Shown one piece after another: positions 1 through 64,000 of a stretch of DNA of 64,000 nucleotides. The stretch comes from a virus. Within the stretch, counting starts at the first letter, position 1. Every line of letters starts with the position of its first letter. A model generated the notes under the pieces. The model ran no database searches, had not been told where the DNA came from, and worked only from the letters and a program-made list of their open reading frames with translations. A program made the position numbers and the translations under genes. The stretch is from positions 152,423 through 216,422 of the IMG/VR virus record IMGVR_UViG_3300009104_001210. The stretch is one strand, 5' to 3'.

Positions 1-167
1 ACACAACCGACCAAGATATAGAGGAAGCAGTATTAGAGGGTGCAAGAACATTTGAAGAAGTACAGAAGAAAACTAAAGTAGGAATAGGTAATCCAAAAGT
101 TCAAATGGATGTAGAACAATTACTTAGATTCTATGTAGAGAAATATTTTGGAGAAGATGCTTTATGA
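1..167 (+). CDS. C-terminal fragment of a BFD-like [2Fe-2S] domain protein lacking the cysteine pair
   Basis: Gene truncated by the left window edge; the reading frame begins at base 3 and stops at 165-167. The 54 visible residues match the end of a BFD-like (bacterioferritin-associated ferredoxin/NifU middle) domain: an acidic helix, GARTFEEVQKKT, then a final amphipathic helix. Family members carry two cysteines in the GxGCGxC loop; here the loop reads GIGNPKVQ, so the cluster ligands appear lost. Its stop overlaps the next start (ATGA), so the two are translationally coupled. The domain may be the tail of a larger protein upstream, so function is uncertain. Confidence 0.55.
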   Translation, partial: TTDQDIEEAVLEGARTFEEVQKKTKVGIGNPKVQMDVEQLLRFYVEKYFGEDAL

Positions 168-490
168 TTACAGAAGCACAAGTTATAGAAAAGTTACGAG
201 GAGTTTATGATCCAGAGATTCCAATCAATCTATATGATTTGGGATTGATATATTCTATAGGTGTAGATGAGAATACAGTAACTATAGATATGTCATTAAC
301 TACACCACATTGTGGATTGAAGGATATGATTATAAATCAAGTAGTTATGGCAGTAGAAACAATAGAAGATGCAGAGTGTGATGTGAGATTAACATTTGAT
401 CCTCAATGGACACCAACTATGTTGAGACCAGAAGCAATTGAAGTGTTGGGTGAAAATCATCCGTTAGCACAAATGGCAATAGGAGTTTAA
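164..490 (+). CDS. DUF59/MIP18-family (SufT/PaaD-like) Fe-S assembly protein
   Basis: 108 aa, the usual length for a stand-alone DUF59 domain. Residues 16-30 carry the family signature DPEIPINLYDLGLIY and a conserved cysteine follows in TTPHCG near residue 50. SufT and PaaD-type proteins help mature Fe-S proteins in the cytoplasm; that role is family knowledge, not shown here. It overlaps the BFD-like gene upstream by four bases, so the pair probably belongs to a small Fe-S/redox operon that continues left of the window. An ATG start is fixed by the ATGA overlap. Confidence 0.85.
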   Translation: MITEAQVIEKLRGVYDPEIPINLYDLGLIYSIGVDENTVTIDMSLTTPHCGLKDMIINQVVMAVETIEDAECDVRLTFDPQWTPTMLRPEAIEVLGENHPLAQMAIGV

Positions 491-491
491 A

Positions 492-575
492 ATGAGTGGT
501 TGGTTACAAATAATAGCTGCATTATCAATAGTTGTAGCACTTGGTTATTGGTTATTTTGGGGAGAGGATTTTTAA
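492..575 (+). CDS. 27-aa single-pass membrane peptide
   Basis: Starts one base after the DUF59 stop and ends directly against the next ATG. The peptide is almost entirely one hydrophobic helix (IIAALSIVVALGYWLF) with a short acidic tail. Small one-helix proteins are frequent between phage genes. No family is recognised; the tight packing and A/T-rich codon use like its neighbours are the only support. Confidence 0.45.
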   Translation: MSGWLQIIAALSIVVALGYWLFWGEDF

Positions 576-731
576 ATGAATGAATTTTTACATTTTATAA
601 AACATTTAATTGGTTTGTGTGGTGAAACTTCACATCCAAGTTTACTAATAAGTGGTGGAGCATTTCTTACCACAATAGGATTGTATTGGAAAAAATTAAT
701 AAGTTATATGAAAAATTTGGAGGGATTTTAA
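576..731 (+). CDS. 51-aa hypothetical membrane-associated protein
   Basis: ATG follows the preceding TAA without a gap, and the stop is directly followed by the ATG of the SelW-like gene. One moderately hydrophobic segment (LLISGGAFLTTIGLYW) followed by a basic helix suggests a small inner-membrane peptide. Not recognised. The head-to-tail spacing with neighbours supports it as a real gene. Confidence 0.45.
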   Translation: MNEFLHFIKHLIGLCGETSHPSLLISGGAFLTTIGLYWKKLISYMKNLEGF

Positions 732-938
732 ATGGATATTAGAATAGAATATTGTGTTCAATGAAATTACAAACCAAGAGCTCGTAGTTTACGACAAGAA
801 TTAAGTGATACATTTGGTTATTGGGCTGAATTAAAACCTGGAGAAAGAGGAGCATTTGAAGTGTATGTAAATGGTAATCTAATTTTTTCAAAATTAAAGG
901 AAGATAGATTTCCAAATGAAGGAGAAATAGTATTATGA
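732..938 (+). CDS. SelW-like (Rdx family) selenoprotein with in-frame TGA (Sec)
   Basis: Conceptual 68-aa product read through a TGA at 762-764. The family signature is a beta strand followed by CxxC or CxxU: here IEYCVQ-U-NYKPRA, where TGA sits exactly at the second redox position. The remaining 57 residues continue the Rdx fold to its end: FEVYVNGNLIFSK, then RFPNEGEI. No ATG, GTG or TTG gives a sensible restart directly after the TGA. Rdx proteins are thioredoxin-fold thiol/selenol redox proteins. A short hairpin lies 17-30 bases after the TGA (separate entry). Its stop overlaps the next ATG. No tRNA-Sec is visible in the window, so host Sec machinery would be needed. The alternative is a nonsense mutation or sequencing error in a CxxC gene. 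Confidence 0.8.
782..794 (+). promoter_or_regulatory. bSECIS-like hairpin after the in-frame TGA
   Basis: TCGTA (782-786) and TACGA (790-794) form a perfect 5-bp stem with loop GTT (787-789). The loop begins 23 bases after the TGA and starts with G. Known bacterial SECIS elements lie immediately 3-prime of the UGA, with an apical loop roughly 16-37 nt away and a G at its start, so position and loop base fit. The stem is short and the element is a candidate only. Confidence 0.5.
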
Positions 939-1027
939 ATCAAAAATTTGGTGATATGTTTGGGAAGTTCCTTATTCTATTTGGGATGTGGACTTTTATA
1001 GCATTTATGTTTGGAATAGGATACTAA
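935..1027 (+). CDS. 30-aa single-pass membrane peptide
   Basis: ATG overlaps the stop of the SelW-like gene (ATGA). The product has a short polar start and one hydrophobic stretch (FLILFGMWTFIAFMFGI). It ends 19 bases before the glutamine synthetase start. Not recognised; support rests on coupling and codon use. Confidence 0.4.
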   Translation: MNQKFGDMFGKFLILFGMWTFIAFMFGIGY

Positions 1028-1046
1028 AATATAAGGAGTTATTATA

Positions 1047-2054
1047 ATGAGTCATAAGTTAGAATATATTTGGCTGGATGGTGTAGAACCAACAGCGCAG
1101 TTAAGAAGTAAAACTAAAATAGTATCAAAGTTTGGTATAGAGGGTGGTGTAACAGCAACACAAGCACCAATATGGGGATTTGATGGTTCGTCAACACAAC
1201 AAGCAGAAGGTGGGAGTTCTGATTGTGTGTTGAAACCTGTAAGATTATATCGAAATCCATTGGAAGAAGGTACATTGGTATTATGTGAAGTATGGAATGT
1301 AGATGATACACCACATAAATCTAATACAAGACATGGTTTAGATAATACATTACAGAGTTTAGATCATGATCCAGAAGAGTGGGTTGGATTTGAGCAAGAG
1401 TATACATTATATGAAGGTGGAATACCTTATGGTTGGCCACCCGATTTAAGTGATCCATTACCACAAGGCGATTATTATTGTGGTAGAAATGCTGGAGAAC
1501 ATATAATGAAAGAACATACTGATGCTTGTATAGAAGCAGGTATTAGTATTTGTGGAACTAACGCAGAAGTAATGTTAGGACAATGGGAATATCAGATTGG
1601 TGCAGGTTCTTCATTAGAAATGAGTGATGATTTATGGGTTGCTCGTTGGTTAATGGAAAAGATTTGTGCTGAATATGATGTGGAAGTTGTTTTAGATCCA
1701 AAGCCAGTTAAGGGTGATTGGAATGGTGCAGGTTGTCATACTAATTTCTCTACTAAAGATATGAGAGGACATGGTGGAGATGAACTTATATTTAAGGCGT
1801 GTATGGATTTAGAGAAGGTACATAAAGAACATATGGCAGAATATGGTGAAGGAAACGAAAGACGACTTACGGGACTTCATGAGACTCAGGCTATAGATAC
1901 ATTTAGTTGGGGAGTTTCAGACAGAGGTGCTTCCATTCGTATTCCCTGGCAAGTAGATAAAGATGGTAAAGGATATCTTGAAGATAGAAGACCATCAGCG
2001 AATTGCGATCCATATAGAGTTTGTAAAAAGTTAATTGAGACAATTATTATATGA
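1047..2054 (+). CDS. glnII: Type II (GSII, eukaryotic-like) glutamine synthetase
   Basis: 335 aa, typical of the short GSII class. It makes glutamine from glutamate, ammonia and ATP in the cytoplasm. Landmarks in order: YIWLDG at the N-terminus, FDGSST (residues ~45-50, ammonium-site latch), the FEQEYTL metal site, NAEVMLGQWEYQIG, NGAGCHTN, GNERRLTG, IRIPW, and the C-terminal LEDRRPSANCDPYR. All catalytic motifs are intact, so it should be active. An AAGGAG ribosome site lies 11 bases upstream. It overlaps the following SGNH-like gene by four bases. A second, divergent paralog lies at 4579-5844. In a phage it probably supplies glutamine for purine synthesis (PurF at 7765). Confidence 0.97.
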   Translation: MSHKLEYIWLDGVEPTAQLRSKTKIVSKFGIEGGVTATQAPIWGFDGSSTQQAEGGSSDCVLKPVRLYRNPLEEGTLVLCEVWNVDDTPHKSNTRHGLDNTLQSLDHDPEEWVGFEQEYTLYEGGIPYGWPPDLSDPLPQGDYYCGRNAGEHIMKEHTDACIEAGISICGTNAEVMLGQWEYQIGAGSSLEMSDDLWVARWLMEKICAEYDVEVVLDPKPVKGDWNGAGCHTNFSTKDMRGHGGDELIFKACMDLEKVHKEHMAEYGEGNERRLTGLHETQAIDTFSWGVSDRGASIRIPWQVDKDGKGYLEDRRPSANCDPYRVCKKLIETIII

Positions 2055-2920
2055 CGACAATGATTTGGAGTGGGTGTTCCATGACATTTGGGAGTGGAAT
2101 ACTTTGTGATAAATCACAAAAGAAAAATGATAAACCAGAATGGCATCATCCTAAGCTTAAAGAAATGTTTTCTGATATTAAAACAGTTGGTGAGGCTAGG
2201 GAAGTTATAAAACAAATTAGTTATCCAATGCAATTAGGTAAAAGATTGGGTATGGATACTTATAATTTATCAGTTCAGGGTTATGGTATAGAATCACAAT
2301 TTAGAACAGTATCTTCATTTTTAATCAAAAATAAAGATAAAATTGATTATACTAAAACTATGTTTTGTTATCAGATTCCAGAGTTAAGTAGAGTTGAATT
2401 GTTAATGTGGGGGCCAGGCGAAAAAGGCTGGAAACGTTCAGATCCGAATCGTGAGCCAGAAATATTTTCGTTCAATGCTAATGAGTTACCAAAAGGATTT
2501 TTAACACAACATTTTAATATTGATTATTATATAGCAAAATATTTAATGACGATGTTAGAATATAAAGGATTTTTAGAATCAAAAGGTATTAAAGTTTTTT
2601 ATTTTGATCAACAGAATCAACTATATCCACTAATGATAACTAAGAATTATAGAAAGAAAAGTGATAAGTTTATGATGAAGAATATGCTATTTTTTAATGA
2701 GTGGAATCATGAACCTGTAGGATTTCCAAGTAAACAAACTATTTTAAAAGAGTTAGACATACAAGAACTAGATATGAAGAATCCGAATTCACCAACTGGT
2801 AGGGAAATTGCAATTGAAACTTTATATGCAGGTGGTTTTCATGAGGATGGCCACTATTCACCTAAAGGACATACACAATTAGCTGAAGTATATGAGAGAT
2901 TTTTTTTAAAAATATTATGA
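2051..2920 (+). CDS. SGNH-hydrolase-like phage protein (GCS motif)
   Basis: 289 aa. The N-terminus IWSGCSMTFGSG resembles block I of SGNH/GDSL hydrolases with GCS in place of GDS, so the nucleophile serine is present. Near the C-terminus FHEDGHYSPKGH supplies the Asp and His of block V. SGNH proteins hydrolyse esters or modify glycans; substrate unknown. ATG overlaps the glutamine synthetase stop. Related SGNH-like proteins are at 6487 and 41409. A short non-coding gap with a candidate late promoter follows. Confidence 0.7.
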   Translation: MTTMIWSGCSMTFGSGILCDKSQKKNDKPEWHHPKLKEMFSDIKTVGEAREVIKQISYPMQLGKRLGMDTYNLSVQGYGIESQFRTVSSFLIKNKDKIDYTKTMFCYQIPELSRVELLMWGPGEKGWKRSDPNREPEIFSFNANELPKGFLTQHFNIDYYIAKYLMTMLEYKGFLESKGIKVFYFDQQNQLYPLMITKNYRKKSDKFMMKNMLFFNEWNHEPVGFPSKQTILKELDIQELDMKNPNSPTGREIAIETLYAGGFHEDGHYSPKGHTQLAEVYERFFLKIL

Positions 2921-2954
2921 TAGAAAATTTATTGAATGTTATATAATATCATAC

Positions 2955-2962
2955 TATTTATT
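2955..2962 (+). promoter_or_regulatory. Candidate phage late promoter (TATTTATT)
   Basis: TATTTATT lies 35 bases before the ATG at 2998, in one of the few intergenic gaps. Near-identical octamers occur at the same distance before the genes at 21598, 30784 and 63279. It may be read by the gp55-like sigma factor encoded at 47314. Inferred from recurrence and spacing only. Confidence 0.35.
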
Positions 2963-2997
2963 AATGATTATGAGTATTATTATAGGGAGTAAAAAAA

Positions 2998-3321
2998 ATG
3001 GATTTAACAATAGAATATAATAAAAAATATAAAAAACATGCTTTAGAATTAGAAGAATTGTTAGAAGATGTTGATGCGTGGGATCCACACAGGTCAACTA
3101 TTTCACCTGAAGGTCAATTGAATGTGGAATTGATATTATCTGATAACGATATTTTTGAGGTGCAACACGCAGACTCAGAGATACTTTATGACAATACAGA
3201 TGTAGTTTGTGCTGATGTGATTGAAGCTTTGTTGTTAGAAGGTACTGATATGGAATCTATACCAGAAGATGACGGCACACCCGTACCTCTTCGACCTTCA
3301 AGTGAAAAATCTGAGGAATAA
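2998..3321 (+). CDS. Hypothetical protein, first of a tandem paralog pair
   Basis: 107 aa, preceded by AGGGAG eleven bases upstream. It aligns end to end with the first two thirds of the next product: IEYNKKY against IVYKSDY, then WDP, VEL and EIL at matching places. The beta-alpha start and spacing loosely recall the Rdx/SelW fold, without the CxxC. The C-terminal 30 residues are acidic and proline/serine-rich, probably disordered. Function unknown; likely a gene duplication with its neighbour, from which it is separated by two bases. Confidence 0.6.
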   Translation: MDLTIEYNKKYKKHALELEELLEDVDAWDPHRSTISPEGQLNVELILSDNDIFEVQHADSEILYDNTDVVCADVIEALLLEGTDMESIPEDDGTPVPLRPSSEKSEE

Positions 3322-3323
3322 TT

Positions 3324-3695
3324 GTGCTATTTGAAATTGTATATAAAAGTGATTATCAAACTCAAGCAGATGCAATAAAATCAACTTTACAAGAATATTC
3401 AGGTTCATTATGGGATCCAGATAGTATATTACATTCGACGGGTAGTTATATTGAAGTTGAATTAACATCTACTGATGATGACGATCTTAGTGTACATAAT
3501 TTAGAAATATTACATGAAGATGGATATACTTATCCATCGGGTTCTGCACATCCATCAGCAACATCAGAAAATTTAATATGGAGTAAATCAACTAAGGTTA
3601 TTAAACGAACAGGAGACGATTGGCCAGATGAAGGAGAAATAGAAGATGCGATATGGGGAACACACAGACCACATCAAGCAGAAGGGGAAGATTAA
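3324..3695 (+). CDS. Hypothetical protein, second of the tandem paralog pair (GTG start)
   Basis: 123 aa from a GTG start two bases after the preceding stop. The N-terminal half is paralogous to the 2998-3321 product. Later it has SKSTKVIKRTGDDWPDEGEIEDAI, reminiscent of the SK-FP-EGEI ending of SelW/Rdx proteins, but there is no redox cysteine. This could be a redox-dead Rdx derivative; that is inference from motif spacing alone. It continues into a lipoprotein gene one base downstream. Confidence 0.55.
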   Translation: MLFEIVYKSDYQTQADAIKSTLQEYSGSLWDPDSILHSTGSYIEVELTSTDDDDLSVHNLEILHEDGYTYPSGSAHPSATSENLIWSKSTKVIKRTGDDWPDEGEIEDAIWGTHRPHQAEGED

Positions 3696-3696
3696 A

Positions 3697-3909
3697 ATGA
3701 ATAATGGATATAGGTTTATATTATTCTTTATATTAGGATTTTTCATGGCAACTACAATTGGTTGTATAAGTATACAACCTACTTCAGAAGATACAGGTTG
3801 GCCAGGAGAGTTTACACCACAATGTTGTAAAGGACAAGAAACACATACTTGTGGTATGCCAGGAATGACAGGTAAACCATTACCATTACCGAAAGGAAGA
3901 GAAAAATGA
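3697..3909 (+). CDS. Small cysteine-rich lipoprotein
   Basis: 70 aa from the ATG at 3697, which has GGGGAAG nine bases upstream and directly follows the previous stop. Residues 1-23 form a lipoprotein signal peptide: a polar start, FILFFILGFFMA, then TTIGC, with Cys24 as the lipidated residue. The mature part is short with CC and further cysteines (QCCKGQETHTCG). It should sit in the inner or outer membrane facing the periplasm. Possible roles include an o-spanin or an exclusion protein; nothing decides between them. It overlaps the next gene by four bases. Confidence 0.6.
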   Translation: MNNGYRFILFFILGFFMATTIGCISIQPTSEDTGWPGEFTPQCCKGQETHTCGMPGMTGKPLPLPKGREK

Positions 3910-4097
3910 GAAATTGGGTATATTATATGCAAGAAGGATTAAAGTCTATGTGGAAAAGTAAAGAAGTACCAGATTATAGAGAAAAAGAATATCCATACAA
4001 TATAGAATTTGGTGATGGTAGAACAAAAAAAGAAATGGATAAGATGCAAAAAGAATTAATGGAATGTGGTTGTTTACCTGATTGTGGATGCAAATAA
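3906..4097 (+). CDS. Small hypothetical protein with cysteine cluster at C-terminus
   Basis: 63 aa, ATGA-coupled to the lipoprotein gene. Charged, with a lysine-rich helix and a final CGCLPDCGCK motif whose four cysteines could bind metal or form disulfides. No signal peptide. Not recognised. It and the preceding lipoprotein share the odd abundance of cysteine. Confidence 0.5.
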   Translation: MRNWVYYMQEGLKSMWKSKEVPDYREKEYPYNIEFGDGRTKKEMDKMQKELMECGCLPDCGCK

Positions 4098-4111
4098 TGA
4101 TATAGTTTTTA

Positions 4112-4582
4112 ATGAGTTATAAAATAGAGAGTTATACAAGAGAAGAATTAGAGTTATTTCCGAATGATGAATATGGATATGTTAAACAGAGAGTATGGTC
4201 TACTGGACAACTTAGTACACTTGAATACTTTGATAGAAATTTTGTAAAAATTTATTTAATAAGAGATGAAAATTTAAAAATAATAGCCTTTTCTTGTGAA
4301 AAAATACCAAGATATGAAGGCTTTGATTTTGAATGGGGATACTCATATGTTGAACCAACATATAGAGGAACTCGATGTTACTTTAAATTATGTAAATATA
4401 AAAGAGATGAGGCTCGACAACAAGGTTTGATTGGTTATACAATATGTTTAAAATCTCAACCCGCTACTGTAAAGTGTGGTAAAATCCTTTGTGATATTAA
4501 AATAGATAATCCATTACATCTTGGAGAAACAGAATCATCTTTTGATAACGAAAATTTAGAATTTTGGGGAATGATGTTATGA
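4112..4582 (+). CDS. GNAT-like acyltransferase-fold protein (tentative)
   Basis: 156 aa. A strand with IAFSCEKI, then EPTYRGTRCYFKLCKYKRDEARQQG, resembles the GNAT motif A region, where a basic-Gly loop binds acyl-CoA before a long helix. The canonical Q/RxxGxG/A is not perfect (YRGTRCYF), so CoA binding is uncertain. The stop overlaps the start of the second glutamine synthetase homolog, suggesting a coupled pair; it might modify that enzyme or a small amine. Function is inference. Confidence 0.5.
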   Translation: MSYKIESYTREELELFPNDEYGYVKQRVWSTGQLSTLEYFDRNFVKIYLIRDENLKIIAFSCEKIPRYEGFDFEWGYSYVEPTYRGTRCYFKLCKYKRDEARQQGLIGYTICLKSQPATVKCGKILCDIKIDNPLHLGETESSFDNENLEFWGMML

Positions 4583-5844
4583 ATGTAGCAATAAAATATA
4601 TTTGGCAGCCAGATCCAGATATAGTTAAATTTGAAGAACTGTATCTAAAACAAGAAACAGATACATATAAAATAAAACTAACCGATTTACCAATTAAAAA
4701 TAGTAAAGAATTGACGAAACGTGAACTACAAACGATTGATTCTGATATAGTGAAACGTGGTTTTATTTTAAAACCAATAGGAATTTGGTCAGATCCTTTA
4801 GAAGATGATACTCCTGATAAAGCACATTATTTAGTATTATGTGAAGATGGTGTATCTAAAGACTCATACCGTGATAAGTTAAAAAAATTATTAGAAAAAA
4901 CAAATTTCTATAATCCCTGGGTTGGAATAGAACAAGAGTATTATCTTTTTCCAAATGAAGATACTACTTCCCCATCAGAACAAGAATTATTTAATATACA
5001 AACATCTGAAGGAGTATGTCAAACTGTTCAAAAACTTCTTGATAACTCAACTCGAAAAAATAATAGAAGATTACTTGAACACTTATGTGTTTATTCTAAA
5101 AACGAATTATCATCATTGGATACACAAGATGATATAGTTTTTGCTTGTGCTAAAATGGGTTTAAAAGTTAATAGGGTACAGGCAGTTAAAGAACAAGGTC
5201 CTGGACATTGGGAAGTACAGTTTGGTCCTACAGAACCATTACAAACTTTAGATGAAACAATGATTGGTCGTTATATTATATGGAAAATAGGTAATGAAGA
5301 ATTAACTGTTTCATTTGAACCAAAACCAAAAGGTTGGTCTGTAGAATATGATCTTTGGGCAGGTTCTGGATTACATTTTAATTATTCTAATGATAAAACA
5401 AGAGCAGAAAGTGTTGAAGATTATTTAGATATTAAAAAAGCTGAAGATAATCCATCATCAATAATTGAAATGGATAAAGAAGAGAGAATAAATCTTATTA
5501 AAAAAGCACCATATACTAAAGCATTATTAAAACAATTAGCTAAAAATCATAGAAAACACGTAACTGAATATGGTATAGGAAATGAAAAAAGACAAGATGG
5601 TGATCACGGAACTACTACTGGTAATGTATTTGTTTTATCAAAAGAAATAGATAATAAAAATGTTTCTGTTAGAATAGTAACTATGGGTTTGAATAAAAGA
5701 TTATTATCCGACGAAGATTATTATGGATTATATCTTGAAGATAGAAGACCAAGTGCAAATGCTAATCCATATAGAGTTGCTTTAAGATATTTCGAAACAG
5801 TTGCAGAAATGCAAAAGAATAATGAAGGTAAAAAAACTAAATAG
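4579..5844 (+). CDS. Divergent glutamine-synthetase-fold ligase (GSII paralog lacking DGSST)
   Basis: 421 aa from the ATG at 4579 that overlaps the upstream stop. Shared GSII motifs are in order: GIEQEYYLF, GHWEVQFGP, AGSGLHFNY, the GIGNEKR loop, SVRIV, and LEDRRPSANANPYR. The FDGSST latch of the 1047-2054 enzyme is missing (the region reads TIDSDIVKRGF), NxAGxHTN is altered, and RIP is RIV. Extra segments make it about 85 residues longer. It may be a glutamine-synthetase-like ligase acting on another amine (gamma-glutamyl ligase type), or a regulatory subunit; not decidable from sequence alone. It is followed by nagB in overlapping frame. Confidence 0.85.
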   Translation: MNVAIKYIWQPDPDIVKFEELYLKQETDTYKIKLTDLPIKNSKELTKRELQTIDSDIVKRGFILKPIGIWSDPLEDDTPDKAHYLVLCEDGVSKDSYRDKLKKLLEKTNFYNPWVGIEQEYYLFPNEDTTSPSEQELFNIQTSEGVCQTVQKLLDNSTRKNNRRLLEHLCVYSKNELSSLDTQDDIVFACAKMGLKVNRVQAVKEQGPGHWEVQFGPTEPLQTLDETMIGRYIIWKIGNEELTVSFEPKPKGWSVEYDLWAGSGLHFNYSNDKTRAESVEDYLDIKKAEDNPSSIIEMDKEERINLIKKAPYTKALLKQLAKNHRKHVTEYGIGNEKRQDGDHGTTTGNVFVLSKEIDNKNVSVRIVTMGLNKRLLSDEDYYGLYLEDRRPSANANPYRVALRYFETVAEMQKNNEGKKTK

Positions 5845-6490
5845 TTATAAAGAATTAAGTTCAACTGTAGCAGATATAGTTGAGGAACAGCTTGTAGAAA
5901 AAGTTTTTCAACAACTAGTCCTTCCTACAGGTAGTACACCAATCGGATTATATAAAGAACTTGCTAAAAGAAATTTAAATTGGTCTTATGTTAGAACATT
6001 TAATCTTGATGTTTATATTATGAATCCAAATCATTCACAAAGTTATCAAACATTTATGAAGGAAAATTTATTTAATAGAATTAATATCTATCCTGATAAT
6101 TGTCATTTCCCATTTAGACCTACTTTAGCATATGAAGATAAAATAAATTATTTTGGTGGAGTTGATTTGTGTATATTGGGTATAGGTAGTAATGGTCATA
6201 TAGCATTTAACGAACCTGGTTCTTCATTTAAGTCAAGAACAAGAGTAGTAGATTTAGACGAACAAACTATACAAGACAATTCAAGATTTTTTGATTCAGT
6301 AGATGATGTACCTAAACAAGCAATAACTATGGGAATAGGAACTATAATGGAATCAAAGAAAATAATATTAATGGCAAGTGGAGATCATAAAAAAGACATT
6401 TTAGAAAAAGCATTAAATGGTAAAGTAACTGAAGATGTACCAGCATCAGTATTACAAACACATAAAAATGTAGAAGTGTATTATCATTGA
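5822..6490 (+). CDS. nagB: Glucosamine-6-phosphate deaminase
   Basis: 222 aa from the ATG at 5822, overlapping the end of the preceding ligase gene by 23 bases; a TTG further upstream lacks a ribosome site. NagB converts glucosamine-6-phosphate to fructose-6-phosphate plus ammonia. Motifs: LPTGSTP (phosphate loop), FNLDVY (catalytic Asp), QSYQTFM, ILGIGSNGHIAFNEPG (active-site histidine), and SRTRVVDL. Slightly shorter than the 240-266 aa cellular enzymes. Set between two glutamine-synthetase genes and purF, it could release ammonia for glutamine synthesis; that link is inference. Confidence 0.92.
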   Translation: MKVKKLNSYKELSSTVADIVEEQLVEKVFQQLVLPTGSTPIGLYKELAKRNLNWSYVRTFNLDVYIMNPNHSQSYQTFMKENLFNRINIYPDNCHFPFRPTLAYEDKINYFGGVDLCILGIGSNGHIAFNEPGSSFKSRTRVVDLDEQTIQDNSRFFDSVDDVPKQAITMGIGTIMESKKIILMASGDHKKDILEKALNGKVTEDVPASVLQTHKNVEVYYH

Positions 6491-7290
6491 AGTATAAAAG
6501 ACTTATAGTTAATGGTTGTAGTTTCACTGCGTGTGATGGAGATGGTGTTACACCTGAAATAAATGGGTGGCCAGCAGTATTAGGAGAAAAATTAGGAGCT
6601 GAAGTAACAAATATTAGAATTGATGAAAAAAAATTTAGTAAATTTTTACCTGGTCCAAGTACTGCAGGTGGATCTAATGATAGAATAATTAGAACTACTT
6701 TAGATTGGGTATCACAATTGTGGCCATGGAAAGAACAGGAACTTAAAAAACAAATTATTACTAAAAATTTTAAAGACAGTTTGTTTATTATTGGTTGGAC
6801 AGAATTTACAAGATTTGAAATGTTTAGTAATTTAACTAAACAATATTTGAGATCAAGTAAAATACGTCATAGAGAATGGAAAAAAGAGTTTTTAAACGAA
6901 AGTGATCAATTTAGAAAATATTTAGAACAAATAATTTTTTTACAATCTTGGTTTGAAGCACATGAAATATCATATTTATTTTTTGATGCATTAGAAAATT
7001 TATTAAGTCCACTTTGTAAAGAATATAGAAAGAATAATAGTAATTTATTTCAGTTGGTTAATTTAGATAATTGGGTTCATAGTAAAGGACATTATTGGTC
7101 TTGTAAAAGTTACTTAGAAACCCTTTGTGATTCTAAAGATATATTATCGGGACTCACAATATCAGATCGTCCATTAAGAGAAGAAATTATAGAAGGCCAA
7201 TTTGGATTGTTAAGAGGTCATCCAAATGTTCTTGGGAATGAGAAATGGGCTGAAGTTTTGTATGAAAACATACGAACAAAAAAAATATAG
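6487..7290 (+). CDS. SGNH-hydrolase-like phage protein (GCSFT motif)
   Basis: 267 aa. The start is TTG at 6487, overlapping the nagB stop as TTGA, and the next residues lead straight into LIVNGCSFT, the modified GDS block with the serine nucleophile. GGSNDRI near residue 60 matches the Asn block and RGHPNVLGNEKWAEVL the terminal His block. Members of this GCSFT group are common in marine phages; the substrate is not known, perhaps O-acyl groups on surface glycans. It overlaps the next small gene. Confidence 0.7.
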   Translation: MKYKRLIVNGCSFTACDGDGVTPEINGWPAVLGEKLGAEVTNIRIDEKKFSKFLPGPSTAGGSNDRIIRTTLDWVSQLWPWKEQELKKQIITKNFKDSLFIIGWTEFTRFEMFSNLTKQYLRSSKIRHREWKKEFLNESDQFRKYLEQIIFLQSWFEAHEISYLFFDALENLLSPLCKEYRKNNSNLFQLVNLDNWVHSKGHYWSCKSYLETLCDSKDILSGLTISDRPLREEIIEGQFGLLRGHPNVLGNEKWAEVLYENIRTKKI

Positions 7291-7450
7291 AAGGAAAGAG
7301 ACGTTAGGTGAATATTTATCTAGGAGACTTAATAAAAATATAGATCCTGACGAATTAGATTTCTATATTCAACAATATAAGATAAAGGAAGGTCATTCAG
7401 AATGGTCAGAACGGTTTCAAAGAAATTTTTGGGTAGAAGATGAAGACTAA
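7262..7450 (+). CDS. Small hypothetical protein
   Basis: 62 aa from an ATG inside the end of the SGNH-like gene. Very charged and rich in aromatic residues (YLSRRLNKNIDPDELDFYIQQYK). No motif recognised. It overlaps the next gene by 11 bases, so all three genes appear coupled. Confidence 0.5.
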   Translation: MKTYEQKKYRRKETLGEYLSRRLNKNIDPDELDFYIQQYKIKEGHSEWSERFQRNFWVEDED

Positions 7451-7763
7451 ATGTTTATTATGTACTGCTTTAACTGAGCCGGGTCAAGGATTCTATGACC
7501 ATTTAGAAGATGTTCATATGATGCCTATTAGGCGGAAGAGAATTGTACAACCTGAGAATTGGATTCATGGTATGTCTTTAGAGAAAAAGGATATGATGAG
7601 AGAAGAAACACACGATGAATGTATGGAAAGATTTAAATTTAATCATCCTGAATATGGTACTGAACAATGTTGGTGTCCTGATTGTCTTGGTGGAGAAACA
7701 TTAGAAATGGTAAATAAAATTTGTTCTAAACATGGACAACTTTATATAAAGGGTAAACATTGA
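7440..7763 (+). CDS. Small protein with two putative zinc-binding cysteine/histidine clusters
   Basis: 107 aa. The N-terminus CLLC followed by FYDHLEDVH has C2H2 zinc-finger spacing; the C-terminal half carries CWCPDC and then ICSKHG. Basic patch IRRKRIV lies between. It could bind nucleic acid, but no family is recognised. It sits between the SGNH-like gene and purF, one base before the purF GTG. Confidence 0.55.
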   Translation: MKTKCLLCTALTEPGQGFYDHLEDVHMMPIRRKRIVQPENWIHGMSLEKKDMMREETHDECMERFKFNHPEYGTEQCWCPDCLGGETLEMVNKICSKHGQLYIKGKH

Positions 7764-7764
7764 A

Positions 7765-9204
7765 GTGTGTGGCATAGCAGGTATTTATAGTCATAGGTCT
7801 GTAGCACCAGAATTGTATGAGTGTATAGTTCATTTACAACATAGGGGACAAGATGCCGCAGGGATGATGACATATGATGAACGTATGCACAAACATAAAG
7901 GATTGGGATTAGCTAGAGACGTATTTACAAAAAATAATATATCTTTACTTAAAGGTAATGTTGGTATTTCACATAATAGATATCCTACACATGGAGAGTT
8001 TGGTCATGGTGAGATACAACCCGTATGGACTTCCGTACCATATGGAATAGCAATAGCACATAATGGACAGATAACAAACTATGATGAATTAGTAGAAGAA
8101 GTTACACAAAAGGAAAAGAGATATCTTAATACCACAAGTGATACTGAAGTTTTATTACATATATTAGCAAATGAATTAGATAAGAATGGAATACCAAAAA
8201 CTTCAGAAGAGTTTTTTAATCATTTATGTGAGGCAGTTAGTACTATATTTACAAAAGTTAAAGGGGCTTATTCTGTTACAGGTATTATTGTTGGAAAAGG
8301 ATTAATTGTTTTTAGAGATCCACGAGGTATTAGACCATTAGTTAAAGGTGAAAGAGATGATAACGGTAAAAAGGAGTATATCTTTTCATCAGAAAATACT
8401 ATGTTTTATTCATTAGGTTATGAACCAAAGGGTAATGTATTACCTGGAGAACTTATTTACATAGATGAAAGTGGTAAGTATTTTAGCAAACGATTAGTTA
8501 AGGAAGAATTTAATCCTTGTATATTTGAGTATGTATATTTTTCACGACCAGATGCAGTACTGAATGATGTAGGTGTGTATCGTTCAAGATTGAGAATGGG
8601 TCAGAATTTAGCATATGCATGGATGAAGAAGTATCCATATATAGTACCTGATATAGTTATACCTGCACCGAGTACGGCAAATACCGCCGCATTATCATTT
8701 GCTCATGAAATAGATGTTAGATATTCAGAAGGATTGTATAAGAATCCGTTTGTTGGTAGAACATTTATTATGCCAGGACAAGAAGAACGTAAAAGTTCTG
8801 TTAAACATAAACTCGTACCACAAGATACAGAGATACGAGATAAGAAAGTATTAATAGTAGATGATAGCATTGTTCGTGGTAATACAAGTAAAGAGATAGT
8901 AAGAATGGTAAAAGATTTTGGAGCAAAAGAAGTGTATTTTGTTAGTGCTTGTCCACCAATAAAACACCCTTGTTATTATGGTGTTGATATGCCAACTAAA
9001 GAGGAATTAATTGCTGGAATTAATAAAATAGATACTATTAAAAAAGATTTAGGAGTTGATATTTTACTATATCAAGAGATAGATGATTTAGTTGAAGCAG
9101 TAACACGAAGAGGTGATCATCATATAGAGAATCCATGTATGGCTTGTCTTGATGGACACTATGTAGTTAATGGAAGAAAAGTTCATGAATTGGTACTTAA
9201 TTAA
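7765..9204 (+). CDS. purF: Amidophosphoribosyltransferase (glutamine PRPP amidotransferase)
   Basis: 479 aa. It catalyses the first committed step of purine synthesis: PRPP plus glutamine to phosphoribosylamine. The GTG start at 7765 is fixed because the N-terminal nucleophile must be Cys2 (CGIAGIYSHR). Glutaminase domain residues ~1-230 include HRGQDAAG and SDTEVLLH; DPRGIRPL follows. The phosphoribosyltransferase half has the PRPP loop VLIVDDSIVRGNTSK. Length and motifs match active cellular PurF. Overlaps the PIG-L gene by one base. Purine genes in phages are established; with two glutamine synthetase homologs nearby the glutamine supply may be local. Confidence 0.97.
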   Translation: MCGIAGIYSHRSVAPELYECIVHLQHRGQDAAGMMTYDERMHKHKGLGLARDVFTKNNISLLKGNVGISHNRYPTHGEFGHGEIQPVWTSVPYGIAIAHNGQITNYDELVEEVTQKEKRYLNTTSDTEVLLHILANELDKNGIPKTSEEFFNHLCEAVSTIFTKVKGAYSVTGIIVGKGLIVFRDPRGIRPLVKGERDDNGKKEYIFSSENTMFYSLGYEPKGNVLPGELIYIDESGKYFSKRLVKEEFNPCIFEYVYFSRPDAVLNDVGVYRSRLRMGQNLAYAWMKKYPYIVPDIVIPAPSTANTAALSFAHEIDVRYSEGLYKNPFVGRTFIMPGQEERKSSVKHKLVPQDTEIRDKKVLIVDDSIVRGNTSKEIVRMVKDFGAKEVYFVSACPPIKHPCYYGVDMPTKEELIAGINKIDTIKKDLGVDILLYQEIDDLVEAVTRRGDHHIENPCMACLDGHYVVNGRKVHELVLN

Positions 9205-9704
9205 TGATTAATAAGATAATGATTGTAGCGCACCCTGATGATGAAGCACTATTTGGTGGCGCTGAATTATTATCACACCCAAAAGAATATAAAGTTGTAG
9301 TAGTAGATGAATATCACAATGATGTTAGACAAAAAGAGTTTAAGGATTCCATGCAATTTATAGGAATTACAGATTTTGAACATTGGACAGGTTATAAAGG
9401 TGGAGAAGATTATCATAGAGAAAAACTTATTTATGAGTTATTGAGAGTATTGAGAGAAAAAAAATGGGAAAAGATTGTAACTCATAATAGAGCAGGTGAA
9501 TATGGTCACCCAAGACATAGAGCATTGCATGATATATTAAATCATTTAAGACCTGAAATACTATGGCAGTTTGATAAAGGTAAAGAAAGATTACCACAAG
9601 ATTTATTAATTAAGAAAAGAGATTTATTAAAAGTATATGGAAGCCAAAGAGATGTTTTAGATTGGTTTAGTCCCTGGTACGAGAAAATAACGAAGGTAAA
9701 TTGA
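9204..9704 (+). CDS. PIG-L/LmbE-family deacetylase
   Basis: 166 aa. The AHPDDE motif at residues 9-14 and GHPRHRALHD later supply the zinc ligands and catalytic Asp of the PIG-L family, which removes acetyl groups from N-acetylglucosamine conjugates. Shorter than most family members (about 220-270 aa) but with both key motifs. Set between purF and guaB and near nagB; it might deacetylate an amino sugar before NagB acts, which is speculative. The stop overlaps the guaB start. Confidence 0.85.
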   Translation: MINKIMIVAHPDDEALFGGAELLSHPKEYKVVVVDEYHNDVRQKEFKDSMQFIGITDFEHWTGYKGGEDYHREKLIYELLRVLREKKWEKIVTHNRAGEYGHPRHRALHDILNHLRPEILWQFDKGKERLPQDLLIKKRDLLKVYGSQRDVLDWFSPWYEKITKVN

Positions 9705-10741
9705 TGAGAAGAGCATTAGCATATGATGACATAAATATTACACCTAAATATTCAGATGTGGAACATAGAGACGACATAAATATTACTACAAGATTTACTA
9801 AGAAAACTTTATTAGATATACCAATTGTATCTTCACCTATGGATACTATTACTGGATTTGATATGGCTTTTGCTATGATGGTGTTGGGTGGAGTTGGTGT
9901 TGTACATAGATTTAATACTATTGAAGAACAATCATTGATAATGAATCAGTTACATACTGAAAAGTATGATCATTGTGAATTACCATTATCTGCAGCTATT
10001 GGAGTTACAGGGGATTATTTAGAAAGGGCACAAGAATTAATTAAGAACGGATGTAATGTTCTACTTATAGATGTAGCGCATGGACATCATAAATTAGTAG
10101 GAGAAGCAATTGAAGAGGTCAAAACCAAGTTATCAGGAGTTGAAATCATTGCGGGATCAGTTGCGACAGGAGAAGCGTGTGAATACTTATGTGAAAAAGG
10201 AGCGGACTCGATTAGAGTCGGAATTGGAAATGGAAGTTTATGTGAAACGAGAATTAGAACGGGTGTCGGAATCCCTCAAGTGTCTGCTCTCATTGATTGC
10301 GTCGCCGTTGCTGATAGGTTTGATGTTCCTATTATTGGTGATGGTGGGATCCGTAATGTTGGTGATGTGTGTAAAGGACTTGCTTGTGGGGCTGACTCGA
10401 TTATGTTGGGCTCCCTGTTATCAGGTACTAAAGAAACTCCAGGCACGATTGAAAAAATAGGCCAATGGCCGAATGAAATGTTACATAAAAAATATAGAGG
10501 TTCAGCATCATTGGACTCTAAAAAATCAAGAGGGGATAATAAAAATGTCGAAGGTAATCACAAAGTTATACCATACAAAGGGAAGGTCAAAAGAATTATA
10601 CAAGATATACAAGAGGGAATTCGTAGTTCTTTCAGCTATGTTGGTGCTAACAATTTTCCTGAGTTTTATTCTAAAGTAGAGTTAATAGAAGTTACAAGAG
10701 CAGGAAATATTGAAGGTATGCCACACCTTCTTAATACTTAA
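9704..10741 (+). CDS. guaB: IMP dehydrogenase, CBS-less
   Basis: 345 aa from the ATG at 9704. IMPDH oxidises IMP to XMP for GMP synthesis. Visible motifs: FDD-like YDDINITPKYS start, SSPMDTITG, GSVATG, the catalytic loop GIGNGSLCETRIRTGVGIPQ with the active-site Cys, IIGDGGIRNVGD and the mobile flap YRGSASLDSK. The regulatory CBS pair is absent, giving a compact catalytic core. GMP reductase is a less likely alternative, because SPMDT and the YRG flap follow IMPDH. The stretch 10130-10460 is clearly richer in G+C than either flank. It ends just before the tmRNA gene. Confidence 0.93.
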   Translation: MRRALAYDDINITPKYSDVEHRDDINITTRFTKKTLLDIPIVSSPMDTITGFDMAFAMMVLGGVGVVHRFNTIEEQSLIMNQLHTEKYDHCELPLSAAIGVTGDYLERAQELIKNGCNVLLIDVAHGHHKLVGEAIEEVKTKLSGVEIIAGSVATGEACEYLCEKGADSIRVGIGNGSLCETRIRTGVGIPQVSALIDCVAVADRFDVPIIGDGGIRNVGDVCKGLACGADSIMLGSLLSGTKETPGTIEKIGQWPNEMLHKKYRGSASLDSKKSRGDNKNVEGNHKVIPYKGKVKRIIQDIQEGIRSSFSYVGANNFPEFYSKVELIEVTRAGNIEGMPHLLNT

Positions 10742-10747
10742 TAATAT

Positions 10748-11182
10748 GGGGCTGAATGGTTTCGACAGATGCTATTTGATAATATAGTGCAACGGAGTTT
10801 GAGTAAGACTTGCTATAAAAGACTCACAAACCCAAAATGGCGATAAATCGCTACAAGGGTTGGAAATTGATTGGCATTTAGCCAATACCGAACAGATGTT
10901 TGACACTTATGTTGAACCTGCAAGGGCTTCCCAACCAACTTACGCATACGCATAAGTTACTGAGTTACCTAACACTCGGTCATAAAATGAGTTAGGTGGT
11001 AGGATGGTTGGTATATGTCTTTGAGTAGGAATTAGACGATAAAGAAACCTATCAGTTAAACTCATCTGAGTAAATGAGGTATGGTGGGTTGTTAGTTGAC
11101 TACCGATTTGGAAACTAACTAAGTTGTAAATGACTATTTATTAAAAGTAGACTGGACGCGGGTTCGAATCCCGCCAGCTCCA
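10748..11182 (+). ncRNA. ssrA: tmRNA
   Basis: The 5-prime end GGGGCTGAATGGTTTCGACA and the 3-prime end (T-arm GCGGGTTCGAATCCCGC, then CAGCTCC) form the tRNA-like acceptor of tmRNA: GGGGCTG pairs fully with CAGCTCC, with the G-U pair expected. 435 nt, at the long end of the usual range; CCA is not encoded. Between them are hairpins such as ATTGGC/GCCAAT (loop ATTTA) and ACCTA-ACTC/GAGT-TAGGT. The best tag reading frame is 10920-10955: Ala-Arg-Ala-Ser-Gln-Pro-Thr-Tyr-Ala-Tyr-Ala-stop, with A at position -4 before the resume codon. The YAYA end resembles YALAA degradation tags. tmRNA rescues stalled ribosomes. Confidence 0.95.
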
Positions 11183-11202
11183 CTAAAATTGAGGAGAATA
11201 TT

Positions 11203-11445
11203 ATGAGAGGGAGAACCGATCTAATAGACGCATTAACAAAATACTTTGAAGGCTGTATTGCTAAGCACAAAGTTAATATTGATAACTTGTTAGATAATCA
11301 TGTAGCTTTAGCAGAACATCCTGATATTATTGACACACTTGATAAAGAAGTTGATATAATGTCTAACTACGAAGATAAGTTGAGTGTTTTACAAAAATAT
11401 TTTGTTGTTGAAGAAACGAATAAAAAAGAACTATTAAAGGATTAA
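11203..11445 (+). CDS. Small hypothetical helical protein
   Basis: 80 aa with GAGGAG eight bases upstream, starting 20 bases after the tmRNA. Predicted all-helical and charged, with an HxxHxxH-like spread of histidines but no clear motif. Lies directly before another small gene (one-base gap). Function unknown. Confidence 0.6.
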   Translation: MRGRTDLIDALTKYFEGCIAKHKVNIDNLLDNHVALAEHPDIIDTLDKEVDIMSNYEDKLSVLQKYFVVEETNKKELLKD

Positions 11446-11446
11446 T

Positions 11447-11671
11447 ATGAAGCATATTATTGCAAAGAGAGTTCCACCTGGAGATAGATGGTCTATCGAA
11501 GGAGATGAAGTTGTTCACTCAACACTTACAGATTGTCTTAATTCTATTTTTATGGTAAATGGTTCTACACGATTTGATATAGATGCTAAGGCTGGAGAAA
11601 TTTATACAGACGATGGTGTAGTTAAACCTGAACCAATCAAGAAGTATAGTTTGTATGGTGAAGAGATGTAA
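11447..11671 (+). CDS. Small hypothetical protein
   Basis: 74 aa, starting one base after the preceding stop. Mixed alpha/beta composition with a central FMVNGSTRFDIDAKAGEIY stretch. No known motif. Part of a run of three short genes between the tmRNA and the first sulfotransferase. Confidence 0.5.
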   Translation: MKHIIAKRVPPGDRWSIEGDEVVHSTLTDCLNSIFMVNGSTRFDIDAKAGEIYTDDGVVKPEPIKKYSLYGEEM

Positions 11672-11675
11672 TCTT

Positions 11676-11909
11676 ATGAAAGAAAATACAGTATATAATC
11701 ATTGGGATAATCTTGTAATGGTTAGAACTAATGAAAATTTTATAAATGTTATATGTCATAAAGAAGATCAAGTTCAACCAGTATTAGATAGAATGTCTAC
11801 TGATTGTTGTATTCTATCTGAATATGAAGAGTGGGATGAAGGTGAAGATGTGAAATGGATATTAACGTTTAGATTATTGGAAGAACACGAAACAATTCAT
11901 AGTAACTAA
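11676..11909 (+). CDS. Small hypothetical protein
   Basis: 77 aa from the ATG at 11676, chosen because it follows the upstream stop and has GAAGAG at a suitable distance; an ATG at 11655 would overlap the preceding gene by 17 bases. Acidic C-terminal half (SEYEEWDEGEDVKW). Not recognised. The next ATG follows its stop without a gap. Confidence 0.5.
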   Translation: MKENTVYNHWDNLVMVRTNENFINVICHKEDQVQPVLDRMSTDCCILSEYEEWDEGEDVKWILTFRLLEEHETIHSN

Positions 11910-12653
11910 ATGATAAATCATAAACATAAGTTTATTTTTGTACATATACCACATACTGCAGGAACAAGTATAGAAGAGGCTTTTGGTTGGTATATACCAA
12001 ATGAATCAAAGGAAATTACTAATGAAGAGTTTGCATTAATTAAAGATAGACATTTAACAGGCGCACAGAGTAAAAGAAAATATAAAAAATATTGGGATGA
12101 TTATTTTGTATTTACAATTATAAGGAATCCATTTGATTATTTAGTTTCTAGTTGGGCAAGTTCTTCTGATTATATAGATGTTAAGAATAGGTATGCTAGT
12201 TATGGTAAATATTTGGGTGATGAAATAATATATAAAAGACGTGAACGACGATTTAGTTCAAGTTCTGATAGAGACTTATTGGAAAGAATGGGGCTTAGTA
12301 TAGATAAAATTTATTTTAAAGATTATGTAAATGCTTGTATAGATTATAAAAGAAATTTGAATCAAACAAATATGTTAGGTGATTTAGGTAGATATGATTT
12401 TATTGGTAAGTTTGAAGATATAGAAAATAGTTGGCAATATATTTGTAAAGAACTTGGAGTAGAAATAATATTAGGAAACTCTAATCCAACATTTAATTTG
12501 AAGAAAAAGCATTATAGTCATTGGTATACAAAAGATATAGAGTTAATAGATAAAAGTATTCCAATACTTGATGATGAATTAATAGATAGAGTTGCAGATT
12601 ATTGTTCAAGAGATTTAGAAACATTTGATTATAAGTTCGATTATGGATTATGA
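11910..12653 (+). CDS. PAPS-dependent sulfotransferase (Sulfotransfer_2-like)
   Basis: 247 aa. FVHIPHTAGTSIEEAF matches the 5-prime phosphosulfate loop (HIPKTAGTS in carbohydrate sulfotransferases), and FTIIRNPFDYLVSSW the 3-prime phosphate motif (RNPxxRxxS). Such enzymes move sulfate from PAPS to sugar hydroxyls. The lysine of the PSB loop is histidine here, a notable change at a normally catalytic position. An APS kinase at 42331 could supply PAPS. Coupled by ATGA to the next gene. Confidence 0.88.
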   Translation: MINHKHKFIFVHIPHTAGTSIEEAFGWYIPNESKEITNEEFALIKDRHLTGAQSKRKYKKYWDDYFVFTIIRNPFDYLVSSWASSSDYIDVKNRYASYGKYLGDEIIYKRRERRFSSSSDRDLLERMGLSIDKIYFKDYVNACIDYKRNLNQTNMLGDLGRYDFIGKFEDIENSWQYICKELGVEIILGNSNPTFNLKKKHYSHWYTKDIELIDKSIPILDDELIDRVADYCSRDLETFDYKFDYGL

Positions 12654-13117
12654 AGAGTACGCCAAGCAATAAAGAAATTGGTTTTTTTAAACAGTTATAT
12701 TCAGAAGAACCACATAGTTGGGTTAATCCAATGTTCATTTCACGAAGCGATTGGCCACCACCTCAAGATTGGTTAGATGAAGCGCCACATTTAAATCATA
12801 AAATGATACATAAAAGAGCTTCAGTTTGTTTATGTGTTTGGGAAAGATTTGGTGAAGTAACAAATCGTGCACTTATAGATTACTTTAAATTAATAATACC
12901 ACACGTTCATTTACCATTAGACTTAGATGGTTTTATGAAAATAGTAGATGGTAGACATAGATTAATAGCATATAAAGAATTAGATATAATGTGTCCTGTT
13001 TATATAGGTAGAAAAAGAGTGAGATATGGTACTTGTTGGCAAAAAGGACTTGCTTATAATGATGGAACAGTTGATAAGAATGTAAGACATAGAAGTGGAT
13101 ATTATGATCTTAAATAA
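12650..13117 (+). CDS. ParB-fold (DGRHR motif) protein
   Basis: 155 aa. The stretch MKIVDGRHRLIAYKELDIMCPVYIG fits the ParB/sulfiredoxin-like motif, DGxHRxxA, used for nucleotide binding or hydrolysis in ParB-like proteins. A tryptophan- and proline-rich N-terminal half has no recognised domain. Located between two sulfotransferases and overlapping both, so it may act with them, for example as a kinase-like or nucleotide-binding partner. Function unknown. Confidence 0.6.
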   Translation: MKSTPSNKEIGFFKQLYSEEPHSWVNPMFISRSDWPPPQDWLDEAPHLNHKMIHKRASVCLCVWERFGEVTNRALIDYFKLIIPHVHLPLDLDGFMKIVDGRHRLIAYKELDIMCPVYIGRKRVRYGTCWQKGLAYNDGTVDKNVRHRSGYYDLK

Positions 13118-13820
13118 TGAATATAAATTTATTTTTATACATATCCCAAAAAATGCTGGCACTTCTTTGAGAAGTAATTTGTGTAGATTAAGTGGTATGA
13201 AACAACCGTACACTTTTGAAGAAAAAGCGTTTGCACGTTTATGTACACATACTAAACCATGTGATTGTAAAAAGGATGGCGTCTTATCAGGTAGACATAT
13301 TAGGGCTATTACATTACGAGATGAAAAAGAAATAGATAATTGGAATGATTTGTATAAGTTTGCATTTGTAAGAAATCCATATGATAGAATGGTATCATTC
13401 TGGGCATTCTATAGAAACATAGGAACATCTATGACAAATGTTAGAAGGTCAGCAGAAATGATGTCTTTTGATGATTGGGTTAAATATTTAAGAAAGAAAT
13501 CATTTGCCAAAATGGGAGAGCATCCTGAATCACTTGTTCCACCTTGGCGGTGGCCACAAGTATCTTGGATTGAAAAGGATGGTAAACAGATAATAGATTT
13601 TGTAGGTAGATACGAAAATTTACAGGAAGATTTTGAATACATATGTAAACATATTGGTTTAGATAAAGATAGTTCTTTGTGGAAAGGACATGAACAATTA
13701 GAAGAATTTAATAAATCAGGTAGATTAAAAGATTATAGACAATACTATACGGAAGAATCAAAGAAGATAGTTGGTTGGTGGTTTAAAAGAGATTTGGAAT
13801 TATTTGATTATTCCTTTTAA
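13104..13820 (+). CDS. PAPS-dependent sulfotransferase (Sulfotransfer_2-like), second copy
   Basis: 238 aa from the ATG at 13104, overlapping the ParB-like gene by 14 bases. FIHIPKNAGTSLRSNL carries an intact lysine in the PAPS loop, and FAFVRNPYDRMVSFW is the second PAPS motif. A conserved WPQVSWIEKDGKQIIDFVGRYENLQEDF stretch typifies carbohydrate sulfotransferases of this family. It is distantly related to the 11910 gene (two-gene expansion). The stop is three bases before a tRNA gene. Confidence 0.92.
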   Translation: MILNNEYKFIFIHIPKNAGTSLRSNLCRLSGMKQPYTFEEKAFARLCTHTKPCDCKKDGVLSGRHIRAITLRDEKEIDNWNDLYKFAFVRNPYDRMVSFWAFYRNIGTSMTNVRRSAEMMSFDDWVKYLRKKSFAKMGEHPESLVPPWRWPQVSWIEKDGKQIIDFVGRYENLQEDFEYICKHIGLDKDSSLWKGHEQLEEFNKSGRLKDYRQYYTEESKKIVGWWFKRDLELFDYSF

Positions 13821-13823
13821 TAT

Positions 13824-13895
13824 GGCCCCATCGTCTAATGGTGAGGACGTCGCCCTTTCAAGGCGGAGATATGGGTTCGACTCCCGTTGGGGCTA
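13824..13895 (+). tRNA. tRNA-Glu (anticodon UUC)
   Basis: Acceptor GGCCCCA pairs with TGGGGCT. The anticodon arm TCGCC-CTTTCAA-GGCGG shows TTC in the loop, and the T-arm carries GGTTCGACTCC. 72 nt, CCA not encoded. First of a three-tRNA run. Confidence 0.95.
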
Positions 13896-13896
13896 C

Positions 13897-13979
13897 GGGC
13901 AGGTAGCAAAGCGGTTAAATGCACCAAACCGTAAGTTTGGCGTCGTGAGACTACGGTGGTTCGAATCCATCCCTGCCCT
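13897..13979 (+). tRNA. tRNA-Tyr (anticodon GUA)
   Basis: Acceptor GGGCAGG/CCTGCCC, anticodon stem CCAAA/TTTGG with loop CCGTAAG (GTA), and a long variable arm (CGTCGTGAGACTACG) as expected for class II tRNA-Tyr. The discriminator base reads T, where A is usual. CCA is not encoded. Confidence 0.93.
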
Positions 13980-13980
13980 C

Positions 13981-14053
13981 GGGGCTGTAGCTCATTTGGG
14001 AGAGCGCTTCCCTTGCACGGAAGAGGCAGCAGGTTCGATTCCTGTCAGCTCCA
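13981..14053 (+). tRNA. tRNA-Ala (anticodon UGC)
   Basis: Acceptor GGGGCTG/CAGCTCC with the G3-U70 identity pair of tRNA-Ala, anticodon stem CTTCC/GGAAG and loop CTTGCAC (TGC). Discriminator A; CCA not encoded. One base separates it from tRNA-Tyr. Confidence 0.96.
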
Positions 14054-14054
14054 C

Positions 14055-14648
14055 ATGAAAAATCTATCTAGATCTGAAATAAGAGAAATAAAGAATAACC
14101 AATCAGAGTTGTATATGGAAAATGATAACTTTAAAGTTATTATACCATATACACATGATGCAGTTAAGATATATGGTAAAGGTACTAGTTGGTGTGTTTC
14201 TTGGGCAAAAGACGAAGACTATCAGTTTTATAATAAAACAGGTAAAATTCTTTTAATACTTAAAAAGAATGTTCATATTAAAGATAATACTGAAATAGAT
14301 GATGTGTGTTATAAAGTATCTATGTGGATGCCATATCAAAAATATTTGCCACTATATAGAAATTTTGGAAAAGGTGGTATAGAAGATATAGCTAAAAGAT
14401 ATGAGTCCGATAAAGAGTTATATAAAAGCGTATTAAATGGTTATGTAAATTCGGTTGATGGTATTACTATTCATAAAATAACAGCAGATTTTGAATATTA
14501 TGATGCTGATGATGCGCATTGTTTTATGCCTGTAAAGTATATAGAAGGAGATAAAGTAGTTTGCATAGATAGAGATTGGGAATTAGATTGGGAAATATTT
14601 GATAGTATAAGATATAAGTATGAATATGAGTGGCAATTTGAAGGATAA
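14055..14648 (+). CDS. Hypothetical phage protein with GKGTSWC motif
   Basis: 197 aa from the ATG at 14055, directly after tRNA-Ala; longer upstream readings would run through the tRNA genes. The central IYGKGTSWCVSWAKDEDYQFYN, then ILLILKK, resembles a recurring phage motif (GxGTxWCxA...Y) whose function I do not know. The C-terminal third is acidic and tyrosine-rich. It lies between tRNA genes, a position often taken by small phage genes of unknown role. Confidence 0.65.
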   Translation: MKNLSRSEIREIKNNQSELYMENDNFKVIIPYTHDAVKIYGKGTSWCVSWAKDEDYQFYNKTGKILLILKKNVHIKDNTEIDDVCYKVSMWMPYQKYLPLYRNFGKGGIEDIAKRYESDKELYKSVLNGYVNSVDGITIHKITADFEYYDADDAHCFMPVKYIEGDKVVCIDRDWELDWEIFDSIRYKYEYEWQFEG

Positions 14649-14652
14649 TAAT

Positions 14653-14726
14653 GTGCTGGTGCCGGAGTGGTCTAACGGGGTGGGTTGCAAACCCATTATT
14701 CACAGGTTCGAATCCTGTTCAGCACT
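14653..14726 (+). tRNA. tRNA-Cys (anticodon GCA)
   Basis: Acceptor GTGCTGG/TCAGCAC (one G-U pair), anticodon arm GTGGG-TTGCAAA-CCCAT with GCA, discriminator T as expected for tRNA-Cys, T-arm GGTTCGAATCC. CCA not encoded. Confidence 0.92.
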
Positions 14727-14879
14727 CATAACTAAGGAGAAATACCAATGTAATATACAACACTAAATATAAGATTAGGGTTTAGCAGTACCAATATATA
14801 AACTGTCGGTGTTTAAAGTACACCACAAAATTTAGTGTACGGATGGTATCTAAAGAGGGACGGAGGCGGGAAAAAATTA
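14727..14879 (+). other. 153-bp inter-tRNA stretch with paired segments and a start-stop ORF
   Basis: No gene is visible. A good AAGGAG site is followed at normal distance by ATG TAA (14748-14753), a minimal start-stop. ATACCA (14742-14747) can pair with TGGTAT (14844-14849), enclosing a GTACAC/GTGTAC hairpin (14818-14840). GC-rich GGGACGGAGGCGGG precedes the tRNA-Thr. It may be a processed spacer or a small structured RNA. Confidence 0.35.
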
Positions 14880-14952
14880 GCCACTTTAGCTCAGTTGGTA
14901 GAGCAGCTCACTTGTAATGAGCAGGTCCTCAGTTCGAGTCTGAGAAGTGGCT
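14880..14952 (+). tRNA. tRNA-Thr (anticodon UGU)
   Basis: Acceptor GCCACTT/AAGTGGC, D-arm AGCTCAGTTGGTAGAGC, anticodon arm GCTCA-CTTGTAA-TGAGC with TGT, T-arm AGTTCGAGTCT. Discriminator T; CCA not encoded. Confidence 0.95.
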
Positions 14953-14956
14953 CAAA

Positions 14957-15003
14957 AATAATTAAAAAAAGGCTTGACTCGCATGGTCCAAAATGCCTAT
15001 ATT
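14957..15003 (+). promoter_or_regulatory. Repeated sigma70-type promoter, copy 1
   Basis: An A-rich tract ending AAAAAAAGGC runs into TTGACT (14974-14979), an 18-bp spacer containing ATGGTCC, and TATATT (14998-15003), then TAGG. The same ~47-bp block recurs at 15898, 35137 and 35685. Drives the genes at 15029 and 15409. Confidence 0.75.
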
Positions 15004-15028
15004 TAGGTATAAATGAGAGGATATAAAA

Positions 15029-15412
15029 ATGGCACATGAAACAGTAAGAGATTTTGTAAATTGGGAAGATGTCGCTGAATGTGATGATATAGTTGGTGCA
15101 GGAAAAGATTTTGATACCGCTGTGTCAAATCTTTTAGAAAATATTGAAGAAAAATTTGTTAAATCATTTCCTAATCATAGGGATATGATATTATCACTTG
15201 TGGCTGGTAGGAAATTTGTTAAAGTAGTACACGATAATAGTGTTTGGGGATTTGTTGCTAAAGTAAATGGTTTACATAAAGGTGAACCATATGAAGTTGG
15301 TGATGTATTTAAAGCCGCTAGTTGGAAATCACCAGCTAAGTATGTACGGGGTAGTATTTTTGATAGTAATACTGATTGGTATCATTGGACAGGTCCTAAT
15401 TATTTGAAATGA
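15029..15412 (+). CDS. Hypothetical phage protein under the repeated promoter
   Basis: 127 aa with AGAGGAT upstream; starts 25 bases after the promoter -10. The C-terminal half, rich in W, Y and K (SVWGFVAKVNG, DVFKAASWKSPAKYVRG, WYHWTGPNYL), looks like a compact beta domain. No family recognised. It overlaps the next gene by four bases. Its own strong promoter suggests an early or abundant product. Confidence 0.65.
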   Translation: MAHETVRDFVNWEDVAECDDIVGAGKDFDTAVSNLLENIEEKFVKSFPNHRDMILSLVAGRKFVKVVHDNSVWGFVAKVNGLHKGEPYEVGDVFKAASWKSPAKYVRGSIFDSNTDWYHWTGPNYLK

Positions 15413-15918
15413 ACTATAGTATAGGAGCAAATAAACCCAAACCCGAATGGGTTAAAAAAAATAAGTCTATGTATGGTAAGAGGATAAAACAACTTGAACA
15501 TATAATTAAAGATGACTCATATATTCCAAAAGGAAGTACCAATGGTTATCATGATTTTATATTTAGTATGCATCGGGCATTGGTAACTGGTAGAAAAATA
15601 ACACCAAAGATGGAATCATCTATTACCAATATTGTTAAGAAATATACAGAACATTTTAATAAAGAAAAAGATCCTGAATATAGAAATGAAAAATTAAGGT
15701 ATATTAATACTACTTTAGAAAAATTAACAGTTATTAAAAACAATTTAAAAGAAGCTAAATACTCAAGATCTTATACAAGTAATAGTTTATACTTCTTAAA
15801 TTCTATCGAAACACAAGTAAAATCACGTGGTAAATTGACTATAAAACAGAGAAAAGCCCTTAATTCGATGAATTTACAGTTCAAAAAAAGAATTAAAAAT
15901 AATGAAAAAAAGGCTTGA
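15409..15918 (+). CDS. Hypothetical basic protein with repeated G(R/K)xxT-K motifs
   Basis: 169 aa, very lysine-rich. Two related segments are seen: GRKITPKMESSITNIVKK near residue 60 and GKLTIKQRKALNSMNLQFKK near the C-terminus, suggesting an internal duplication of a helix-loop unit that might bind nucleic acid. ATGA-coupled to the 15029 gene. The last codons overlap the next copy of the repeated promoter. Confidence 0.6.
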   Translation: MNYSIGANKPKPEWVKKNKSMYGKRIKQLEHIIKDDSYIPKGSTNGYHDFIFSMHRALVTGRKITPKMESSITNIVKKYTEHFNKEKDPEYRNEKLRYINTTLEKLTVIKNNLKEAKYSRSYTSNSLYFLNSIETQVKSRGKLTIKQRKALNSMNLQFKKRIKNNEKKA

Positions 15919-15944
15919 CTCGTATGGTCCTTTATGCGTATGAT
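15898..15944 (+). promoter_or_regulatory. Repeated sigma70-type promoter, copy 2
   Basis: TTGACT (15915-15920), 18-bp spacer CGTATGGTCCTTTATGCG, TATGAT (15939-15944), then CAGG. Overlaps the end of the preceding gene and reads into the MoxR-type ATPase at 15991. Confidence 0.75.
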
Positions 15945-15990
15945 CAGGTGTAATGAGAGTTAAGTCAATTAAAAAAGAAAAGGATAATAA

Positions 15991-17157
15991 ATGAATAAAG
16001 TTGTAGTCAAAATCGAAATGTCGGGAAACCGATATAACGCTTTTGATTCTGATGGTAATAAATACACATCAGAAATTGGTACTGGAACACGTAAAAGAGC
16101 ATTTGAACAAGGTATGGCTCTTGAACGTCGTGAAGGTAAAACTGGTAAAACCTATTGGTGGAAAGTTCCAATGAGTGAATTTGAAGTATCATCAGTTCCT
16201 GAGTTTGATGTTTCTTCGGTAGAAGTACCTGAAGAACATGGTGAGATGTTGAATTTCATTCATAGTTCATATAAACTGAAACCTAAAGGTTTGGTTATGA
16301 AGGAACTGAAGTGGAAATATTTAGTTCGTTCAGGTGTTAGAGGTAAGAACATTCTAATGACAGGTCCTGCCGGATGTGGTAAAACATTGGCAGCTAAGTC
16401 GTTAGTTAACGCACTTGATCGTCCTGATTTTTACTTTAATTTGGGTGCGACTCAAGACCCTCGTTCCTCTCTAATTGGTAATACTCACTTTGATAAGTCA
16501 AAGGGTACTTACTTTTCAGAATCACTTTTTGTGAAGGCGATTTCGACGCCTAACTCAGTTATTCTGTTAGATGAGTTAAGTAGGGCTCACCCTGACGCTT
16601 GGAATATTTTGATGACAGTTCTTGATGAAGGTCAGAGATATCTAAGGTTGGATGAGGCTGACGGGCAGGCGACGATTAAAGTTGCAAGTGGTGTTACTTT
16701 TGTAGCGACAGCGAACATTGGTAATGAATACACTTCTACAAGAGTTATGGATAAAGCCTTAATGGATAGATTCATTATTGTAGAAATGGATGTTCTAAAC
16801 TCTGATGAGGAATATGGATTGTTACAATATATGTTTCCTCATGTGGATCCTGAGTTATTGAAAGCAGTTGCTGAGATAGCTCACGCATCAAGGTCAGAAT
16901 CAAAATCAGAAGCAGGTAGGATTTCAAGTGGAATTTCGACAAGAACTTCAGTTGAAATGTCTGGTCTTCTGTATGATGGTTTTGGATTAGATGAAGCGTC
17001 TGAAGTTAGTATCTATCCTCAGTATTCTGAAGATGGTGGAATGGAATCTGAAAGAACTTACATTAGACAGTTAGTACAGAAGTTCGTTTCTGATGGTAGT
17101 TCTGAAGACCTCTTTAATGAAGACGAAATAGAATCTACAGAAGATTCTGATTCTTAA
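15991..17157 (+). CDS. MoxR-type AAA+ ATPase
   Basis: 388 aa. Walker A GPAGCGKT (residues ~125-132), Walker B VILLDELSR, sensor region TFVATANIGNEY and ALMDRF arginine finger place it with MoxR/CbbQ/NorQ-type AAA_5 ATPases. These usually work with a VWA-domain protein to remodel or load metal into target complexes. The matching VWA protein is at 35742, driven by the same repeated promoter. The first ~90 residues are a separate small beta-rich domain (FDSDGNKYTSEIGTGTR). The C-terminal tail is acidic. Codon use in the ATPase core is richer in G+C than its neighbours. A strong terminator follows. Confidence 0.9.
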   Translation: MNKVVVKIEMSGNRYNAFDSDGNKYTSEIGTGTRKRAFEQGMALERREGKTGKTYWWKVPMSEFEVSSVPEFDVSSVEVPEEHGEMLNFIHSSYKLKPKGLVMKELKWKYLVRSGVRGKNILMTGPAGCGKTLAAKSLVNALDRPDFYFNLGATQDPRSSLIGNTHFDKSKGTYFSESLFVKAISTPNSVILLDELSRAHPDAWNILMTVLDEGQRYLRLDEADGQATIKVASGVTFVATANIGNEYTSTRVMDKALMDRFIIVEMDVLNSDEEYGLLQYMFPHVDPELLKAVAEIAHASRSESKSEAGRISSGISTRTSVEMSGLLYDGFGLDEASEVSIYPQYSEDGGMESERTYIRQLVQKFVSDGSSEDLFNEDEIESTEDSDS

Positions 17158-17182
17158 TAATTGACTGACTACTAAAAAACAG

Positions 17183-17217
17183 CGCCCGAAATAAAATACA
17201 TTTTCGGGCGTTTGTTT
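17183..17217 (+). terminator. Rho-independent terminator after the MoxR gene
   Basis: CGCCCGAAA (17183-17191) pairs perfectly with TTTCGGGCG (17202-17210) and is followed by TTTGTTTT. Ends the transcript begun at promoter copy 2. Confidence 0.92.
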
Positions 17218-17219
17218 TA

Positions 17220-17333
17220 TATTTATAGGAGACAAAGATATAAGGTAATTATAAATTAAATTAAAATATAGAATGATTTTACTCTCTCATTCCAACGAGC
17301 CCGTTCCTCTTATAGAAGTTCGGGCTTTTTTTT
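17220..17333 (+). other. Interval between two terminators: candidate ~100-nt small RNA
   Basis: Directly after the first terminator lies TATTTATA (17220-17227), the motif proposed here as the late promoter. The next terminator ends at about 17333, leaving a ~100-nt A/T-rich stretch with no ORF. A short transcript could be made. No conserved RNA family is recognised. Confidence 0.3.
17298..17333 (+). terminator. Rho-independent terminator upstream of the 17352 gene
   Basis: AGCCCG (17298-17303) pairs with CGGGCT (17321-17326), with an inner TTC/GAA pairing, followed by a run of eight T. The 17352 gene starts just 18 bases after the T run, so transcription of that gene must read through or start inside. 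Confidence 0.85.
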
Positions 17334-17351
17334 AATATAAAGAGGTTTTTT

Positions 17352-18191
17352 ATGAAACAATTAATAAAAGATGTATTAGAGACTCAAGCAGCTAATCAAG
17401 TAAATCTATCATCAGATGCTGCACGTGAACAAATAGCTAATGCTATCTTAGCAAAGATAAAGAATAATAATACAGGTTGGACTTTGGATCTTAGTACTTT
17501 AGACGGCAAAGCAAAGTTAACACCCGAAGAAATAGAAGAGCAGAATTATAAAGAATTTTGGACCTGTGCAATTTGTGGTGAAGATACTTCAAAAGTAGAT
17601 TATGATTATATAGGCTCAGGGACTAATCATTTAGGCTGTGAACTAAAAACAGAGCAAGAGATAGAAGAGTTTGTTGAAGATATAGATGAGCAAGCATACG
17701 CACAGGGACGTAAAAGTAGTTATGATGGAGATTCACTTCAACAAAAAGAAGATTTTGAGAAAAGATCAACCAAAGATAGACGAAAAGGTGATAGACGAGA
17801 AAAGAATTGGGCTCAAAAGAAACATGAAGAAAAAGTTTTTGGTATTGAAGCTGAAGCATCAGCTCGTAGAACATCAAAATCATTTGAAAAAGGTGATGCG
17901 TCTTCAATAGCAACAAAAGCTTATGTAGAAATGACTGCTGATGGATTACCTCCTGGTGGAGACGCACAAGCTGTATTAGAATCGCATAAGTTAGCAGAGG
18001 AAATAGTAGATAACCAAGAAGGTAAATGGATTTATGAATCTCCTGATGGTGGTAAAACAGTTTTTCGAAGACCATTTGGTGATTATGATATGAAGAATAA
18101 AGAAGAAATAAATTGGGAAACGAAACAACCTACAGGTAGAATGTTTACTCAATTTCCATTTCCCTCAGATGAGATAGTGAAAGAGGTGTAA
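17352..18191 (+). CDS. Hypothetical protein with small zinc-ribbon-like motif
   Basis: 279 aa, AAAGAGG seven bases before the ATG. The N-terminal 50 residues are helical; WTCAICGEDTSK (C72, C75) with a third cysteine at HLGC could form an incomplete zinc ribbon. Residues ~125-170 are highly charged (KRSTKDRRKGDRREKNW). The C-terminal third includes GKWIYESPDGGKTVFRRPFGDYD. Not recognised as a family. A possible virion or DNA-binding protein. Confidence 0.6.
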   Translation: MKQLIKDVLETQAANQVNLSSDAAREQIANAILAKIKNNNTGWTLDLSTLDGKAKLTPEEIEEQNYKEFWTCAICGEDTSKVDYDYIGSGTNHLGCELKTEQEIEEFVEDIDEQAYAQGRKSSYDGDSLQQKEDFEKRSTKDRRKGDRREKNWAQKKHEEKVFGIEAEASARRTSKSFEKGDASSIATKAYVEMTADGLPPGGDAQAVLESHKLAEEIVDNQEGKWIYESPDGGKTVFRRPFGDYDMKNKEEINWETKQPTGRMFTQFPFPSDEIVKEV

Positions 18192-18195
18192 ATTG

Positions 18196-18504
18196 ATGGA
18201 AAGAAAATATTGGTCTGATTATGATGTGTATATTGAGATGGCACATTCCCATACAAATAGATTAGAAGTAAGTTATTCGGGTTTTATAAGATTTAAAAAA
18301 GTAAAAGAAGTAATAAGTTCTATAGCAAATACAAACCCAGACTCTAAACATTTTTTATATGAAGGAGAAATAGTGCCAAAAAAAATTAGTCAAACAGAAG
18401 CACTATCTATACTTGATAATATTTATAAAGGTAAGTGGGATAAAACCACTGCGAAATGTATAAGAGTTGCGAATCAAGTAGGAATTGATTTAAGAAAAGA
18501 ATAA
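18196..18504 (+). CDS. Hypothetical small protein
   Basis: 102 aa from the ATG at 18196, four bases after the preceding stop. Reads as an alpha/beta protein with SYSGFIRFKKVKEV and a C-terminal KCIRVANQVGIDL helix. No motif recognised. A short hairpin follows its stop. Confidence 0.5.
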   Translation: MERKYWSDYDVYIEMAHSHTNRLEVSYSGFIRFKKVKEVISSIANTNPDSKHFLYEGEIVPKKISQTEALSILDNIYKGKWDKTTAKCIRVANQVGIDLRKE

Positions 18505-18525
18505 GCCGAAGACTTTTCTTCGGTT
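18504..18525 (+). terminator. Weak hairpin after the 18196 gene
   Basis: AGCCGAAG (18504-18511) can pair with CTTCGGTT (18518-18525), loop ACTTTT, 8 bp including one G-U pair. There is no T run behind it, so it may be a pause, an mRNA-stabilising hairpin or a weak terminator. Confidence 0.3.
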
Positions 18526-18540
18526 AAACGGAGAAGAGTT

Positions 18541-19038
18541 ATGGCTAAAAAAGTAGATGTTAAAGAATATCAATGTAAGTTAATTAAGGTTTTAGATGGA
18601 GATACTATAGATTGTTTTATTGATTTAGGTTTCAATCTGAAAACTAAAAAACGTATACGATATATGGGAATAGATACTTGGGAATCAAGAACAAGAGATT
18701 TAGAAGAAAAGGCAAAAGGTTTAAAAGCTAAAGCTCGTAATAAAGAATTATTAGAAGGTGGAGTTTTTAAACTTAAATCATTTGGTACAGGTAAGTTCGG
18801 TAGAGTGTTAGGTGAAGTGTTTGTGGATCCTGATATTGTAGGAGAACATATTCAAGAGTGCATAGTAAATGATGATAGTGATATTGATTTAGACCATGAT
18901 GGTTGGGTAAGTGTTAATGATATCTTAATCGAAGAAGGACACGCTTACGAATATCATGGTGGTAAGAAAAAAGATTTCAAAAAAGAAATCAAAGAAGAAA
19001 AAGCTAACGCTAAATTAGTTAAAGGTAATGAAGTATGA
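18541..19038 (+). CDS. Staphylococcal-nuclease-family (SNase/TNase) protein
   Basis: 165 aa. VLDGDTIDCFIDLGF and RYMGIDTWESRT carry the Asp/Arg catalytic residues of the thermonuclease family; GKFGRVLGEVF and VNDILIEEGHAYEYHGGKK complete the OB-fold signature. There is no signal peptide, so it acts inside the cell or in the virion. The catalytic Glu of SNase may correspond to the E of WESR. It could degrade host nucleic acid. A GGAGAAGAG site precedes ATG, and the next gene overlaps by four bases. Confidence 0.9.
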   Translation: MAKKVDVKEYQCKLIKVLDGDTIDCFIDLGFNLKTKKRIRYMGIDTWESRTRDLEEKAKGLKAKARNKELLEGGVFKLKSFGTGKFGRVLGEVFVDPDIVGEHIQECIVNDDSDIDLDHDGWVSVNDILIEEGHAYEYHGGKKKDFKKEIKEEKANAKLVKGNEV

Positions 19039-19280
19039 AAACATTAAAATATTTTTCAGCAACTTGGTGTGGTCCTTGTAAGGCGTTTAAACCTGTTATG
19101 AATGAAATTGCATCAGAAGGGCATTTAGTAGAATTTATTGATATAGATAGATCACAGGATGTAGCATCAAAATATGGAATTAGATCTGTACCTACTGTAA
19201 TAATAGAACAAGGTGGACAAGAAGTTGACAGATTTTCAGGTGCTTTGCCAAAACAATTAGTATTGGAGAAAATAACCTAA
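19035..19280 (+). CDS. Thioredoxin
   Basis: 81 aa, compact phage-type thioredoxin. The active site WCGPC lies at residues 11-15 and the cis-proline loop is SVPTV. It reduces protein disulfides in the cytoplasm, for example for ribonucleotide reductase. ATGA-coupled to the nuclease. The next small gene follows its stop without a gap. Confidence 0.95.
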   Translation: MKTLKYFSATWCGPCKAFKPVMNEIASEGHLVEFIDIDRSQDVASKYGIRSVPTVIIEQGGQEVDRFSGALPKQLVLEKIT

Positions 19281-19442
19281 ATGCCTAGAATTTTTGGTAA
19301 TGAAGAACCTTCGAAAACAGGTAAGAGTACAAGACAAGGAATGGGTAGAGGAACTAAGTGGGGAACTAAACCTGCTGGTAAAGGTAATAAGAAAGCATTA
19401 ACCCGTTATAAGAAAAAATATCGTGGCCAAGGAAAGAGATAA
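19281..19442 (+). CDS. Small basic protein (53 aa)
   Basis: ATG immediately follows the thioredoxin TAA. About 40% Lys, Arg and Gly, ending KALTRYKKKYRGQGKR; likely binds nucleic acid. No family recognised. Its last 20 bases overlap the GTG start of the next gene. Confidence 0.5.
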   Translation: MPRIFGNEEPSKTGKSTRQGMGRGTKWGTKPAGKGNKKALTRYKKKYRGQGKR

Positions 19443-20151
19443 AGTCGCAAATAGTTTATGGATAGGTAAGAAATTATTACCACAAAATATAATATCTATA
19501 AAATCTTTTTTACAAAATGGATTTGATTATAACTTATATGTTTATGATGAAGTAAAAGATATTCCATCAGGAGTAAATGTTCTTGATGGTAATGATATAT
19601 TACCTGATTCTGCTATATGGTACTACGGCAAAGGATTTAATAAAGGATCACCTTCAGGTTTTTCAAATGAATTTAGATTTACTTTCCTATATGATATTGG
19701 TGGATTATGGACTGATACTGATATAGTTTTATTGAAAGAATTCAATTTAGAACAACCTTTAATTTTTATAAGTCAAGAAAATCCTGATCAAAGTATAATG
19801 GCAACTACTTCTTTAATATATTCAAAACATCCAAAATTAGAAATTTTTAAAGATGCTTTAAATGAAATAACTTTTAGAAATAAAGAAAGAATTAAACATG
19901 GAGAAACTGGTCCAGATTTACTTGATTATTTAGTAAAGAAATATCAATTAGAAGAATTTGTTTTAGGTTATAATGCGTTTTGTTCAATAGGTTGGCATGA
20001 AATAGATAAGTTAATTAATGGAACTAAACTTTCAGAAGAAGCTATAGGATTACATTTGTTTAATGCTAGATGGGAAGCTGATGGAATTGATATTGATAAT
20101 TATAGTACATCTAAATCTATTCTTACTGAATTGAAGAAAAAGTATTTATGA
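19423..20151 (+). CDS. GT32-like (DXD) glycosyltransferase
   Basis: 242 aa from a GTG start. NSLWIGKKLLPQNIISIKSFLQNG and FLYDIGGLWTDTDIVLL, where DTD is the DxD metal and nucleotide-sugar motif, mark the Gly_transf_sug/GT32 family (mannosyl-, galactosyl- or capsule transferases). The acceptor is unknown. First enzyme of a modification cluster running to 27.1 kb. Coupled by ATGA to the ligase behind it. Strongly A/T-biased codons match the phage. Confidence 0.85.
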   Translation: MAKERDKVANSLWIGKKLLPQNIISIKSFLQNGFDYNLYVYDEVKDIPSGVNVLDGNDILPDSAIWYYGKGFNKGSPSGFSNEFRFTFLYDIGGLWTDTDIVLLKEFNLEQPLIFISQENPDQSIMATTSLIYSKHPKLEIFKDALNEITFRNKERIKHGETGPDLLDYLVKKYQLEEFVLGYNAFCSIGWHEIDKLINGTKLSEEAIGLHLFNARWEADGIDIDNYSTSKSILTELKKKYL

Positions 20152-21101
20152 AATTAAGTAGAGAGAAAAGAAGAGAAGTAGCATTATATCAAAGTGTTTA
20201 TTTTTATGATAGGAATACAAGATTTAATACTGATATTCATCCAGATGATTTTTTTCATACAACTAAATTTAGATCTTATTTTGATGATGATAATAGAATT
20301 AACGGTATTGTTCCTATAAATAAAATAGAGCAATCTATTTTTTTTAAAGATAAATATTATTATCCTAAAACTTATATTAAAAATCCAAAGTTAGAAGGAA
20401 TTTGGTTTATTAAACCAACGGATGGGTCTTTGGGTAATGATATTGAAATAACTGATGATTTAAGTTCAGTAAAAAATAATAAAAAAGCTATTTATCAACA
20501 ATCAATTGATAATCCTTTATTACATAAAAATAAAAAAATAGATTTTAGAACTTTTTTATTATTACAAACATTTGAGGGAAAATTTAGAGCATATTTTTAT
20601 AAAGATTCTATGTTAAGATGGACAACACTTGATTATAAAAAAGATGATTTTACATTGGAACGCCAAATAACAAATTATCTTGCAAAAAGAGATGGTAAAT
20701 TTTTTGGTAATACTATGGTTAGGGCATATTCTAAACACACATATCATTATTATAAAGAGTTACATGAAACTATGAAAAATATTATTGTAGATATTTCAAA
20801 AAGTATTTTTGATAGAGTGAATAATAAAACACAAAGAAATATATTTCAATTGTTTGGTGTAGATTTTATTCCTGATGAAGATAAGAATGTTTGGTTATTA
20901 GAAATGAATGGTAATCCAGGTCCTTATTTACATTTAGATAGACCATTAACAAAACAATTAAAGAATTGGACTTTAGATATAGTTGAAGATATATTTGATT
21001 TAACAGTATATCCAATGTATTATGGAAGAAAAAAAAAGTTAGGTGAATTTGAATTAGTATTTGAAAAAGATTTACAATTTGAAAAATGGATAGAAGTATG
21101 A
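20148..21101 (+). CDS. Tubulin-tyrosine-ligase-like ATP-grasp enzyme
   Basis: 317 aa. TTL signatures in order: WFIKPTDGSLGNDI (ATP-binding strand and loop), YQQSIDNPLL, KKIDFRTFLLLQ, FRAYFYKDSMLRW, and the metal-binding FGVDFIPDEDKNVWLLEMNGNPGP with E and N. TTL-family enzymes ligate amino acids to protein C-termini or side chains. Eukaryotic tubulin enzymes are the type case, but the same fold occurs in bacteria. Here the target could be a virion or host peptide. Both neighbours overlap it by four bases. Confidence 0.85.
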   Translation: MKLSREKRREVALYQSVYFYDRNTRFNTDIHPDDFFHTTKFRSYFDDDNRINGIVPINKIEQSIFFKDKYYYPKTYIKNPKLEGIWFIKPTDGSLGNDIEITDDLSSVKNNKKAIYQQSIDNPLLHKNKKIDFRTFLLLQTFEGKFRAYFYKDSMLRWTTLDYKKDDFTLERQITNYLAKRDGKFFGNTMVRAYSKHTYHYYKELHETMKNIIVDISKSIFDRVNNKTQRNIFQLFGVDFIPDEDKNVWLLEMNGNPGPYLHLDRPLTKQLKNWTLDIVEDIFDLTVYPMYYGRKKKLGEFELVFEKDLQFEKWIEV

Positions 21102-21565
21102 ATATTAACAGAAAAAGAGATAGACATATAGTAGATTATTTAAATAATCATTTTTATTGTAAATTAGGTATATCAAAAGTTCATGGTATAGGAGTTTTTG
21201 CATTAAGAGATATACCTGCTGGTATTGATCCGTTTGTTTTACCTAAAAAAGATAGGTTGGTTACAGTATATAAAGCAAGTTTGAAAAATTTAGATGAGAA
21301 TATTAAAGAATGGTTAGCTGAAAAATTTATAAATGATGATAAAGTTCAAACAATTTTACTTACTGATACTTTACAAAAACAGTTTAAATACTATTTTAAT
21401 CATAATGAAAAACCAAATTTAGAGTGGAATACACCAAAACATCGCCATCCATGTATGCCACCTTGTCCAAAATGTGGCGGACAAAATTTTATTACATTAC
21501 AAGATATAAAAAAAGATGAAGAAATTTTTGTTAATTATGCTATTGACACTAATATTTATAATTGA
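21098..21565 (+). CDS. SET-domain protein
   Basis: 155 aa from the ATG at 21098 (ATGA overlap). SKVHGIGVFALRDIPAG is the SET N-terminal motif, YFNHNEKPNL the NHxxxPN knot, and IKKDEEIFVNYA the final SET strand. SET proteins methylate lysines using SAM. The inserted CMPPCPKCGG adds a probable zinc site before the last motif. Its product could methylate a component of the neighbouring system. A candidate late promoter overlaps its end. Confidence 0.85.
   Translation: MNINRKRDRHIVDYLNNHFYCKLGISKVHGIGVFALRDIPAGIDPFVLPKKDRLVTVYKASLKNLDENIKEWLAEKFINDDKVQTILLTDTLQKQFKYYFNHNEKPNLEWNTPKHRHPCMPPCPKCGGQNFITLQDIKKDEEIFVNYAIDTNIYN
21553..21564 (+). promoter_or_regulatory. Candidate late promoter TATTTATAATTG
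   Basis: Twelve bases identical to the block before the genes at 30784 and 63279. The TATTTATA end lies about 37 bases before the Hint-protein ATG; a second TATTTATA follows at 21568. Inferred from recurrence. Confidence 0.4.
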
Positions 21566-21597
21566 CATATTTATACTTAGGAATATGGAGTTAATTA

Positions 21598-22932
21598 ATG
21601 ACATGGATTAATACTAAAACGGTATTCACTTGGAATACTAAGGACAAAAAGTACGAAGAAACTCTTAATGAGGGTTATGATTATACTGGTCCTACTGCTG
21701 AATGTTTTGGTTGTTTTATAGCAGGAACAGCTGTACCTACCTCAGATGTAACATATGAGTTGATAGAAAATTTAAAAGTTGGTGATACAGTACTTACAGT
21801 TAATACAAATACAAAACCATTCACATTAGAAGAAAATAAAATACTTGAAATAGCTACACCTGTTCATGAGAATATGGTTGAGATAAAATTTGATGCTAAA
21901 ATGTTCAAAGATGGTATGCCAACATATAAGTATAGTTTAGATGAAGCAAAACCATCTCCCTCTAAGATAGCAGTTGGTCCGAAGAAATTTCCAGAGTTCT
22001 GGCTTGAAGTTTCAGAACTAGATAAACTTTCTGATGATGAGAAAGAAGCAGAGTTTAATAAATATATTGACGCCACTTGGAAGGATTTAGTAAATACAAA
22101 TACATTTGATCACCCATATTTGGTAAAAAATAAAGGTTGGTGTTCATATAAACCAAGTTTAACTAAAGAAACATATAGTATGGATGTTGGTCAGCTTGAA
22201 GTTGGTGATATTTGTTATGTGCTCAATCCTGTAAGGGGAAGAAGTCCTTTTACTGAGGTAAAGATTGTTAGTATTGAAGAAAAAAATGAAGAAACCCAAA
22301 CATATAACTTAGCTAGTGTTGAAAATAATCATAATTATTTAGCTAATGGTGTATTAGTTCACAATAAAGAAAGTTTGGGTGGTGAAGATGTAACTATTTT
22401 AAGTAGTTCTGTTGACCACGCTGATGGAGAAGTACATGCTTCTATGTCAATTGATGATAAAGTTTTAGCAGCTAGTATTTCAGGTTTACCTGATACAGAT
22501 GTAGCATCAGAATTTTTATTGTGGGAATATACGGGCAGTGATATTGCTTCTCAAATTACATTAGTTACTGCTTCAGTTGATTATATTATGTCTTCTTCTC
22601 GTAACAATTGGTTAAATATTGATTGTAAAAATGGTAGATCTGATACTTTTAGAATTACACCTGGACACCCATTATTAGTTAAGAGTGAAAGTTATGGTGA
22701 GGGATATGGGCTTCCTGGTTCTACAGGATCAGCAGCACTTACAGGATCTGTTTGGTATTTTGATTATGCAGGAGACATTAATACAAATTATAAACTTTTA
22801 AGTTCTTCATTGGAAGAGGTAGACATTGAATCAATTACACCATATAGTGCGTCTGAATCGTCTAGCTTTTTTAGATTTGATATAGAACCACAGGATACAT
22901 ATTTCGTAGATCACATATTAATACATAATTAG
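21598..22932 (+). CDS. Double Hint-domain (intein/hedgehog-like) protein
   Basis: 444 aa. The first Hint block starts at CFIAGTAV (Cys as self-splicing nucleophile), runs through TFDHPYLVK (block B His) and ends in NYLANGVLVHNKE, where HN precedes the scissile position. The second block has RITPGHPLLV and ends the protein with TYFVDHILIHN, so its C-terminal residue is Asn itself. The first 42 residues form a short extein-like tip. Hint domains cleave or ligate backbones. With no large extein after the second block, it may release or transfer its N-terminal peptide. It probably heads a late transcript with the enzymes behind it; a structural or adhesin role cannot be excluded. Confidence 0.85.
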   Translation: MTWINTKTVFTWNTKDKKYEETLNEGYDYTGPTAECFGCFIAGTAVPTSDVTYELIENLKVGDTVLTVNTNTKPFTLEENKILEIATPVHENMVEIKFDAKMFKDGMPTYKYSLDEAKPSPSKIAVGPKKFPEFWLEVSELDKLSDDEKEAEFNKYIDATWKDLVNTNTFDHPYLVKNKGWCSYKPSLTKETYSMDVGQLEVGDICYVLNPVRGRSPFTEVKIVSIEEKNEETQTYNLASVENNHNYLANGVLVHNKESLGGEDVTILSSSVDHADGEVHASMSIDDKVLAASISGLPDTDVASEFLLWEYTGSDIASQITLVTASVDYIMSSSRNNWLNIDCKNGRSDTFRITPGHPLLVKSESYGEGYGLPGSTGSAALTGSVWYFDYAGDINTNYKLLSSSLEEVDIESITPYSASESSSFFRFDIEPQDTYFVDHILIHN

Positions 22933-22939
22933 AGGTTAC

Positions 22940-23854
22940 ATGATATTAACTACTTCTTATACAAGTCCACCTGGATTTGGTCATAGAATTTTTGTTTGGG
23001 AATATCTTTATTTAATTAATCAATATAATGATTTCAAATTTGATTTAGTTTTATCCGATAGTGTTTATGAGGAAACTAAATATTTAGATTTTCCAAAAAC
23101 AAAAATAGTGTCGGATGATAGATATACTACTAAGAAATTTAGAGCGAAAAAAATCGTAGCTGAGATATTAGATAAACAATTAACTTCACACGACCATATG
23201 CTCAAAGATTGGGATTGTTGTTATTACCATAACGAAAATATTTTTATACCTGATATAGATACTCTTAGACCAATTCAAGAAATTCAAATGAAAGACAAAA
23301 AACTATTACAGAAAATAAAAGATACTGTTAAAGATTGTATTGGAATTCATGTGAGACGGGGAGATTTAAAAGATGATGGTAGTGAGAATTATAAAAAATG
23401 GTTAAATAGAGATAATAACAATTGGAGATATGCATACTTAGAAGATAATTATTATCTTACAAGATTAGAAAATCATCCAAATAAAAAATTCTATTTAAGT
23501 TCAGATGCTACATTAGAAGAATTAAAATTTATTACAGATAACTATGATGTTATTATGAGTGATGATATTTTAGGAGAAAAAAAAGAAAGAATTAAATGGG
23601 GATTTAATGACAACTATTATATGCATGGTGGTCCTAAAATAGATTTACATTCAATAGTAGATTTGATGGCACTAACATATTCTAAAAAATTTATTGCAAG
23701 TAATTCTATGTGGAGTGAATTTATTTCAAATTATAAACAAGATAGTTGGAATAATACAGATACTATTTATCCAACAAGATGTTATAAAGTTGCACCAAGA
23801 GAAGGATTATATTATTTGGATTACGGATTTCCGTCATCTATGTTACACTCATGA
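22940..23854 (+). CDS. Fucosyltransferase-like (HxRRGD) glycosyltransferase
   Basis: 304 aa. IGIHVRRGDL is the GDP-fucose pocket motif of GT11/GT23/O-fucosyltransferases, KKFYLSSDATLEEL a downstream motif, and LMALTYSKKFIASNSMWSEF the third. The acceptor is unknown (glycan or protein). Starts seven bases after the Hint gene and overlaps the next gene by four bases, so it shares that transcript. Confidence 0.82.
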   Translation: MILTTSYTSPPGFGHRIFVWEYLYLINQYNDFKFDLVLSDSVYEETKYLDFPKTKIVSDDRYTTKKFRAKKIVAEILDKQLTSHDHMLKDWDCCYYHNENIFIPDIDTLRPIQEIQMKDKKLLQKIKDTVKDCIGIHVRRGDLKDDGSENYKKWLNRDNNNWRYAYLEDNYYLTRLENHPNKKFYLSSDATLEELKFITDNYDVIMSDDILGEKKERIKWGFNDNYYMHGGPKIDLHSIVDLMALTYSKKFIASNSMWSEFISNYKQDSWNNTDTIYPTRCYKVAPREGLYYLDYGFPSSMLHS

Positions 23855-24579
23855 GTTTATATAAACATCCAATAAAATTCGATCTAGATAAATTATTAAA
23901 AGAAAAAGACTATGCTGAATCAGTAGTTACATATGATTCAGGATTTAGAAATCATTGTATATCTTTGTTAGGTAGAAAAGAAGAAGAAATGGAAGGTTGG
24001 AATCTTTATTTAGCAGAAATGAATAGGCATAGAATATGGAAAGATTATAATAGACAAGTGAATGTATTATATGATACAGAAATCTTACAAGATATTCCTT
24101 TTGATAGAAAACATTTACCTTATATGAATAGTGTATTTGATATATTTAATGAAGGAACTGAAGTTTTAGTTGCTAGATTAATTCGAAGAGAATCACATTC
24201 TTCATACGGCATACATAGAGATTATGGAAAAGGTATGGAAGAACTTGAAGATTCTAAGAAGATGATGTGGAGATTTCAGATTCCACTTATATCAAATAAA
24301 GACTGCTACTTAATTATTTTTAAAGATCATGTAGTTGACAAATGGAAAGAGTTATATGGTGAATATCAATTAGAAGATTTTTTAGATAAACCATCTGATG
24401 ATTTTCAGGTTCATCATTTAGAGGATGGTTATTTATATCACTTTAAAGTTTGGAAGTATGCACACACGGTATGGAATATGGGGGAAACAGATAGATATAC
24501 ATTAGTAGTTGATACAATACCAAATGAGTGGATAGAAAATTGGGCAAAGGAAAATTTAAATGAAGTTTTACCTTCATAA
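23851..24579 (+). CDS. Aspartyl/asparaginyl beta-hydroxylase-like 2OG-Fe(II) dioxygenase
   Basis: 242 aa. SSYGIHRDYGKG contains the HxD iron ligands, WRFQIPLISN a following strand, and HTVWNMGETDRYTLVVD supplies the distal His and the Arg that holds 2-oxoglutarate. This layout matches AspH-type hydroxylases, which oxidise Asp/Asn side chains, or free amino acids in related families. ATGA-coupled to the fucosyltransferase-like gene and overlapping the ATP-grasp gene by 20 bases. Confidence 0.75.
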   Translation: MSLYKHPIKFDLDKLLKEKDYAESVVTYDSGFRNHCISLLGRKEEEMEGWNLYLAEMNRHRIWKDYNRQVNVLYDTEILQDIPFDRKHLPYMNSVFDIFNEGTEVLVARLIRRESHSSYGIHRDYGKGMEELEDSKKMMWRFQIPLISNKDCYLIIFKDHVVDKWKELYGEYQLEDFLDKPSDDFQVHHLEDGYLYHFKVWKYAHTVWNMGETDRYTLVVDTIPNEWIENWAKENLNEVLPS

Positions 24580-25528
24580 AGATATTTTATATGAAGATCA
24601 AGCGTGGAAAACTGTTAAGTTTTTATTAGATGTAAAAAAAATATCTAATGAGGTTGTAGATATGCACAATATAGAATCTATAAAGCAATTAAATGTTTCA
24701 AGTGATGATATATGTTTTGCTAGATTTGGTCATCATTTTGATGATAAGATAGCAACTAATAAAGCATATGATGTATTAACTCAAAAATTTAATAAAATAT
24801 ATCCTTCAAAAGACGCATATTATTATTATGATGATAAATTAAAGCAATATGAATTTATGTTAGAAAATGATATACCTTGTTTGAAAACATATTATGTAGG
24901 TAGTAAAGAAGAGATAGAAAAATTAAATATAAAATTTCCTATAGTTACTAAAAAAACTTGGGGGGCTGGAACTGAACAAGTTAATAAGTGGGATGATTAT
25001 GAATCTATTGTTGATAATAAAGATACTCGAAGTTGGACAGGGGGATCTATATTTCCATGTTTAGTTCAAGAATATAAAGATGTAGATTATGATATTAGAG
25101 TTAGAATTTTAAACTCTAAAGTTTTCTTTACTAAAAGAATGCACGAATTTAAAACAAAAAATAAAGATAATTTTCCATATGGTACAAAAGAGATTCTTAA
25201 AAAAGATAGAATAAAATATCATTTACCACCATATGAAGTTCCTGTAGCATTACCAATAAATGATTTAGCAGAAGTAGAAGATATTATACCTATAGTAGAA
25301 AAATTACATAAGATTCAAAATGAAAAATTGAATAGTAATTTTGTGGTGTGGGATATTCTTAGAACAAATGAAGGAATAAAAATTCTTGAATTTAGTCATG
25401 TTACAGTATATAAAAGTTTTCCACAAATTTATTATGATATAGAATATAAAGAAGCAAATAAATTAACAATAAAAAATCGTGAACATTTTTTTTATTTGTA
25501 TAACGAAATATTAAAAGGATTAATATGA
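24560..25528 (+). CDS. ATP-grasp ligase (RimK/glutathione-synthetase-like)
   Basis: 322 aa. FPIVTKKTWGAGTEQV forms the ATP-grasp lysine and glycine loop; LVQEYKDVDYDIRVRIL is the second nucleotide-binding segment, and NFVVWDILRTNEGIKILEFS carries the metal-binding D and E. Such enzymes join a carboxylate to an amine. The substrate is not apparent; it could be an amino acid or peptide tied to the hydroxylase and halogenase next door. Overlaps both neighbours. Confidence 0.82.
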   Translation: MKFYLHKDILYEDQAWKTVKFLLDVKKISNEVVDMHNIESIKQLNVSSDDICFARFGHHFDDKIATNKAYDVLTQKFNKIYPSKDAYYYYDDKLKQYEFMLENDIPCLKTYYVGSKEEIEKLNIKFPIVTKKTWGAGTEQVNKWDDYESIVDNKDTRSWTGGSIFPCLVQEYKDVDYDIRVRILNSKVFFTKRMHEFKTKNKDNFPYGTKEILKKDRIKYHLPPYEVPVALPINDLAEVEDIIPIVEKLHKIQNEKLNSNFVVWDILRTNEGIKILEFSHVTVYKSFPQIYYDIEYKEANKLTIKNREHFFYLYNEILKGLI

Positions 25529-27090
25529 AGAAAGTTATTATAGTTGGTGGTGGATTTGCAGGTTACTTAACAGCGTTGTTTTTAAATAAAAAATTTCCTA
25601 AATTAAAAATTGATATAATAAAATCATCAGATAAAGAACAAATTTCTGCTGGAGAACAAACAGGCAAAGAACAACTACAATTGTTTTTTGAATCATTAGG
25701 AATTGAAGAAACTGAATGGTTTAGTAGAACAAAATCTTTTTTAAAAATAGGTAATTCTTTTGTTGGGTGGGGAAACCGTGAAAATTTTGATCCTCGAGTT
25801 GGTGGACCAGATGTAGTTAATCATAGTTTTGTAATGGAAAATAAATTATTACCTTTACTTAGGAATGGTGGTGGTATGAAATCCGTAAAGGATTCTATGA
25901 AATATAATGATAAGTTACATACTGAATTATATCAAAATAGTTTTTTAGAAACACCCATAGATAATACGGATGATTATATAGATAGTTTTAAAAAACACTT
26001 TAAAAATAGTTTTTTTAATAGAAAGAATAATAGAGCCATAGCTCATATGCATGATTGGTTAGAGATAGGTAAATTTATAGAAACTAAGTTTGATGATAAT
26101 GTTAAAATAATTACTGATCATATAACTGATGTGGTTGTAGATAAAAAAAATAATACTATAGAATATCTTGTTAATAAAGATAAAGAAAAGATTAAAGCAG
26201 ATCACTACGTAGATTGTACAGGTATTAGTAGAATTTTGATTTCTAAACTTAGTAAAGTTGTAGATATTAGTGATGAATATCCTGTAAATAGTGCCGTATT
26301 TGGTCCAGTAGAATATATAGATAGAACTAAAGAGATGGTGCCAACCTTATATACTACTGCTTTTAAAAATGGTTATTCATTTAAAACACCATTACAACAT
26401 AGGATAGGAACAGGATATGTCTATTCAGATAAGTATATTAGTAAAGATGAAGCAATAGATGAGATAAATGATTATTGGGATGGTAGATTTAAGTCAGATC
26501 AAGTTAATCATTTAAAATGGACTCCATCTTATGTAGTTAAACCTTTTCAGAAAAATTGTAGCGCTGTAGGATTAGCAGGACAATTTGATTGTCCAATGGA
26601 ATCTACAGTATTTACTCAGATATCAACTGCTCTTCAACAATTAGGAAATTATTTAAATAGAGATAATAAATTATTATACATGAATCGTTCTGATATAAGA
26701 GATGAAGATATGTTAAATTATTGTAATACTTGGACTGAATATACTTTTCATAATACAAGACATTTTAAACAAATGATGTTTTATACTACAAATAGAGATG
26801 ATAGCGAATTTTGGAAGAATATTAAAACACTTAATTATTCTGATATTTTTTATAAAAAATTAAGTTTCTTTTTAGACAATTCATTTGATTATATAATAGA
26901 AAATAGAAATAAGTTTCCTGATTATACTCCACCAACAAATTTTAATATTAATGAAGATAGATTTTGGAGAGTATATCAAAAAGGATTTAAAGGATATTTT
27001 GATTATATGGGAATAAGGGGTGTAGGACATAGTATGATATTAGATGTTCATAATTGGTTAATGATTCTTGCGTATAAAAAATACATTTAA
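25525..27090 (+). CDS. Flavin-dependent tryptophan-halogenase-family protein
   Basis: 521 aa. The FAD motif VIIVGGGFAGYLTALFL starts the protein; GEQTGKEQLQLFFESLGI parallels the GEATVPxi region, and SAVGLAGQFDCPMESTVF is the usual halogenase C-terminal FAD/substrate motif. The diagnostic WxWxIP reads YSFKTPLQHRIGTGYVY, so both tryptophans are lost. Family members chlorinate or brominate indole or pyrrole; this one may oxidise a different substrate. Related genes occur in marine phages. Coupled by ATGA to the ATP-grasp gene; last of the cluster. Confidence 0.85.
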   Translation: MKKVIIVGGGFAGYLTALFLNKKFPKLKIDIIKSSDKEQISAGEQTGKEQLQLFFESLGIEETEWFSRTKSFLKIGNSFVGWGNRENFDPRVGGPDVVNHSFVMENKLLPLLRNGGGMKSVKDSMKYNDKLHTELYQNSFLETPIDNTDDYIDSFKKHFKNSFFNRKNNRAIAHMHDWLEIGKFIETKFDDNVKIITDHITDVVVDKKNNTIEYLVNKDKEKIKADHYVDCTGISRILISKLSKVVDISDEYPVNSAVFGPVEYIDRTKEMVPTLYTTAFKNGYSFKTPLQHRIGTGYVYSDKYISKDEAIDEINDYWDGRFKSDQVNHLKWTPSYVVKPFQKNCSAVGLAGQFDCPMESTVFTQISTALQQLGNYLNRDNKLLYMNRSDIRDEDMLNYCNTWTEYTFHNTRHFKQMMFYTTNRDDSEFWKNIKTLNYSDIFYKKLSFFLDNSFDYIIENRNKFPDYTPPTNFNINEDRFWRVYQKGFKGYFDYMGIRGVGHSMILDVHNWLMILAYKKYI

Positions 27091-27120
27091 CCTTATCTAA
27101 TTAGAAGAGTCTAATATAGT

Positions 27121-27264
27121 ATGATAGATACAGAAAAATTTATAAAAAACCTACATAAAGAAATAAAACGTAGAAAAGAACGTAAACAACGTGTATTCAA
27201 TACTATTTATTTAGTAGGAGTGTTTATCTTTGATTTTATAATAGACACAGGAGAATGGATATGA
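27121..27264 (+). CDS. Small single-pass membrane protein (47 aa)
   Basis: ATG 30 bases after the halogenase stop. A basic N-terminal helix (KNLHKEIKRRKERKQR) precedes one hydrophobic segment (IYLVGVFIFDFII), a typical positive-inside inner-membrane peptide. Overlaps the next gene's ATG. Not recognised. Confidence 0.5.
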   Translation: MIDTEKFIKNLHKEIKRRKERKQRVFNTIYLVGVFIFDFIIDTGEWI

Positions 27265-27596
27265 AAAAATATTTATTAATGTTTGCTTTTATTTTACCAT
27301 TAATGGCTCAAGAAGTTGAAGTTAAAGAAACAGATGGTAAGACAGAAGTTACCGTTAAGAAACAACACGATAAGAAAAAATGGGATCGTGGCAGTATGAA
27401 GCGCGGTATGGACAGACGTGATAAACGAATGATGATGGCTAAACGAAAAAAGATGCAAAGGAAGAGATTCTGGCGCTCAGCAGTTCGTGTAGTTGTTATT
27501 GGTGGAGTAGCTTATTATGTTGGATATACTCAAGGCCAAAAGCATGAACATAAACGTGGTTGGAATAAAAAACCATATATGGGTGATAGAAAATAA
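27261..27596 (+). CDS. Exported basic protein with C-terminal hydrophobic segment
   Basis: 111 aa from the ATG at 27261, which has GGAG at good distance; an ATG six bases earlier is too close to that site. A signal peptide (residues 1-18, MKKYLLMFAFILPLMAQ) precedes a lysine/arginine/methionine-rich central part. RVVVIGGVAYYVGYTQG near the end may be a glycine-zipper membrane segment. The role is perhaps envelope or lysis. The stop overlaps the lipoprotein start by one base. Confidence 0.6.
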   Translation: MKKYLLMFAFILPLMAQEVEVKETDGKTEVTVKKQHDKKKWDRGSMKRGMDRRDKRMMMAKRKKMQRKRFWRSAVRVVVIGGVAYYVGYTQGQKHEHKRGWNKKPYMGDRK

Positions 27597-28180
27597 TGAA
27601 ACTTAAAAAAATATTAATGAGTTGTGTATTACTTTTTGGGAGCTTGTCTCTATCGGGATGTTATACGCAACTCTCTATGTTTTATCCTGAACCAGAAATC
27701 GAAAATGATGATAGTGAACAGTTCTACGAAACTTATTCAAGAGCAGTTCCAAGACCTCTTAACGTAGGTATTTACGCACAAGACGGAGCAGGAACACCAT
27801 TGAGTTTAGCTTATAGTTCAATGTATAATAGATTTCAACCATACTATGGATTTGGTTATGGTTATGGTAGAAGTGGTTACTATAATAGTTACGGAACTTA
27901 TTATGGATATGATTCATATCTAATAGGTGGATATACAATGTATGTTCCAGTTAATACAGGTGAAAGAAAACCAAGAACATTTTCTACAAGTAGAGATAGT
28001 GATGGTTCACCTGGAACAAATTTAAATGTTACAAGAACAAGAAGTTCCAACACTTCACAATCAAGTAATAGTGGTTATAGTAATAGTTCGAATGTATCAA
28101 GTACAAGAAGTTCTTCAGGGCGCTCGTCAAGTTCTTCCTCAAGTTCTAATTCAGGAAGAAGAGTAACCAAGAGGAATTAA
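27596..28180 (+). CDS. Tyr/Gly- and Ser-rich lipoprotein
   Basis: 194 aa. Signal peptide with lipobox LSGC (Cys22). The mature protein has a Y/G-rich middle (YYGFGYGYGRSGYY) and a Ser/Arg-rich C-terminus of about 50 residues ending in KRN. This resembles lipoproteins of FCB-group bacteria more than usual phage proteins, so it may be host-derived. Probably on the outer membrane. Function unknown. Confidence 0.7.
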   Translation: MKLKKILMSCVLLFGSLSLSGCYTQLSMFYPEPEIENDDSEQFYETYSRAVPRPLNVGIYAQDGAGTPLSLAYSSMYNRFQPYYGFGYGYGRSGYYNSYGTYYGYDSYLIGGYTMYVPVNTGERKPRTFSTSRDSDGSPGTNLNVTRTRSSNTSQSSNSGYSNSSNVSSTRSSSGRSSSSSSSSNSGRRVTKRN

Positions 28181-28181
28181 T

Positions 28182-28472
28182 ATGATATTAGAATTATTAT
28201 TTAGCTTTGTACTCTTTATTACTGGTGGACATTTAATAGATACTAAATTTAAAGTACATCATTATAGTGATGAGGATTATAAGGAAATTTTCTTTCTACA
28301 AGCTAAAAAGGAAATTTCTAAGGAATGTATAAAACACTCTGTAGTGGAAACTATTACTTATAAAAATAGTTATCGTGAAGGTAAGCAACAGAGGGATTAT
28401 ACAATATCTAATCCATATCCAATACAAGATACACCACAACAAGATACTTTTAATAGTCAAAGGAGAAATTAG
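28182..28472 (+). CDS. Small membrane-anchored protein
   Basis: 96 aa starting one base after the lipoprotein stop. An N-terminal hydrophobic helix (LELLFSFVLFITGGHLI) is followed by a soluble, charged part with Q/N-rich tail. Possibly i-spanin-like, as it precedes other membrane genes, but without the usual coiled coil. Not recognised. Confidence 0.5.
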   Translation: MILELLFSFVLFITGGHLIDTKFKVHHYSDEDYKEIFFLQAKKEISKECIKHSVVETITYKNSYREGKQQRDYTISNPYPIQDTPQQDTFNSQRRN

Positions 28473-28474
28473 TT

Positions 28475-28726
28475 ATGAGTAGTTTAGCAAAAATAATTGG
28501 AGCTATTTTAGCTGCATTAGGGTTAAGTTCTTTAGTATCAGGAAAGAAAAAAGCTGCAGTTAAGAAGATAGATGCCAAGAAAAAAGTTGTAAAGAAAAAA
28601 GTTAAAAAAATTGATAAGGAACTAAAACAGGTTAAGAAAGCACAAACAAAAGCTAAAAAACCTACTAAGAGAAAAAAAGTAAAAGACTCTGATAAGTTTC
28701 TGAAAGATTTTGCAAAGAAAAAATGA
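28475..28726 (+). CDS. Lysine-rich membrane-tethered protein
   Basis: 83 aa. Residues 4-22 are hydrophobic (LAKIIGAILAALGLSSLV), then almost half of the rest is lysine (KKKAAVKKIDAKKKVVKKK). Could bind DNA or lipid at the membrane. Four-base overlap with the next gene. Confidence 0.5.
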   Translation: MSSLAKIIGAILAALGLSSLVSGKKKAAVKKIDAKKKVVKKKVKKIDKELKQVKKAQTKAKKPTKRKKVKDSDKFLKDFAKKK

Positions 28727-29091
28727 AGAAAACAAAAATGATTAGTTGGGTTGTTGGTTTCATGTTATTTTGTGGATGGGCCGATTTAGTATGGGGTCAA
28801 ACAACTTTAACTAAAGAACAAGCAGACAATCTTGCAAATAATATACAAGAGTTACAAATCAAAGCGGATTCTCTATCTACTTCAGATAGCTTAAAGACTA
28901 TTGAAATAGATTTACTTAATGAGAAAATTGATTCGTTAGAAGAAGATTTAACTCTTACAGAAAAGAAAGCTAAGTTAGTTAAGCCAAGTTGGTATGAGAA
29001 TAAGTGGTTATATTTCGGATATGGTTCAGTACTAACATATGCAGTACTTACACTTGTTGAACAAGCTGGTCACGCTATAAATATTTTTTAA
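28723..29091 (+). CDS. Coiled-coil exported/membrane protein, spanin-like
   Basis: 122 aa. An N-terminal signal/anchor ending VWGQ, a heptad-patterned helix (residues 35-90, QELQIKADSLSTS through DSLEEDLTLTEKK), then a C-terminal hydrophobic segment (WLYFGYGSVLTYAVLTLV). The layout is like an i-spanin or a small coiled-coil envelope protein. Final gene of the envelope module; it meets a minus-strand gene tail to tail. Confidence 0.55.
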   Translation: MKKTKMISWVVGFMLFCGWADLVWGQTTLTKEQADNLANNIQELQIKADSLSTSDSLKTIEIDLLNEKIDSLEEDLTLTEKKAKLVKPSWYENKWLYFGYGSVLTYAVLTLVEQAGHAINIF

Positions 29092-29299
29092 ATATTTCTT
29101 TCCCTTTAATATAATATTTTTCATATACACTTAAAATCTTTTCAGGAAGATTGTGTTTTAAGCAAGCATATAAAGTTAAAACAACAATTAACTTTTTTAT
29201 ATGAGGATTTGGTGGCAAAGACATTTCTACTGCCATAATTATACAGATTAGGATCATCAATGTCCAACGTATTTGCTCTTTTAGTATGTGAAAATTCAA
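29075..29299 (-). CDS. Small membrane protein on the minus strand
   Basis: 74 aa from a minus-strand TTG at 29299 with AAAGGAAAAAAA upstream; a longer reading from 29404 lacks a ribosome site. The product has one hydrophobic helix (WTLMILICIIMAVEM), then LPPNPHIKKLIVVLTLYACLKHNLPEK, which reads like a real protein. It converges with the 28723 gene by 17 bases. One of only two credible minus-strand genes here. Confidence 0.5.
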   Translation of the reverse strand: MNFHILKEQIRWTLMILICIIMAVEMSLPPNPHIKKLIVVLTLYACLKHNLPEKILSVYEKYYIKGKEIFKKYL

Positions 29300-29463
29300 T
29301 TTTTTTCCTTTTTTTTTAAATAAAATGTATTTTAGACTTTTATGTTTATATATATACATATAAAGTTTTTTGAAAATTTGAAATGGGAACGCATCAGCAG
29401 GCATGTTGATGTGGGGTTGACTGAATAACAGGTTGTGTTAAAGGCTTGTAATGTATCCTAATC

Positions 29464-29765
29464 CCTCTTGTGGTAGAGGAGTATTCACCTAAATGTTGGT
29501 AATACTGAAAGACATTTCGTGCGGGAGTTTGAGTCAATATAATTAGAAAAAGAAGCCTACTTTTTCACTTCATTGGGAGTACCCGAAAGGAAATCTCCCT
29601 GTAAACTGACCGAATAAACTTTTCTTTGAGAGTTAAGGTAGTTGTTTAGAAGTTGTATTCGCCTCAACGGTGTTAATAGCATTGAGAGAGAATCGAAGTA
29701 ACTTTCGGAAATAACGTGTGAAGCTATAAAATCAGAGTGATTCAATGCGAAATGGCATTTTCGCA
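29464..29765. ncRNA. Hairpin-rich non-coding region (candidate structured RNA)
   Basis: No credible gene lies in 29300-30048. At least five local hairpins are seen: CCTCT/AGAGG at 29464-29479, a 9-bp AGTATT-ACC/GGT-AATACT at 29480-29506, GGGAG-CC/GG-CTCCC with a GAAA tetraloop at 29575-29599, CTCAA/TTGAG at 29663-29686, and TGCGAAA/TTTCGCA at 29746-29765. Local base composition is richer in G+C than the surrounding genes. Strand and exact ends are unknown. Large phage RNAs such as GOLLD or ROOL are possible comparisons, but I do not recognise their motifs. Confidence 0.45.
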
Positions 29766-29791
29766 CCCCCAAAATTTCAAAACTTTTTTAC

Positions 29792-29854
29792 GAGGAAGCC
29801 TCTTTATTCTCACTTTTATTATTTTAAATTATACTATCGAATATATGCTTCCTC
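29792..29854. repeat. Long-spaced inverted repeat GAGGAAGC
   Basis: GAGGAAGC (29792-29799) is the exact complement of GCTTCCTC (29847-29854), enclosing 47 A/T-rich bases. Next to another such stem; may close a terminal RNA domain or mark a protein-binding site. Confidence 0.45.
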
Positions 29855-29862
29855 AAACTTTT

Positions 29863-29933
29863 AATATGAGGCTCGAAAATTTTTAGTTTCCACTTGAAAT
29901 AAACAACTTAAAAATGAGGGCCTCATATTTTTT
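29863..29933 (+). terminator. Wide-loop stem with T run (possible terminator)
   Basis: AATATGAGGC (29863-29872) pairs exactly with GCCTCATATT (29920-29929), followed by a T-rich TTTTTT. The inner arm itself contains the palindrome ATGAGGGCCTCAT. The 47-base loop is unusually long for a terminator, but the shorter palindrome alone could work. Confidence 0.4.
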
Positions 29934-29965
29934 AAAAAAAAATGTATTTTTATGAAAAAACATTA

Positions 29966-30012
29966 TATTTATAAGTAATAAAGGTTTGATATCGCTCAAT
30001 TGAGGATATCAA
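29966..30012 (+). promoter_or_regulatory. Promoter-like TATTTATA and 27-bp palindrome before hsp20
   Basis: TATTTATA (29966-29973) is followed by TTGATATC-G-CTCAATTGAG-GATATCAA (29986-30012), a near-perfect inverted repeat 36 bases upstream of the Hsp20 ATG. It could be a repressor operator or an RNA hairpin near the ribosome site; it does not match CIRCE. Confidence 0.5.
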
Positions 30013-30048
30013 TGTTTGACTAAATAGTAAACAAAACAGGAGAAAACA

Positions 30049-30525
30049 ATGACTAAAATCGCATTTCGTACAAACATCCCTTACTTCGATAGGGATTCTT
30101 TTTTGACCCCGTTTGATAAAATATTCGATCAAATGGTTGAAACTCATTATCCAGAAATAACAAAATCCGTTGGTGTAAAACCATATGGTAATACTGCATA
30201 TCCAAAAGTTAACGTATATGAATACGACGACAAAGTGGGTATTGTAGCAGAGATTCCTGGATTAAACAAGAAACAACTCAAAGTAGATGTTGAAGATGGA
30301 ACTCTTACAATATCTGGAGATAAACACGGTTCTTTAATGAAAGATCAAGGTGCTAGAGTTATCCGTAAGGAATTAAAGCAATCTTCATTTAAAAGACAAT
30401 TTGAATTGGGTGAGTTGTTAGATGGTGAGAACATTTCAGCCAATTTTAAGGATGGAATTTTATCTGTCTCAATTCCTAAGATGGAGCAGGAACAACCGAA
30501 GAAGACTACTGTAAAAATATCCTAA
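30049..30525 (+). CDS. Small heat-shock protein (Hsp20/alpha-crystallin)
   Basis: 158 aa. The alpha-crystallin domain spans about residues 50-140: VNVYEYDDKVGIVAEIPGL, the GTLTISG strand, and ANFKDGILSVSIPK, with a short C-terminal tail (KTTVKIS) that contains an IxI-like V-K-I. Holdase chaperones of this type occur widely in marine myoviruses. AGGAG precedes the ATG. A palindrome and candidate promoter upstream suggest separate control. The next gene follows its stop directly. Confidence 0.96.
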   Translation: MTKIAFRTNIPYFDRDSFLTPFDKIFDQMVETHYPEITKSVGVKPYGNTAYPKVNVYEYDDKVGIVAEIPGLNKKQLKVDVEDGTLTISGDKHGSLMKDQGARVIRKELKQSSFKRQFELGELLDGENISANFKDGILSVSIPKMEQEQPKKTTVKIS

Positions 30526-30726
30526 ATGAAGGAAATGATACGCATCGGAGATGATGTGTATGTTCTACTTGGAACTGTATCGGTAAGTTCTGGTTACACA
30601 ATTGATGAACTAAAAAATATGTATTCACTTGCGGATACAGTTCTGAGAAAGAATGATTTGTGGTATATTACCCATAAAACCATAGTTGCTGAATTTGAAG
30701 ATATTATAGATAAAAAAGACAGTTAA
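30526..30726 (+). CDS. Small hypothetical protein
   Basis: 66 aa directly following the hsp20 stop, so co-transcribed. Beta-rich start (MIRIGDDVYVLLGTVSVSSGYTI) and acidic, lysine-rich end. No family recognised. Confidence 0.5.
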   Translation: MKEMIRIGDDVYVLLGTVSVSSGYTIDELKNMYSLADTVLRKNDLWYITHKTIVAEFEDIIDKKDS

Positions 30727-30740
30727 GTAAATATATATTC

Positions 30741-30755
30741 TATTTATAATTGTAT
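30741..30755 (+). promoter_or_regulatory. Candidate late promoter TATTTATAATTGTAT
   Basis: Fifteen bases identical to 63237-63251. The TATTTATA octamer ends 35 bases before the GTG at 30784. Supported by the shared sequence and spacing with 21553 and 63237. Confidence 0.45.
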
Positions 30756-30783
30756 TAATAAACAGATATTAAAGGAGAATTTT

Positions 30784-30969
30784 GTGGATGATTTTTTTGA
30801 TAAATTATTTCAAAAAATAGCAGAATTTCATGAAAGAGAAATTCATATGAGTCAATCTTTAGCAGAGAATGATGAAGACATACCAATGTATGTTTTAGAG
30901 AAGGCAAGACAAGATTTTCATCTTAAAGAATATTTGTGGTTTAATAGAGATAAGATACCTAGTGCATAA
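30784..30969 (+). CDS. Small acidic protein (GTG start)
   Basis: 61 aa, GTG start with AAAGGAG seven bases upstream. Helical, with aromatic residues and histidines (FHEREIHMSQSLAEN). Not recognised. Confidence 0.55.
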   Translation: MDDFFDKLFQKIAEFHEREIHMSQSLAENDEDIPMYVLEKARQDFHLKEYLWFNRDKIPSA

Positions 30970-30986
30970 TAACATTAAGGAGTTAC

Positions 30987-31166
30987 ATGAAATATCAACG
31001 TACTGTAGAAGAAAGACTTGATCAATTATTACAAGTTATTGAAAGACTCATTGAAAGAGTAACAGATAATACTATTGATAGAGATGATCTTTCTAATCAA
31101 TTAAGTAATTTACATGAAAGATTAGAACAAGTACATGGGTTAGTAGAATTGGAAGATGAAGATTAG
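30987..31166 (+). CDS. Small coiled-coil protein (59 aa)
   Basis: ATG preceded by AAGGAG. Almost the whole protein is a charged amphipathic helix with leucine/isoleucine heptads (RLDQLLQVIERLIERV, LSNLHERLEQV). Likely oligomeric. Function unknown. Confidence 0.55.
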   Translation: MKYQRTVEERLDQLLQVIERLIERVTDNTIDRDDLSNQLSNLHERLEQVHGLVELEDED

Positions 31167-31181
31167 AGAACTAAATATTAT

Positions 31182-32015
31182 ATGCTTGAACGATTTAAAA
31201 ACTTTAAATTATTAATCGGTATATCTGCTTTAACAGTAGCAGGGTCAGCAGCGTTCTTTTCAGTATTTGGTTTATCAAAGTTATTTTCAGGAGCACAAAC
31301 TTCAGTAATTATAATGGCAGGTTCATTAGAGTTTACTAAACTTGTAGCCGCTTCATTTTTATATCAGTATTGGTATAGAGCCAGTAAGATATTAAAAACT
31401 TATTTGGGTATTGGTGTGGTTACTTTAGTGTTAATAACTTCAGCAGGTATATTCGGATATCTATCAAATGCCTATCAAGGCGCAACAATTAATTTCGAAA
31501 AACAATCCACAACTTTATTATATAAAGAAGATAGATTAGAACAATTAGAAGATGATAAAACTTATCTAAAAGAAGAGTTAGAACAATCTATTGCTTCTTT
31601 ACCAGAAAATTATATTACAGCAAAAAGAAAACTTCGTGAAGATTATAATCCAAAAGTATTAGCAGTCAATGATGAGATATTAAAAATTAAACAAGAGATT
31701 GGTGATTTAAAAGTTGAATTAATAGAAACTGGGGTGGATGTGGGTCCCGCAATTTATTTGGCAAGAGTATTTGGAACTGATGTAGATACAGTTGTAAAGT
31801 TCTTTATATTCATTTTAATTTTTGTATTCGATCCAATGGCATTAGCTATGGTATTAGCATGGAATACTGCACTTGGTAGAAGAAGTTTTGAAGTATATGA
31901 AGAGGGTGATAAAAAGGAAAAAGAAAAGGGTGATAAAAATAAAAAAGAAAGAAAAGTCCTAACAGGCCCCGAATTTGATGATAGACCACGAAAGGGAAGT
32001 GTAAAAATTGTATAA
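31182..32015 (+). CDS. Four-helix membrane protein with central coiled coil
   Basis: 277 aa. Hydrophobic segments at about residues 10-30, 40-60 and 75-97 are followed by a coiled coil (EKQSTTLLYKEDRLEQLEDDKTYLKEELEQ), then a fourth strong segment (FFIFILIFVFDPMALAMVLAW) and a charged cytoplasmic tail rich in EK repeats. Proteins with this layout recur in marine T4-like phages; role unknown, perhaps membrane remodelling or exclusion. Confidence 0.7.
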   Translation: MLERFKNFKLLIGISALTVAGSAAFFSVFGLSKLFSGAQTSVIIMAGSLEFTKLVAASFLYQYWYRASKILKTYLGIGVVTLVLITSAGIFGYLSNAYQGATINFEKQSTTLLYKEDRLEQLEDDKTYLKEELEQSIASLPENYITAKRKLREDYNPKVLAVNDEILKIKQEIGDLKVELIETGVDVGPAIYLARVFGTDVDTVVKFFIFILIFVFDPMALAMVLAWNTALGRRSFEVYEEGDKKEKEKGDKNKKERKVLTGPEFDDRPRKGSVKIV

Positions 32016-32059
32016 TAAAAATTTCACATACCGCGGGGGTGATAACCGAAAACAGGCAG

Positions 32060-32085
32060 TTGACGCACCTGTAGAAAAATGCGTC
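32060..32085 (+). promoter_or_regulatory. Leader hairpin before the TonB-receptor gene
   Basis: GACGCA (32062-32067) pairs with TGCGTC (32080-32085), overlapping a TTGACG that could be a -35 box; no convincing -10 follows at 17-18 bp. It lies 31 bases upstream of the receptor start and could affect expression. Low certainty. Confidence 0.3.
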
Positions 32086-32115
32086 TTACACTAAAAAAAA
32101 ACGAGGAGACGTTTC

Positions 32116-34908
32116 ATGAAAAACAAACGTAATCTAATCTCATTGGTAATAACATTTCTAATGCCTATGTTCATTTATGGACAAAGTGTTAGTGGTACGG
32201 TTGCTGATGAGGCAGGGAATCCTTTGGCTGGAGCTAATGTAGTTGTACAAGGAACTGATTTGGGTGCCGCTTCTTTGGAAGATGGTACTTATTCGATTAA
32301 AATCGGAGAAGGTTCACATACACTAATAGCTTCTGTTATCGGGTATGAATCATCTTCACAAACAGTAGATGTTAGTGGAGATATTAGTCTCGACTTTAGC
32401 TTAGCGGTTTCCGCAGTCGAGATGTCAGCATTGGAAGTTTTGGCTTCCCGTGCAGGCGAAAAAACACCTGTTGCTTATACTACGGTAGAAAAAGCAGATA
32501 TGGAATTCCGTCTTGGTAGTCAAGACCTTCCAATGGCGCTTAATCTAACACCATCAGTATATGCTACGCAACAAGGTGGTGGTGCGGGTGATGCTCGTAT
32601 CAATGTTCGAGGTTTTAATCAACGGAATGTAGCAGTAATGATTAATGGAGTACCACAAAATGATATGGAAAACGGTTGGGTTTATTGGTCCAATTGGGAT
32701 GGTGTAGCAGATGCTGCACATTCTATCCAGATGCAACGTGGTTTAAGTGCTGTTAATTTAGCTACACCTTCCATTGGTGGAACTATGAACATAATTACAG
32801 ACCCTACCTCTCACATAAAGGGTGGTAAGGTAAAACAAGAAGTTGGTGCTGGTGATTTTCTTAAAACTACAGTAAACTATAATACTGGCTTGATAGGTGA
32901 TAAATTTGCCTTGAGTGGTACAGTAGTACGTAAAACTGGTGGTGGAATCATTGACAAAACGTGGACAGATGCTTGGGCATATTACTTTGGTGCAAGTTAC
33001 GCACTAAATGCTGATAACCGATTTGAATTATACGCAATCGGTGCGCCACAGCGACACGCACACAATCTATATAAACAGAATATTGGTGCATATGATGCTG
33101 ATTTTGCTGCAAGTATAGATGGATATGATACTGAAGCACTTGGTGAAGATGGTAAGTTCAAGGATGTTGGACGTACATTTAATCAAAATTGGTCTCCAGT
33201 AGACCCATCATATACAGGTAAACAATACTATTATATGTATGGTGCTAAAACAGTAGCAAGACACGATCCCAACTTTATTAACGAAAGAGAAAATTTCTTT
33301 CACAAGCCTTTAGTAAACCTAAATCATTTTCTAACTATTAATGACAAAACAATGTTAAGTTCAGTATTGTATTGGAGTGGTGGTTCAGGTGGTGGTACAG
33401 GTACTTATGGTAGGATTCCTACTATGGATGCTGATGGTAATCTTGGTGATGATGACTATAAATTTTATTATGGTCGTTCTCCCTGGACACGTGATTGGAA
33501 TGCTCTTATCGCTATGAATAGTGGTGATTCTGATACAGTTTATGTAGACAAAAGAGTAATCACACGCACACATGGTATTGATAATAATCAATCTGTAGGT
33601 ATTTTGAGAAATAGCATTAATCGTCAGAATACATATGGCCTTATTTCTAAACTTAATTATGATGTAAGTGATGAACTTCAATTACAATTAGGTATAGATT
33701 GGAGAACTGCTGGTATAGAACACGCACGTGAAGTACGTGATCTAATGGGTGGTGATTATTATGTGGATTATGCTGATGATAATGTACCTGATGGTAAAAG
33801 AGTTGGATTAGGTGATATAATCGCTTATCATAACTCAACCACAGTTGATTGGTTAGGTGGATTCTTACAAGGAGCTTATGCTTCAGGTCCACTTTCAGCC
33901 TATGGTATGGTAGGATTATCACAGATTGGATATTCATATCAAGACCATTTTACTGTAGCCGATGAGAAGATTGTAGCAGATCCTATTTCCACTTTACAAT
34001 GGAAAGGTGGGGCAATGTATGATGTTACTGATAACGTTTCAGTTTTTGGTAATTTTGGTATTGTTGAAAAGCCACCAATTATGGATAATGTAATCTATTA
34101 TGATGGTACGGTTGCTTCAGATCCTGCAAATGAAAGATTTGTAAGTTCAGAAGCTGGTGCTCACTACGCGACGGATAAAGTAGCAGTTAAAGTGTCTGCA
34201 TATAATACAGATTGGAAAGACAGAAACCTTACCAAATCTGTAACAAGCGGACAAGGTTCAAGCGGTGATACTGATGTGATTTTCCTTTCGGGGATAAATC
34301 AGAATCATAAAGGTGTTGAAGTTGAAGCTTCTACACAAGTACTTGATGTACTTAACTTACAAGCTATAGTAAGTCTTGGTACTTGGAAGTTTGTAGGTGA
34401 TGCAGCAGGTAACTATCAAGAAGATGAGTTTAACGAAGAAGGTCAAGTTATCGGACAGACAACTACACCTTATTCTTACGCACTTGATGGTTTGTTTGTT
34501 GGTGATATGCCTCAAACATCTTACGCACTTGTTGGAACGCTTACACCAATTAAAGGTCTAAAAATGCAAGCAGTATACAAACAGTATGATAATAATTATG
34601 CTGATTGGAGTCCTGACGCTCGTGAGTATGATGGCTCAGATGCTGGTGCAGATAGAGAACAAGTATGGATGGCACCTGGATATTCCAGAGTTGACTTACA
34701 TGCTTCATATGCTCTACCTTCAATTGGTGGTATGGATTTTACCGCATTTGCTCATGTATTTAATGCAACAGATGCAACATACATTCAAGATGCAGTAGAT
34801 CATAGTCAGTATAATAGCTACGGAGATAAAACTCACGCAGCACACAACGCTGAAGTTTTTCTTGGAACACCAAGATACTTTAACGCAGGAATTTCTGTAA
34901 ATTTCTAA
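32116..34908 (+). CDS. TonB-dependent outer-membrane receptor (SusC-like)
   Basis: 930 aa, full length. Signal peptide (residues 1-22, ending YGQ), an N-terminal carboxypeptidase-like domain (VSGTVADEAGNPLAGANVVVQG through YSIKI and IGYE), the plug (DLPMALNLTPSVYATQQGG, ARINVRGFNQRNVAVMING, GLSAVNLATPSIGGTMNI), a long beta-barrel, and a final Phe in YFNAGISVNF for BAM recognition. Receptors of this build take up siderophores, glycans or vitamins in FCB-group bacteria. Codons look slightly more host-like than flanking phage genes. The ribosome site GAGGAG and a separate terminator behind it suggest a self-contained transfer from a host. It could alter uptake or block other phages that use a host receptor. 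Confidence 0.95.
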   Translation: MKNKRNLISLVITFLMPMFIYGQSVSGTVADEAGNPLAGANVVVQGTDLGAASLEDGTYSIKIGEGSHTLIASVIGYESSSQTVDVSGDISLDFSLAVSAVEMSALEVLASRAGEKTPVAYTTVEKADMEFRLGSQDLPMALNLTPSVYATQQGGGAGDARINVRGFNQRNVAVMINGVPQNDMENGWVYWSNWDGVADAAHSIQMQRGLSAVNLATPSIGGTMNIITDPTSHIKGGKVKQEVGAGDFLKTTVNYNTGLIGDKFALSGTVVRKTGGGIIDKTWTDAWAYYFGASYALNADNRFELYAIGAPQRHAHNLYKQNIGAYDADFAASIDGYDTEALGEDGKFKDVGRTFNQNWSPVDPSYTGKQYYYMYGAKTVARHDPNFINERENFFHKPLVNLNHFLTINDKTMLSSVLYWSGGSGGGTGTYGRIPTMDADGNLGDDDYKFYYGRSPWTRDWNALIAMNSGDSDTVYVDKRVITRTHGIDNNQSVGILRNSINRQNTYGLISKLNYDVSDELQLQLGIDWRTAGIEHAREVRDLMGGDYYVDYADDNVPDGKRVGLGDIIAYHNSTTVDWLGGFLQGAYASGPLSAYGMVGLSQIGYSYQDHFTVADEKIVADPISTLQWKGGAMYDVTDNVSVFGNFGIVEKPPIMDNVIYYDGTVASDPANERFVSSEAGAHYATDKVAVKVSAYNTDWKDRNLTKSVTSGQGSSGDTDVIFLSGINQNHKGVEVEASTQVLDVLNLQAIVSLGTWKFVGDAAGNYQEDEFNEEGQVIGQTTTPYSYALDGLFVGDMPQTSYALVGTLTPIKGLKMQAVYKQYDNNYADWSPDAREYDGSDAGADREQVWMAPGYSRVDLHASYALPSIGGMDFTAFAHVFNATDATYIQDAVDHSQYNSYGDKTHAAHNAEVFLGTPRYFNAGISVNF

Positions 34909-34922
34909 AATAGTATAATATG

Positions 34923-34950
34923 TGGGGGCTGGGGAAACTGGCCCCCCTAT
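34923..34950 (+). terminator. GC-rich hairpin terminator after the TonB receptor
   Basis: GGGGGC (34924-34929) pairs with GCCCCC (34941-34946), loop of eleven bases, followed by CTATTTA. No long T run, but the stem is the strongest in this region and lies 15 bases after the receptor stop. Confidence 0.65.
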
Positions 34951-34955
34951 TTACT

Positions 34956-35141
34956 ATGTTAAAACAGAAAGATATACCAAATAAAGATTTTGATTGTAAT
35001 CCAAAAGGTGATTGTTGGTGTAGAAAAAAACCATTTCCACAATTACCATATTCAGGATCTATTACTTTTATAGGTGATGCACCCGACATATGTTATTCAC
35101 CAAAAGAGCTAGAATTAATCATTAAAGAGCAAAAAAAATAA
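34956..35141 (+). CDS. Cysteine-rich CWC-like small protein
   Basis: 61 aa from the ATG at 34956, just behind the terminator; a longer reading would pass through the terminator. FDCNPKGDCWCRKKPFPQLP resembles the Cys_rich_CWC family (CxxxxxCxC), proteins of unknown function common in bacterial chromosomes. It may have entered with the receptor gene. The repeated promoter copy 3 begins at its end. Confidence 0.65.
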   Translation: MLKQKDIPNKDFDCNPKGDCWCRKKPFPQLPYSGSITFIGDAPDICYSPKELELIIKEQKK

Positions 35142-35183
35142 TTAAAAAAAGGCTTGACTCGTATTGCATTTTATCCTTATGAT
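35137..35183 (+). promoter_or_regulatory. Repeated sigma70-type promoter, copy 3
   Basis: AAAAAAAGGC, TTGACT (35154-35159), 18-bp spacer CGTATTGCATTTTATCCT, TATGAT (35178-35183), CAGG. Reads into the gene at 35202; a TTG start within the -35 box is not used. Confidence 0.75.
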
Positions 35184-35201
35184 CAGGATGAAAGGGAAAT
35201 T

Positions 35202-35561
35202 ATGAGAATATACGACAAATATGATGCAGTGAAAAAAGCGGCATCTTCTTTACGATCAGAAATGAATCGTATTCTAAAACCCAAAGGGTTTAAATTAAAC
35301 ATAAAAACAAATGCAAATTATTACTATAAATATGAGTTAATTGCTACGATTTGTTCACCAAATTGGTTCGATGATTATACTGATCCTAATGACCGATGGT
35401 CAGTAACGCCTAAATTAGAAAGCCTCAGGGATTCCATTACAAAGCGTTTTATACACATATTACACGATATAGTTAAGGATATGGATGAAATTACAGATTG
35501 GGTTGAAGAAGATGATGTTAGTGCTGATATTAGGTTTAGTTACAACGTAGGTAGTTGGTAA
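35202..35561 (+). CDS. Hypothetical phage protein under promoter copy 3
   Basis: 119 aa from the ATG at 35202, with AAAGGGA seven bases upstream; earlier in-frame starts fall inside the promoter. Helical, aromatic-rich (NANYYYKYELIATICSPNWFDDYTD) with an acidic C-terminus. No family recognised. One-base overlap with the next gene. Confidence 0.6.
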   Translation: MRIYDKYDAVKKAASSLRSEMNRILKPKGFKLNIKTNANYYYKYELIATICSPNWFDDYTDPNDRWSVTPKLESLRDSITKRFIHILHDIVKDMDEITDWVEEDDVSADIRFSYNVGSW

Positions 35562-35680
35562 TGGCTGATTTAAGATTACTCAGAGATAATTTTATGGAGT
35601 TTTTTATAGGTATTATGAGTGTTTGTTTATTGAGTAGTTTAATACCATTAGTATTCTATATAATGAGACTTATTAAGTGA
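35561..35680 (+). CDS. Small single-pass membrane protein (39 aa)
   Basis: ATG shares its A with the previous TAA. Basic start, then one long hydrophobic stretch (FFIGIMSVCLLSSLIPLVFYIM). Phage-typical small membrane peptide; role unknown. Promoter copy 4 follows within five bases. Confidence 0.45.
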   Translation: MADLRLLRDNFMEFFIGIMSVCLLSSLIPLVFYIMRLIK

Positions 35681-35684
35681 AAAA

Positions 35685-35731
35685 AATAATTAAAAAAAGG
35701 CTTGACTTGTATGGTCCTTTATCCTTATATT
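35685..35731 (+). promoter_or_regulatory. Repeated sigma70-type promoter, copy 4
   Basis: AAAAAAAGGC, TTGACT (35702-35707), 18-bp spacer TGTATGGTCCTTTATCCT, TATATT (35726-35731), TAGG. Drives the VWA gene. The first ATG at 35742 would be nearly leaderless. Confidence 0.75.
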
Positions 35732-35741
35732 TAGGTACAAA

Positions 35742-35783
35742 ATGAGTGATAAAGAAAAAGTAATGAGTGATAAAGAAAAAGTT
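35742..35783 (+). repeat. 21-bp tandem duplication at the VWA gene start
   Basis: Two adjacent 21-bp units (20 of 21 bases identical), each encoding MSDKEKV and each starting with ATG. Either ATG (35742 or 35763) could initiate; the second is farther from the promoter and may be the working one. Confidence 0.85.
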
Positions 35784-37979
35784 CTGAAACATTTTAATCC
35801 CATGAAACTTCGTGAAAAATATAGTGCGAAGAATTTTTCTAATAATAGAGGAAATAATTATTCTTCATTTTGGTTAGATAATGATTGGGATAGGTCATCT
35901 TCATTTTTTGATGATGAAGAAGAAAAACCTAAAGGACCAGATTTAATTGCATTAGCATCTTATAGAAGAGCTATTGCAAATTTTGTTAATATTGTAACAA
36001 GTAAAAATATTCCTGTTACTTTTAATTCAAGTGGAGATTCTTATACTGATGGTAAAAAAGTTGTTATATCATCGAAGTTAGATGATAAACTATTTGATAG
36101 TACAGTTGGATTAGCACTTCATGAAGGTTCTCATATTTTACTTTCAGATTTTGATTTTTTGAAACAACTTGAAGTTAATATTCCTAAAGAATATTATGAT
36201 AGAGGTTTTGTTAAGGGTTATAATCAACATGAAGTTAAAGTTCATATTAAAAACTTATTAAACTTTGTAGAAGATAGACGAATTGATTATCATATCTTTA
36301 AAAACTCTCCTGGTTATAAAGGTTATTATCATTCAATGTATGATAAATATTTTAGAGCTAAAGTTGTTGATAAAGCATTAAAATCTGATGAATATACTGA
36401 TGAGAATTGGGATTCATATATTTTCAGAATTATTAATCTTACTAATACAAATACTAATTTAAAAGCAGTTAAGGGTTTAAAAAGTATTTGGAAAGTTGTT
36501 GATTTAAAAAACATTAATAGGTTAAAAAATACTGAAGATGCTTTTAATGTGGCTCTTGAAGTTTATAGTGTTATTTTAGATAATGTTCCTGATGGAAATG
36601 AAAAAACTAATAAAGATACTGGCGAAGTTTCTTATGAAAGAGCTGATGGAAGCGGTTCTACAGAAGGAAAAAATTCAGATTCTTCTGAAAACGCTCCTGA
36701 ATCAAAAGAAATGTCAGATAAAGAATTTAAAGATTTTCTTGAAGCGGTAGAAGAAGGTAATACAGATTTTAATGAATCTTCAATGAGTGGTGGTAGTGGT
36801 TCTGATGAAGGTAAGGAAAGTGGTAAAAAAGTTGGTGGTAGTAAAGTTTCTAATTCATCAAAATCTTCTGATGAAAGAACTCTTTCAGATTCACAGAAAA
36901 AACAATTAGAAAAAGCTATTACAAAACAAAAGAAATTTATGGAAGGTGAAATAACCAAAAAGAAAGTTTCTAAAAAAGATAAAGCTGCTATTGACGCCAT
37001 AGAATCAGCAGGAATGAGTTATAAAGAAGTTGGTAAAGATTATAAAGAAAATTCTTATAGTGAAGGTGTTTCTAAAACCAAATGTATTGTAGTTAAAAAT
37101 CTTACTAAAGAACTTGTAGATAGTAGTACTATTGATATGTTGAGAAAATATTATTATAGAGAAGAAGAACAAGACGAAAATATTTCTGAAGGTTTAAGAC
37201 TTGGAACTATTCTTGGTAGAAAACTTTCTGTTAGAACTGAATCAAGAGATACTAAGTATACAAGAAAGAATACAGGAAGAATTGATAAAAGATTAATTGC
37301 TGAATTGGGTTTTGGTAGTGATAATGTTTTTAGTCAAACTTTCGTGGATAGTTATCCTGACGCTTTTCTTCACATTTCAGTTGACGCTAGTGGTTCTATG
37401 GGTGGAGATAAATGGAATAAAACCATTAAGTCAGTTGTAGCGATGGTTAAAGCTATTGATATGATTGAGGGTGTGGATGTGGTTGTTTCTTTCCGTTCTA
37501 CTCAGAGAAATAGTTCGAATAGAAGAAGAAGTAGTAGTAGTGGTGATTATCCTATTATGTTAATCGCTTATGATTCTCGTAAAGATAGTTTGGTTAAAGT
37601 TAAAACTTTATGGAAATATATTTCAATTTGTGGAACTACTCCTGAAGGATTATGTTTTGAAGCGGTTATGGATGAAATGGTAGAAGGTATGAATGATAGA
37701 GAATCTTACTTTCTAAACTTTTCAGATGGAATGCCAATGTTTAGTAATGATGAAGTTAGTTATTATTATGATTCGGCTTTAAATCATACTAAGTCAATGG
37801 TAAAGAAAATTAAAGAACGTGGTGTTCAGGTTCTGTCTTATTACATTGGAGATTCTTATGATAGACGGGATAACATGAAAGATTTTAAAACAATGTATGG
37901 TAAAGATTCACAATTTGTAGATGTAACTTCCGTAACGGCTGTTGCAAGAACAATGAATAAAAAATTCTTAGAAAAATAA
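35742..37979 (+). CDS. VWA-domain protein with HExxH motif, MoxR partner type
   Basis: 745 aa. HEGSH at residues 127-131 is a zinc-metalloprotease-like HExxH motif. A disordered Ser/Glu/Lys-rich linker covers about 290-430. The C-terminal VWA domain carries the MIDAS DASGS (Asp548, Ser550, Ser552), with later ISICGTTPEG (Thr) and NFSDGMP (Asp) completing it. Proteins with this order (CobT/CoxE-like) pair with MoxR ATPases; the phage's is at 15991 under the same promoter. Role is likely target remodelling, cofactor insertion or host takeover. First 14 residues are a duplicated MSDKEKV. Confidence 0.88.
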   Translation: MSDKEKVMSDKEKVLKHFNPMKLREKYSAKNFSNNRGNNYSSFWLDNDWDRSSSFFDDEEEKPKGPDLIALASYRRAIANFVNIVTSKNIPVTFNSSGDSYTDGKKVVISSKLDDKLFDSTVGLALHEGSHILLSDFDFLKQLEVNIPKEYYDRGFVKGYNQHEVKVHIKNLLNFVEDRRIDYHIFKNSPGYKGYYHSMYDKYFRAKVVDKALKSDEYTDENWDSYIFRIINLTNTNTNLKAVKGLKSIWKVVDLKNINRLKNTEDAFNVALEVYSVILDNVPDGNEKTNKDTGEVSYERADGSGSTEGKNSDSSENAPESKEMSDKEFKDFLEAVEEGNTDFNESSMSGGSGSDEGKESGKKVGGSKVSNSSKSSDERTLSDSQKKQLEKAITKQKKFMEGEITKKKVSKKDKAAIDAIESAGMSYKEVGKDYKENSYSEGVSKTKCIVVKNLTKELVDSSTIDMLRKYYYREEEQDENISEGLRLGTILGRKLSVRTESRDTKYTRKNTGRIDKRLIAELGFGSDNVFSQTFVDSYPDAFLHISVDASGSMGGDKWNKTIKSVVAMVKAIDMIEGVDVVVSFRSTQRNSSNRRRSSSSGDYPIMLIAYDSRKDSLVKVKTLWKYISICGTTPEGLCFEAVMDEMVEGMNDRESYFLNFSDGMPMFSNDEVSYYYDSALNHTKSMVKKIKERGVQVLSYYIGDSYDRRDNMKDFKTMYGKDSQFVDVTSVTAVARTMNKKFLEK

Positions 37980-37993
37980 AAAAAGGAAATAAC

Positions 37994-38074
37994 ATGGAAA
38001 GACTAAAAGAGTTTGGAACATTATTATTTATGTTTTTTGTATTTTATGTTTTTATAGTTATTGGAAACGTGTAG
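37994..38074 (+). CDS. 26-aa single-pass membrane peptide
   Basis: AAAAGGAAATAACATG gives a good ribosome site. The product is a short charged start (MERLKEFG) and one hydrophobic helix (LLFMFFVFYVFIVIG). Not recognised. Confidence 0.4.
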   Translation: MERLKEFGTLLFMFFVFYVFIVIGNV

Positions 38075-38082
38075 GAGTTAAA

Positions 38083-38277
38083 ATGACAAAAGAAGAGATT
38101 CTAACAGAATTAGAATCAATTGGTTATCAACTAGATTCAACATCTAATGGTTTTGTTGAAAATGATTCTGATTTAAGTGGTGCAAAAACTGATTTAAATT
38201 GTTTGATTGACAATTTAGAAAAAAAAGTGATCGCAGAAAATTTAAAATATGAAGATATTCAGATAGATGGGTGCTGA
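38083..38277 (+). CDS. Small acidic hypothetical protein
   Basis: 64 aa with AGGAG eight bases upstream. Helical, acidic, no motif. Ends two bases before the Nmad1-type gene start. Confidence 0.5.
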   Translation: MTKEEILTELESIGYQLDSTSNGFVENDSDLSGAKTDLNCLIDNLEKKVIAENLKYEDIQIDGC

Positions 38278-38278
38278 T

Positions 38279-38689
38279 ATGAGATTACCAAGTAAAAAAG
38301 AAGTAAAAGCTATTAAAGAATCTAGTAGAAAAAAAGTTTATTCGAAATCTGATAAAGTTGTAGCACAGATGGAAGAAGAATGGCCAGAAATGACTAAAGA
38401 GTTTAAAAGATTACAACATGAACAATATGTGTTGTTCTTACATAAGCAACATGATTATGGTCCAGGTAATATAAGTGTTGGCACACAATTAAAAACAGCT
38501 GAAGATATTAAACTATCTTTAATGGGTTTGTGGTTTAGAATGAATGATAAGATTCAAAGATTGAAAACTTTATTGATGAGTGGTAGAAATAATGCAGTAG
38601 AGGGCGAACCAATGGAAGATGCTTTTCTCGATGTATCTAATTATGGTATAATGGCAACAATTGTAAAAAATGGAAAGTGGGGTAAATAA
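38279..38689 (+). CDS. Nmad1 (DUF1599) nucleotide-modification-associated protein
   Basis: 136 aa from the ATG at 38279, one base after the preceding stop. KQHDYGPGNI, LSLMGLWFRMNDKIQRLKTLL, EPMEDAFLDVSNYGIMATIV and GKW match DUF1599, placed by others among domains linked to modified-base synthesis in phages. It has a MazG-like all-alpha NTP-pyrophosphatase look with ED and D residues for metal. Suggests the phage may carry modified nucleotides, though no other modification genes are seen in this window. Confidence 0.8.
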   Translation: MRLPSKKEVKAIKESSRKKVYSKSDKVVAQMEEEWPEMTKEFKRLQHEQYVLFLHKQHDYGPGNISVGTQLKTAEDIKLSLMGLWFRMNDKIQRLKTLLMSGRNNAVEGEPMEDAFLDVSNYGIMATIVKNGKWGK

Positions 38690-39132
38690 TGGTACGTAAA
38701 CAGAAAATAACATATCATAGTTATTATGAAGGTAGTATAAGATATTTGGCTTGTAGTGTATGTGGACATTATCAAAGTGTGGGTGAAGAAGCAGTTGCAG
38801 TAAAATGTAGTAATTGTACTGCAAGATATATGATGTCTAAGTTTCCACCTGAAGAAAATAAGTCAACATATAAACCTACAGGTCGTCCACCAGGATGGCA
38901 TTGGATGGCAGAGTTTGTTGATAAAGATGGTAATGTATTTCATAGAGGTAAAGAACAACCTAAGTTAAAAGGTACTTTAGCGCCAACTAAAGTGAAAGAA
39001 CCAAAGAAAAAAACTAAGCGTCGTTCACAGGATGAGATACTTGTAGCAAAGTATAAAGAAAAACAAGCATTGAAAAGAGCAATTAAGAAACAGAAGAAGT
39101 TTCTTAATCATGATATAGATAAGAATAAATAA
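38689..39132 (+). CDS. Zinc-ribbon hypothetical protein
   Basis: 147 aa. CSVCGHYQSVGEEAVAVKCSNC is a CxxC...CxxC ribbon; GRPPGWHWMAEFVDKDGNVFHRG is a conserved-looking middle segment, and the last 50 residues are lysine-rich. Possibly binds nucleic acid. Start shares a base with the previous stop; the next gene overlaps by one base. Confidence 0.65.
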   Translation: MVRKQKITYHSYYEGSIRYLACSVCGHYQSVGEEAVAVKCSNCTARYMMSKFPPEENKSTYKPTGRPPGWHWMAEFVDKDGNVFHRGKEQPKLKGTLAPTKVKEPKKKTKRRSQDEILVAKYKEKQALKRAIKKQKKFLNHDIDKNK

Positions 39133-39716
39133 TGACAAAAGAAGAATTACAATTGTCGTGGACTAAATCACAATATAATCCTATGTCAAATAATGAGATT
39201 CTTATAGATCAGTTGTTGTTTGAAATTGCTAATGATTCAAATTCATCTTCTTTTAGAGAAGGAGTAACCAAATTACAATTAGGATTATTGAAATCGGAAT
39301 CAAAGCATGGGTATGATGATGATTTTTCAGCTATTGAAGTGAAACCACAAAACTTTTCTGGTAAAAGTAAAGTTAATGGGGCTGGAAATTTTAATGATAT
39401 GACTTGGAGGCGGCATAAGAAATATTTAAATGAAGAAATGATTTTATTAAAATCTGGATTTTATTATGGAAAATTAATTTTCATTACAAAATTTAAATAT
39501 GAAATAATTGCACCTAAAATAGAACAACGTTTAATGAAATTTCTTCCTGATGGTGATCAAGTTGGAAAGTATGATAGGTGGGGAACATTTACAGTAGATG
39601 ATTGGAAATTAGATTATAAATTAGAATATCTTTCCCCAAATATTGAAAAGTATCAGAGTGGAATGACAGGTAAGTTATATAACATACTTAATGAAAGGAA
39701 TTATAATGGCTCGTAA
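39132..39716 (+). CDS. PD-(D/E)xK nuclease-like protein (tentative)
   Basis: 194 aa. YDDDFSAIEVKPQNF carries an Asp-(x)n-Glu-x-Lys arrangement typical of restriction-type and Holliday-junction nucleases; the next strand and helix (MTWRRHKKYLNEEMILLKSGF) fit. A possible early DNA-processing enzyme. No clear family. Overlaps the following small gene by 11 bases. Confidence 0.55.
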   Translation: MTKEELQLSWTKSQYNPMSNNEILIDQLLFEIANDSNSSSFREGVTKLQLGLLKSESKHGYDDDFSAIEVKPQNFSGKSKVNGAGNFNDMTWRRHKKYLNEEMILLKSGFYYGKLIFITKFKYEIIAPKIEQRLMKFLPDGDQVGKYDRWGTFTVDDWKLDYKLEYLSPNIEKYQSGMTGKLYNILNERNYNGS

Positions 39717-39915
39717 AAAGAAAAAGAAAGTTATACCGTTTCACATAAAACATAATTTAAAACAATATATGTTATTAGATGGTACTAGATATTGGGCAGC
39801 GGATGATGAAGATGCTTTGTTATATAGAAATTTTGTTTTAAAGTTAAAGGGACCTGAAGTGGCAGGGATTTTCACAAATGGAATGTTATTTAAGGAAGTA
39901 GGAGTAGATGTATAA
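39706..39915 (+). CDS. Small basic hypothetical protein
   Basis: 69 aa from the ATG at 39706 with AAAGGA upstream. Starts with ARKKKKK, then a compact beta-rich segment (YMLLDGTRYWAADDEDALLYRNFVLKLKGPEVAGIF). Not recognised; typical of small phage genes. Confidence 0.5.
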   Translation: MARKKKKKVIPFHIKHNLKQYMLLDGTRYWAADDEDALLYRNFVLKLKGPEVAGIFTNGMLFKEVGVDV

Positions 39916-40199
39916 TGCCACCAGATTATAATACACATGGGTCTTGGGTAAAGAGTAACCCAAGAAAAGGTGTGGATAGGATCTTAAAAAAGATTAAACA
40001 TTTAAGAACAACTTTTTTACAATTTGCTCAAGAAAGATCAATGCCTGGCGCATGGACATCTGAAATGAATAGAGATTTTGAATTTATTGAGCAAATGGAA
40101 ACAGATTATGCAATTCGCCACAAATTACTTCCAGGTGATATGCGACATTGTAATAAACTATATAATTACTATAGTATAATTTATGCAAAAAATAATTAA
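39915..40199 (+). CDS. Small hypothetical protein
   Basis: 94 aa sharing a base with the preceding stop. Basic helical N-terminus (KGVDRILKKIKHLRTTFLQF) and a C-terminal KLYNYYSIIYAK. Its last 17 bases overlap the deformylase start. Confidence 0.5.
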   Translation: MPPDYNTHGSWVKSNPRKGVDRILKKIKHLRTTFLQFAQERSMPGAWTSEMNRDFEFIEQMETDYAIRHKLLPGDMRHCNKLYNYYSIIYAKNN

Positions 40200-40776
40200 T
40201 TGTTTCAAAGAAGACAATCCAGTTATAAATAAAAAACTGAGGAAGGTTTCAATAGATGAAGGACTTAAAATTGCCGAGATTTTATTCACTACACTCAATG
40301 AGAGGAAAGATGGAATTGGTCTTGCGGCTAACCAAGTGGGTATTGATGCTAGTGTTGCTGTGGTTAATGTTAGGGAGCCGCTTATTCTAATTAATCCTGT
40401 TATTAAAGAACAATGGGATGAGATAGATTATTATGAGGGTTGTTTAAGTTATCCAAAAAAAGGTGTACACACTAAACGATATAAAAATGTAGTTATTAAA
40501 ACTGAACAAGAAGAATGTGATTGGTATTTTAGTGGTGCAGAAAATCCGTCAAAGGGAACAGGTAGTTGGGAAGAATTAGATAATAATAAACAAGATGAGG
40601 AATTACGAATACTTGAATCAGTTTGTATTCAACATGAAATTGATCATTTAAATGGTGTATCTTGTATTGATAAAGCAATAGATATTACTGTTAAAGTTGA
40701 AAAGAAGCCAGGTAGAAATGAACCTTGTCATTGTGGTAGTGGTAAGAAATATAAAAAATGTTGTATAAAAAAATGA
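40183..40776 (+). CDS. def: Peptide deformylase with C-terminal SEC-C motif
   Basis: 197 aa. All three deformylase motifs are present: GIGLAANQVG (motif 1), EGCLSYP (motif 2, metal Cys) and QHEIDHLNGV (motif 3, HExxH). It removes formyl groups from nascent proteins. Between motifs 2 and 3 there is a long charged insertion. The C-terminus carries a SEC-C zinc motif, GRNEPCHCGSGKKYKKCC, which is not part of normal deformylases and may tether it to ribosome or SecA-like sites. Phage deformylases are known. The start codon overlaps the previous gene. Confidence 0.95.
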   Translation: MQKIINCFKEDNPVINKKLRKVSIDEGLKIAEILFTTLNERKDGIGLAANQVGIDASVAVVNVREPLILINPVIKEQWDEIDYYEGCLSYPKKGVHTKRYKNVVIKTEQEECDWYFSGAENPSKGTGSWEELDNNKQDEELRILESVCIQHEIDHLNGVSCIDKAIDITVKVEKKPGRNEPCHCGSGKKYKKCCIKK

Positions 40777-40919
40777 ATAAAGTTATTTGGATAATATGGT
40801 TATTGTTAACAATAGCATGGCATTATTATTTTCCAAATGCTATACCATTTGATGATGTGGCTGTTGCAACTATTTTATCTATATTCGCAATTTATGTACA
40901 TAGGAATTTCACATCTTAG
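40773..40919 (+). CDS. Small membrane protein (48 aa)
   Basis: ATG overlaps the deformylase stop. Two hydrophobic segments (VIWIIWLLLTIAWHYYF and VAVATILSIFAIYV). The open frame directly behind it (40904-41227) has no usual start and could be a frameshifted continuation (see that entry). Confidence 0.5.
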   Translation: MNKVIWIIWLLLTIAWHYYFPNAIPFDDVAVATILSIFAIYVHRNFTS

Positions 40920-41227
40920 AAAGAGAAAAATTAATAATAAAATTAGAAGATTTACGAACACGAATAGAAACGTGGGCGGCTGAATATGGTTATGAAAATA
41001 TCAGTAACGCTAATGAGACTCGTAATGATGAAGGTGAAATAGTGTGGAGTCGTACTGATTGGGCATATGTTGATGACTTACATAATGGTCTTATTAATAA
41101 TGACGAATATTATTATGGTAAAAAAACATTGGAAGATTTAAATAGATTGTGGAAAAAATATTCAATGGTAGAAACTTGGAAAAGAGAAGAAGTATTTAGA
41201 AAAGCAAAAAAAGAAGTTTTTGATTGA
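40904..41227 (+). CDS. Charged helical protein without a clear start codon
   Basis: The frame is open from 40904 and coding-like from the start (EREKLIIKLEDLRTRIETW, then GYENISN), but no ATG, GTG or TTG occurs until GTG at 41042. Possible explanations: initiation at ATC or ATA, a -1 frameshift joining it to the small membrane protein at 40773 (giving membrane helix plus coiled coil), or an indel. The part from 41042 gives a 61-aa product. Its stop overlaps the next gene as TTGA. Confidence 0.45.
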   Translation, partial: EFHILEREKLIIKLEDLRTRIETWAAEYGYENISNANETRNDEGEIVWSRTDWAYVDDLHNGLINNDEYYYGKKTLEDLNRLWKKYSMVETWKREEVFRKAKKEVFD

Positions 41228-41412
41228 TTAAATGGGTTATAAACAAGTGGTATAAACATAGTCCTATGTGTGTATGTGGATATAGAATGAAACCTAATGA
41301 TAAAAGAAAATTCCAAACAGAAGATAGTTGGGAATGTTTATTTACTAAAAAATGTGGTTGGGAAACATATCAGACTTTAAATGGTAAATTACATTGGTTG
41401 AGAAAAAATTGA
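41224..41412 (+). CDS. Small cysteine zinc-ribbon-like protein (TTG start)
   Basis: 62 aa, TTG start overlapping the stop (TTGA). CVCGYRMK and later ECLFTKKCGW have zinc-ribbon spacing. Not recognised further. It ends in TTGA overlap with the next gene. Confidence 0.5.
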   Translation: MIKWVINKWYKHSPMCVCGYRMKPNDKRKFQTEDSWECLFTKKCGWETYQTLNGKLHWLRKN

Positions 41413-42218
41413 AGATAGCTATTTGTGGAGATAGTTTTGGTGCTACTGTATCTGAACGGTCATGGCCTTCATTATTACAAGAAGAATATGATGCAGAAAT
41501 AGTATGTAGAGGAGAAAAAGGTTGGAGTTTATTTCATGCATATGAGAGATTATTAGAAAATATTGATGGAGTAGATTATATTATATTTTGTATTACAGAC
41601 CCAAGTAGATTATCTAGTCCTTTTAAAGTACCAATTTCAGTTGGCGACATTTATGATAATAAAGCTTATGAACATTTTGATAAGAAAAAATTTCATATTC
41701 ATAAACATGGAATTCCATCTACAAGATTTAATGCTGAAGAATTACGAACTGCTATAAAATATTATTATAAAATGTTATATGATGATACTTATATGGAAAT
41801 TGTACAAAAAGGATTATTGAAAGAAATAGAAGATGTTGTAAAAGATTATAAATGTATATTTTTAAAAAGTTTTAATACTAGCTTTCCAAGTGATTATATT
41901 CCAAAAAAAGTAGTTTGGGGAAATTTAAATTTATATCAAGATATTTCTTTAAAAGAAGTTGGGTTAATGTCAAAAGAAGAAATAGAATTTATGGGTGATA
42001 AAGGATTATATTTTATGGGCGATCCAAGATTAAATCATATAAATGAAGAAAATAATTATAATTTGTTTTCCGTTTTGAGAGATATTATAGATGAAGATAA
42101 TTGGGATTCAAGAGAAGTGAATATGGATAAATACTTTTCACATTTAGATGGAGTTACAGAAAAACAAATTAAAAATGCAGTTAATAAAATTTCAAAGAAA
42201 AGTAGGATTAAACATTGA
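41409..42218 (+). CDS. SGNH-hydrolase-like protein (GDSFG motif)
   Basis: 269 aa. TTG start at 41409 overlapping the preceding stop as TTGA. IAICGDSFGATVSERSW is the GDS block; DYIIFCITDPSRLSS follows. GDPRLNHINEENN may contain the C-terminal Asp and His. Third SGNH-like gene in the window (others at 2051 and 6487), the only one with a standard GDS. Target unknown, perhaps glycan O-acetyl groups. Confidence 0.65.
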   Translation: MKIAICGDSFGATVSERSWPSLLQEEYDAEIVCRGEKGWSLFHAYERLLENIDGVDYIIFCITDPSRLSSPFKVPISVGDIYDNKAYEHFDKKKFHIHKHGIPSTRFNAEELRTAIKYYYKMLYDDTYMEIVQKGLLKEIEDVVKDYKCIFLKSFNTSFPSDYIPKKVVWGNLNLYQDISLKEVGLMSKEEIEFMGDKGLYFMGDPRLNHINEENNYNLFSVLRDIIDEDNWDSREVNMDKYFSHLDGVTEKQIKNAVNKISKKSRIKH

Positions 42219-42334
42219 TAAAAACATTTTTTATTAGCACAGTAGTTTTAATTATAGTATTAACATGGCTTACTGAAAGAGATTGGGGTAAGAAAAAAAC
42301 AAAGTGGAATAAAAGAAAGAAGAGATACGAATGA
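42215..42334 (+). CDS. Small membrane peptide with basic tail (39 aa)
   Basis: TTG start overlapping the previous stop as TTGA; the stop overlaps the next ATG as ATGA. One hydrophobic helix (FFISTVVLIIVLTWL), then a Lys/Arg-rich tail. Not recognised. Confidence 0.4.
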   Translation: MIKTFFISTVVLIIVLTWLTERDWGKKKTKWNKRKKRYE

Positions 42335-42798
42335 TATTGTGGTTTACAGGACAGCCAGGTAGTGGTAAAACAACATTGGCAAAAAGATTTATAGATGATA
42401 AGTTAATTAATTTTATGAAAGTGAATCCAAAAGATATTATTCATATTGATGGTGAAGAATTGCGAAACGTAACAAATAATAAAAATTTAACAAAACCAGG
42501 TCGTATATGGAATATAAAATTAGCTATTAATATGGCAAGGTTTTTAGATAATAAAGGTTATATAGTAATAGCATCATTAGTTTCACCATATAGAGATTTA
42601 CGAGAAGAATTAAAAATGGAAAGAAATATAGCAGAGTTCTATTTACATACAACAGAAATACGCGGAAAAGAATCTTATTTTGTAAGTGATTATGAACCAC
42701 CATTACATAACTTTACAGATTTAGATACAGATAAACCAATAGAGGAATGTTTAGATGAAATACTCGCTGTTTATAGGAAAATGGCAGCCGTGGCATAA
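42331..42798 (+). CDS. cysC: Adenylylsulfate (APS) kinase
   Basis: 155 aa. GQPGSGKTTLAKRF is the P-loop, HIDGEELRN the APS-binding loop, and IASLVSPYRDLREELK plus SDYEPP are APS-kinase signatures. It phosphorylates APS to PAPS, the donor for the two sulfotransferases at 11910 and 13104. Somewhat shorter than the cellular enzyme (about 200 aa). Overlaps the following nucleotidyltransferase by 44 bases. Confidence 0.9.
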   Translation: MILWFTGQPGSGKTTLAKRFIDDKLINFMKVNPKDIIHIDGEELRNVTNNKNLTKPGRIWNIKLAINMARFLDNKGYIVIASLVSPYRDLREELKMERNIAEFYLHTTEIRGKESYFVSDYEPPLHNFTDLDTDKPIEECLDEILAVYRKMAAVA

Positions 42799-43087
42799 AG
42801 GTCATAAGTGGTTGATAGAACAAAGATTAAAGTTAGGTAAAAATATTTTGATAGGAATAAGAGAAATAGAAAATCCTAAATATACGCCAAGAGAAATTAT
42901 GATACAAATATTTCATGAGTTTCCAAATGAAGTAAATGATGGAACGATTGATTTTGTAGAATTACCTGATATAGAGTCTATTAATTATGGAAGAGAAGTT
43001 GGATACGATATAATTGAGCATGAACCACCTGAAGATATAAAAAGAATCTCGGGAACAAAAATAAGGAATCAACGTGGAGATAAATGA
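42755..43087 (+). CDS. HxGH nucleotidyltransferase (cytidylyl/adenylyltransferase-like)
   Basis: 110 aa. GKWQPWHKGHKWLI holds HxGH and ISGTKIRNQRGD the ISGTKIR motif of the nucleotidyltransferase superfamily. Length fits a minimal single-domain member. Activity could be NMN/nicotinate adenylyltransferase-like or, because the neighbour is APS kinase, related to sulfate activation; it is too short for a full ATP sulfurylase. The overlap with cysC indicates coupled expression. Confidence 0.75.
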   Translation: MKYSLFIGKWQPWHKGHKWLIEQRLKLGKNILIGIREIENPKYTPREIMIQIFHEFPNEVNDGTIDFVELPDIESINYGREVGYDIIEHEPPEDIKRISGTKIRNQRGDK

Positions 43088-43217
43088 AATTAAAGAAAAA
43101 TTAGAAGAAGCTTTGGAAGCAGAAAATTGGGATATTATAATTGAAATAATTGGTGATCTTGAAACACAAGAGCATTATGTAAACCCATATGACGCTTATG
43201 ATGAAGATGAAATATAG
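43074..43217 (+). CDS. Small acidic protein (47 aa, GTG start)
   Basis: GTG at 43074 inside the end of the nucleotidyltransferase gene. Acidic helical peptide (EINEIKEKLEEALEAENWDII) ending YDAYDEDEI. Support is codon use and packing. An alternate ATG reading in another frame stops early. Confidence 0.4.
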   Translation: MEINEIKEKLEEALEAENWDIIIEIIGDLETQEHYVNPYDAYDEDEI

Positions 43218-43276
43218 AAGAATAATTGGCAAATTAGAAATGTTAAATGATAATTATTAATAATAAGGAGTTAAAT

Positions 43277-43786
43277 ATGAACAATGTTAAGTGGTTCACA
43301 ATATTAGCTATGTCAATGTTAATCGTTAATATAGTTGGACTAGAAAAAATATTAAGTTTATATAAAGAGAGGGAGTTAAAAGTTATTGAATCATTAGTGA
43401 TGAAAAGTGATTCTTTAACACAAGAACTTAGGAAATACGAGGAGTATGGAGTGGCTGTTAAAGTAACTATGTACCAACCTGTTCGTTATCAGACCGATTC
43501 TACACCGAACATTCTCGCAGATGGAACGCGCATTCGAGCACAAAGTGCTTCAGATTACAAATATATAGCGGTGAGTAGAAATCTTCTGAAACGATGGGGT
43601 GGTTTTTTAGATTATGGTGATTTTGTACTTTTAAAAGGAACTGATAATAAAGATGGTGTATATCAAGTTAGAGATACTATGGCAGCACGTTGGGTAAATC
43701 GTATTGATATTTTGGAATCAGTACACGTTGATCCATATATGTATCCTAAAGCTGAGATAGTTAGATTAAATTGGACTATGAATTAA
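43277..43786 (+). CDS. Membrane-anchored 3D-domain (double-psi beta-barrel) protein
   Basis: 169 aa from the ATG at 43277 with AAGGAG eight bases upstream. A signal anchor (residues 7-25) is followed by a short coiled coil and then a 3D domain: VTMYQPVRYQTDSTPNILADGT, YIAVSRNLL, GDFVLL and DTM-NRIDIL carry the three Asp residues. 3D/RlpA-type domains cut peptidoglycan in MltA and related proteins. Likely periplasmic; could be part of lysis or a peptidoglycan-degrading virion step. Confidence 0.8.
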   Translation: MNNVKWFTILAMSMLIVNIVGLEKILSLYKERELKVIESLVMKSDSLTQELRKYEEYGVAVKVTMYQPVRYQTDSTPNILADGTRIRAQSASDYKYIAVSRNLLKRWGGFLDYGDFVLLKGTDNKDGVYQVRDTMAARWVNRIDILESVHVDPYMYPKAEIVRLNWTMN

Positions 43787-43812
43787 ATCAATAATAAAAT
43801 AAAGGTTGTAAT

Positions 43813-45015
43813 TTGGGATTTAACATAGAAGGTTTTTTCGATATTTCTACAGATTTTCCTTATGATGAGGAAAAACAATCGTTTATTGATCACATGAACT
43901 CATTAAAAGAAATGACAGTTCAAGAACAAACACTTTATAAAAAATGGAAAGAGTGGAATTATGATCCTTATGGTATGACACAAAAGGGTACTAAGATAGA
44001 TTTAGCTAAAAAACAATTGTGGATGCCAAAAGATATTAATGATTTAGAGGGAACTTTTGAAGAGATAAAAAGTATAATACCAATAGCAATACCTGTAAAA
44101 CAAGGTGATGCTAAAGCAAATGATGCTTGGTCAGTTACACGAAGATTAATTCACACAATGGAATTCACAGCCAATCCTGGCAGAAATCTTAAATTTTATG
44201 TTAAAGATAAAACAACAAACAAAATACTTGGATTAATATGTTTAGGTAGTGATGTTATTGCATTAAGAGTTAGAGATAAATGGATTGGTTGGTCAAAAGA
44301 AAATAGATTAGATGGTGGATTATTAAATCATACTGCTATTGCTACTACAATTTGTTCTACACAACCATTCGGATATAATTTCTTAGGTGGTAAGTTGATT
44401 GCTACTATGGTAAATTCTAAAGTAGTTCGTGATGAATGGGAAAAAGTTTATAATCAAAAATTAGTTGGATTTACAACAACATCACTTTATGGTATACATT
44501 CGATGTATAATGGAATTCCACATTGGAAGGGATTAGGAGAATCTACAGGAAGAATTGGTTTAAAACCTGATGATGAATATTATGATAAGTGGCATGAATG
44601 GATTAAAGAAAATAGAGCAGAAGAATATAAAAAGAAAATAGAATCTAAAGGTGGAAAATCAGGACCTGTAACAGGAATCAAACAAAGAATTTTAAGTATT
44701 ATATTAAATGAAATTGGTATATCACAAACTAAATACCAACATGGATTTAAACGTGGTGTATTTTTTTCAGAGTTATATGATAATACAAGACCATTTCTAA
44801 GAGGTGAGATAAAAGAAGATGAATTGGTTTTGAAAAAAAGATTAGAAAATGATGTAGATGGTATAACAAAATGGTGGTGTAAAAAGGGATTAAAAAGATA
44901 TTTTAAGTTATACGAACAAAATAGATTAAAACCTGAAATGTTATTCTATGCAGATATGATAGGTAAATCTTGGGAAGAAGCAAAAGAAAAATACTTAGGA
45001 GAAGTTGGTAGATGA
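43813..45015 (+). CDS. Large conserved phage protein, weakly DUF4338/DruA-like
   Basis: 400 aa from a TTG at 43813 with AAAGG upstream; overlaps the next start by four bases. LGLICLGSDVIALRVRDKWIGWSKENRL and GYNFLGGKLIATMVNSKVVRDEWEKVYNQKLVGFTTTSLYG echo the DUF4338 (DruA) layout of GWS...R, then a long segment with conserved Tyr/Thr. That similarity is by eye and weak. C-terminal third is basic and helical. Function not assigned. Confidence 0.6.
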   Translation: MGFNIEGFFDISTDFPYDEEKQSFIDHMNSLKEMTVQEQTLYKKWKEWNYDPYGMTQKGTKIDLAKKQLWMPKDINDLEGTFEEIKSIIPIAIPVKQGDAKANDAWSVTRRLIHTMEFTANPGRNLKFYVKDKTTNKILGLICLGSDVIALRVRDKWIGWSKENRLDGGLLNHTAIATTICSTQPFGYNFLGGKLIATMVNSKVVRDEWEKVYNQKLVGFTTTSLYGIHSMYNGIPHWKGLGESTGRIGLKPDDEYYDKWHEWIKENRAEEYKKKIESKGGKSGPVTGIKQRILSIILNEIGISQTKYQHGFKRGVFFSELYDNTRPFLRGEIKEDELVLKKRLENDVDGITKWWCKKGLKRYFKLYEQNRLKPEMLFYADMIGKSWEEAKEKYLGEVGR

Positions 45016-46238
45016 GTAAACCCACAAATTATATAGGTTATCACGTAGGTGATGTTGATGATGAATATGATGGTTCAGCTGAACATCCAAATTGGGAAGA
45101 TATTTACAACAACTCAAATAAATTAGAATGTATCTTAGGTAATGAACCAATCTCATATCAAGCATTTGTTTATGAATATGTATACGATTATGTAACTAAT
45201 AATATGCAAAGAACCATAATAGAATATGGGACAAAAGAAGATATGTACAATTTAGAAAGAGATTTGCATAATAAGTTCGATGTGGCAAAATCAGAAAAGT
45301 ATTTTAATTTAGTAAAAAGTGGTGGTGCATATAAGACAATCAAAGTAGATGACTTGGAAGAATTAAAAAAACGTATTAAAAAAGGTGAATTTACAAAAAA
45401 TAAAAAAGAAAAGATAGAAGATTTATATAATGAATTAATTCCAAAAAGACTTCAAAACAGAACATCAGAAGACGCTTCGTTTGTAAGGGATATTAGAGAT
45501 GATATTAAATTTGAAGAGAGTACAGACTATTGTGAACCAATTAGAGTAAAAGTTAATATAGATGGTTCAAGAAAAATGTTTGATGGTAACACTACTATTA
45601 TGGCTGCTTATACTGCAAGAAAAAAGGTAAAAGATGGAAGCATTAGGGTAGATGAAATACCTTATGAGATTGCAAAGCTATATACAGATGATGAGTTTAA
45701 CGAATTGGGTGTTTTATTAAATGAGAAACCAAAAGTAAGAAAACGACACGCTTCAAAAGAAGATGTTGCTAGTGTGATATGGAAAAGATTTATGAATAAT
45801 CATACACCAATCAAAGACAAAAAAAATAAAGAATATATTGTAAAGACTGGACATAGAACAACAGATATTTATAAAATTGTTAATTCTTGGTTTCAAAAAG
45901 GTGGACAAGTTGGAACTTACATTAATTATCAACTTGAACATTACAAAAAGAAATTGGAAGAGGTGGTAAAAAATGCTACAAATTCTGAAACAAAAGTTTT
46001 TTCTTTTTCATCTGCTAAATTTAGAGACGAGGATGTAAATAAATGGTTAGGTGAAAACACTAATTATGGAAATAAAAAACCAGAAAAAAATAAACTATTA
46101 ATAGTAATTTACCATTCTAATTCAGTAGCAGAAACTAAATGGGATGATGCTATGGCACAAAAGAAAAAAGAAATTAAGTATTTAGCCAGATTAACAGGTG
46201 TTAATTTTATTGGTTTTAAATATATGGATACACAATAA
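45012..46238 (+). CDS. GIY-YIG-like N-terminus fused to ParB-like domain
   Basis: 408 aa. NYIGYHVGDVDDEYDGS followed by RTIIEYGTKEDMYNLERDLHNKF looks like the start of a GIY-YIG endonuclease, with the conserved Glu in LERDL. Residues ~165-220 (PIRVKVNIDGSRKMFDGNTTIMAAY) recall the ParB-type D-G-xT motif. The C-terminal half is helical and basic. Possibly a nuclease or partition-like factor. ATGA-coupled to the preceding gene. Confidence 0.55.
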   Translation: MSKPTNYIGYHVGDVDDEYDGSAEHPNWEDIYNNSNKLECILGNEPISYQAFVYEYVYDYVTNNMQRTIIEYGTKEDMYNLERDLHNKFDVAKSEKYFNLVKSGGAYKTIKVDDLEELKKRIKKGEFTKNKKEKIEDLYNELIPKRLQNRTSEDASFVRDIRDDIKFEESTDYCEPIRVKVNIDGSRKMFDGNTTIMAAYTARKKVKDGSIRVDEIPYEIAKLYTDDEFNELGVLLNEKPKVRKRHASKEDVASVIWKRFMNNHTPIKDKKNKEYIVKTGHRTTDIYKIVNSWFQKGGQVGTYINYQLEHYKKKLEEVVKNATNSETKVFSFSSAKFRDEDVNKWLGENTNYGNKKPEKNKLLIVIYHSNSVAETKWDDAMAQKKKEIKYLARLTGVNFIGFKYMDTQ

Positions 46239-46254
46239 TAATAAAGGTTACAAT

Positions 46255-47046
46255 ATGAAACAACTTACAGCAGAACAAATCCAAGAGAATTGGATTGCAC
46301 TTCTAAATTTAATAAAAGATACATTTGAAGGTGAACGACTTGAAAAGTTGTTAAAAATGTATGAGTATTTTGAAGAGAGAATGATAGTAGCGCCAGCAAG
46401 TGGTAAAGAACATTATCACAATGCACACGTTGGTGGTTATGTAGAACACGTCATTCATGTTACAGATTTGGCAGTGAAGTTAAGAAAAATGTGGGAAGCA
46501 GAAGGGGCTACAATAGATTTTACAGAAGAAGAAGTTATCTTTGCAGCTTTACATCACGACTTAGGTAAAGTAGGTGATATGGATAATGATTACTATGTAC
46601 CACAAGATTCAGAGTGGCATAGAAAAAATCGTGGTGAAATCTTTACACATAATGGTCAACTATCTTATATGACAGTTACAGATAGAGCCATTTTCTTGTT
46701 GAATCAGTTTGGTATCACAATGAGTGAAAATGAATACATTGGTTTAAGACTTACTGATGGTTTGTATGAAGAAGCTAATAAAAACTATTATATTAGTTGG
46801 AATCCTGATTGGGCATTGAAGTCTAATATAGCATATGTACTTCATGCAGCAGATAGTATGGCTACTCATATTGAATATGATGTGTGGAAACGTGGTGATA
46901 TAGAAGAAGTTGAAGCTAAACAGGAAAAATTAACTTCATTAAAGAAAGCATTGACGGTTGATGATAATGAAAAGAAACCACAATCGCCTGAATTATCAAA
47001 AAAATCTCAAGATTTATTTGATGAACTATTTGGAGATAAAAAATGA
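46255..47046 (+). CDS. HD-domain phosphohydrolase
   Basis: 263 aa from the ATG at 46255 (AAAGG upstream). HYHNAHVGGYVEHVIHV and FAALHHDLGKVGD give the HD metal ligands, with HAADSMA as the final Asp. HD hydrolases cleave phosphate esters or nucleotides (dGTPase, 2-3 cAMP, ppGpp classes). Common in marine myoviruses. It precedes the sigma-factor operon. Four-base overlap with the next gene. Confidence 0.88.
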   Translation: MKQLTAEQIQENWIALLNLIKDTFEGERLEKLLKMYEYFEERMIVAPASGKEHYHNAHVGGYVEHVIHVTDLAVKLRKMWEAEGATIDFTEEEVIFAALHHDLGKVGDMDNDYYVPQDSEWHRKNRGEIFTHNGQLSYMTVTDRAIFLLNQFGITMSENEYIGLRLTDGLYEEANKNYYISWNPDWALKSNIAYVLHAADSMATHIEYDVWKRGDIEEVEAKQEKLTSLKKALTVDDNEKKPQSPELSKKSQDLFDELFGDKK

Positions 47047-47327
47047 TTATAGAAATATTATTAGGAATATTCGTTACTGCATTTTTAACTAGCTGTTTTA
47101 CTATTTGGAATCTAATGAAAAAACAAGAGCTAACAGAAGATTGGTTAATAGCTGTAGAAAATAGATTAACAAATATAATTACTGAAACTAAAGACATAGA
47201 TGAAAAAGGTATGTTTGAAGCAGATGATGAAGTTGGATCTATTTTTGAACAAATTAATACACTAATACAAACATTAAATGATTTTGTAACAATAGAAGGG
47301 GAAGAGGAAGACAATGCCAGTAGTTAA
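47043..47327 (+). CDS. Small membrane-anchored protein before the sigma factor
   Basis: 94 aa. N-terminal membrane helix (IIEILLGIFVTAFLTSCFTIW) and an acidic helical remainder (EDWLIAVENRLTNIITE, ending EGEEEDNASS). It overlaps the sigma-factor gene by 14 bases. Not recognised. Confidence 0.6.
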   Translation: MIIEILLGIFVTAFLTSCFTIWNLMKKQELTEDWLIAVENRLTNIITETKDIDEKGMFEADDEVGSIFEQINTLIQTLNDFVTIEGEEEDNASS

Positions 47328-48045
47328 AAAGAAAAAGAGGAAAATGTATTTTGGACAAGTAACTGAAGATGCTATCGTAAGATATAATAAATCAGAAGAT
47401 CCTATTTTAAGAAATACAATTTATAATGACTATATTCGAAAACCATTTGAGAAATTGGCAGAGAATATCATCCACACTTTTAAGTTTTATTACTTTGATG
47501 TTCCAAGTGAAGATGTAAAACATGAAGTAGTTTCATTTCTTGTTATGAATATGCACAAATATAAAGAGGGTAAAGGAAAAGCATTTTCTTACTTCAGTAT
47601 TGTTGCTAAGAATTATTTAATTCTACATAACAATAATAATTACAAAAAAATGAAAGCTACCGATGATCTAGATGTTTTAGATTTTTCAAGAAACATTAGT
47701 AGTGAGCAAGAACAAAAAGTAGTTAAAGATTACTATGAAGTTTTCTTTGATGAAATGTTAGAGTATTGGGATGTTCATCTTACAGAATTATTTAAACGCA
47801 AAAAAGATTTAAATGTTGCTGATTCTGTAATTTATTTGTTTAAGAATAGAGATAACATAGAAAACTTTAATAAGAAAGCTTTGTATATCTTGATCAGAGA
47901 ACGAACAGGTTCTAATACTCAACATATTACTAGAGTAATAAATCAAATGAAAAAACAATATACTAAGATGCAAAAAGTATTTCAAGCATCAGGTTCTGTT
48001 ACTAATATGACTACGGGATCGTATATGAATGTTTTATTTTCTTAA
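47314..48045 (+). CDS. Late-transcription sigma factor, gp55-like
   Basis: 243 aa. Residues ~50-125 (YIRKPFEKLAENIIHTFKFY, HEVVSFLVMNMHKYKEGKGKAFSYFSIVAKNYLI) match the region 2-like core of the T4 gp55 family, which replaces host sigma70 on late promoters. The C-terminal helix-turn-helix-like YLFKNRDNIENFNKKALYILIRERTG may contact DNA. It ends just before a strong bidirectional terminator. The recurring TATTTATA element is a candidate target. Confidence 0.88.
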   Translation: MPVVKKKKRKMYFGQVTEDAIVRYNKSEDPILRNTIYNDYIRKPFEKLAENIIHTFKFYYFDVPSEDVKHEVVSFLVMNMHKYKEGKGKAFSYFSIVAKNYLILHNNNNYKKMKATDDLDVLDFSRNISSEQEQKVVKDYYEVFFDEMLEYWDVHLTELFKRKKDLNVADSVIYLFKNRDNIENFNKKALYILIRERTGSNTQHITRVINQMKKQYTKMQKVFQASGSVTNMTTGSYMNVLFS

Positions 48046-48065
48046 TTAGAGAATAACATATAATA

Positions 48066-48093
48066 AAAAAGGGGACCACATGGTCCCCTTTTT
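48066..48093. terminator. Bidirectional rho-independent terminator
   Basis: GGGGACCA (48071-48078) pairs with TGGTCCCC (48081-48088), flanked by AAAAA before and TTTTT after, so it can stop transcripts from both the sigma-factor gene and the minus-strand gene at 48135. Confidence 0.93.
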
Positions 48094-48134
48094 ATGTGTC
48101 CTATATTTGTAGGAAATATAAGACGTATTCCGTC

Positions 48135-48356
48135 CTACTTGCGGAATAAACCCACCAACACCAATAAGGCGACAAGTCCAGCGAAACCAGACTCGCCAAA
48201 CGTATTTATGATGGATGTCAGGTTACCTATAACATTCACACCAAAGACACCTGTTCCAAATATTACTTCAGAAACAGCACCTATGGCGACAAAAGACATG
48301 AGTAAATGAGCTAAGTCATCAACCCACCCTTTAACTTGTGTTATGATTTCCTTCAT
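48135..48356 (-). CDS. Small two-helix membrane protein on the minus strand
   Basis: 73 aa, minus-strand ATG with GGGAG eight bases upstream on that strand. Two strong hydrophobic segments (LLMSFVAIGAVSEVIFGTGVFG and FAGLVALLVLVGLF) connected by a short loop. Could be a holin or an exclusion peptide. It shares the terminator at 48066 with the sigma-factor gene. A terminator-like hairpin on its own strand lies directly before its ribosome site. Confidence 0.75.
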   Translation of the reverse strand: MKEIITQVKGWVDDLAHLLMSFVAIGAVSEVIFGTGVFGVNVIGNLTSIINTFGESGFAGLVALLVLVGLFRK

Positions 48357-48378
48357 CGGTTTTCTCCCGTTAGTTAAC

Positions 48379-48416
48379 AAAAAAAAGGTTGCTCAGTTGG
48401 AATAACCAAGCAACCT
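48379..48416 (-). terminator. Terminator/attenuator hairpin in the minus-strand leader
   Basis: On the minus strand AGGTTGCT (48416-48409), a 15-base loop, AGCAACCT (48393-48386), then T run (48386-48379). It sits 23 bases before the minus-strand ATG, too close for a promoter between, so it should attenuate or block read-through into that gene. Confidence 0.75.
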
Positions 48417-48448
48417 CTACAATAACTATGTAAAATCTTATAATTTTA

Positions 48449-48456
48449 TATTTATA
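48449..48456 (+). promoter_or_regulatory. Candidate late promoter before the virion module
   Basis: TATTTATA within an A/T-rich gap of 100 bases, 64 bases before the first tail-module start. Same octamer as the other proposed late promoters; the downstream TATAAT could also be a host -10. Confidence 0.35.
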
Positions 48457-48520
48457 TAATGAAACATCTTTTGGAAATTACAATAGGTTAAATCTTAACT
48501 GAATATAAAACGGAGTTTAA

Positions 48521-48910
48521 ATGGCTACAGATTATGAAGTATTTGAAGGTAAATCTCTATCTGACGTATTCAAAGATATTTACGACAATACTGAGAAAAA
48601 TAGAAAGCAATTAGATGTATTAACAAGGGAACTTGTATCCTTTATTAAAGATGGTGATACTGCAGTTCAAATTGTTCCTATGTTAAAAGAATACCTCGAA
48701 ATCAACGTAAAAAATGATGATCAGTTGGTTAAAATAGCAGGTATAGTTCAAAGATTAATTGCAGCAGATGGAAAAGTTGGCTCTGAAGATGCCTTTGCAT
48801 TATCAGATACAGAGAAAGAACAGTTAATGAAAGCTGTAGAGTCTACCGTAGAAGATGTACAAAAATATTCTGATAAAATTTCGACGGAAATAAATTCATT
48901 GGAAGATTAA
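48521..48910 (+). CDS. Conserved hypothetical protein at the head of the tail module
   Basis: 129 aa with GGAG nine bases before ATG. Two helical halves (LSDVFKDIYDNTEKNRKQLDVL and MLKEYLEINVKNDDQLVKIAGIVQRL) with an acidic coiled-coil tail. Proteins of this kind precede baseplate genes in marine T4-like phages. Exact role unknown. Confidence 0.65.
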   Translation: MATDYEVFEGKSLSDVFKDIYDNTEKNRKQLDVLTRELVSFIKDGDTAVQIVPMLKEYLEINVKNDDQLVKIAGIVQRLIAADGKVGSEDAFALSDTEKEQLMKAVESTVEDVQKYSDKISTEINSLED

Positions 48911-50332
48911 ATGTCTAAAATCACAATACCTGATAGCTTACTATCACAAGTTGGATATACAAATATCTATGACGTTGATAATCAGGTTAGAAAAATATTA
49001 ACACCAGTTGTTAATCAAATCAATTCTTTATTTAGTCAAACAGCTGGAGAGTTGGCTGAAGTAAGAGAAGTGTATGCTATTGAGAATCAACTACCATTAA
49101 CTGAAGAAGGTTTACCAAATTATAAATTACTTGGTGCAATAAAAATACGAACTGTTTTACAAGATCAATATTTAAGTGAAGAAGAATTACCTATAGCCGT
49201 ACCATTAGATCCTAATATTAAAAGTTTTCCTGTAAAAGGAGAATATGTTTTTGTTGAAAGTATTTTTGGAGATAAGTTTTATTCGAGAAGAATAAATATA
49301 CACAATAATCCTAATAACTCATCACATACAGGATTAAGTAGCAAGTTTAGTATAAGTTCTAAAAACAGTTCAGATAAGAAAACATTAGAGACTGCTAATA
49401 CGGGAATAGCAAAAAATGTAGATGATGCTGAAGTAATTCCATTAGGAGACTTTTTTCAATCTGATTTTAATTTTAGACAGTTAATTCCAAACGAAGGTGA
49501 TGTAATTGTAAGTGGTAGATTTGGAAATTCTGTTAGGTTGGGTAGTAATATTGTAAATGGGGTTCAAAATTCGCCAAATGTAAAATTGAGAGCAGGACAA
49601 TTACAAGATGCTGTAAAATTTGATGAAGAAGGTTTGGTAGAATCTTTAAATGAATCACGTTTTGTACCTGTAACAGAAAATATAAATTCTGATGGATCTT
49701 CATTGTGGATGACTACTGATGAAGTTATTCCATTAAAACCTGCTACATTCGATTCCACAGATTTCTATTTATCTACAGTAAAGGAAAAGGATAGAATTGA
49801 AGAGTTTGGTGGTAAGCAAGTTGTATTGAATTCTGGTAGATTGATATTTAATAGTAAGGAAAGTGGAATATATGGATTTAGTAATGGGCCAGTAGAGATA
49901 TCTACCTTAAATGGTTTTGGTATATCTGCTCAGCAATATGTAGATATTAACAGTCCAATAATAGAATTTGGTAGAGGTGAAGAAAAAACCAAAGCAGTTA
50001 ATGTTAGAACAGTTAATTTTGATGTTGAGAATACAAAAGGTTACTCTACATTAGCAAGTAAAGGAATACGTTTAGGGCAGGGAAATTATGAACCTGCTGT
50101 AAAAGGAAATGAATTACAGGATATACTTACTGATATGATGGATACTATAAGTGATTTAGCATCAGCAGTAACTACGATAGCAGTAACACCTATTACGATT
50201 CCTGTATTAGTAACACCAACACCACAAGCATATGCATCTGAAGCAGCAAAAACTGCACAGGTCATGAGTTTATTAGCAGGGTTACAGATTAAGTTAAATA
50301 GAATGTTAAGTCGTGTGGTTGAAGTAGAATAA
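48911..50332 (+). CDS. Baseplate hub protein, gp5-like OB-fold
   Basis: 473 aa. FPVKGEYVFVESIFGDKFYSRRIN and EGDVIVSGRFGNSVRLGS fit the OB-fold of the T4 gp5 N-terminal domain as found in marine myoviruses. The middle (VVLNSGRLIFNSKESGIYGFS, ISAQQYVDINSP) is a repetitive beta-prism-like part. No lysozyme domain is visible. The C-terminus is helical, with a hydrophobic run (TTIAVTPITIPVLVTPTPQAY). Starts directly after the preceding stop. Confidence 0.82.
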   Translation: MSKITIPDSLLSQVGYTNIYDVDNQVRKILTPVVNQINSLFSQTAGELAEVREVYAIENQLPLTEEGLPNYKLLGAIKIRTVLQDQYLSEEELPIAVPLDPNIKSFPVKGEYVFVESIFGDKFYSRRINIHNNPNNSSHTGLSSKFSISSKNSSDKKTLETANTGIAKNVDDAEVIPLGDFFQSDFNFRQLIPNEGDVIVSGRFGNSVRLGSNIVNGVQNSPNVKLRAGQLQDAVKFDEEGLVESLNESRFVPVTENINSDGSSLWMTTDEVIPLKPATFDSTDFYLSTVKEKDRIEEFGGKQVVLNSGRLIFNSKESGIYGFSNGPVEISTLNGFGISAQQYVDINSPIIEFGRGEEKTKAVNVRTVNFDVENTKGYSTLASKGIRLGQGNYEPAVKGNELQDILTDMMDTISDLASAVTTIAVTPITIPVLVTPTPQAYASEAAKTAQVMSLLAGLQIKLNRMLSRVVEVE

Positions 50333-50347
50333 AACAAGAGGTATAAA

Positions 50348-50836
50348 ATGAAGAAATCAGATCTCATTAAAGTTATAAGAAAAATAGTTAGTGAAGAGGT
50401 TAAAAAAGAAGTAAATAAGATATTTATTAAAGAGAATAAGTCAATATCTGAAAAAACGTTCAAAGAACCTATCAGAAAACAATATAAAACTAAACCTAAG
50501 AAAAAAGTTCGTTATACATCAAATGAATCTTTAAATAAGGTTTTGAATGAAACTGTTGGTGGACTTCCACAAGAAGGTGGAATGATGAGCGGAGCAAGTA
50601 TATCTGAAGAAGAATATCCTGATATGGGTGGTAAACAATATACTACACAAAATATGGCTGATGTTTTAGGTTATGGTGATATAGTATCAGCAGATCCACA
50701 ACATGGTAGAGATAAACTAGCAGCACAAACTTTAGCAGAAAAAGGTGTAACACCTGATCAAGTAGGTGATGGTGTTGTAAAAGCACTCACAAGAGATTAT
50801 AGTGGTTTAATGAAAGTAATGAATAAGGGTAAATAA
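50348..50836 (+). CDS. Hypothetical structural-region protein
   Basis: 162 aa. Basic N-terminal helix (DLIKVIRKIVSEEVKKEVNKIF), then EPIRKQYKTKPKKKVRYT and LNKVLNETVGGLP, a layout that recurs between gp5-like and gp25-like genes in marine phages. The second half is A/G/D-rich. Likely virion assembly; one-base overlap with the gp25-like gene. Confidence 0.6.
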   Translation: MKKSDLIKVIRKIVSEEVKKEVNKIFIKENKSISEKTFKEPIRKQYKTKPKKKVRYTSNESLNKVLNETVGGLPQEGGMMSGASISEEEYPDMGGKQYTTQNMADVLGYGDIVSADPQHGRDKLAAQTLAEKGVTPDQVGDGVVKALTRDYSGLMKVMNKGK

Positions 50837-51243
50837 TGTCATCTATAGCAAACGATTTAAATCCTGATACCTTTGTAGGTTTATCTTTTCCATTAGGAAG
50901 AGATACATCAGGAACTTGGTTTAAAAGGCACAAGACTCTTTTAGAACAAGCTAGAGATAATTTAAAAAATTTGTTATTAACTAATGTTGGAGAAAGACCA
51001 GCTCAGCCAGAATTTGGTTCTCGACTATTATCAGTTGTTTTTGAGTTTAAAGATGATAGTTTAATTGAAGAAGTTATAAATGAAGCAGTAGATAGATGGC
51101 TACCTTATATTAATATAAAAGCAATAAATACTACAGTAGAACCAAGAAATCCAAATCAACTTAATGTTGAAATAAAATTCGGAGTAACTACTGATCCTGA
51201 AGCAACGGAACAAATTACATTAGATTTTGCTCAAGGTGAATAG
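50836..51243 (+). CDS. Baseplate wedge protein gp25-like
   Basis: 135 aa, standard length. LSFPLGRDTSGTWF, LEQARDNLKNLLLTNVGERPAQPEFGSRL and FEFKDDSLIEEVINEAVDRWLPYI match the gp25/GPW family, which joins the baseplate wedge and sheath initiation. Strong identification. The gp6-like gene starts ten bases downstream. Confidence 0.95.
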   Translation: MSSIANDLNPDTFVGLSFPLGRDTSGTWFKRHKTLLEQARDNLKNLLLTNVGERPAQPEFGSRLLSVVFEFKDDSLIEEVINEAVDRWLPYINIKAINTTVEPRNPNQLNVEIKFGVTTDPEATEQITLDFAQGE

Positions 51244-51253
51244 GAGAATATAA

Positions 51254-52933
51254 ATGCCAACAAATACCGTAGGGCCAAAAACAGATATTAGCAAAGATGT
51301 TAAATATCTTAATAAAGATTTTCAAGGATTTAGAAATGATTTGATAGAATTTGCTAAAACTTATTTTCCAACAAGTTATACGGATTTTAATGAATCAAGT
51401 CCTGGAATGATGTTTATAGAAATGGCAGCTTATATTGGTGATGTTCTTTCTTATTATGTAGATAATCAATTTAAAGAATCTTTAATGGCATATGCTGAAG
51501 AAAAAAGAACTATATTGGATATAGCACAATCTTTAGGATATAAACCAAAAATTAGTTATCCATCATTTGTAACTTTAGATGTTTATCAAACTGTACCAGC
51601 TGTTGGTGCTGCAGATGCTGTTAGACCAAATATGAATTATGCTTTAACTGTTAAAAGTAATACGAGAGCAAAATCAGTTACTACAGGAAAAACTTTTAGA
51701 TTTTTAGATGATGTTAATTTTAAATATTCAAGTTCTTACGATTCTACTACAGTTTCTATTTTTGAAACAAATAGTAATGTTCCTACAAAATATTTGTTAA
51801 AGAAAAGAGTTAGGGCTGTTAGTGGTGAAATAAAAGAAGAATTGTTTACTTTCGTAACAGCAGTTAAGTATGATAAAGTAGTATTATCTAATCCAAAAGT
51901 TATTGATATAATTTCAGTAACCGATAGTGATGGAAACTTATGGTATGAAGTTCCTTTCTTAGCACAAGATACAATATATGATGAAGTGGAGAATGTATCA
52001 GCAAATGATTCTGATTTAACTCAATATAATGATACTGCACCTTATCTATTAAAGTTAAGAAAGACACCACGAAGATTTACAACATATGTTAGAGATGATA
52101 ATAGAACTGAGTTAAGATTTGGTGCAGGTGTTTCGGATAATCCTGATGAGGAGATAGTTCCAAATCCAGATAACGTTGGTTCTAGTTTACCAGGAGGTGT
52201 TTCAAAATTAGACCAAGCGTTTGATCCAGCAAACTTTCTTAATACAAGAACTTATGGATTAGCACCAGCCAACACAACATTGACAATTAAGTATACTGTA
52301 GGTGGTGGTATCGAAGATAATGTTTTTTCTAATGATATTAAAAATTTAAGTGATATTTCATATGAAATAGACGAATCTAATTTAGTAGCTGGTACTGTTA
52401 CACAAGTTAAAGAATCTGTAGCAGTTAACAATCCTGATCCTGCTACAGGTGGTAGATCGGGTGAATCATTGACTGAAATTAAACAAAATTCTTTAGCATA
52501 TTTTCAAGCACAAAGTAGAGCAGTTACGAAAGAGGATTATATGGTAAGAGCATTATCATTACCACAAAGATTTGGGAACATAGCAAAAGTATATCTTGTT
52601 CAAGATGAACAACTAAATCAATCTGAAGAACAAGTTCAAGAGCCAGAAGTTAGTGTACAAGATGCAGCACCAGCACTTGAACAACAAATTGAAGAAATTT
52701 CACCTATAAGACAAGTTAAAGCAGACATGAAATCTGCAGCAGCTACACCAGCTTTAGAATCACCTGTTAAAGTTAGAAAAACTATAGCAAAAGCTAGAAA
52801 AGTATCACGTTCACAGAAAGTTCAAGCAAGAAAAGGTAAAGGTAGACCTGCTAGTAATATAAGAAAAGGTGGAATTAGTCGTGGTCGTCCAATGTCAGAT
52901 AAAGGTGCAACAAAAGGTAAAAGGGGAGGATAG
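51254..52933 (+). CDS. Baseplate wedge gp6-like, N-terminal part
   Basis: 559 aa. DVKYLNKDFQGFRNDLIEFAKTYFPTSYTDFNESSPGMMFIEMAAYIGDVLSYYVDNQF is the gp6 N-terminal hallmark. VTKEDYMVRALSLPQRFGNIAKVYLVQDE ends the normal core; about 120 further residues are low-complexity (Q/E/P then K/A/R/G-rich, finishing GRPASNIRKGGISRGRPM and KGKRGG). In related phages the gp6 C-terminal domain follows in the same polypeptide; here TAG stops it and GTG at 52933 starts the rest. Confidence 0.9.
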   Translation: MPTNTVGPKTDISKDVKYLNKDFQGFRNDLIEFAKTYFPTSYTDFNESSPGMMFIEMAAYIGDVLSYYVDNQFKESLMAYAEEKRTILDIAQSLGYKPKISYPSFVTLDVYQTVPAVGAADAVRPNMNYALTVKSNTRAKSVTTGKTFRFLDDVNFKYSSSYDSTTVSIFETNSNVPTKYLLKKRVRAVSGEIKEELFTFVTAVKYDKVVLSNPKVIDIISVTDSDGNLWYEVPFLAQDTIYDEVENVSANDSDLTQYNDTAPYLLKLRKTPRRFTTYVRDDNRTELRFGAGVSDNPDEEIVPNPDNVGSSLPGGVSKLDQAFDPANFLNTRTYGLAPANTTLTIKYTVGGGIEDNVFSNDIKNLSDISYEIDESNLVAGTVTQVKESVAVNNPDPATGGRSGESLTEIKQNSLAYFQAQSRAVTKEDYMVRALSLPQRFGNIAKVYLVQDEQLNQSEEQVQEPEVSVQDAAPALEQQIEEISPIRQVKADMKSAAATPALESPVKVRKTIAKARKVSRSQKVQARKGKGRPASNIRKGGISRGRPMSDKGATKGKRGG

Positions 52934-53502
52934 TGGCAACAAAAAAACAAGCATCAAGAATACCTAATCCATTAGCATTGAATATGTATGTGTTAGGATA
53001 TGATGCAAATAAAAAATTAACAAATTTAAATCAAGCCGTTAAAGAAAATTTACAAACTTATCTTGGTCAATACAGAATGGTTACTGATGCGATTAATATT
53101 AAAAACGCTTATGTAATAAACATTGGTGTTCAGTTTAGTATTATGACAAGAGCAAATTATAATAAGAGTGAAGTTTTATTAAGATCTATTCAAACAGTTA
53201 AAACATTTTTTGATATTGATAGGTGGCAAGTAAATCAACCAATTATATTATCAGATTTAGTTTATCAATTAAGTTTAGTAGATGGTGTAGCATCAGTAGT
53301 TCCACCTGTAGAAGATAATTCACAATCTCTGCCAATTGTAATAAAAAACAAATATAAAGTAGCAAATGGTTATTCTGGTAATCTATATGATATGGCTGCA
53401 GCTACAAAGAATGGTGTTATTTATCCATCATTAGATCCTTCAATTTTTGAATTAAAATATCCATCTACAGATATTGAAGGTAGGGTAGTAGGAGATCAAT
53501 AA
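52933..53502 (+). CDS. gp6-like baseplate wedge, C-terminal part (GTG start)
   Basis: 189 aa, GTG start sharing its G with the preceding TAG. NPLALNMYVLGYDANKKLTNLNQAVKENLQTYLGQYRMVTDAINI, FFDIDRWQVNQPI and LVDGVASVVPP match the C-terminal domain of marine gp6. Together with the 51254 gene it makes up the whole wedge protein as two chains. Next gene overlaps by one base. Confidence 0.85.
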   Translation: MATKKQASRIPNPLALNMYVLGYDANKKLTNLNQAVKENLQTYLGQYRMVTDAINIKNAYVINIGVQFSIMTRANYNKSEVLLRSIQTVKTFFDIDRWQVNQPIILSDLVYQLSLVDGVASVVPPVEDNSQSLPIVIKNKYKVANGYSGNLYDMAAATKNGVIYPSLDPSIFELKYPSTDIEGRVVGDQ

Positions 53503-54641
53503 TGAATTATTTTGAATTTGCTACAGCAGACGCAACATTATATGAGGGTGAAGCAACCCAATCAGTAAACACAGGTTTAGATCCTATACTTGAAGTTCGT
53601 AAAGATATGAATGATTCGGGGACAGTAATTGCTGTTTCTCGTGCTTTAATTAAATTTGATTTATCATATATTAAAAGTTCAGTAACAAATGGTTTAATAC
53701 CAAAAAGTGCAAAGTATTATTTAAATTTATATGATGCAGGTTCTTCAGAATTACCATCATCACAAACACTTTATGGTTATCCCGTAAGTCAATCATGGGT
53801 ACAAGGAGATGGAACTTATGGTGATAATCCAAAAACAACTGAAGGTGTTAGTTGGAGATATCGTGATGGAGAAACATCAGGTACACAATGGATTTTGTCA
53901 AGTAATGATACGGGTGGAACTTGGTTTAGTGGTAGTTATGCAGGTGGAACAAGAAACTTAACTTGTTCTGCTTCTTTATCATACGAAACTACAGATATTA
54001 GAATGGATGTAACTGATATTGTTCATGGTTGGATATATAGTAGTTCTGCTTTTCCAAATGAAGGATTTATGATAAAGAGAAGTGGTAGTGTAGGAAATGC
54101 AAATTCAAGTGTAGATGAAGGAAGTACTACTGCTTTTGGACAATTAAAATTCTTTTCAAGAGACACATCTACAATTTATCCGCCAAAGTTAGAAGCAGAA
54201 TGGAATAGTAGCGCTTGGAGTACAGGTTCTTTAGCACCACTTACAGGTTCTGCATTAGAAGATACTGTAGTTTATTTTACAGGAATGAGAGGTGAATATA
54301 AACAAAACAGTAAAATTAAATTTAAACTTGTAGGAAGAGAAAGATATCCTAAGAAAACATTTTCTACAACTTCTCAAAATTTAGTTGTAAAACATTTTCC
54401 AAGTGCTAGTGTTTGGTTTTCTGTTAAAGACGCTTTGACAGAAGATGTAATAATTCCATTTGGAACAGGATCGTATATATCATGTGATTCTTCAGGACAT
54501 TATTTTAATATGTGGATGAATGGACTTCAAGCAGAAAGATATTATAAGTTTGAAATAAAAGTTCAGAGTGGTTCAAAAACAGATGCTAATCAAATTGTAA
54601 ATTATTATGATGATGATTGGACATTTAAAGTGGTTAGATAA
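53502..54641 (+). CDS. DNRLRE-like virion structural protein
   Basis: 379 aa. TADATLYEGEATQSVNTGLDPILEV with SRALIKFDLSYI resembles DNRLRE/CBM96 domains, beta-sandwiches found in surface and virion proteins. QSWVQGDGTYGDNPKTTEGVSWRYRDG continues that fold. The last ~130 residues form another beta-rich domain. Position after gp6 suggests a baseplate- or tail-associated part, perhaps binding host glycan. One-base overlaps both sides. Confidence 0.72.
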   Translation: MNYFEFATADATLYEGEATQSVNTGLDPILEVRKDMNDSGTVIAVSRALIKFDLSYIKSSVTNGLIPKSAKYYLNLYDAGSSELPSSQTLYGYPVSQSWVQGDGTYGDNPKTTEGVSWRYRDGETSGTQWILSSNDTGGTWFSGSYAGGTRNLTCSASLSYETTDIRMDVTDIVHGWIYSSSAFPNEGFMIKRSGSVGNANSSVDEGSTTAFGQLKFFSRDTSTIYPPKLEAEWNSSAWSTGSLAPLTGSALEDTVVYFTGMRGEYKQNSKIKFKLVGRERYPKKTFSTTSQNLVVKHFPSASVWFSVKDALTEDVIIPFGTGSYISCDSSGHYFNMWMNGLQAERYYKFEIKVQSGSKTDANQIVNYYDDDWTFKVVR

Positions 54642-55717
54642 TGCCTTATACGCCAGAACAATTAGCAAATAATTCATATTTTGAAAAAGTTTTAGAATCT
54701 AATCGAAAAGAGCAAGTAGATAGTTTTCTAAGAGAAAAGTTAAAAACGGATGCTTCAGGTTCTAATGCTGCAGCTTCGGAAACTATTAGAATGAAAACAG
54801 GAGAATTTGTATCTATTCCTGAATTAGAAGATGCAGGTTCTACTTCACAGCAAGTAACAATTTCAAATAGAACTAGACACATTTCATCTGATGAAAAAGT
54901 TTTTGTAGATAAAGAAATAAAAGAATTATTAAATAATGAACCAGCAAAGGTACTTTCAGTAGAAGAATTTTTTACTGAATATGAAAGATTGAAAACAGTT
55001 ATGTCTGCAGAAGGTAATAGAGATTCGCACAGATATCTTGTAGATACTTCTAAAACATTTATTAATACAGATGATGATGAAGTAGCAAAATTAAAAGCAA
55101 GATTACAAGAAGAATTAGATAAGTTACAGGCAATACAAAAAAGATTAGAAGAAACTACTTTAGCAATTATTGCAGAACAAGAGGCAGAAGCTGCAGAGGA
55201 TGCGGCATATGAGTTATATTATTCAACAATGAGTTCACAATTTTTGAATACAGCTAGACCATATACAAGACAAGAATGGGATGCACATGGAATGCCAGAG
55301 GCTGCAGAAAATAATGGATGGGGCAAATTAAGATTTATAAGAGATGCAGCAGGAAATTATAAAGGTAGTCAACATACTAAAAATAGCATTTCTGTTACAT
55401 ATTATGGTCGTGGTCGAAAGAAAAATAAAAAAGTTCGTAAAGGAAATCAATATTTAGAGGCATCAGTTGAGGCTGTAGGAGATCCTAATTTAACTTACGA
55501 TTGGGTAGATAATAAAACAGGAGTAAGTTTACAATATGATTCTGACGCAGATCATTTTTCGGGTATAGATACACCAACTTTGTCTGTTACACAAGGAAGT
55601 AAATACAAAAATAGTTTTAGTTGTCCAACATTCAAATGTAAAATAAAAGATTCTTCAGGGGAAGTATTCTCTAAATCGGTAGACATTTATAGAAGAACTA
55701 TCTATGGTGGGAGTTAA
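54641..55717 (+). CDS. Virion structural protein with coiled coil and Ig-like end
   Basis: 358 aa. A central coiled coil (EVAKLKARLQEELDKLQAIQKRLEE) joins a helical N-terminal part to a C-terminal domain (LEASVEAVGDPNLTYDWVDNKTGVSLQYD, FSCPTFKCKIKDSSGEVFSKSVDIY) with an Ig/PKD-like beta pattern. Two cysteines sit close together in the last domain. Role probably in the tail; no family recognised. Confidence 0.65.
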   Translation: MPYTPEQLANNSYFEKVLESNRKEQVDSFLREKLKTDASGSNAAASETIRMKTGEFVSIPELEDAGSTSQQVTISNRTRHISSDEKVFVDKEIKELLNNEPAKVLSVEEFFTEYERLKTVMSAEGNRDSHRYLVDTSKTFINTDDDEVAKLKARLQEELDKLQAIQKRLEETTLAIIAEQEAEAAEDAAYELYYSTMSSQFLNTARPYTRQEWDAHGMPEAAENNGWGKLRFIRDAAGNYKGSQHTKNSISVTYYGRGRKKNKKVRKGNQYLEASVEAVGDPNLTYDWVDNKTGVSLQYDSDADHFSGIDTPTLSVTQGSKYKNSFSCPTFKCKIKDSSGEVFSKSVDIYRRTIYGGS

Positions 55718-55719
55718 TA

Positions 55720-56763
55720 ATGCCAATTCCAGGATTCGCAGGCGGAAAACAAGCTAGTGCTGAAATAAGACCTGTAGCAAATACTGCTACAAATACTAGT
55801 ACTGCAAAAAGTAGAGCTGGTTATGTGCCACCAATTACTGTTGATTTTAAAAATGATTTTGGAGAAAAATCAGGAGATTTTATAGAATATTATGTTTATG
55901 ACATGGATGGTAATTTTATAGGATCTGAAATTAGAGAAGGTGGTGTTTCAGGAGATAAAGTAAATTTAAATCCTGGTGAAGATATAAGAGCATTAGGTTT
56001 AATAGCAGGAAAATATAGAATAGTATATAATTTTTTACGACAAAGAGGTGGTAAACCAAGAGTATTTTTCATTGATAGTGATAATGACATTTGGAATGGT
56101 ACAGTTAGAGAAGAAGATGGTAAGTGGTTTAAAGGTGCTGAGTTAGATTTAACTAATCCAACTACAAGAGAAGAAGTTTTTGTTTTTGATGACAATTATT
56201 TAATTCAAGATATATCACCATCAAGAACTGAAGTAAGAGTTATACCAAAGAGTTCTGAAATTGGTGAATATAAAAATGGATTTGCGTCTCTTCAATTTAA
56301 AGAAATACAATATGATCCTGTACTTACTGACATTACAGGAGATATAAGTGTAGATAGTACTGATTCAACAAAACTTGTTGCTAATTTAGACGATTCTGAT
56401 AGTGGTTTTAATGAGAATATGGTTGGTGGAGAATTAATAATTAAAAACGCATTTATAACGGGATATAATACTGATATTATATATAAAAAACATCCAAATC
56501 CAAATTGGGAAGGTCCTCCACCTGAAAATAAAGTAGAAGATGCTAAAACTACAGCAAAAGAAGAAGCAATTCAAAGGCGAGAAAATGCTAAAACTGACCC
56601 ATTACCTCCTGAATCAAAATATGGAGAAGATCCTATAACAGAGATAGATCCAAATGTATTATCTATGCAAGATACAGCTGATGCTAGAGGTGGTGGTTAT
56701 GATCCTGTTACTAACTATGGAGACGGTGAAGGTTGGGAAGGTGATATGGGTGGAGATATATAG
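55720..56763 (+). CDS. Virion structural protein
   Basis: 347 aa. The first ~40 residues are A/T-rich and disordered, then beta-rich (VDFKNDFGEKSGDFIEYYVYDMDGN, LGLIAGKYRIVYNFLRQRGG), ending in an acidic, Pro/Gly-rich tail (GYDPVTNYGDGEGWEGDMGG). Similar proteins follow gp6 in marine phages. Exact place in the particle is unknown. Confidence 0.62.
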   Translation: MPIPGFAGGKQASAEIRPVANTATNTSTAKSRAGYVPPITVDFKNDFGEKSGDFIEYYVYDMDGNFIGSEIREGGVSGDKVNLNPGEDIRALGLIAGKYRIVYNFLRQRGGKPRVFFIDSDNDIWNGTVREEDGKWFKGAELDLTNPTTREEVFVFDDNYLIQDISPSRTEVRVIPKSSEIGEYKNGFASLQFKEIQYDPVLTDITGDISVDSTDSTKLVANLDDSDSGFNENMVGGELIIKNAFITGYNTDIIYKKHPNPNWEGPPPENKVEDAKTTAKEEAIQRRENAKTDPLPPESKYGEDPITEIDPNVLSMQDTADARGGGYDPVTNYGDGEGWEGDMGGDI

Positions 56764-56765
56764 TT

Positions 56766-59700
56766 ATGGCTAGACGACGTTTACCTGGAATCTTTGGAAG
56801 AAGAATAACAAAAAGAAAAAAGAAGTCTTCTGATGTAGCAGCGCAACAAGCAGCTCAAGCTGCTAGTACGTCTACACAAGGAACTAGACCAGAACCACGT
56901 CGTTTTAGAACAATAGGAGATGAATCAAGAACTATAGTAGATGTTGTTGAACAAGTAACAGAACAAAAACAAGTTACAGTTGATTCTGAAGGATCAGCGG
57001 TAACTGAATTACCTGATAGTCTTGAATCAGCAAAAGGGAAACCAGTACCTAAAGAAATTAAAGTTGCAGATGAAGTTAAAGAAGTAAAATCTAGAAACGA
57101 ACCACCTATTGTAGAAAATCCGCCGGCGCCTGAACCAGAATTTATTACTGAAGAAATTAAAATCGTTACACCTATATATGCAGATTTTCACGCAGATATA
57201 GTAGAAGTTGTAAATAAAAATACAGTAAAAGTAAATCAAGATTGGAATAGTTTAGCACAATCGCTTGGAAGTCTTGATGGAGATTATGAGGGTACTAATC
57301 CAAGAAGTAGATTAACTTTTAATGTTACGTATCCACATTTTGATTTAACAGAATTAAAAACTCATTTAATGTTTGATGAAGATAATGAAGCATTAGTAAC
57401 TAATTTACAACTTGATAAAGATACAATTAAAGAATATCCATATTCATATGTTTTAAAATTGATGGATCCTCTTGATGAAGAAGTTCAAAAAACGGATGAA
57501 GTTATATTTGCAGATAAAATGTTGGAAACATATTCTGAAGATGTGGTTTTAGTTCCACCTGCAGAAGATGAAGAATATGTAGTTCTTAGATCGCCTGATG
57601 TAGATTCTTTAGAATCTCCTGTAAGAGATAGACAAACAAGTTATATTACAGAAGATAGTTTAAAAACCACTGATCCAAAAATTAAAAAAGATTTTGAAGA
57701 TACTCTTATATCTGCAAGTTTAGCTAGTACAGATTTAAATGTTGATTTTTCTCAATATTCTAATTTCGTAAATTATAGTTCAGCTGAACAAAGATTAAAG
57801 AATTTTAAATATAAAGTTTCTCAAATAGATTCATATACTGCTGAAAGTTCTTCTATGATAACTACTAGCGGTTCTTCTGCAGATAAAAGAAAATGGGATA
57901 GAAAGATAAGAGAAGTTAAACAAGGATTTACGCTTTATGAAAAATATTTGTGGAATACTTCTACTTCTTTCGTTTCGGGTTCAGTAATACAAGATACAGT
58001 TAGATATAATAGTGCGTGGCCAAAGTCGGGTGGTTCAGGAACTTATTCAAGTCCTTATATAAATTATCCTGTTACTGCTTCGCAAGCAGTTTCTTGGTAT
58101 GATGGACAAATAGCAAGTGCTAGTGCATTTGATAAAGTTAATTTAAATAGTATAAAAAATCTTTTACCACAATTTGTAAAAGAAGATAGTTCTAATAATG
58201 ACTTTTTTAAATTTGCAGGAATGGTTGGAGAGTTTTATGATAATATATGGTTATACATTACTCATATGACTAAGGTGCATGATAGAAATGAAGGGTTAGA
58301 AGATAGAAATGAAGGTTTTGCTGATGAGTTAGTTTTTGATGTAGCAAAATCTTTAGGATTAAATATAAAATCAAACAAAGATTTGATTTCGTTAGAAAGA
58401 TGGCATTTAGGTCAATATCTATCAGGTTCAACTTATGTTCAGTATTCATCTAAACCAGAAAAAGATATACAAGCAGAAATACAAAAAAGACTTATTAACA
58501 ACTTACCTTTCTTCCTTAAAACGAAAGGTACAATAAGAGCATTAAAAGGTATTATAAATTGTTATGGTATACCATCTACGATATTAAGAGTTAGAGAGTT
58601 TGGAGGTCCTGATGTTAAAGGGAAACCAAATTTTTTAATAACAAAGAAATTTACAAAAGCATTAGATTTTAAAGGTGAACAATATATTATAACACCATGG
58701 CCAAAAGATACAGTAGATGGTAAAAGACCAGATACAGTAGAGTTTAGGTTTAGAGGTGTTAATAGTGGTAGTGGATTAAATAATAGATATTTAATTGAAG
58801 CACAAGATTCGGGCTCTGATACATTTAAATGGGGTGTTGTATTAAGAGATAATGGTTCTACAGATTCAAGAGGACACATAGATTTTGTATTATCAGGCTC
58901 TAATGGATTCCTATCAGCATCAGTTCAAAACTTTCCTGTATATGACGGTGATTACATTTCAGTAATGTTATCAAGAGTATCACAAAGTGGTGCTGAAATG
59001 ACAGTTGACAATCCTGCTTTAAAAACAAGATATGATTTATATGCAAAACGATATGATGCAGGTAGAAGTAAAATATTTTTAGAACAAACAGCTTCACTTA
59101 ATATAACAGCTTCTTCTTATAATACTTCATTTCAAACTGGTTCAAATATAATGTATATTGGTGGATTAGCAAATGCCTCAGGACTTCAAGGTGGTTATAA
59201 TAAATTTACAGGTTCTATGATGGAGTTTAGATATTGGACTGCACCATTAAGTGAATCAGCATTTGATAATCATGTAGCGGCACCAGGAGCATATAATGGT
59301 AATCATGCATCTGCTTCTTATACTGATTTAATTTTAAGATATTCTTTTAACGATAATCAAAATTTACAAAGTAATACATCAATAGCCGATACTAGTGGTG
59401 ATGTTCACTATGTACAGACAGGTAGTGCAGTAGGATTTACAGGAAACTTTTTTAATAGTGTAGTAGATGAACATAAAATGAAAGTTCCAAATCTTGGACC
59501 AAATAGAATGATGAGTACTAAAATTAGAATAGAAGATTCTAAATTAGTTGGTAATTTAAATCCTAAGAAAAAAATGGAACAATCTACTTTTGATTTAGCA
59601 CCTGTAGACTCACCAAAGGTTGGAATATATTTTGCACCATCCGATGTTATTAATGAGGATATTATTCGTTCTGTAGCAGATTTAGATTTTGATCAATATA

Positions 59701-60506
59701 TTGGTGATCCAAGAGATGAATATAAATACAAATATCGTGGTTTAAAAAAGATAGCAGATTCTTATTGGCAGAAGTATAGTTCACCAAATAGCTTTTGGGA
59801 TTATATGAGATTGATTAAATATTATGATAATTCTATATTTGAATTAGCAAGAAAATTTACACCTTTTAGGTCTAGTAAAACATATGGAATAGTTATAGAA
59901 CCTAATATATTTGAAAGAAGTAAAGAAGTATTAGGAAAAGCACCTAGTTTTGATAATAAATCTTATAGAGGTGAAATAGATTTAACAGAATATGCCGCAG
60001 AAACACTCTTTTCTGCTAGTGCTGAATATTTAACTTATAGAGGAATAATTGGTTATGATGATAATCATTCTGGGTCATTTGAAGCAGATATTTTTAGAAG
60101 ATCATCTTTATATAAATTGGAATCAATAGATAATCTTGGGGGTTATGGTGCAAATTATCATACAGCTTCAGTAACAAGAGGTGGTCCAAATTATATTTTT
60201 TCAGAAGGACTTTCACCGTTTATAAGTGGTTCTAGAATATCTGAACATAATTATGAACATAGATTCTTCTTTAGTAGTTCAATAAGTGAATCTAAAGGAA
60301 ATTCTTATTCTTCTTCGCTTGCAGCGTCAGAATATGATGCTAAGTATAATCATTATTCAAATTTATTTAATTTGTTTTATGATGGGTGTAAACAAACAAT
60401 TGAAACAACTCCTGATGGTTTTTCACCCATAGAAACAACCGATGTAAAACAAACAAGACTTGTGGTTCAGGAGCCTGGCAAGTCAAGATTAAAAACAGAG
60501 AGATAA
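56766..60506 (+). CDS. Large virion protein with LamG-like lectin domain
   Basis: 1246 aa. Basic start (RRRLPGIFGRRITKRKKK), long mixed N-terminal region, then a concanavalin/LamG-like domain at about residues 650-880 (KPNFLITKKFTKALDFKGEQYI through MYIGGLANASGLQGGYNKFTGSMMEFRYWTAPLS), which often binds sugars. C-terminal part is helical and Ser/Tyr-rich. A probable tail or baseplate-fiber protein contacting host glycan. Confidence 0.7.
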   Translation: MARRRLPGIFGRRITKRKKKSSDVAAQQAAQAASTSTQGTRPEPRRFRTIGDESRTIVDVVEQVTEQKQVTVDSEGSAVTELPDSLESAKGKPVPKEIKVADEVKEVKSRNEPPIVENPPAPEPEFITEEIKIVTPIYADFHADIVEVVNKNTVKVNQDWNSLAQSLGSLDGDYEGTNPRSRLTFNVTYPHFDLTELKTHLMFDEDNEALVTNLQLDKDTIKEYPYSYVLKLMDPLDEEVQKTDEVIFADKMLETYSEDVVLVPPAEDEEYVVLRSPDVDSLESPVRDRQTSYITEDSLKTTDPKIKKDFEDTLISASLASTDLNVDFSQYSNFVNYSSAEQRLKNFKYKVSQIDSYTAESSSMITTSGSSADKRKWDRKIREVKQGFTLYEKYLWNTSTSFVSGSVIQDTVRYNSAWPKSGGSGTYSSPYINYPVTASQAVSWYDGQIASASAFDKVNLNSIKNLLPQFVKEDSSNNDFFKFAGMVGEFYDNIWLYITHMTKVHDRNEGLEDRNEGFADELVFDVAKSLGLNIKSNKDLISLERWHLGQYLSGSTYVQYSSKPEKDIQAEIQKRLINNLPFFLKTKGTIRALKGIINCYGIPSTILRVREFGGPDVKGKPNFLITKKFTKALDFKGEQYIITPWPKDTVDGKRPDTVEFRFRGVNSGSGLNNRYLIEAQDSGSDTFKWGVVLRDNGSTDSRGHIDFVLSGSNGFLSASVQNFPVYDGDYISVMLSRVSQSGAEMTVDNPALKTRYDLYAKRYDAGRSKIFLEQTASLNITASSYNTSFQTGSNIMYIGGLANASGLQGGYNKFTGSMMEFRYWTAPLSESAFDNHVAAPGAYNGNHASASYTDLILRYSFNDNQNLQSNTSIADTSGDVHYVQTGSAVGFTGNFFNSVVDEHKMKVPNLGPNRMMSTKIRIEDSKLVGNLNPKKKMEQSTFDLAPVDSPKVGIYFAPSDVINEDIIRSVADLDFDQYIGDPRDEYKYKYRGLKKIADSYWQKYSSPNSFWDYMRLIKYYDNSIFELARKFTPFRSSKTYGIVIEPNIFERSKEVLGKAPSFDNKSYRGEIDLTEYAAETLFSASAEYLTYRGIIGYDDNHSGSFEADIFRRSSLYKLESIDNLGGYGANYHTASVTRGGPNYIFSEGLSPFISGSRISEHNYEHRFFFSSSISESKGNSYSSSLAASEYDAKYNHYSNLFNLFYDGCKQTIETTPDGFSPIETTDVKQTRLVVQEPGKSRLKTER

Positions 60507-60520
60507 ATATGAAAAGTATA

Positions 60521-60528
60521 TATTTATT
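60521..60528 (+). promoter_or_regulatory. Candidate late promoter TATTTATT
   Basis: Between the large virion gene and the 60578 gene, 49 bases before that ATG; AGGAG follows. Same octamer family as 2955. A 21-codon ATG-initiated reading here is too short to support. Confidence 0.3.
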
Positions 60529-60577
60529 AGAGAAGTATACTTATCTTATTTTATCCAATCCTATAGGAGATTAAAAA

Positions 60578-61216
60578 ATGGGTTATCTTGATAACACAAC
60601 AACAACCGTAGACGCTATATTAACAAAAAAAGGTCGTGAGTTATTAGCTCGTGGTGGTGATGAATTCAAAATATCCAAATTTGCTTTAGGTGATGATGAA
60701 GTTGACTATTCCCTTTGGGATGTAACTCATCCAAATGGTACTAATTCTTATGGTTCTGCCATAGAAAATTTACCATTATTGGAAGCATTTCCTGATGAAA
60801 ATCAGATTATGAGATACAAATTGGTTAGTTTACCAAAAGGTACAACCAAAATGCCTATTCTTGAATTGGCAATTCCTTCTACAGGATACACCTTTTCAAG
60901 TGCAGGACAAAAAACTTCACTTTCACCTGATACAAAAAATGGATCAGATGGACAATTAGGATATACAGTTATCCTTCACAATTCAGATGCAGCAGATTTA
61001 ACTGTAGCACAGGGTGGTGAAGTAGTAGTTGGTGGTGCAACTACGCCAGTTTTTCTTAGTGATGCTGAAAGAAAGAAAAGTTTATCAGTTATTGGTAAAA
61101 CATTTTCTATCGTAGCAAGAAGCACTACTACTAAGATTGTAACACAAGTTACAATTATTGGAAATGAAACTGGTGCAGTAGTTACCGTTCCTATAACAGT
61201 TAAGGCTAACGCTTAG
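60578..61216 (+). CDS. Conserved virion structural protein
   Basis: 212 aa. The N-terminus (VDAILTKKGRELLARGGDEFKISKFALGDDEVDYSLW) matches a protein seen repeatedly among tail genes of marine T4-like phages. The rest is beta-rich (GYTVILHNSDAADLTVAQGG, VITQVTIIGNETGAVVTVPI-like). Its function is not defined. AGGAG lies upstream. Confidence 0.7.
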   Translation: MGYLDNTTTTVDAILTKKGRELLARGGDEFKISKFALGDDEVDYSLWDVTHPNGTNSYGSAIENLPLLEAFPDENQIMRYKLVSLPKGTTKMPILELAIPSTGYTFSSAGQKTSLSPDTKNGSDGQLGYTVILHNSDAADLTVAQGGEVVVGGATTPVFLSDAERKKSLSVIGKTFSIVARSTTTKIVTQVTIIGNETGAVVTVPITVKANA

Positions 61217-61226
61217 GAGATAAATC

Positions 61227-62240
61227 ATGGCTGAAATTTTTACAAGATTTAATCCCGCTGATGATATGGTGTCTAATTTAAGACAAACAGTTTCTTCAGG
61301 TATGTGGAGTGGTGGTGTTGGCACATTAACTACAATGTATACTTCTTCAATTCAAAGTTCAAGTAATGGACAATATTACTATGACGTGTATAAAACAAAT
61401 CCAGCTTCAGACTCAGAAGCAGAAATTCAACTTTCTGTTGCATATGGGCATGTAAATGGTAGTGGTTCATTAGGTCAGACAGGAAACTATCCAAGTAAAG
61501 CAATTTACAGGCAATATAGAAATTTACTATTAACGCCTGGAGATTCTAAATTTACATTTGGTGGTTCTGTAGATGCTGATGATGTATACGTTATTAGTGT
61601 TGCTAGAGCAAGACTTCGTGAAAAAATGGATCCAGGTAATTGGGAATTACATTTAACAGGAAGCAGCAACAAAAAAGTTAAACTAATTGATGATAGTGGT
61701 GCTACTACAAATCCTTCTGTTAATGCAGGTGGAAGAGTATTTAATGTAGTTAGTGGTTCTATAGCAACGGGAACAGCAGTAACTAAAACTGCGGCATCAG
61801 CTCAACCAGGTGGTGGATATGGATTATTTTATCCTGATTTAGGAATTATCGTATTAAATGCTCCTGTAACTGCAACATCAGCTTCTTTTTCAAGAACAGT
61901 AGGTGCGGCAGGAACAGATTCAAATAATGCAGGTGCTTTCTTTAATTCAGTATCTAATGGTGTGTATTTTGTTTCTCGACGTGAGGAACAATTGAATACA
62001 ACTCACTATTTTGCAAGAGTAACAAATAAGAAATTTAACTTTAGTAATAATCCAACGTTCTTTACTGCTTCTGATGGTGCATTAGTGCAACCTTCATTTA
62101 AGTCAGACCCTAAAACATATATTACTACAGTTGGTTTGTATAACGATTCTAATGAACTTTTAGCAGTTGCTAAACTTAGTAAACCAATATTGAAAAGTTT
62201 TAGTAGAGAAGCTATAATTAAAGTTAAATTAGATTACTAA
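61227..62240 (+). CDS. Virion structural protein, first of a paralog pair
   Basis: 337 aa. Gly/Ser-rich beta protein; its C-terminus (TYITTVGLYNDSNELLAVAKLSKPI) closely matches the end of the next product (PYITTIGLYSDNNELLAAGKLAQPI), showing that both share a terminal domain. The middle (PGDSKFTFGG, RKMDPGNWELHLTG) differs. Likely baseplate or tail-fiber-associated. GGAG precedes ATG. Confidence 0.65.
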   Translation: MAEIFTRFNPADDMVSNLRQTVSSGMWSGGVGTLTTMYTSSIQSSSNGQYYYDVYKTNPASDSEAEIQLSVAYGHVNGSGSLGQTGNYPSKAIYRQYRNLLLTPGDSKFTFGGSVDADDVYVISVARARLREKMDPGNWELHLTGSSNKKVKLIDDSGATTNPSVNAGGRVFNVVSGSIATGTAVTKTAASAQPGGGYGLFYPDLGIIVLNAPVTATSASFSRTVGAAGTDSNNAGAFFNSVSNGVYFVSRREEQLNTTHYFARVTNKKFNFSNNPTFFTASDGALVQPSFKSDPKTYITTVGLYNDSNELLAVAKLSKPILKSFSREAIIKVKLDY

Positions 62241-62258
62241 TACAGGAAGGAGACTAGG

Positions 62259-63233
62259 GTGTTTAAAAACATAGACCCTTCCGACGTATCTATAAAACCA
62301 TATAAATCCCATAAATCGTATACGATTTCTGATGCGGATAGTGGTAGTGGTGCTTTTGGTATTGCAGGTATATCATCAAGTGGATATGCTTTTGCAGTAG
62401 ATACTGCGGCTAAAACAGACTTTACAAATTCTGTCTATCCTTATAGTCAGTCGTTTTTTCATATGCCAATTTTTAGGCAGGTGAAACATATGTACTATAG
62501 AGATTGGCCTGCACCATACAATTCTTATTGTTTTGATTCATCTTCTATTAGAGAACTTCATGGATCTTGTACTGTACTTACAATTCCTCGTCAATTTTTT
62601 GGAGAAAGGGTAAATCCATATTCTATTAAATTAGTAGACGATTCAGCTAATTCAACTTTTACAATTAAAGATGATGGTAAGGGTAATTTATATGACCAAG
62701 CTTTTTCATCAAGTTTTGCAGCAAGAACACCAAATGCAAATAATTCAGGATCACAAGTTGGAAATATTTTTTATGAACATGGCGTAATGGTTATTACAGA
62801 TACGGGTAGTTATTCTAATGTTGGAACAGGAAATGGTGGTGATGGATTTCAATTAACTTTTGAAGGTACACATACTCATTATGAATATGAAATTGGCGTA
62901 ACTGCAAATGAAGGTGAATTTAATTCCACAACAAACATTTCTATAACTCAAGATAGAAGTGGTTCTATGCAAGTTGTTCAGGGAGTTGGTAATATACATT
63001 CTATATTTGCGCCAGGTGATAACCCAACAAATGGAACAGGTAGTTTAAAATTATTTTATAATCCTACTGAAAATGTAATAGGGCCAGCAACACATTCTGA
63101 GTTTCGACCATATATAACTACTATAGGACTTTATAGTGATAATAATGAACTCTTAGCTGCAGGTAAATTAGCCCAACCTATAAAGAATGATGATGAATTA
63201 TCTTTGAAGTTTATAGTCAGATTTGATGTGTAA
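62259..63233 (+). CDS. Virion structural protein, second of the paralog pair (GTG start)
   Basis: 324 aa from GTG with GGAAGGAGA upstream. A middle section (GIAGISSSGYAFAVDTAAKTDF, IRELHGSCTVLTIPRQFFGERVNPYSIKL) differs from the 61227 product, while the last 40 residues match it. Two genes sharing a C-terminal attachment domain with different bodies is typical of fibers or baseplate decoration. Followed by a candidate late promoter. Confidence 0.65.
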   Translation: MFKNIDPSDVSIKPYKSHKSYTISDADSGSGAFGIAGISSSGYAFAVDTAAKTDFTNSVYPYSQSFFHMPIFRQVKHMYYRDWPAPYNSYCFDSSSIRELHGSCTVLTIPRQFFGERVNPYSIKLVDDSANSTFTIKDDGKGNLYDQAFSSSFAARTPNANNSGSQVGNIFYEHGVMVITDTGSYSNVGTGNGGDGFQLTFEGTHTHYEYEIGVTANEGEFNSTTNISITQDRSGSMQVVQGVGNIHSIFAPGDNPTNGTGSLKLFYNPTENVIGPATHSEFRPYITTIGLYSDNNELLAAGKLAQPIKNDDELSLKFIVRFDV

Positions 63234-63236
63234 CGA

Positions 63237-63251
63237 TATTTATAATTGTAT
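63237..63251 (+). promoter_or_regulatory. Candidate late promoter TATTTATAATTGTAT
   Basis: Identical to 30741-30755 over fifteen bases. The TATTTATA octamer ends 35 bases before the next ATG. Good evidence of a repeated regulatory element. Confidence 0.5.
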
Positions 63252-63278
63252 AAAACTATATTATTTTGGAGAATAAAA

Positions 63279-64000
63279 ATGCGAAACCTTTTGATTACGA
63301 TGTTATTATTAATGTCTACTCTATTTGGTCAAATAGAAGGGGCGTTTTCCAACTTTTTTAAATACTCAACTGTTTATGCAGGATTTAATATGCATTCGCC
63401 AATGCACCAGGATGATAGATATAAACTGTCAATGATTGACCCTGAAACAGGATTAGAAAATTGGTTAAATGGTGAATTAACTGTACATAAAGAAAAAAGA
63501 GAATTAAAACCTGATTATGATATAGCATTTGGTATAAGAAAAATTGCACGATTTCATTATGAAGGAAAACGTGGTGTAAAAAATGCTGGTGTGGGTGGAG
63601 ATTGGTATAAAGGTATGCAAGACGCAAGTCCAAATGAAGCCGCAACAGTTGGTAGAGTAAAAGGATTTGAATACTTAGTAAAGTATATGGAACACCGTCG
63701 TTGGGATATGAAACACGCAAGTAAAGAATATCAATTGAGATATCTTGGTGATTGGTTTATTTTTAAATTAAGATATGCTGATTTGGGTTTAGAAGAAATA
63801 AAATATGGTCAAAGTGATTTAAGATTACGAAAAGAATTTGTAACTGATAATGGTAGTTTTAATATTTCAGTTGGCGTTGGAGCAAGAACACATCCAGCAT
63901 ACGGATTCGCACCAACTGTTATTGATAGTTCATGGTATACTTCTGCATGGTGGGATTTTGCAGAAGATGAATTTGGTGTAGATGATAAAAGATACTCAGG
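63279..64000 (+). CDS. Exported protein, truncated by the right window edge
   Basis: 240 codons are visible and the frame is still open at 64000. AGAATAAAAATG with GGAG precedes it. Signal peptide (residues 1-18: MRNLLITMLLLMSTLFGQ) ending in FGQ, then aromatic, beta-rich sequence (YSTVYAGFNMHSP, FNISVGVGARTHPAYGF). Looks like an outer-membrane or periplasmic protein, perhaps a beta-barrel, not like the virion proteins beside it. Its position behind a candidate late promoter suggests late expression. Confidence 0.65.
   Translation, partial: MRNLLITMLLLMSTLFGQIEGAFSNFFKYSTVYAGFNMHSPMHQDDRYKLSMIDPETGLENWLNGELTVHKEKRELKPDYDIAFGIRKIARFHYEGKRGVKNAGVGGDWYKGMQDASPNEAATVGRVKGFEYLVKYMEHRRWDMKHASKEYQLRYLGDWFIFKLRYADLGLEEIKYGQSDLRLRKEFVTDNGSFNISVGVGARTHPAYGFAPTVIDSSWYTSAWWDFAEDEFGVDDKRYS

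Follow-up and report, generated by a model that had tools for sequence, protein, structure and literature searches.

A phage gene very probably encoding a bacterial-type selenoprotein W, with an in-frame UGA and a covarying SECIS hairpin

A short reading frame in a phage genome is interrupted by a TGA at its eleventh codon, which raises the question of whether this codon ends translation or specifies selenocysteine (Sec), and, if the latter, whose machinery would decode it and what the phage might gain. The frame lies in a stretch of 64,000 nucleotides (the window) that forms the last 64 kb of the 216,422-base virus record IMGVR_UViG_3300009104_001210, the viral origin of which is indicated by a terminase, a gp6-like baseplate protein, five tRNAs and a tmRNA. 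We consider it very likely that the gene encodes a genuine bacterial-type selenoprotein W (SelW) of the phage, with UGA decoded as Sec by host machinery; Sec insertion, the host and the substrate are what we infer from the comparisons below.

The gene runs on the plus strand (732–938) from an ATG at 732 to a TGA stop codon at 936–938, and inspection of the sequence places a Shine-Dalgarno-like site, GGAGGG, at 719–724 on the same strand, 7 nt before the ATG. Its single interruption is the TGA at 762–764 (plus strand), the predicted Sec codon. With codon 11 as U, the 68-residue product reads MDIRIEYCVQ-U-NYKPRARSLRQELSDTFGYWAELKPGERGAFEVYVNGNLIFSKLKEDRFPNEGEIVL. This read-through protein is a member of the Pfam family Rdx (PF10262; 77.7 bits, cut-off 22.6), a search of the virus's own record for SelW gave 71.4 bits, and at the sequence level the SelW profile picks up mouse SelW and bacterial relatives; PHROGs held no family for the protein. 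The first-pass annotation had placed the TGA exactly where Rdx/SelW proteins carry Cys or Sec, and the codon does coincide with the second redox position of a CxxU motif, C8-V-Q-U11, which follows strand 1 and whose C8 and U11 positions are invariant in the alignment. The AlphaFold model (mean pLDDT 90.8) adopts a predicted thioredoxin-like beta-alpha-beta-beta-beta-alpha fold. In the alignment, the phage protein lacks the greater part of the helix region that its relatives have at the C terminus. Foldseek matched the model to SelW-related structures with TM of about 0.83–0.89 (0.89 to 2fa8 and 2p0g). The fold is common to phage SelW and the Cys-containing Rdx/SelW proteins of PDB 2fa8, 2p0g and 3dex, which we take to carry Cys at the redox position; these differ from phage SelW in having Cys for Sec and a normal codon, for which a SECIS element is not needed.

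Single-base changes from TGC or TGT to TGA happen, and the TGA might have arisen through faulty sequencing or assembly, or by a nonsense mutation in a Cys gene on its way to decay. This is hardly credible, since the same TGA is found in a second, non-identical record and in all of the closest cellular and all of the viral relatives found, and the sequence beyond it bears the mark of selection. The second record, IMGVR_UViG_3300009126_000002, is 99.78% identical over 4,052 bases, with nine differing bases elsewhere and none in the SelW gene. Among cellular genome contigs, the 30 closest relatives, which include Poribacteria, Planctomycetota, Campylobacteraceae, Binatota and others, all have TGA at codon 11, and a SelW match was present in 95 of the 298 Campylobacterota genomes sampled, nearly all with exactly one in-frame TGA. 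Cys occupies the codon-11 column in more distant homologues (Neorhizobium, Pseudoalteromonas); Cys forms were seen in loci L079 and L081. Close relatives that stop at the TGA and have decayed downstream of it were looked for, and the relatives instead keep the TGA and conserve what follows. Pairwise dN/dS 3' of the TGA is mostly 0.1–0.5, with 0.08–0.09 for locus L038 against L057 and L053, while the value of 0.74 for the very close pair L053/L057 reflects four changes and is uninformative. These ratios indicate that the sequence 3' of the TGA is under purifying selection, and the earlier claim that the family frame continues past the TGA holds. As a separate observation, the Rdx annotation on a Thermomicrobium roseum plasmid begins downstream of an in-frame TGA at CxxU, and its N-terminus was probably missed.

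Stop-codon recoding occurs in some phages, and TGA might be a sense codon throughout this genome. The probability of such a reassigned code is practically nil, given that 21 of the 69 open reading frames in the window end in TGA, that a tRNA with anticodon UCA is absent, and that, among TGA extensions of at least 50 codons beside a redox-type motif, SelW was the only one recognizable as a protein by inspection. Likewise, when the window and the 10 kb upstream were scanned for additional selenoproteins, SelW alone emerged, and the remaining frames looked like chance.

The first-pass annotation had also pointed to a 5-bp hairpin with a G-starting loop 23 bases past the TGA. The hairpin exists as described: UCGUA-GUU-UACGA at 782–794 (plus strand) has a five-pair stem (782–786/790–794) that starts 18 nt downstream of the TGA and a GUU loop (787–789) whose G is the 23rd base after it. 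Bacterial SECIS models have a usual range of distances between UGA and hairpin, and this hairpin falls within it. On its own it was a weak argument, since thermodynamic folding of the region downstream of the TGA by itself gave no signal (z about 0); the comparative data make it a strong one, and point to a minimal bacterial SECIS element. A hairpin lies at equal distance from the UGA in cellular relatives (CAGCCA-GUU-UGGCUG, GGCGACCG-GUC-UGGUCGCC, CCGUCA-GUU-UGGCGG) and in viral ones (CUCUCA-GUU-UGAGAG, CUCUUA-GUU-UAAGAG, CCCUUA-GUU-UAAGGG, GGCAGAAA-GUC-UUUCUGCU), with compensatory changes between them and, in one subgroup, a bulged pairing instead of a perfect stem. The covariance test that had been proposed for 782–794 gave a covariation of 0.585 against 0.215 (sd 0.034) in shuffled alignments and at most 0.289 at slid positions, with 92.6% of cells paired across 19 distinct rows; for viral sequences only, it was 0.414 against 0.229 shuffled and at most 0.210 slid. 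An exchange of CUC..UUG for CUU..UUA keeps the base pair while both Leu codons change synonymously, suggesting that selection acts on the RNA itself. When the window gene was recoded synonymously with its own codon usage, 0.5% of recodings yielded a five-pair stem at the hairpin site (p about 0.005); the same test was weaker individually for the other viral sequences, at 0.03–0.17 each.

Low-level read-through of stop codons is possible, and a near-cognate or suppressor tRNA might accordingly place one of the standard residues, Trp or Cys, rather than Sec at the UGA. We regard this as very improbable, because the record holds no UCA or suppressor tRNA, the UGA sits exactly at the Sec/Cys position of the family, and a covarying SECIS hairpin would be purposeless. 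Decoding as Sec, the reading that we prefer, requires a dedicated machinery, which the phage does not seem to carry: no SelB, no tRNA-Sec over the cut-off and, among its five tRNAs, none with anticodon UCA was found in its record. Sub-threshold tRNA-Sec matches there were rejected, as they coincide with tRNA-Cys and tRNA-Glu. Nor was a SelB match or a tRNA-Sec over the cut-off found in 20 other viral records, where absence is only suggestive as most are fragments; of five sub-threshold matches in other viral records, the three that were checked are tRNA-Tyr and tRNA-Gly. Expression of the phage gene must therefore rely on SelA, SelB, SelC and SelD of the host. SelB exceeded its curated cut-off in 15 of the 16 cellular SelW carriers tested, which, with neither SelB nor tRNA-Sec found in the phage record, fits the earlier proposal that the virus would use these host components.

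A possible host is hinted at by a tree of 78 columns, in which the SelW of the window groups with Campylobacteraceae SelW (98/88) and the remaining 12 viral proteins cluster apart from it with weak support (88/85). This grouping and the low GC content (31%) make a Campylobacterota-like host possible. By terminase and baseplate sequence (about 43–54% identity), however, the isolated phages closest to this one infect Flavobacterium and Microcystis and lack a SelW gene; neither host group is known to decode Sec, which counts to some degree against the Sec reading. The tmRNA gene (10748–11185; Rfam 77.5 bits) has one possible tag frame ending in ...QPTYAYA rather than in the usual ...LAA type, and reading the tag in three frames yielded no host clue.

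The first-pass annotation had considered a single virus, which proved too narrow a scope. We scanned IMG/VR with a degenerate pattern, I-E-Y-C-x-x-UGA-x-Y-x-P, in which the loop G was not required, and all 20 matched stretches were SelW frames with an in-frame TGA and a loop G. A wider pattern matched 67 contigs, all SelW-like with an in-frame TGA, that encode 52 distinct proteins, two of them cut by a contig end; as this pattern demands AGY in the loop, the conservation of loop G among its matches is partly built in. The same holds for the 43 distinct viral sequences (43/43) whose loop G falls within the hairpin loop of a local fold, since the wider pattern partly selects for G. One genotype, that of L046/L048 with a GGU loop, was recovered by the first pattern only. 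Combined, the two overlapping scans give, by locus count, at least 68 contigs and 53 distinct proteins, many of the contigs being short and viral by IMG/VR classification. The search for C or U at position 11 thus found TGA in these 68 viral contigs, as in the 30 cellular relatives. Cys counterparts of these patterns hit 2, 0 and 7 stretches of IMG/VR, none of them SelW (L058, L059 and L136–L142 are unrelated reading frames), although these patterns are selective and could miss viral Cys forms. A further candidate, L003, was rejected for its weak match (58% over 19 residues). Five more divergent viral proteins are Rdx members by Pfam, one barely above the cut-off.

The neighborhoods of these genes differ. 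SelW lies near gp32 and UvsX in L048, near a gp6 baseplate gene in L043, near gp32 in L088, and near ribonucleotide reductase and primase genes in L110, while in L107 a T4-like gp43 polymerase with 52% identity to that of cyanophage S-SM2 is just upstream and UvsX and gp41 are downstream. Judging by these genes, several SelW contigs are those of T4-like phages, and the several different contexts imply repeated movement of SelW between phages. In the record under study, genes for cysteine desulfurase and NifU_N lie just before the window and are followed by a SufT-like gene and then by SelW, an arrangement that might hint at SelW helping to handle sulfur/selenium or Fe-S during infection. Since the other contigs examined place SelW beside replication or structural genes, we think a general redox function likelier than one tied to Fe-S assembly.

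Several other genes of the record deserve mention in their own right. The cysteine desulfurase and NifU_N genes (the latter with a weak BFD-like domain; L037, 8280–10167) and the SufT/MIP18-like FeS_assembly_P gene upstream of SelW (164–490, plus strand) form an Fe-S assembly cluster that is unusual for a phage, and a SET-domain protein is encoded at 7462–7908 of L037. Downstream of SelW and in the same direction is a glutamine-synthetase-like gene (1047–2054, plus strand); it and a second one at 4564–5844 have partial Gln-synt_C matches and lie near a glutamine amidotransferase/phosphoribosyltransferase-like protein (7765–9204). An IMP dehydrogenase/GMP reductase gene (335.7 bits) occupies 9701–10741. 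Tryptophan-halogenase-like genes (phrog_2928) are present in the window (25525–27090) and in two other SelW-carrying contigs (L122, 143–1804; L130, 9936–11465).

Taken together, we propose that during infection a ribosome would reach the UGA at codon 11, that the hairpin would recruit, via its loop G, the SelB-GTP-Sec-tRNA-Sec complex of the host, and that Sec would be inserted in place of termination, yielding a putative thioredoxin-fold CxxU thiol/selenol oxidoreductase. The phage would bring the SelW gene alone, leaving all four Sel components to be provided by the host, and the usefulness of SelW would be limited to Sec-decoding hosts. Most likely, SelW is an auxiliary metabolic gene that serves redox homeostasis or the reduction of a specific protein thiol, its presumed substrate, during replication. 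SelW is found in just a small part of viral contigs, and it might instead be a passive hitch-hiker that is Sec-translated in a Sec-decoding host while the phage gains nothing; we find this improbable, as the gene recurs in many lineages and several contexts, some adjoining core replication genes, and is under apparent purifying selection with the SECIS retained.

Phage SelW has much in common with the bacterial SelW-like selenoproteins described from Campylobacterota and from Sargasso Sea/GOS data (PMC1088965, PMC2398784, PMC4607533), namely the PF10262 family, the Sec position in CxxU, the UGA, the SECIS distance and the invariant loop G. It differs from them in being phage-encoded without a Sec machinery of its own, and most phage versions form their own groups, whereas that of the window is nearest to Campylobacteraceae (in a short alignment). 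Like the auxiliary metabolic genes of T4-like marine phages, SelW is an accessory beside core genes such as gp43, UvsX, gp32 and gp6, but we found none of those reported as needing Sec insertion. Among animal viruses, molluscum contagiosum virus encodes a selenoprotein, a glutathione peroxidase, which is likewise a virus gene on host Sec machinery; however, it is an unrelated protein with a eukaryotic SECIS in the 3'-UTR, in contrast to the bacterial in-frame SECIS of phage SelW. The open-access literature on phage and viral selenoproteins yielded no phage case, with reports elsewhere being possible, and the words phage and virus are absent from a 2026 review of prokaryotic selenoproteomes and from a bacterial prediction paper. 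The 50,697 INPHARED phage records likewise held no convincing match to either viral SelW subfamily.

SelW-like proteins were the most frequent family in a marine selenoprotein survey (PMC2398784), and a later survey reported no or very few viral sequences in families besides RNR II, plastocyanin and Cu-Zn SOD (PMC9402790). We think it likely, if less so than for the selenoprotein itself, that SelW recurs as an auxiliary gene in marine T4-like and related phages, with Sec kept in every instance found, that the marine SelW-like selenoproteome, so far assigned to bacteria, is in part viral, and that SelW marks phages with Sec-decoding hosts. Standard gene callers stop at the UGA or start past it, and such genes are therefore missed; marine selenoprotein surveys merit re-reading, as their top family may be partly viral. 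If our reading is true, use of the 21st amino acid would extend to phages, the selenium status of the host would be a condition for the expression of a phage gene, and CxxU together with a SECIS would be a sequence marker that predicts Sec-decoding hosts of uncultured phages.
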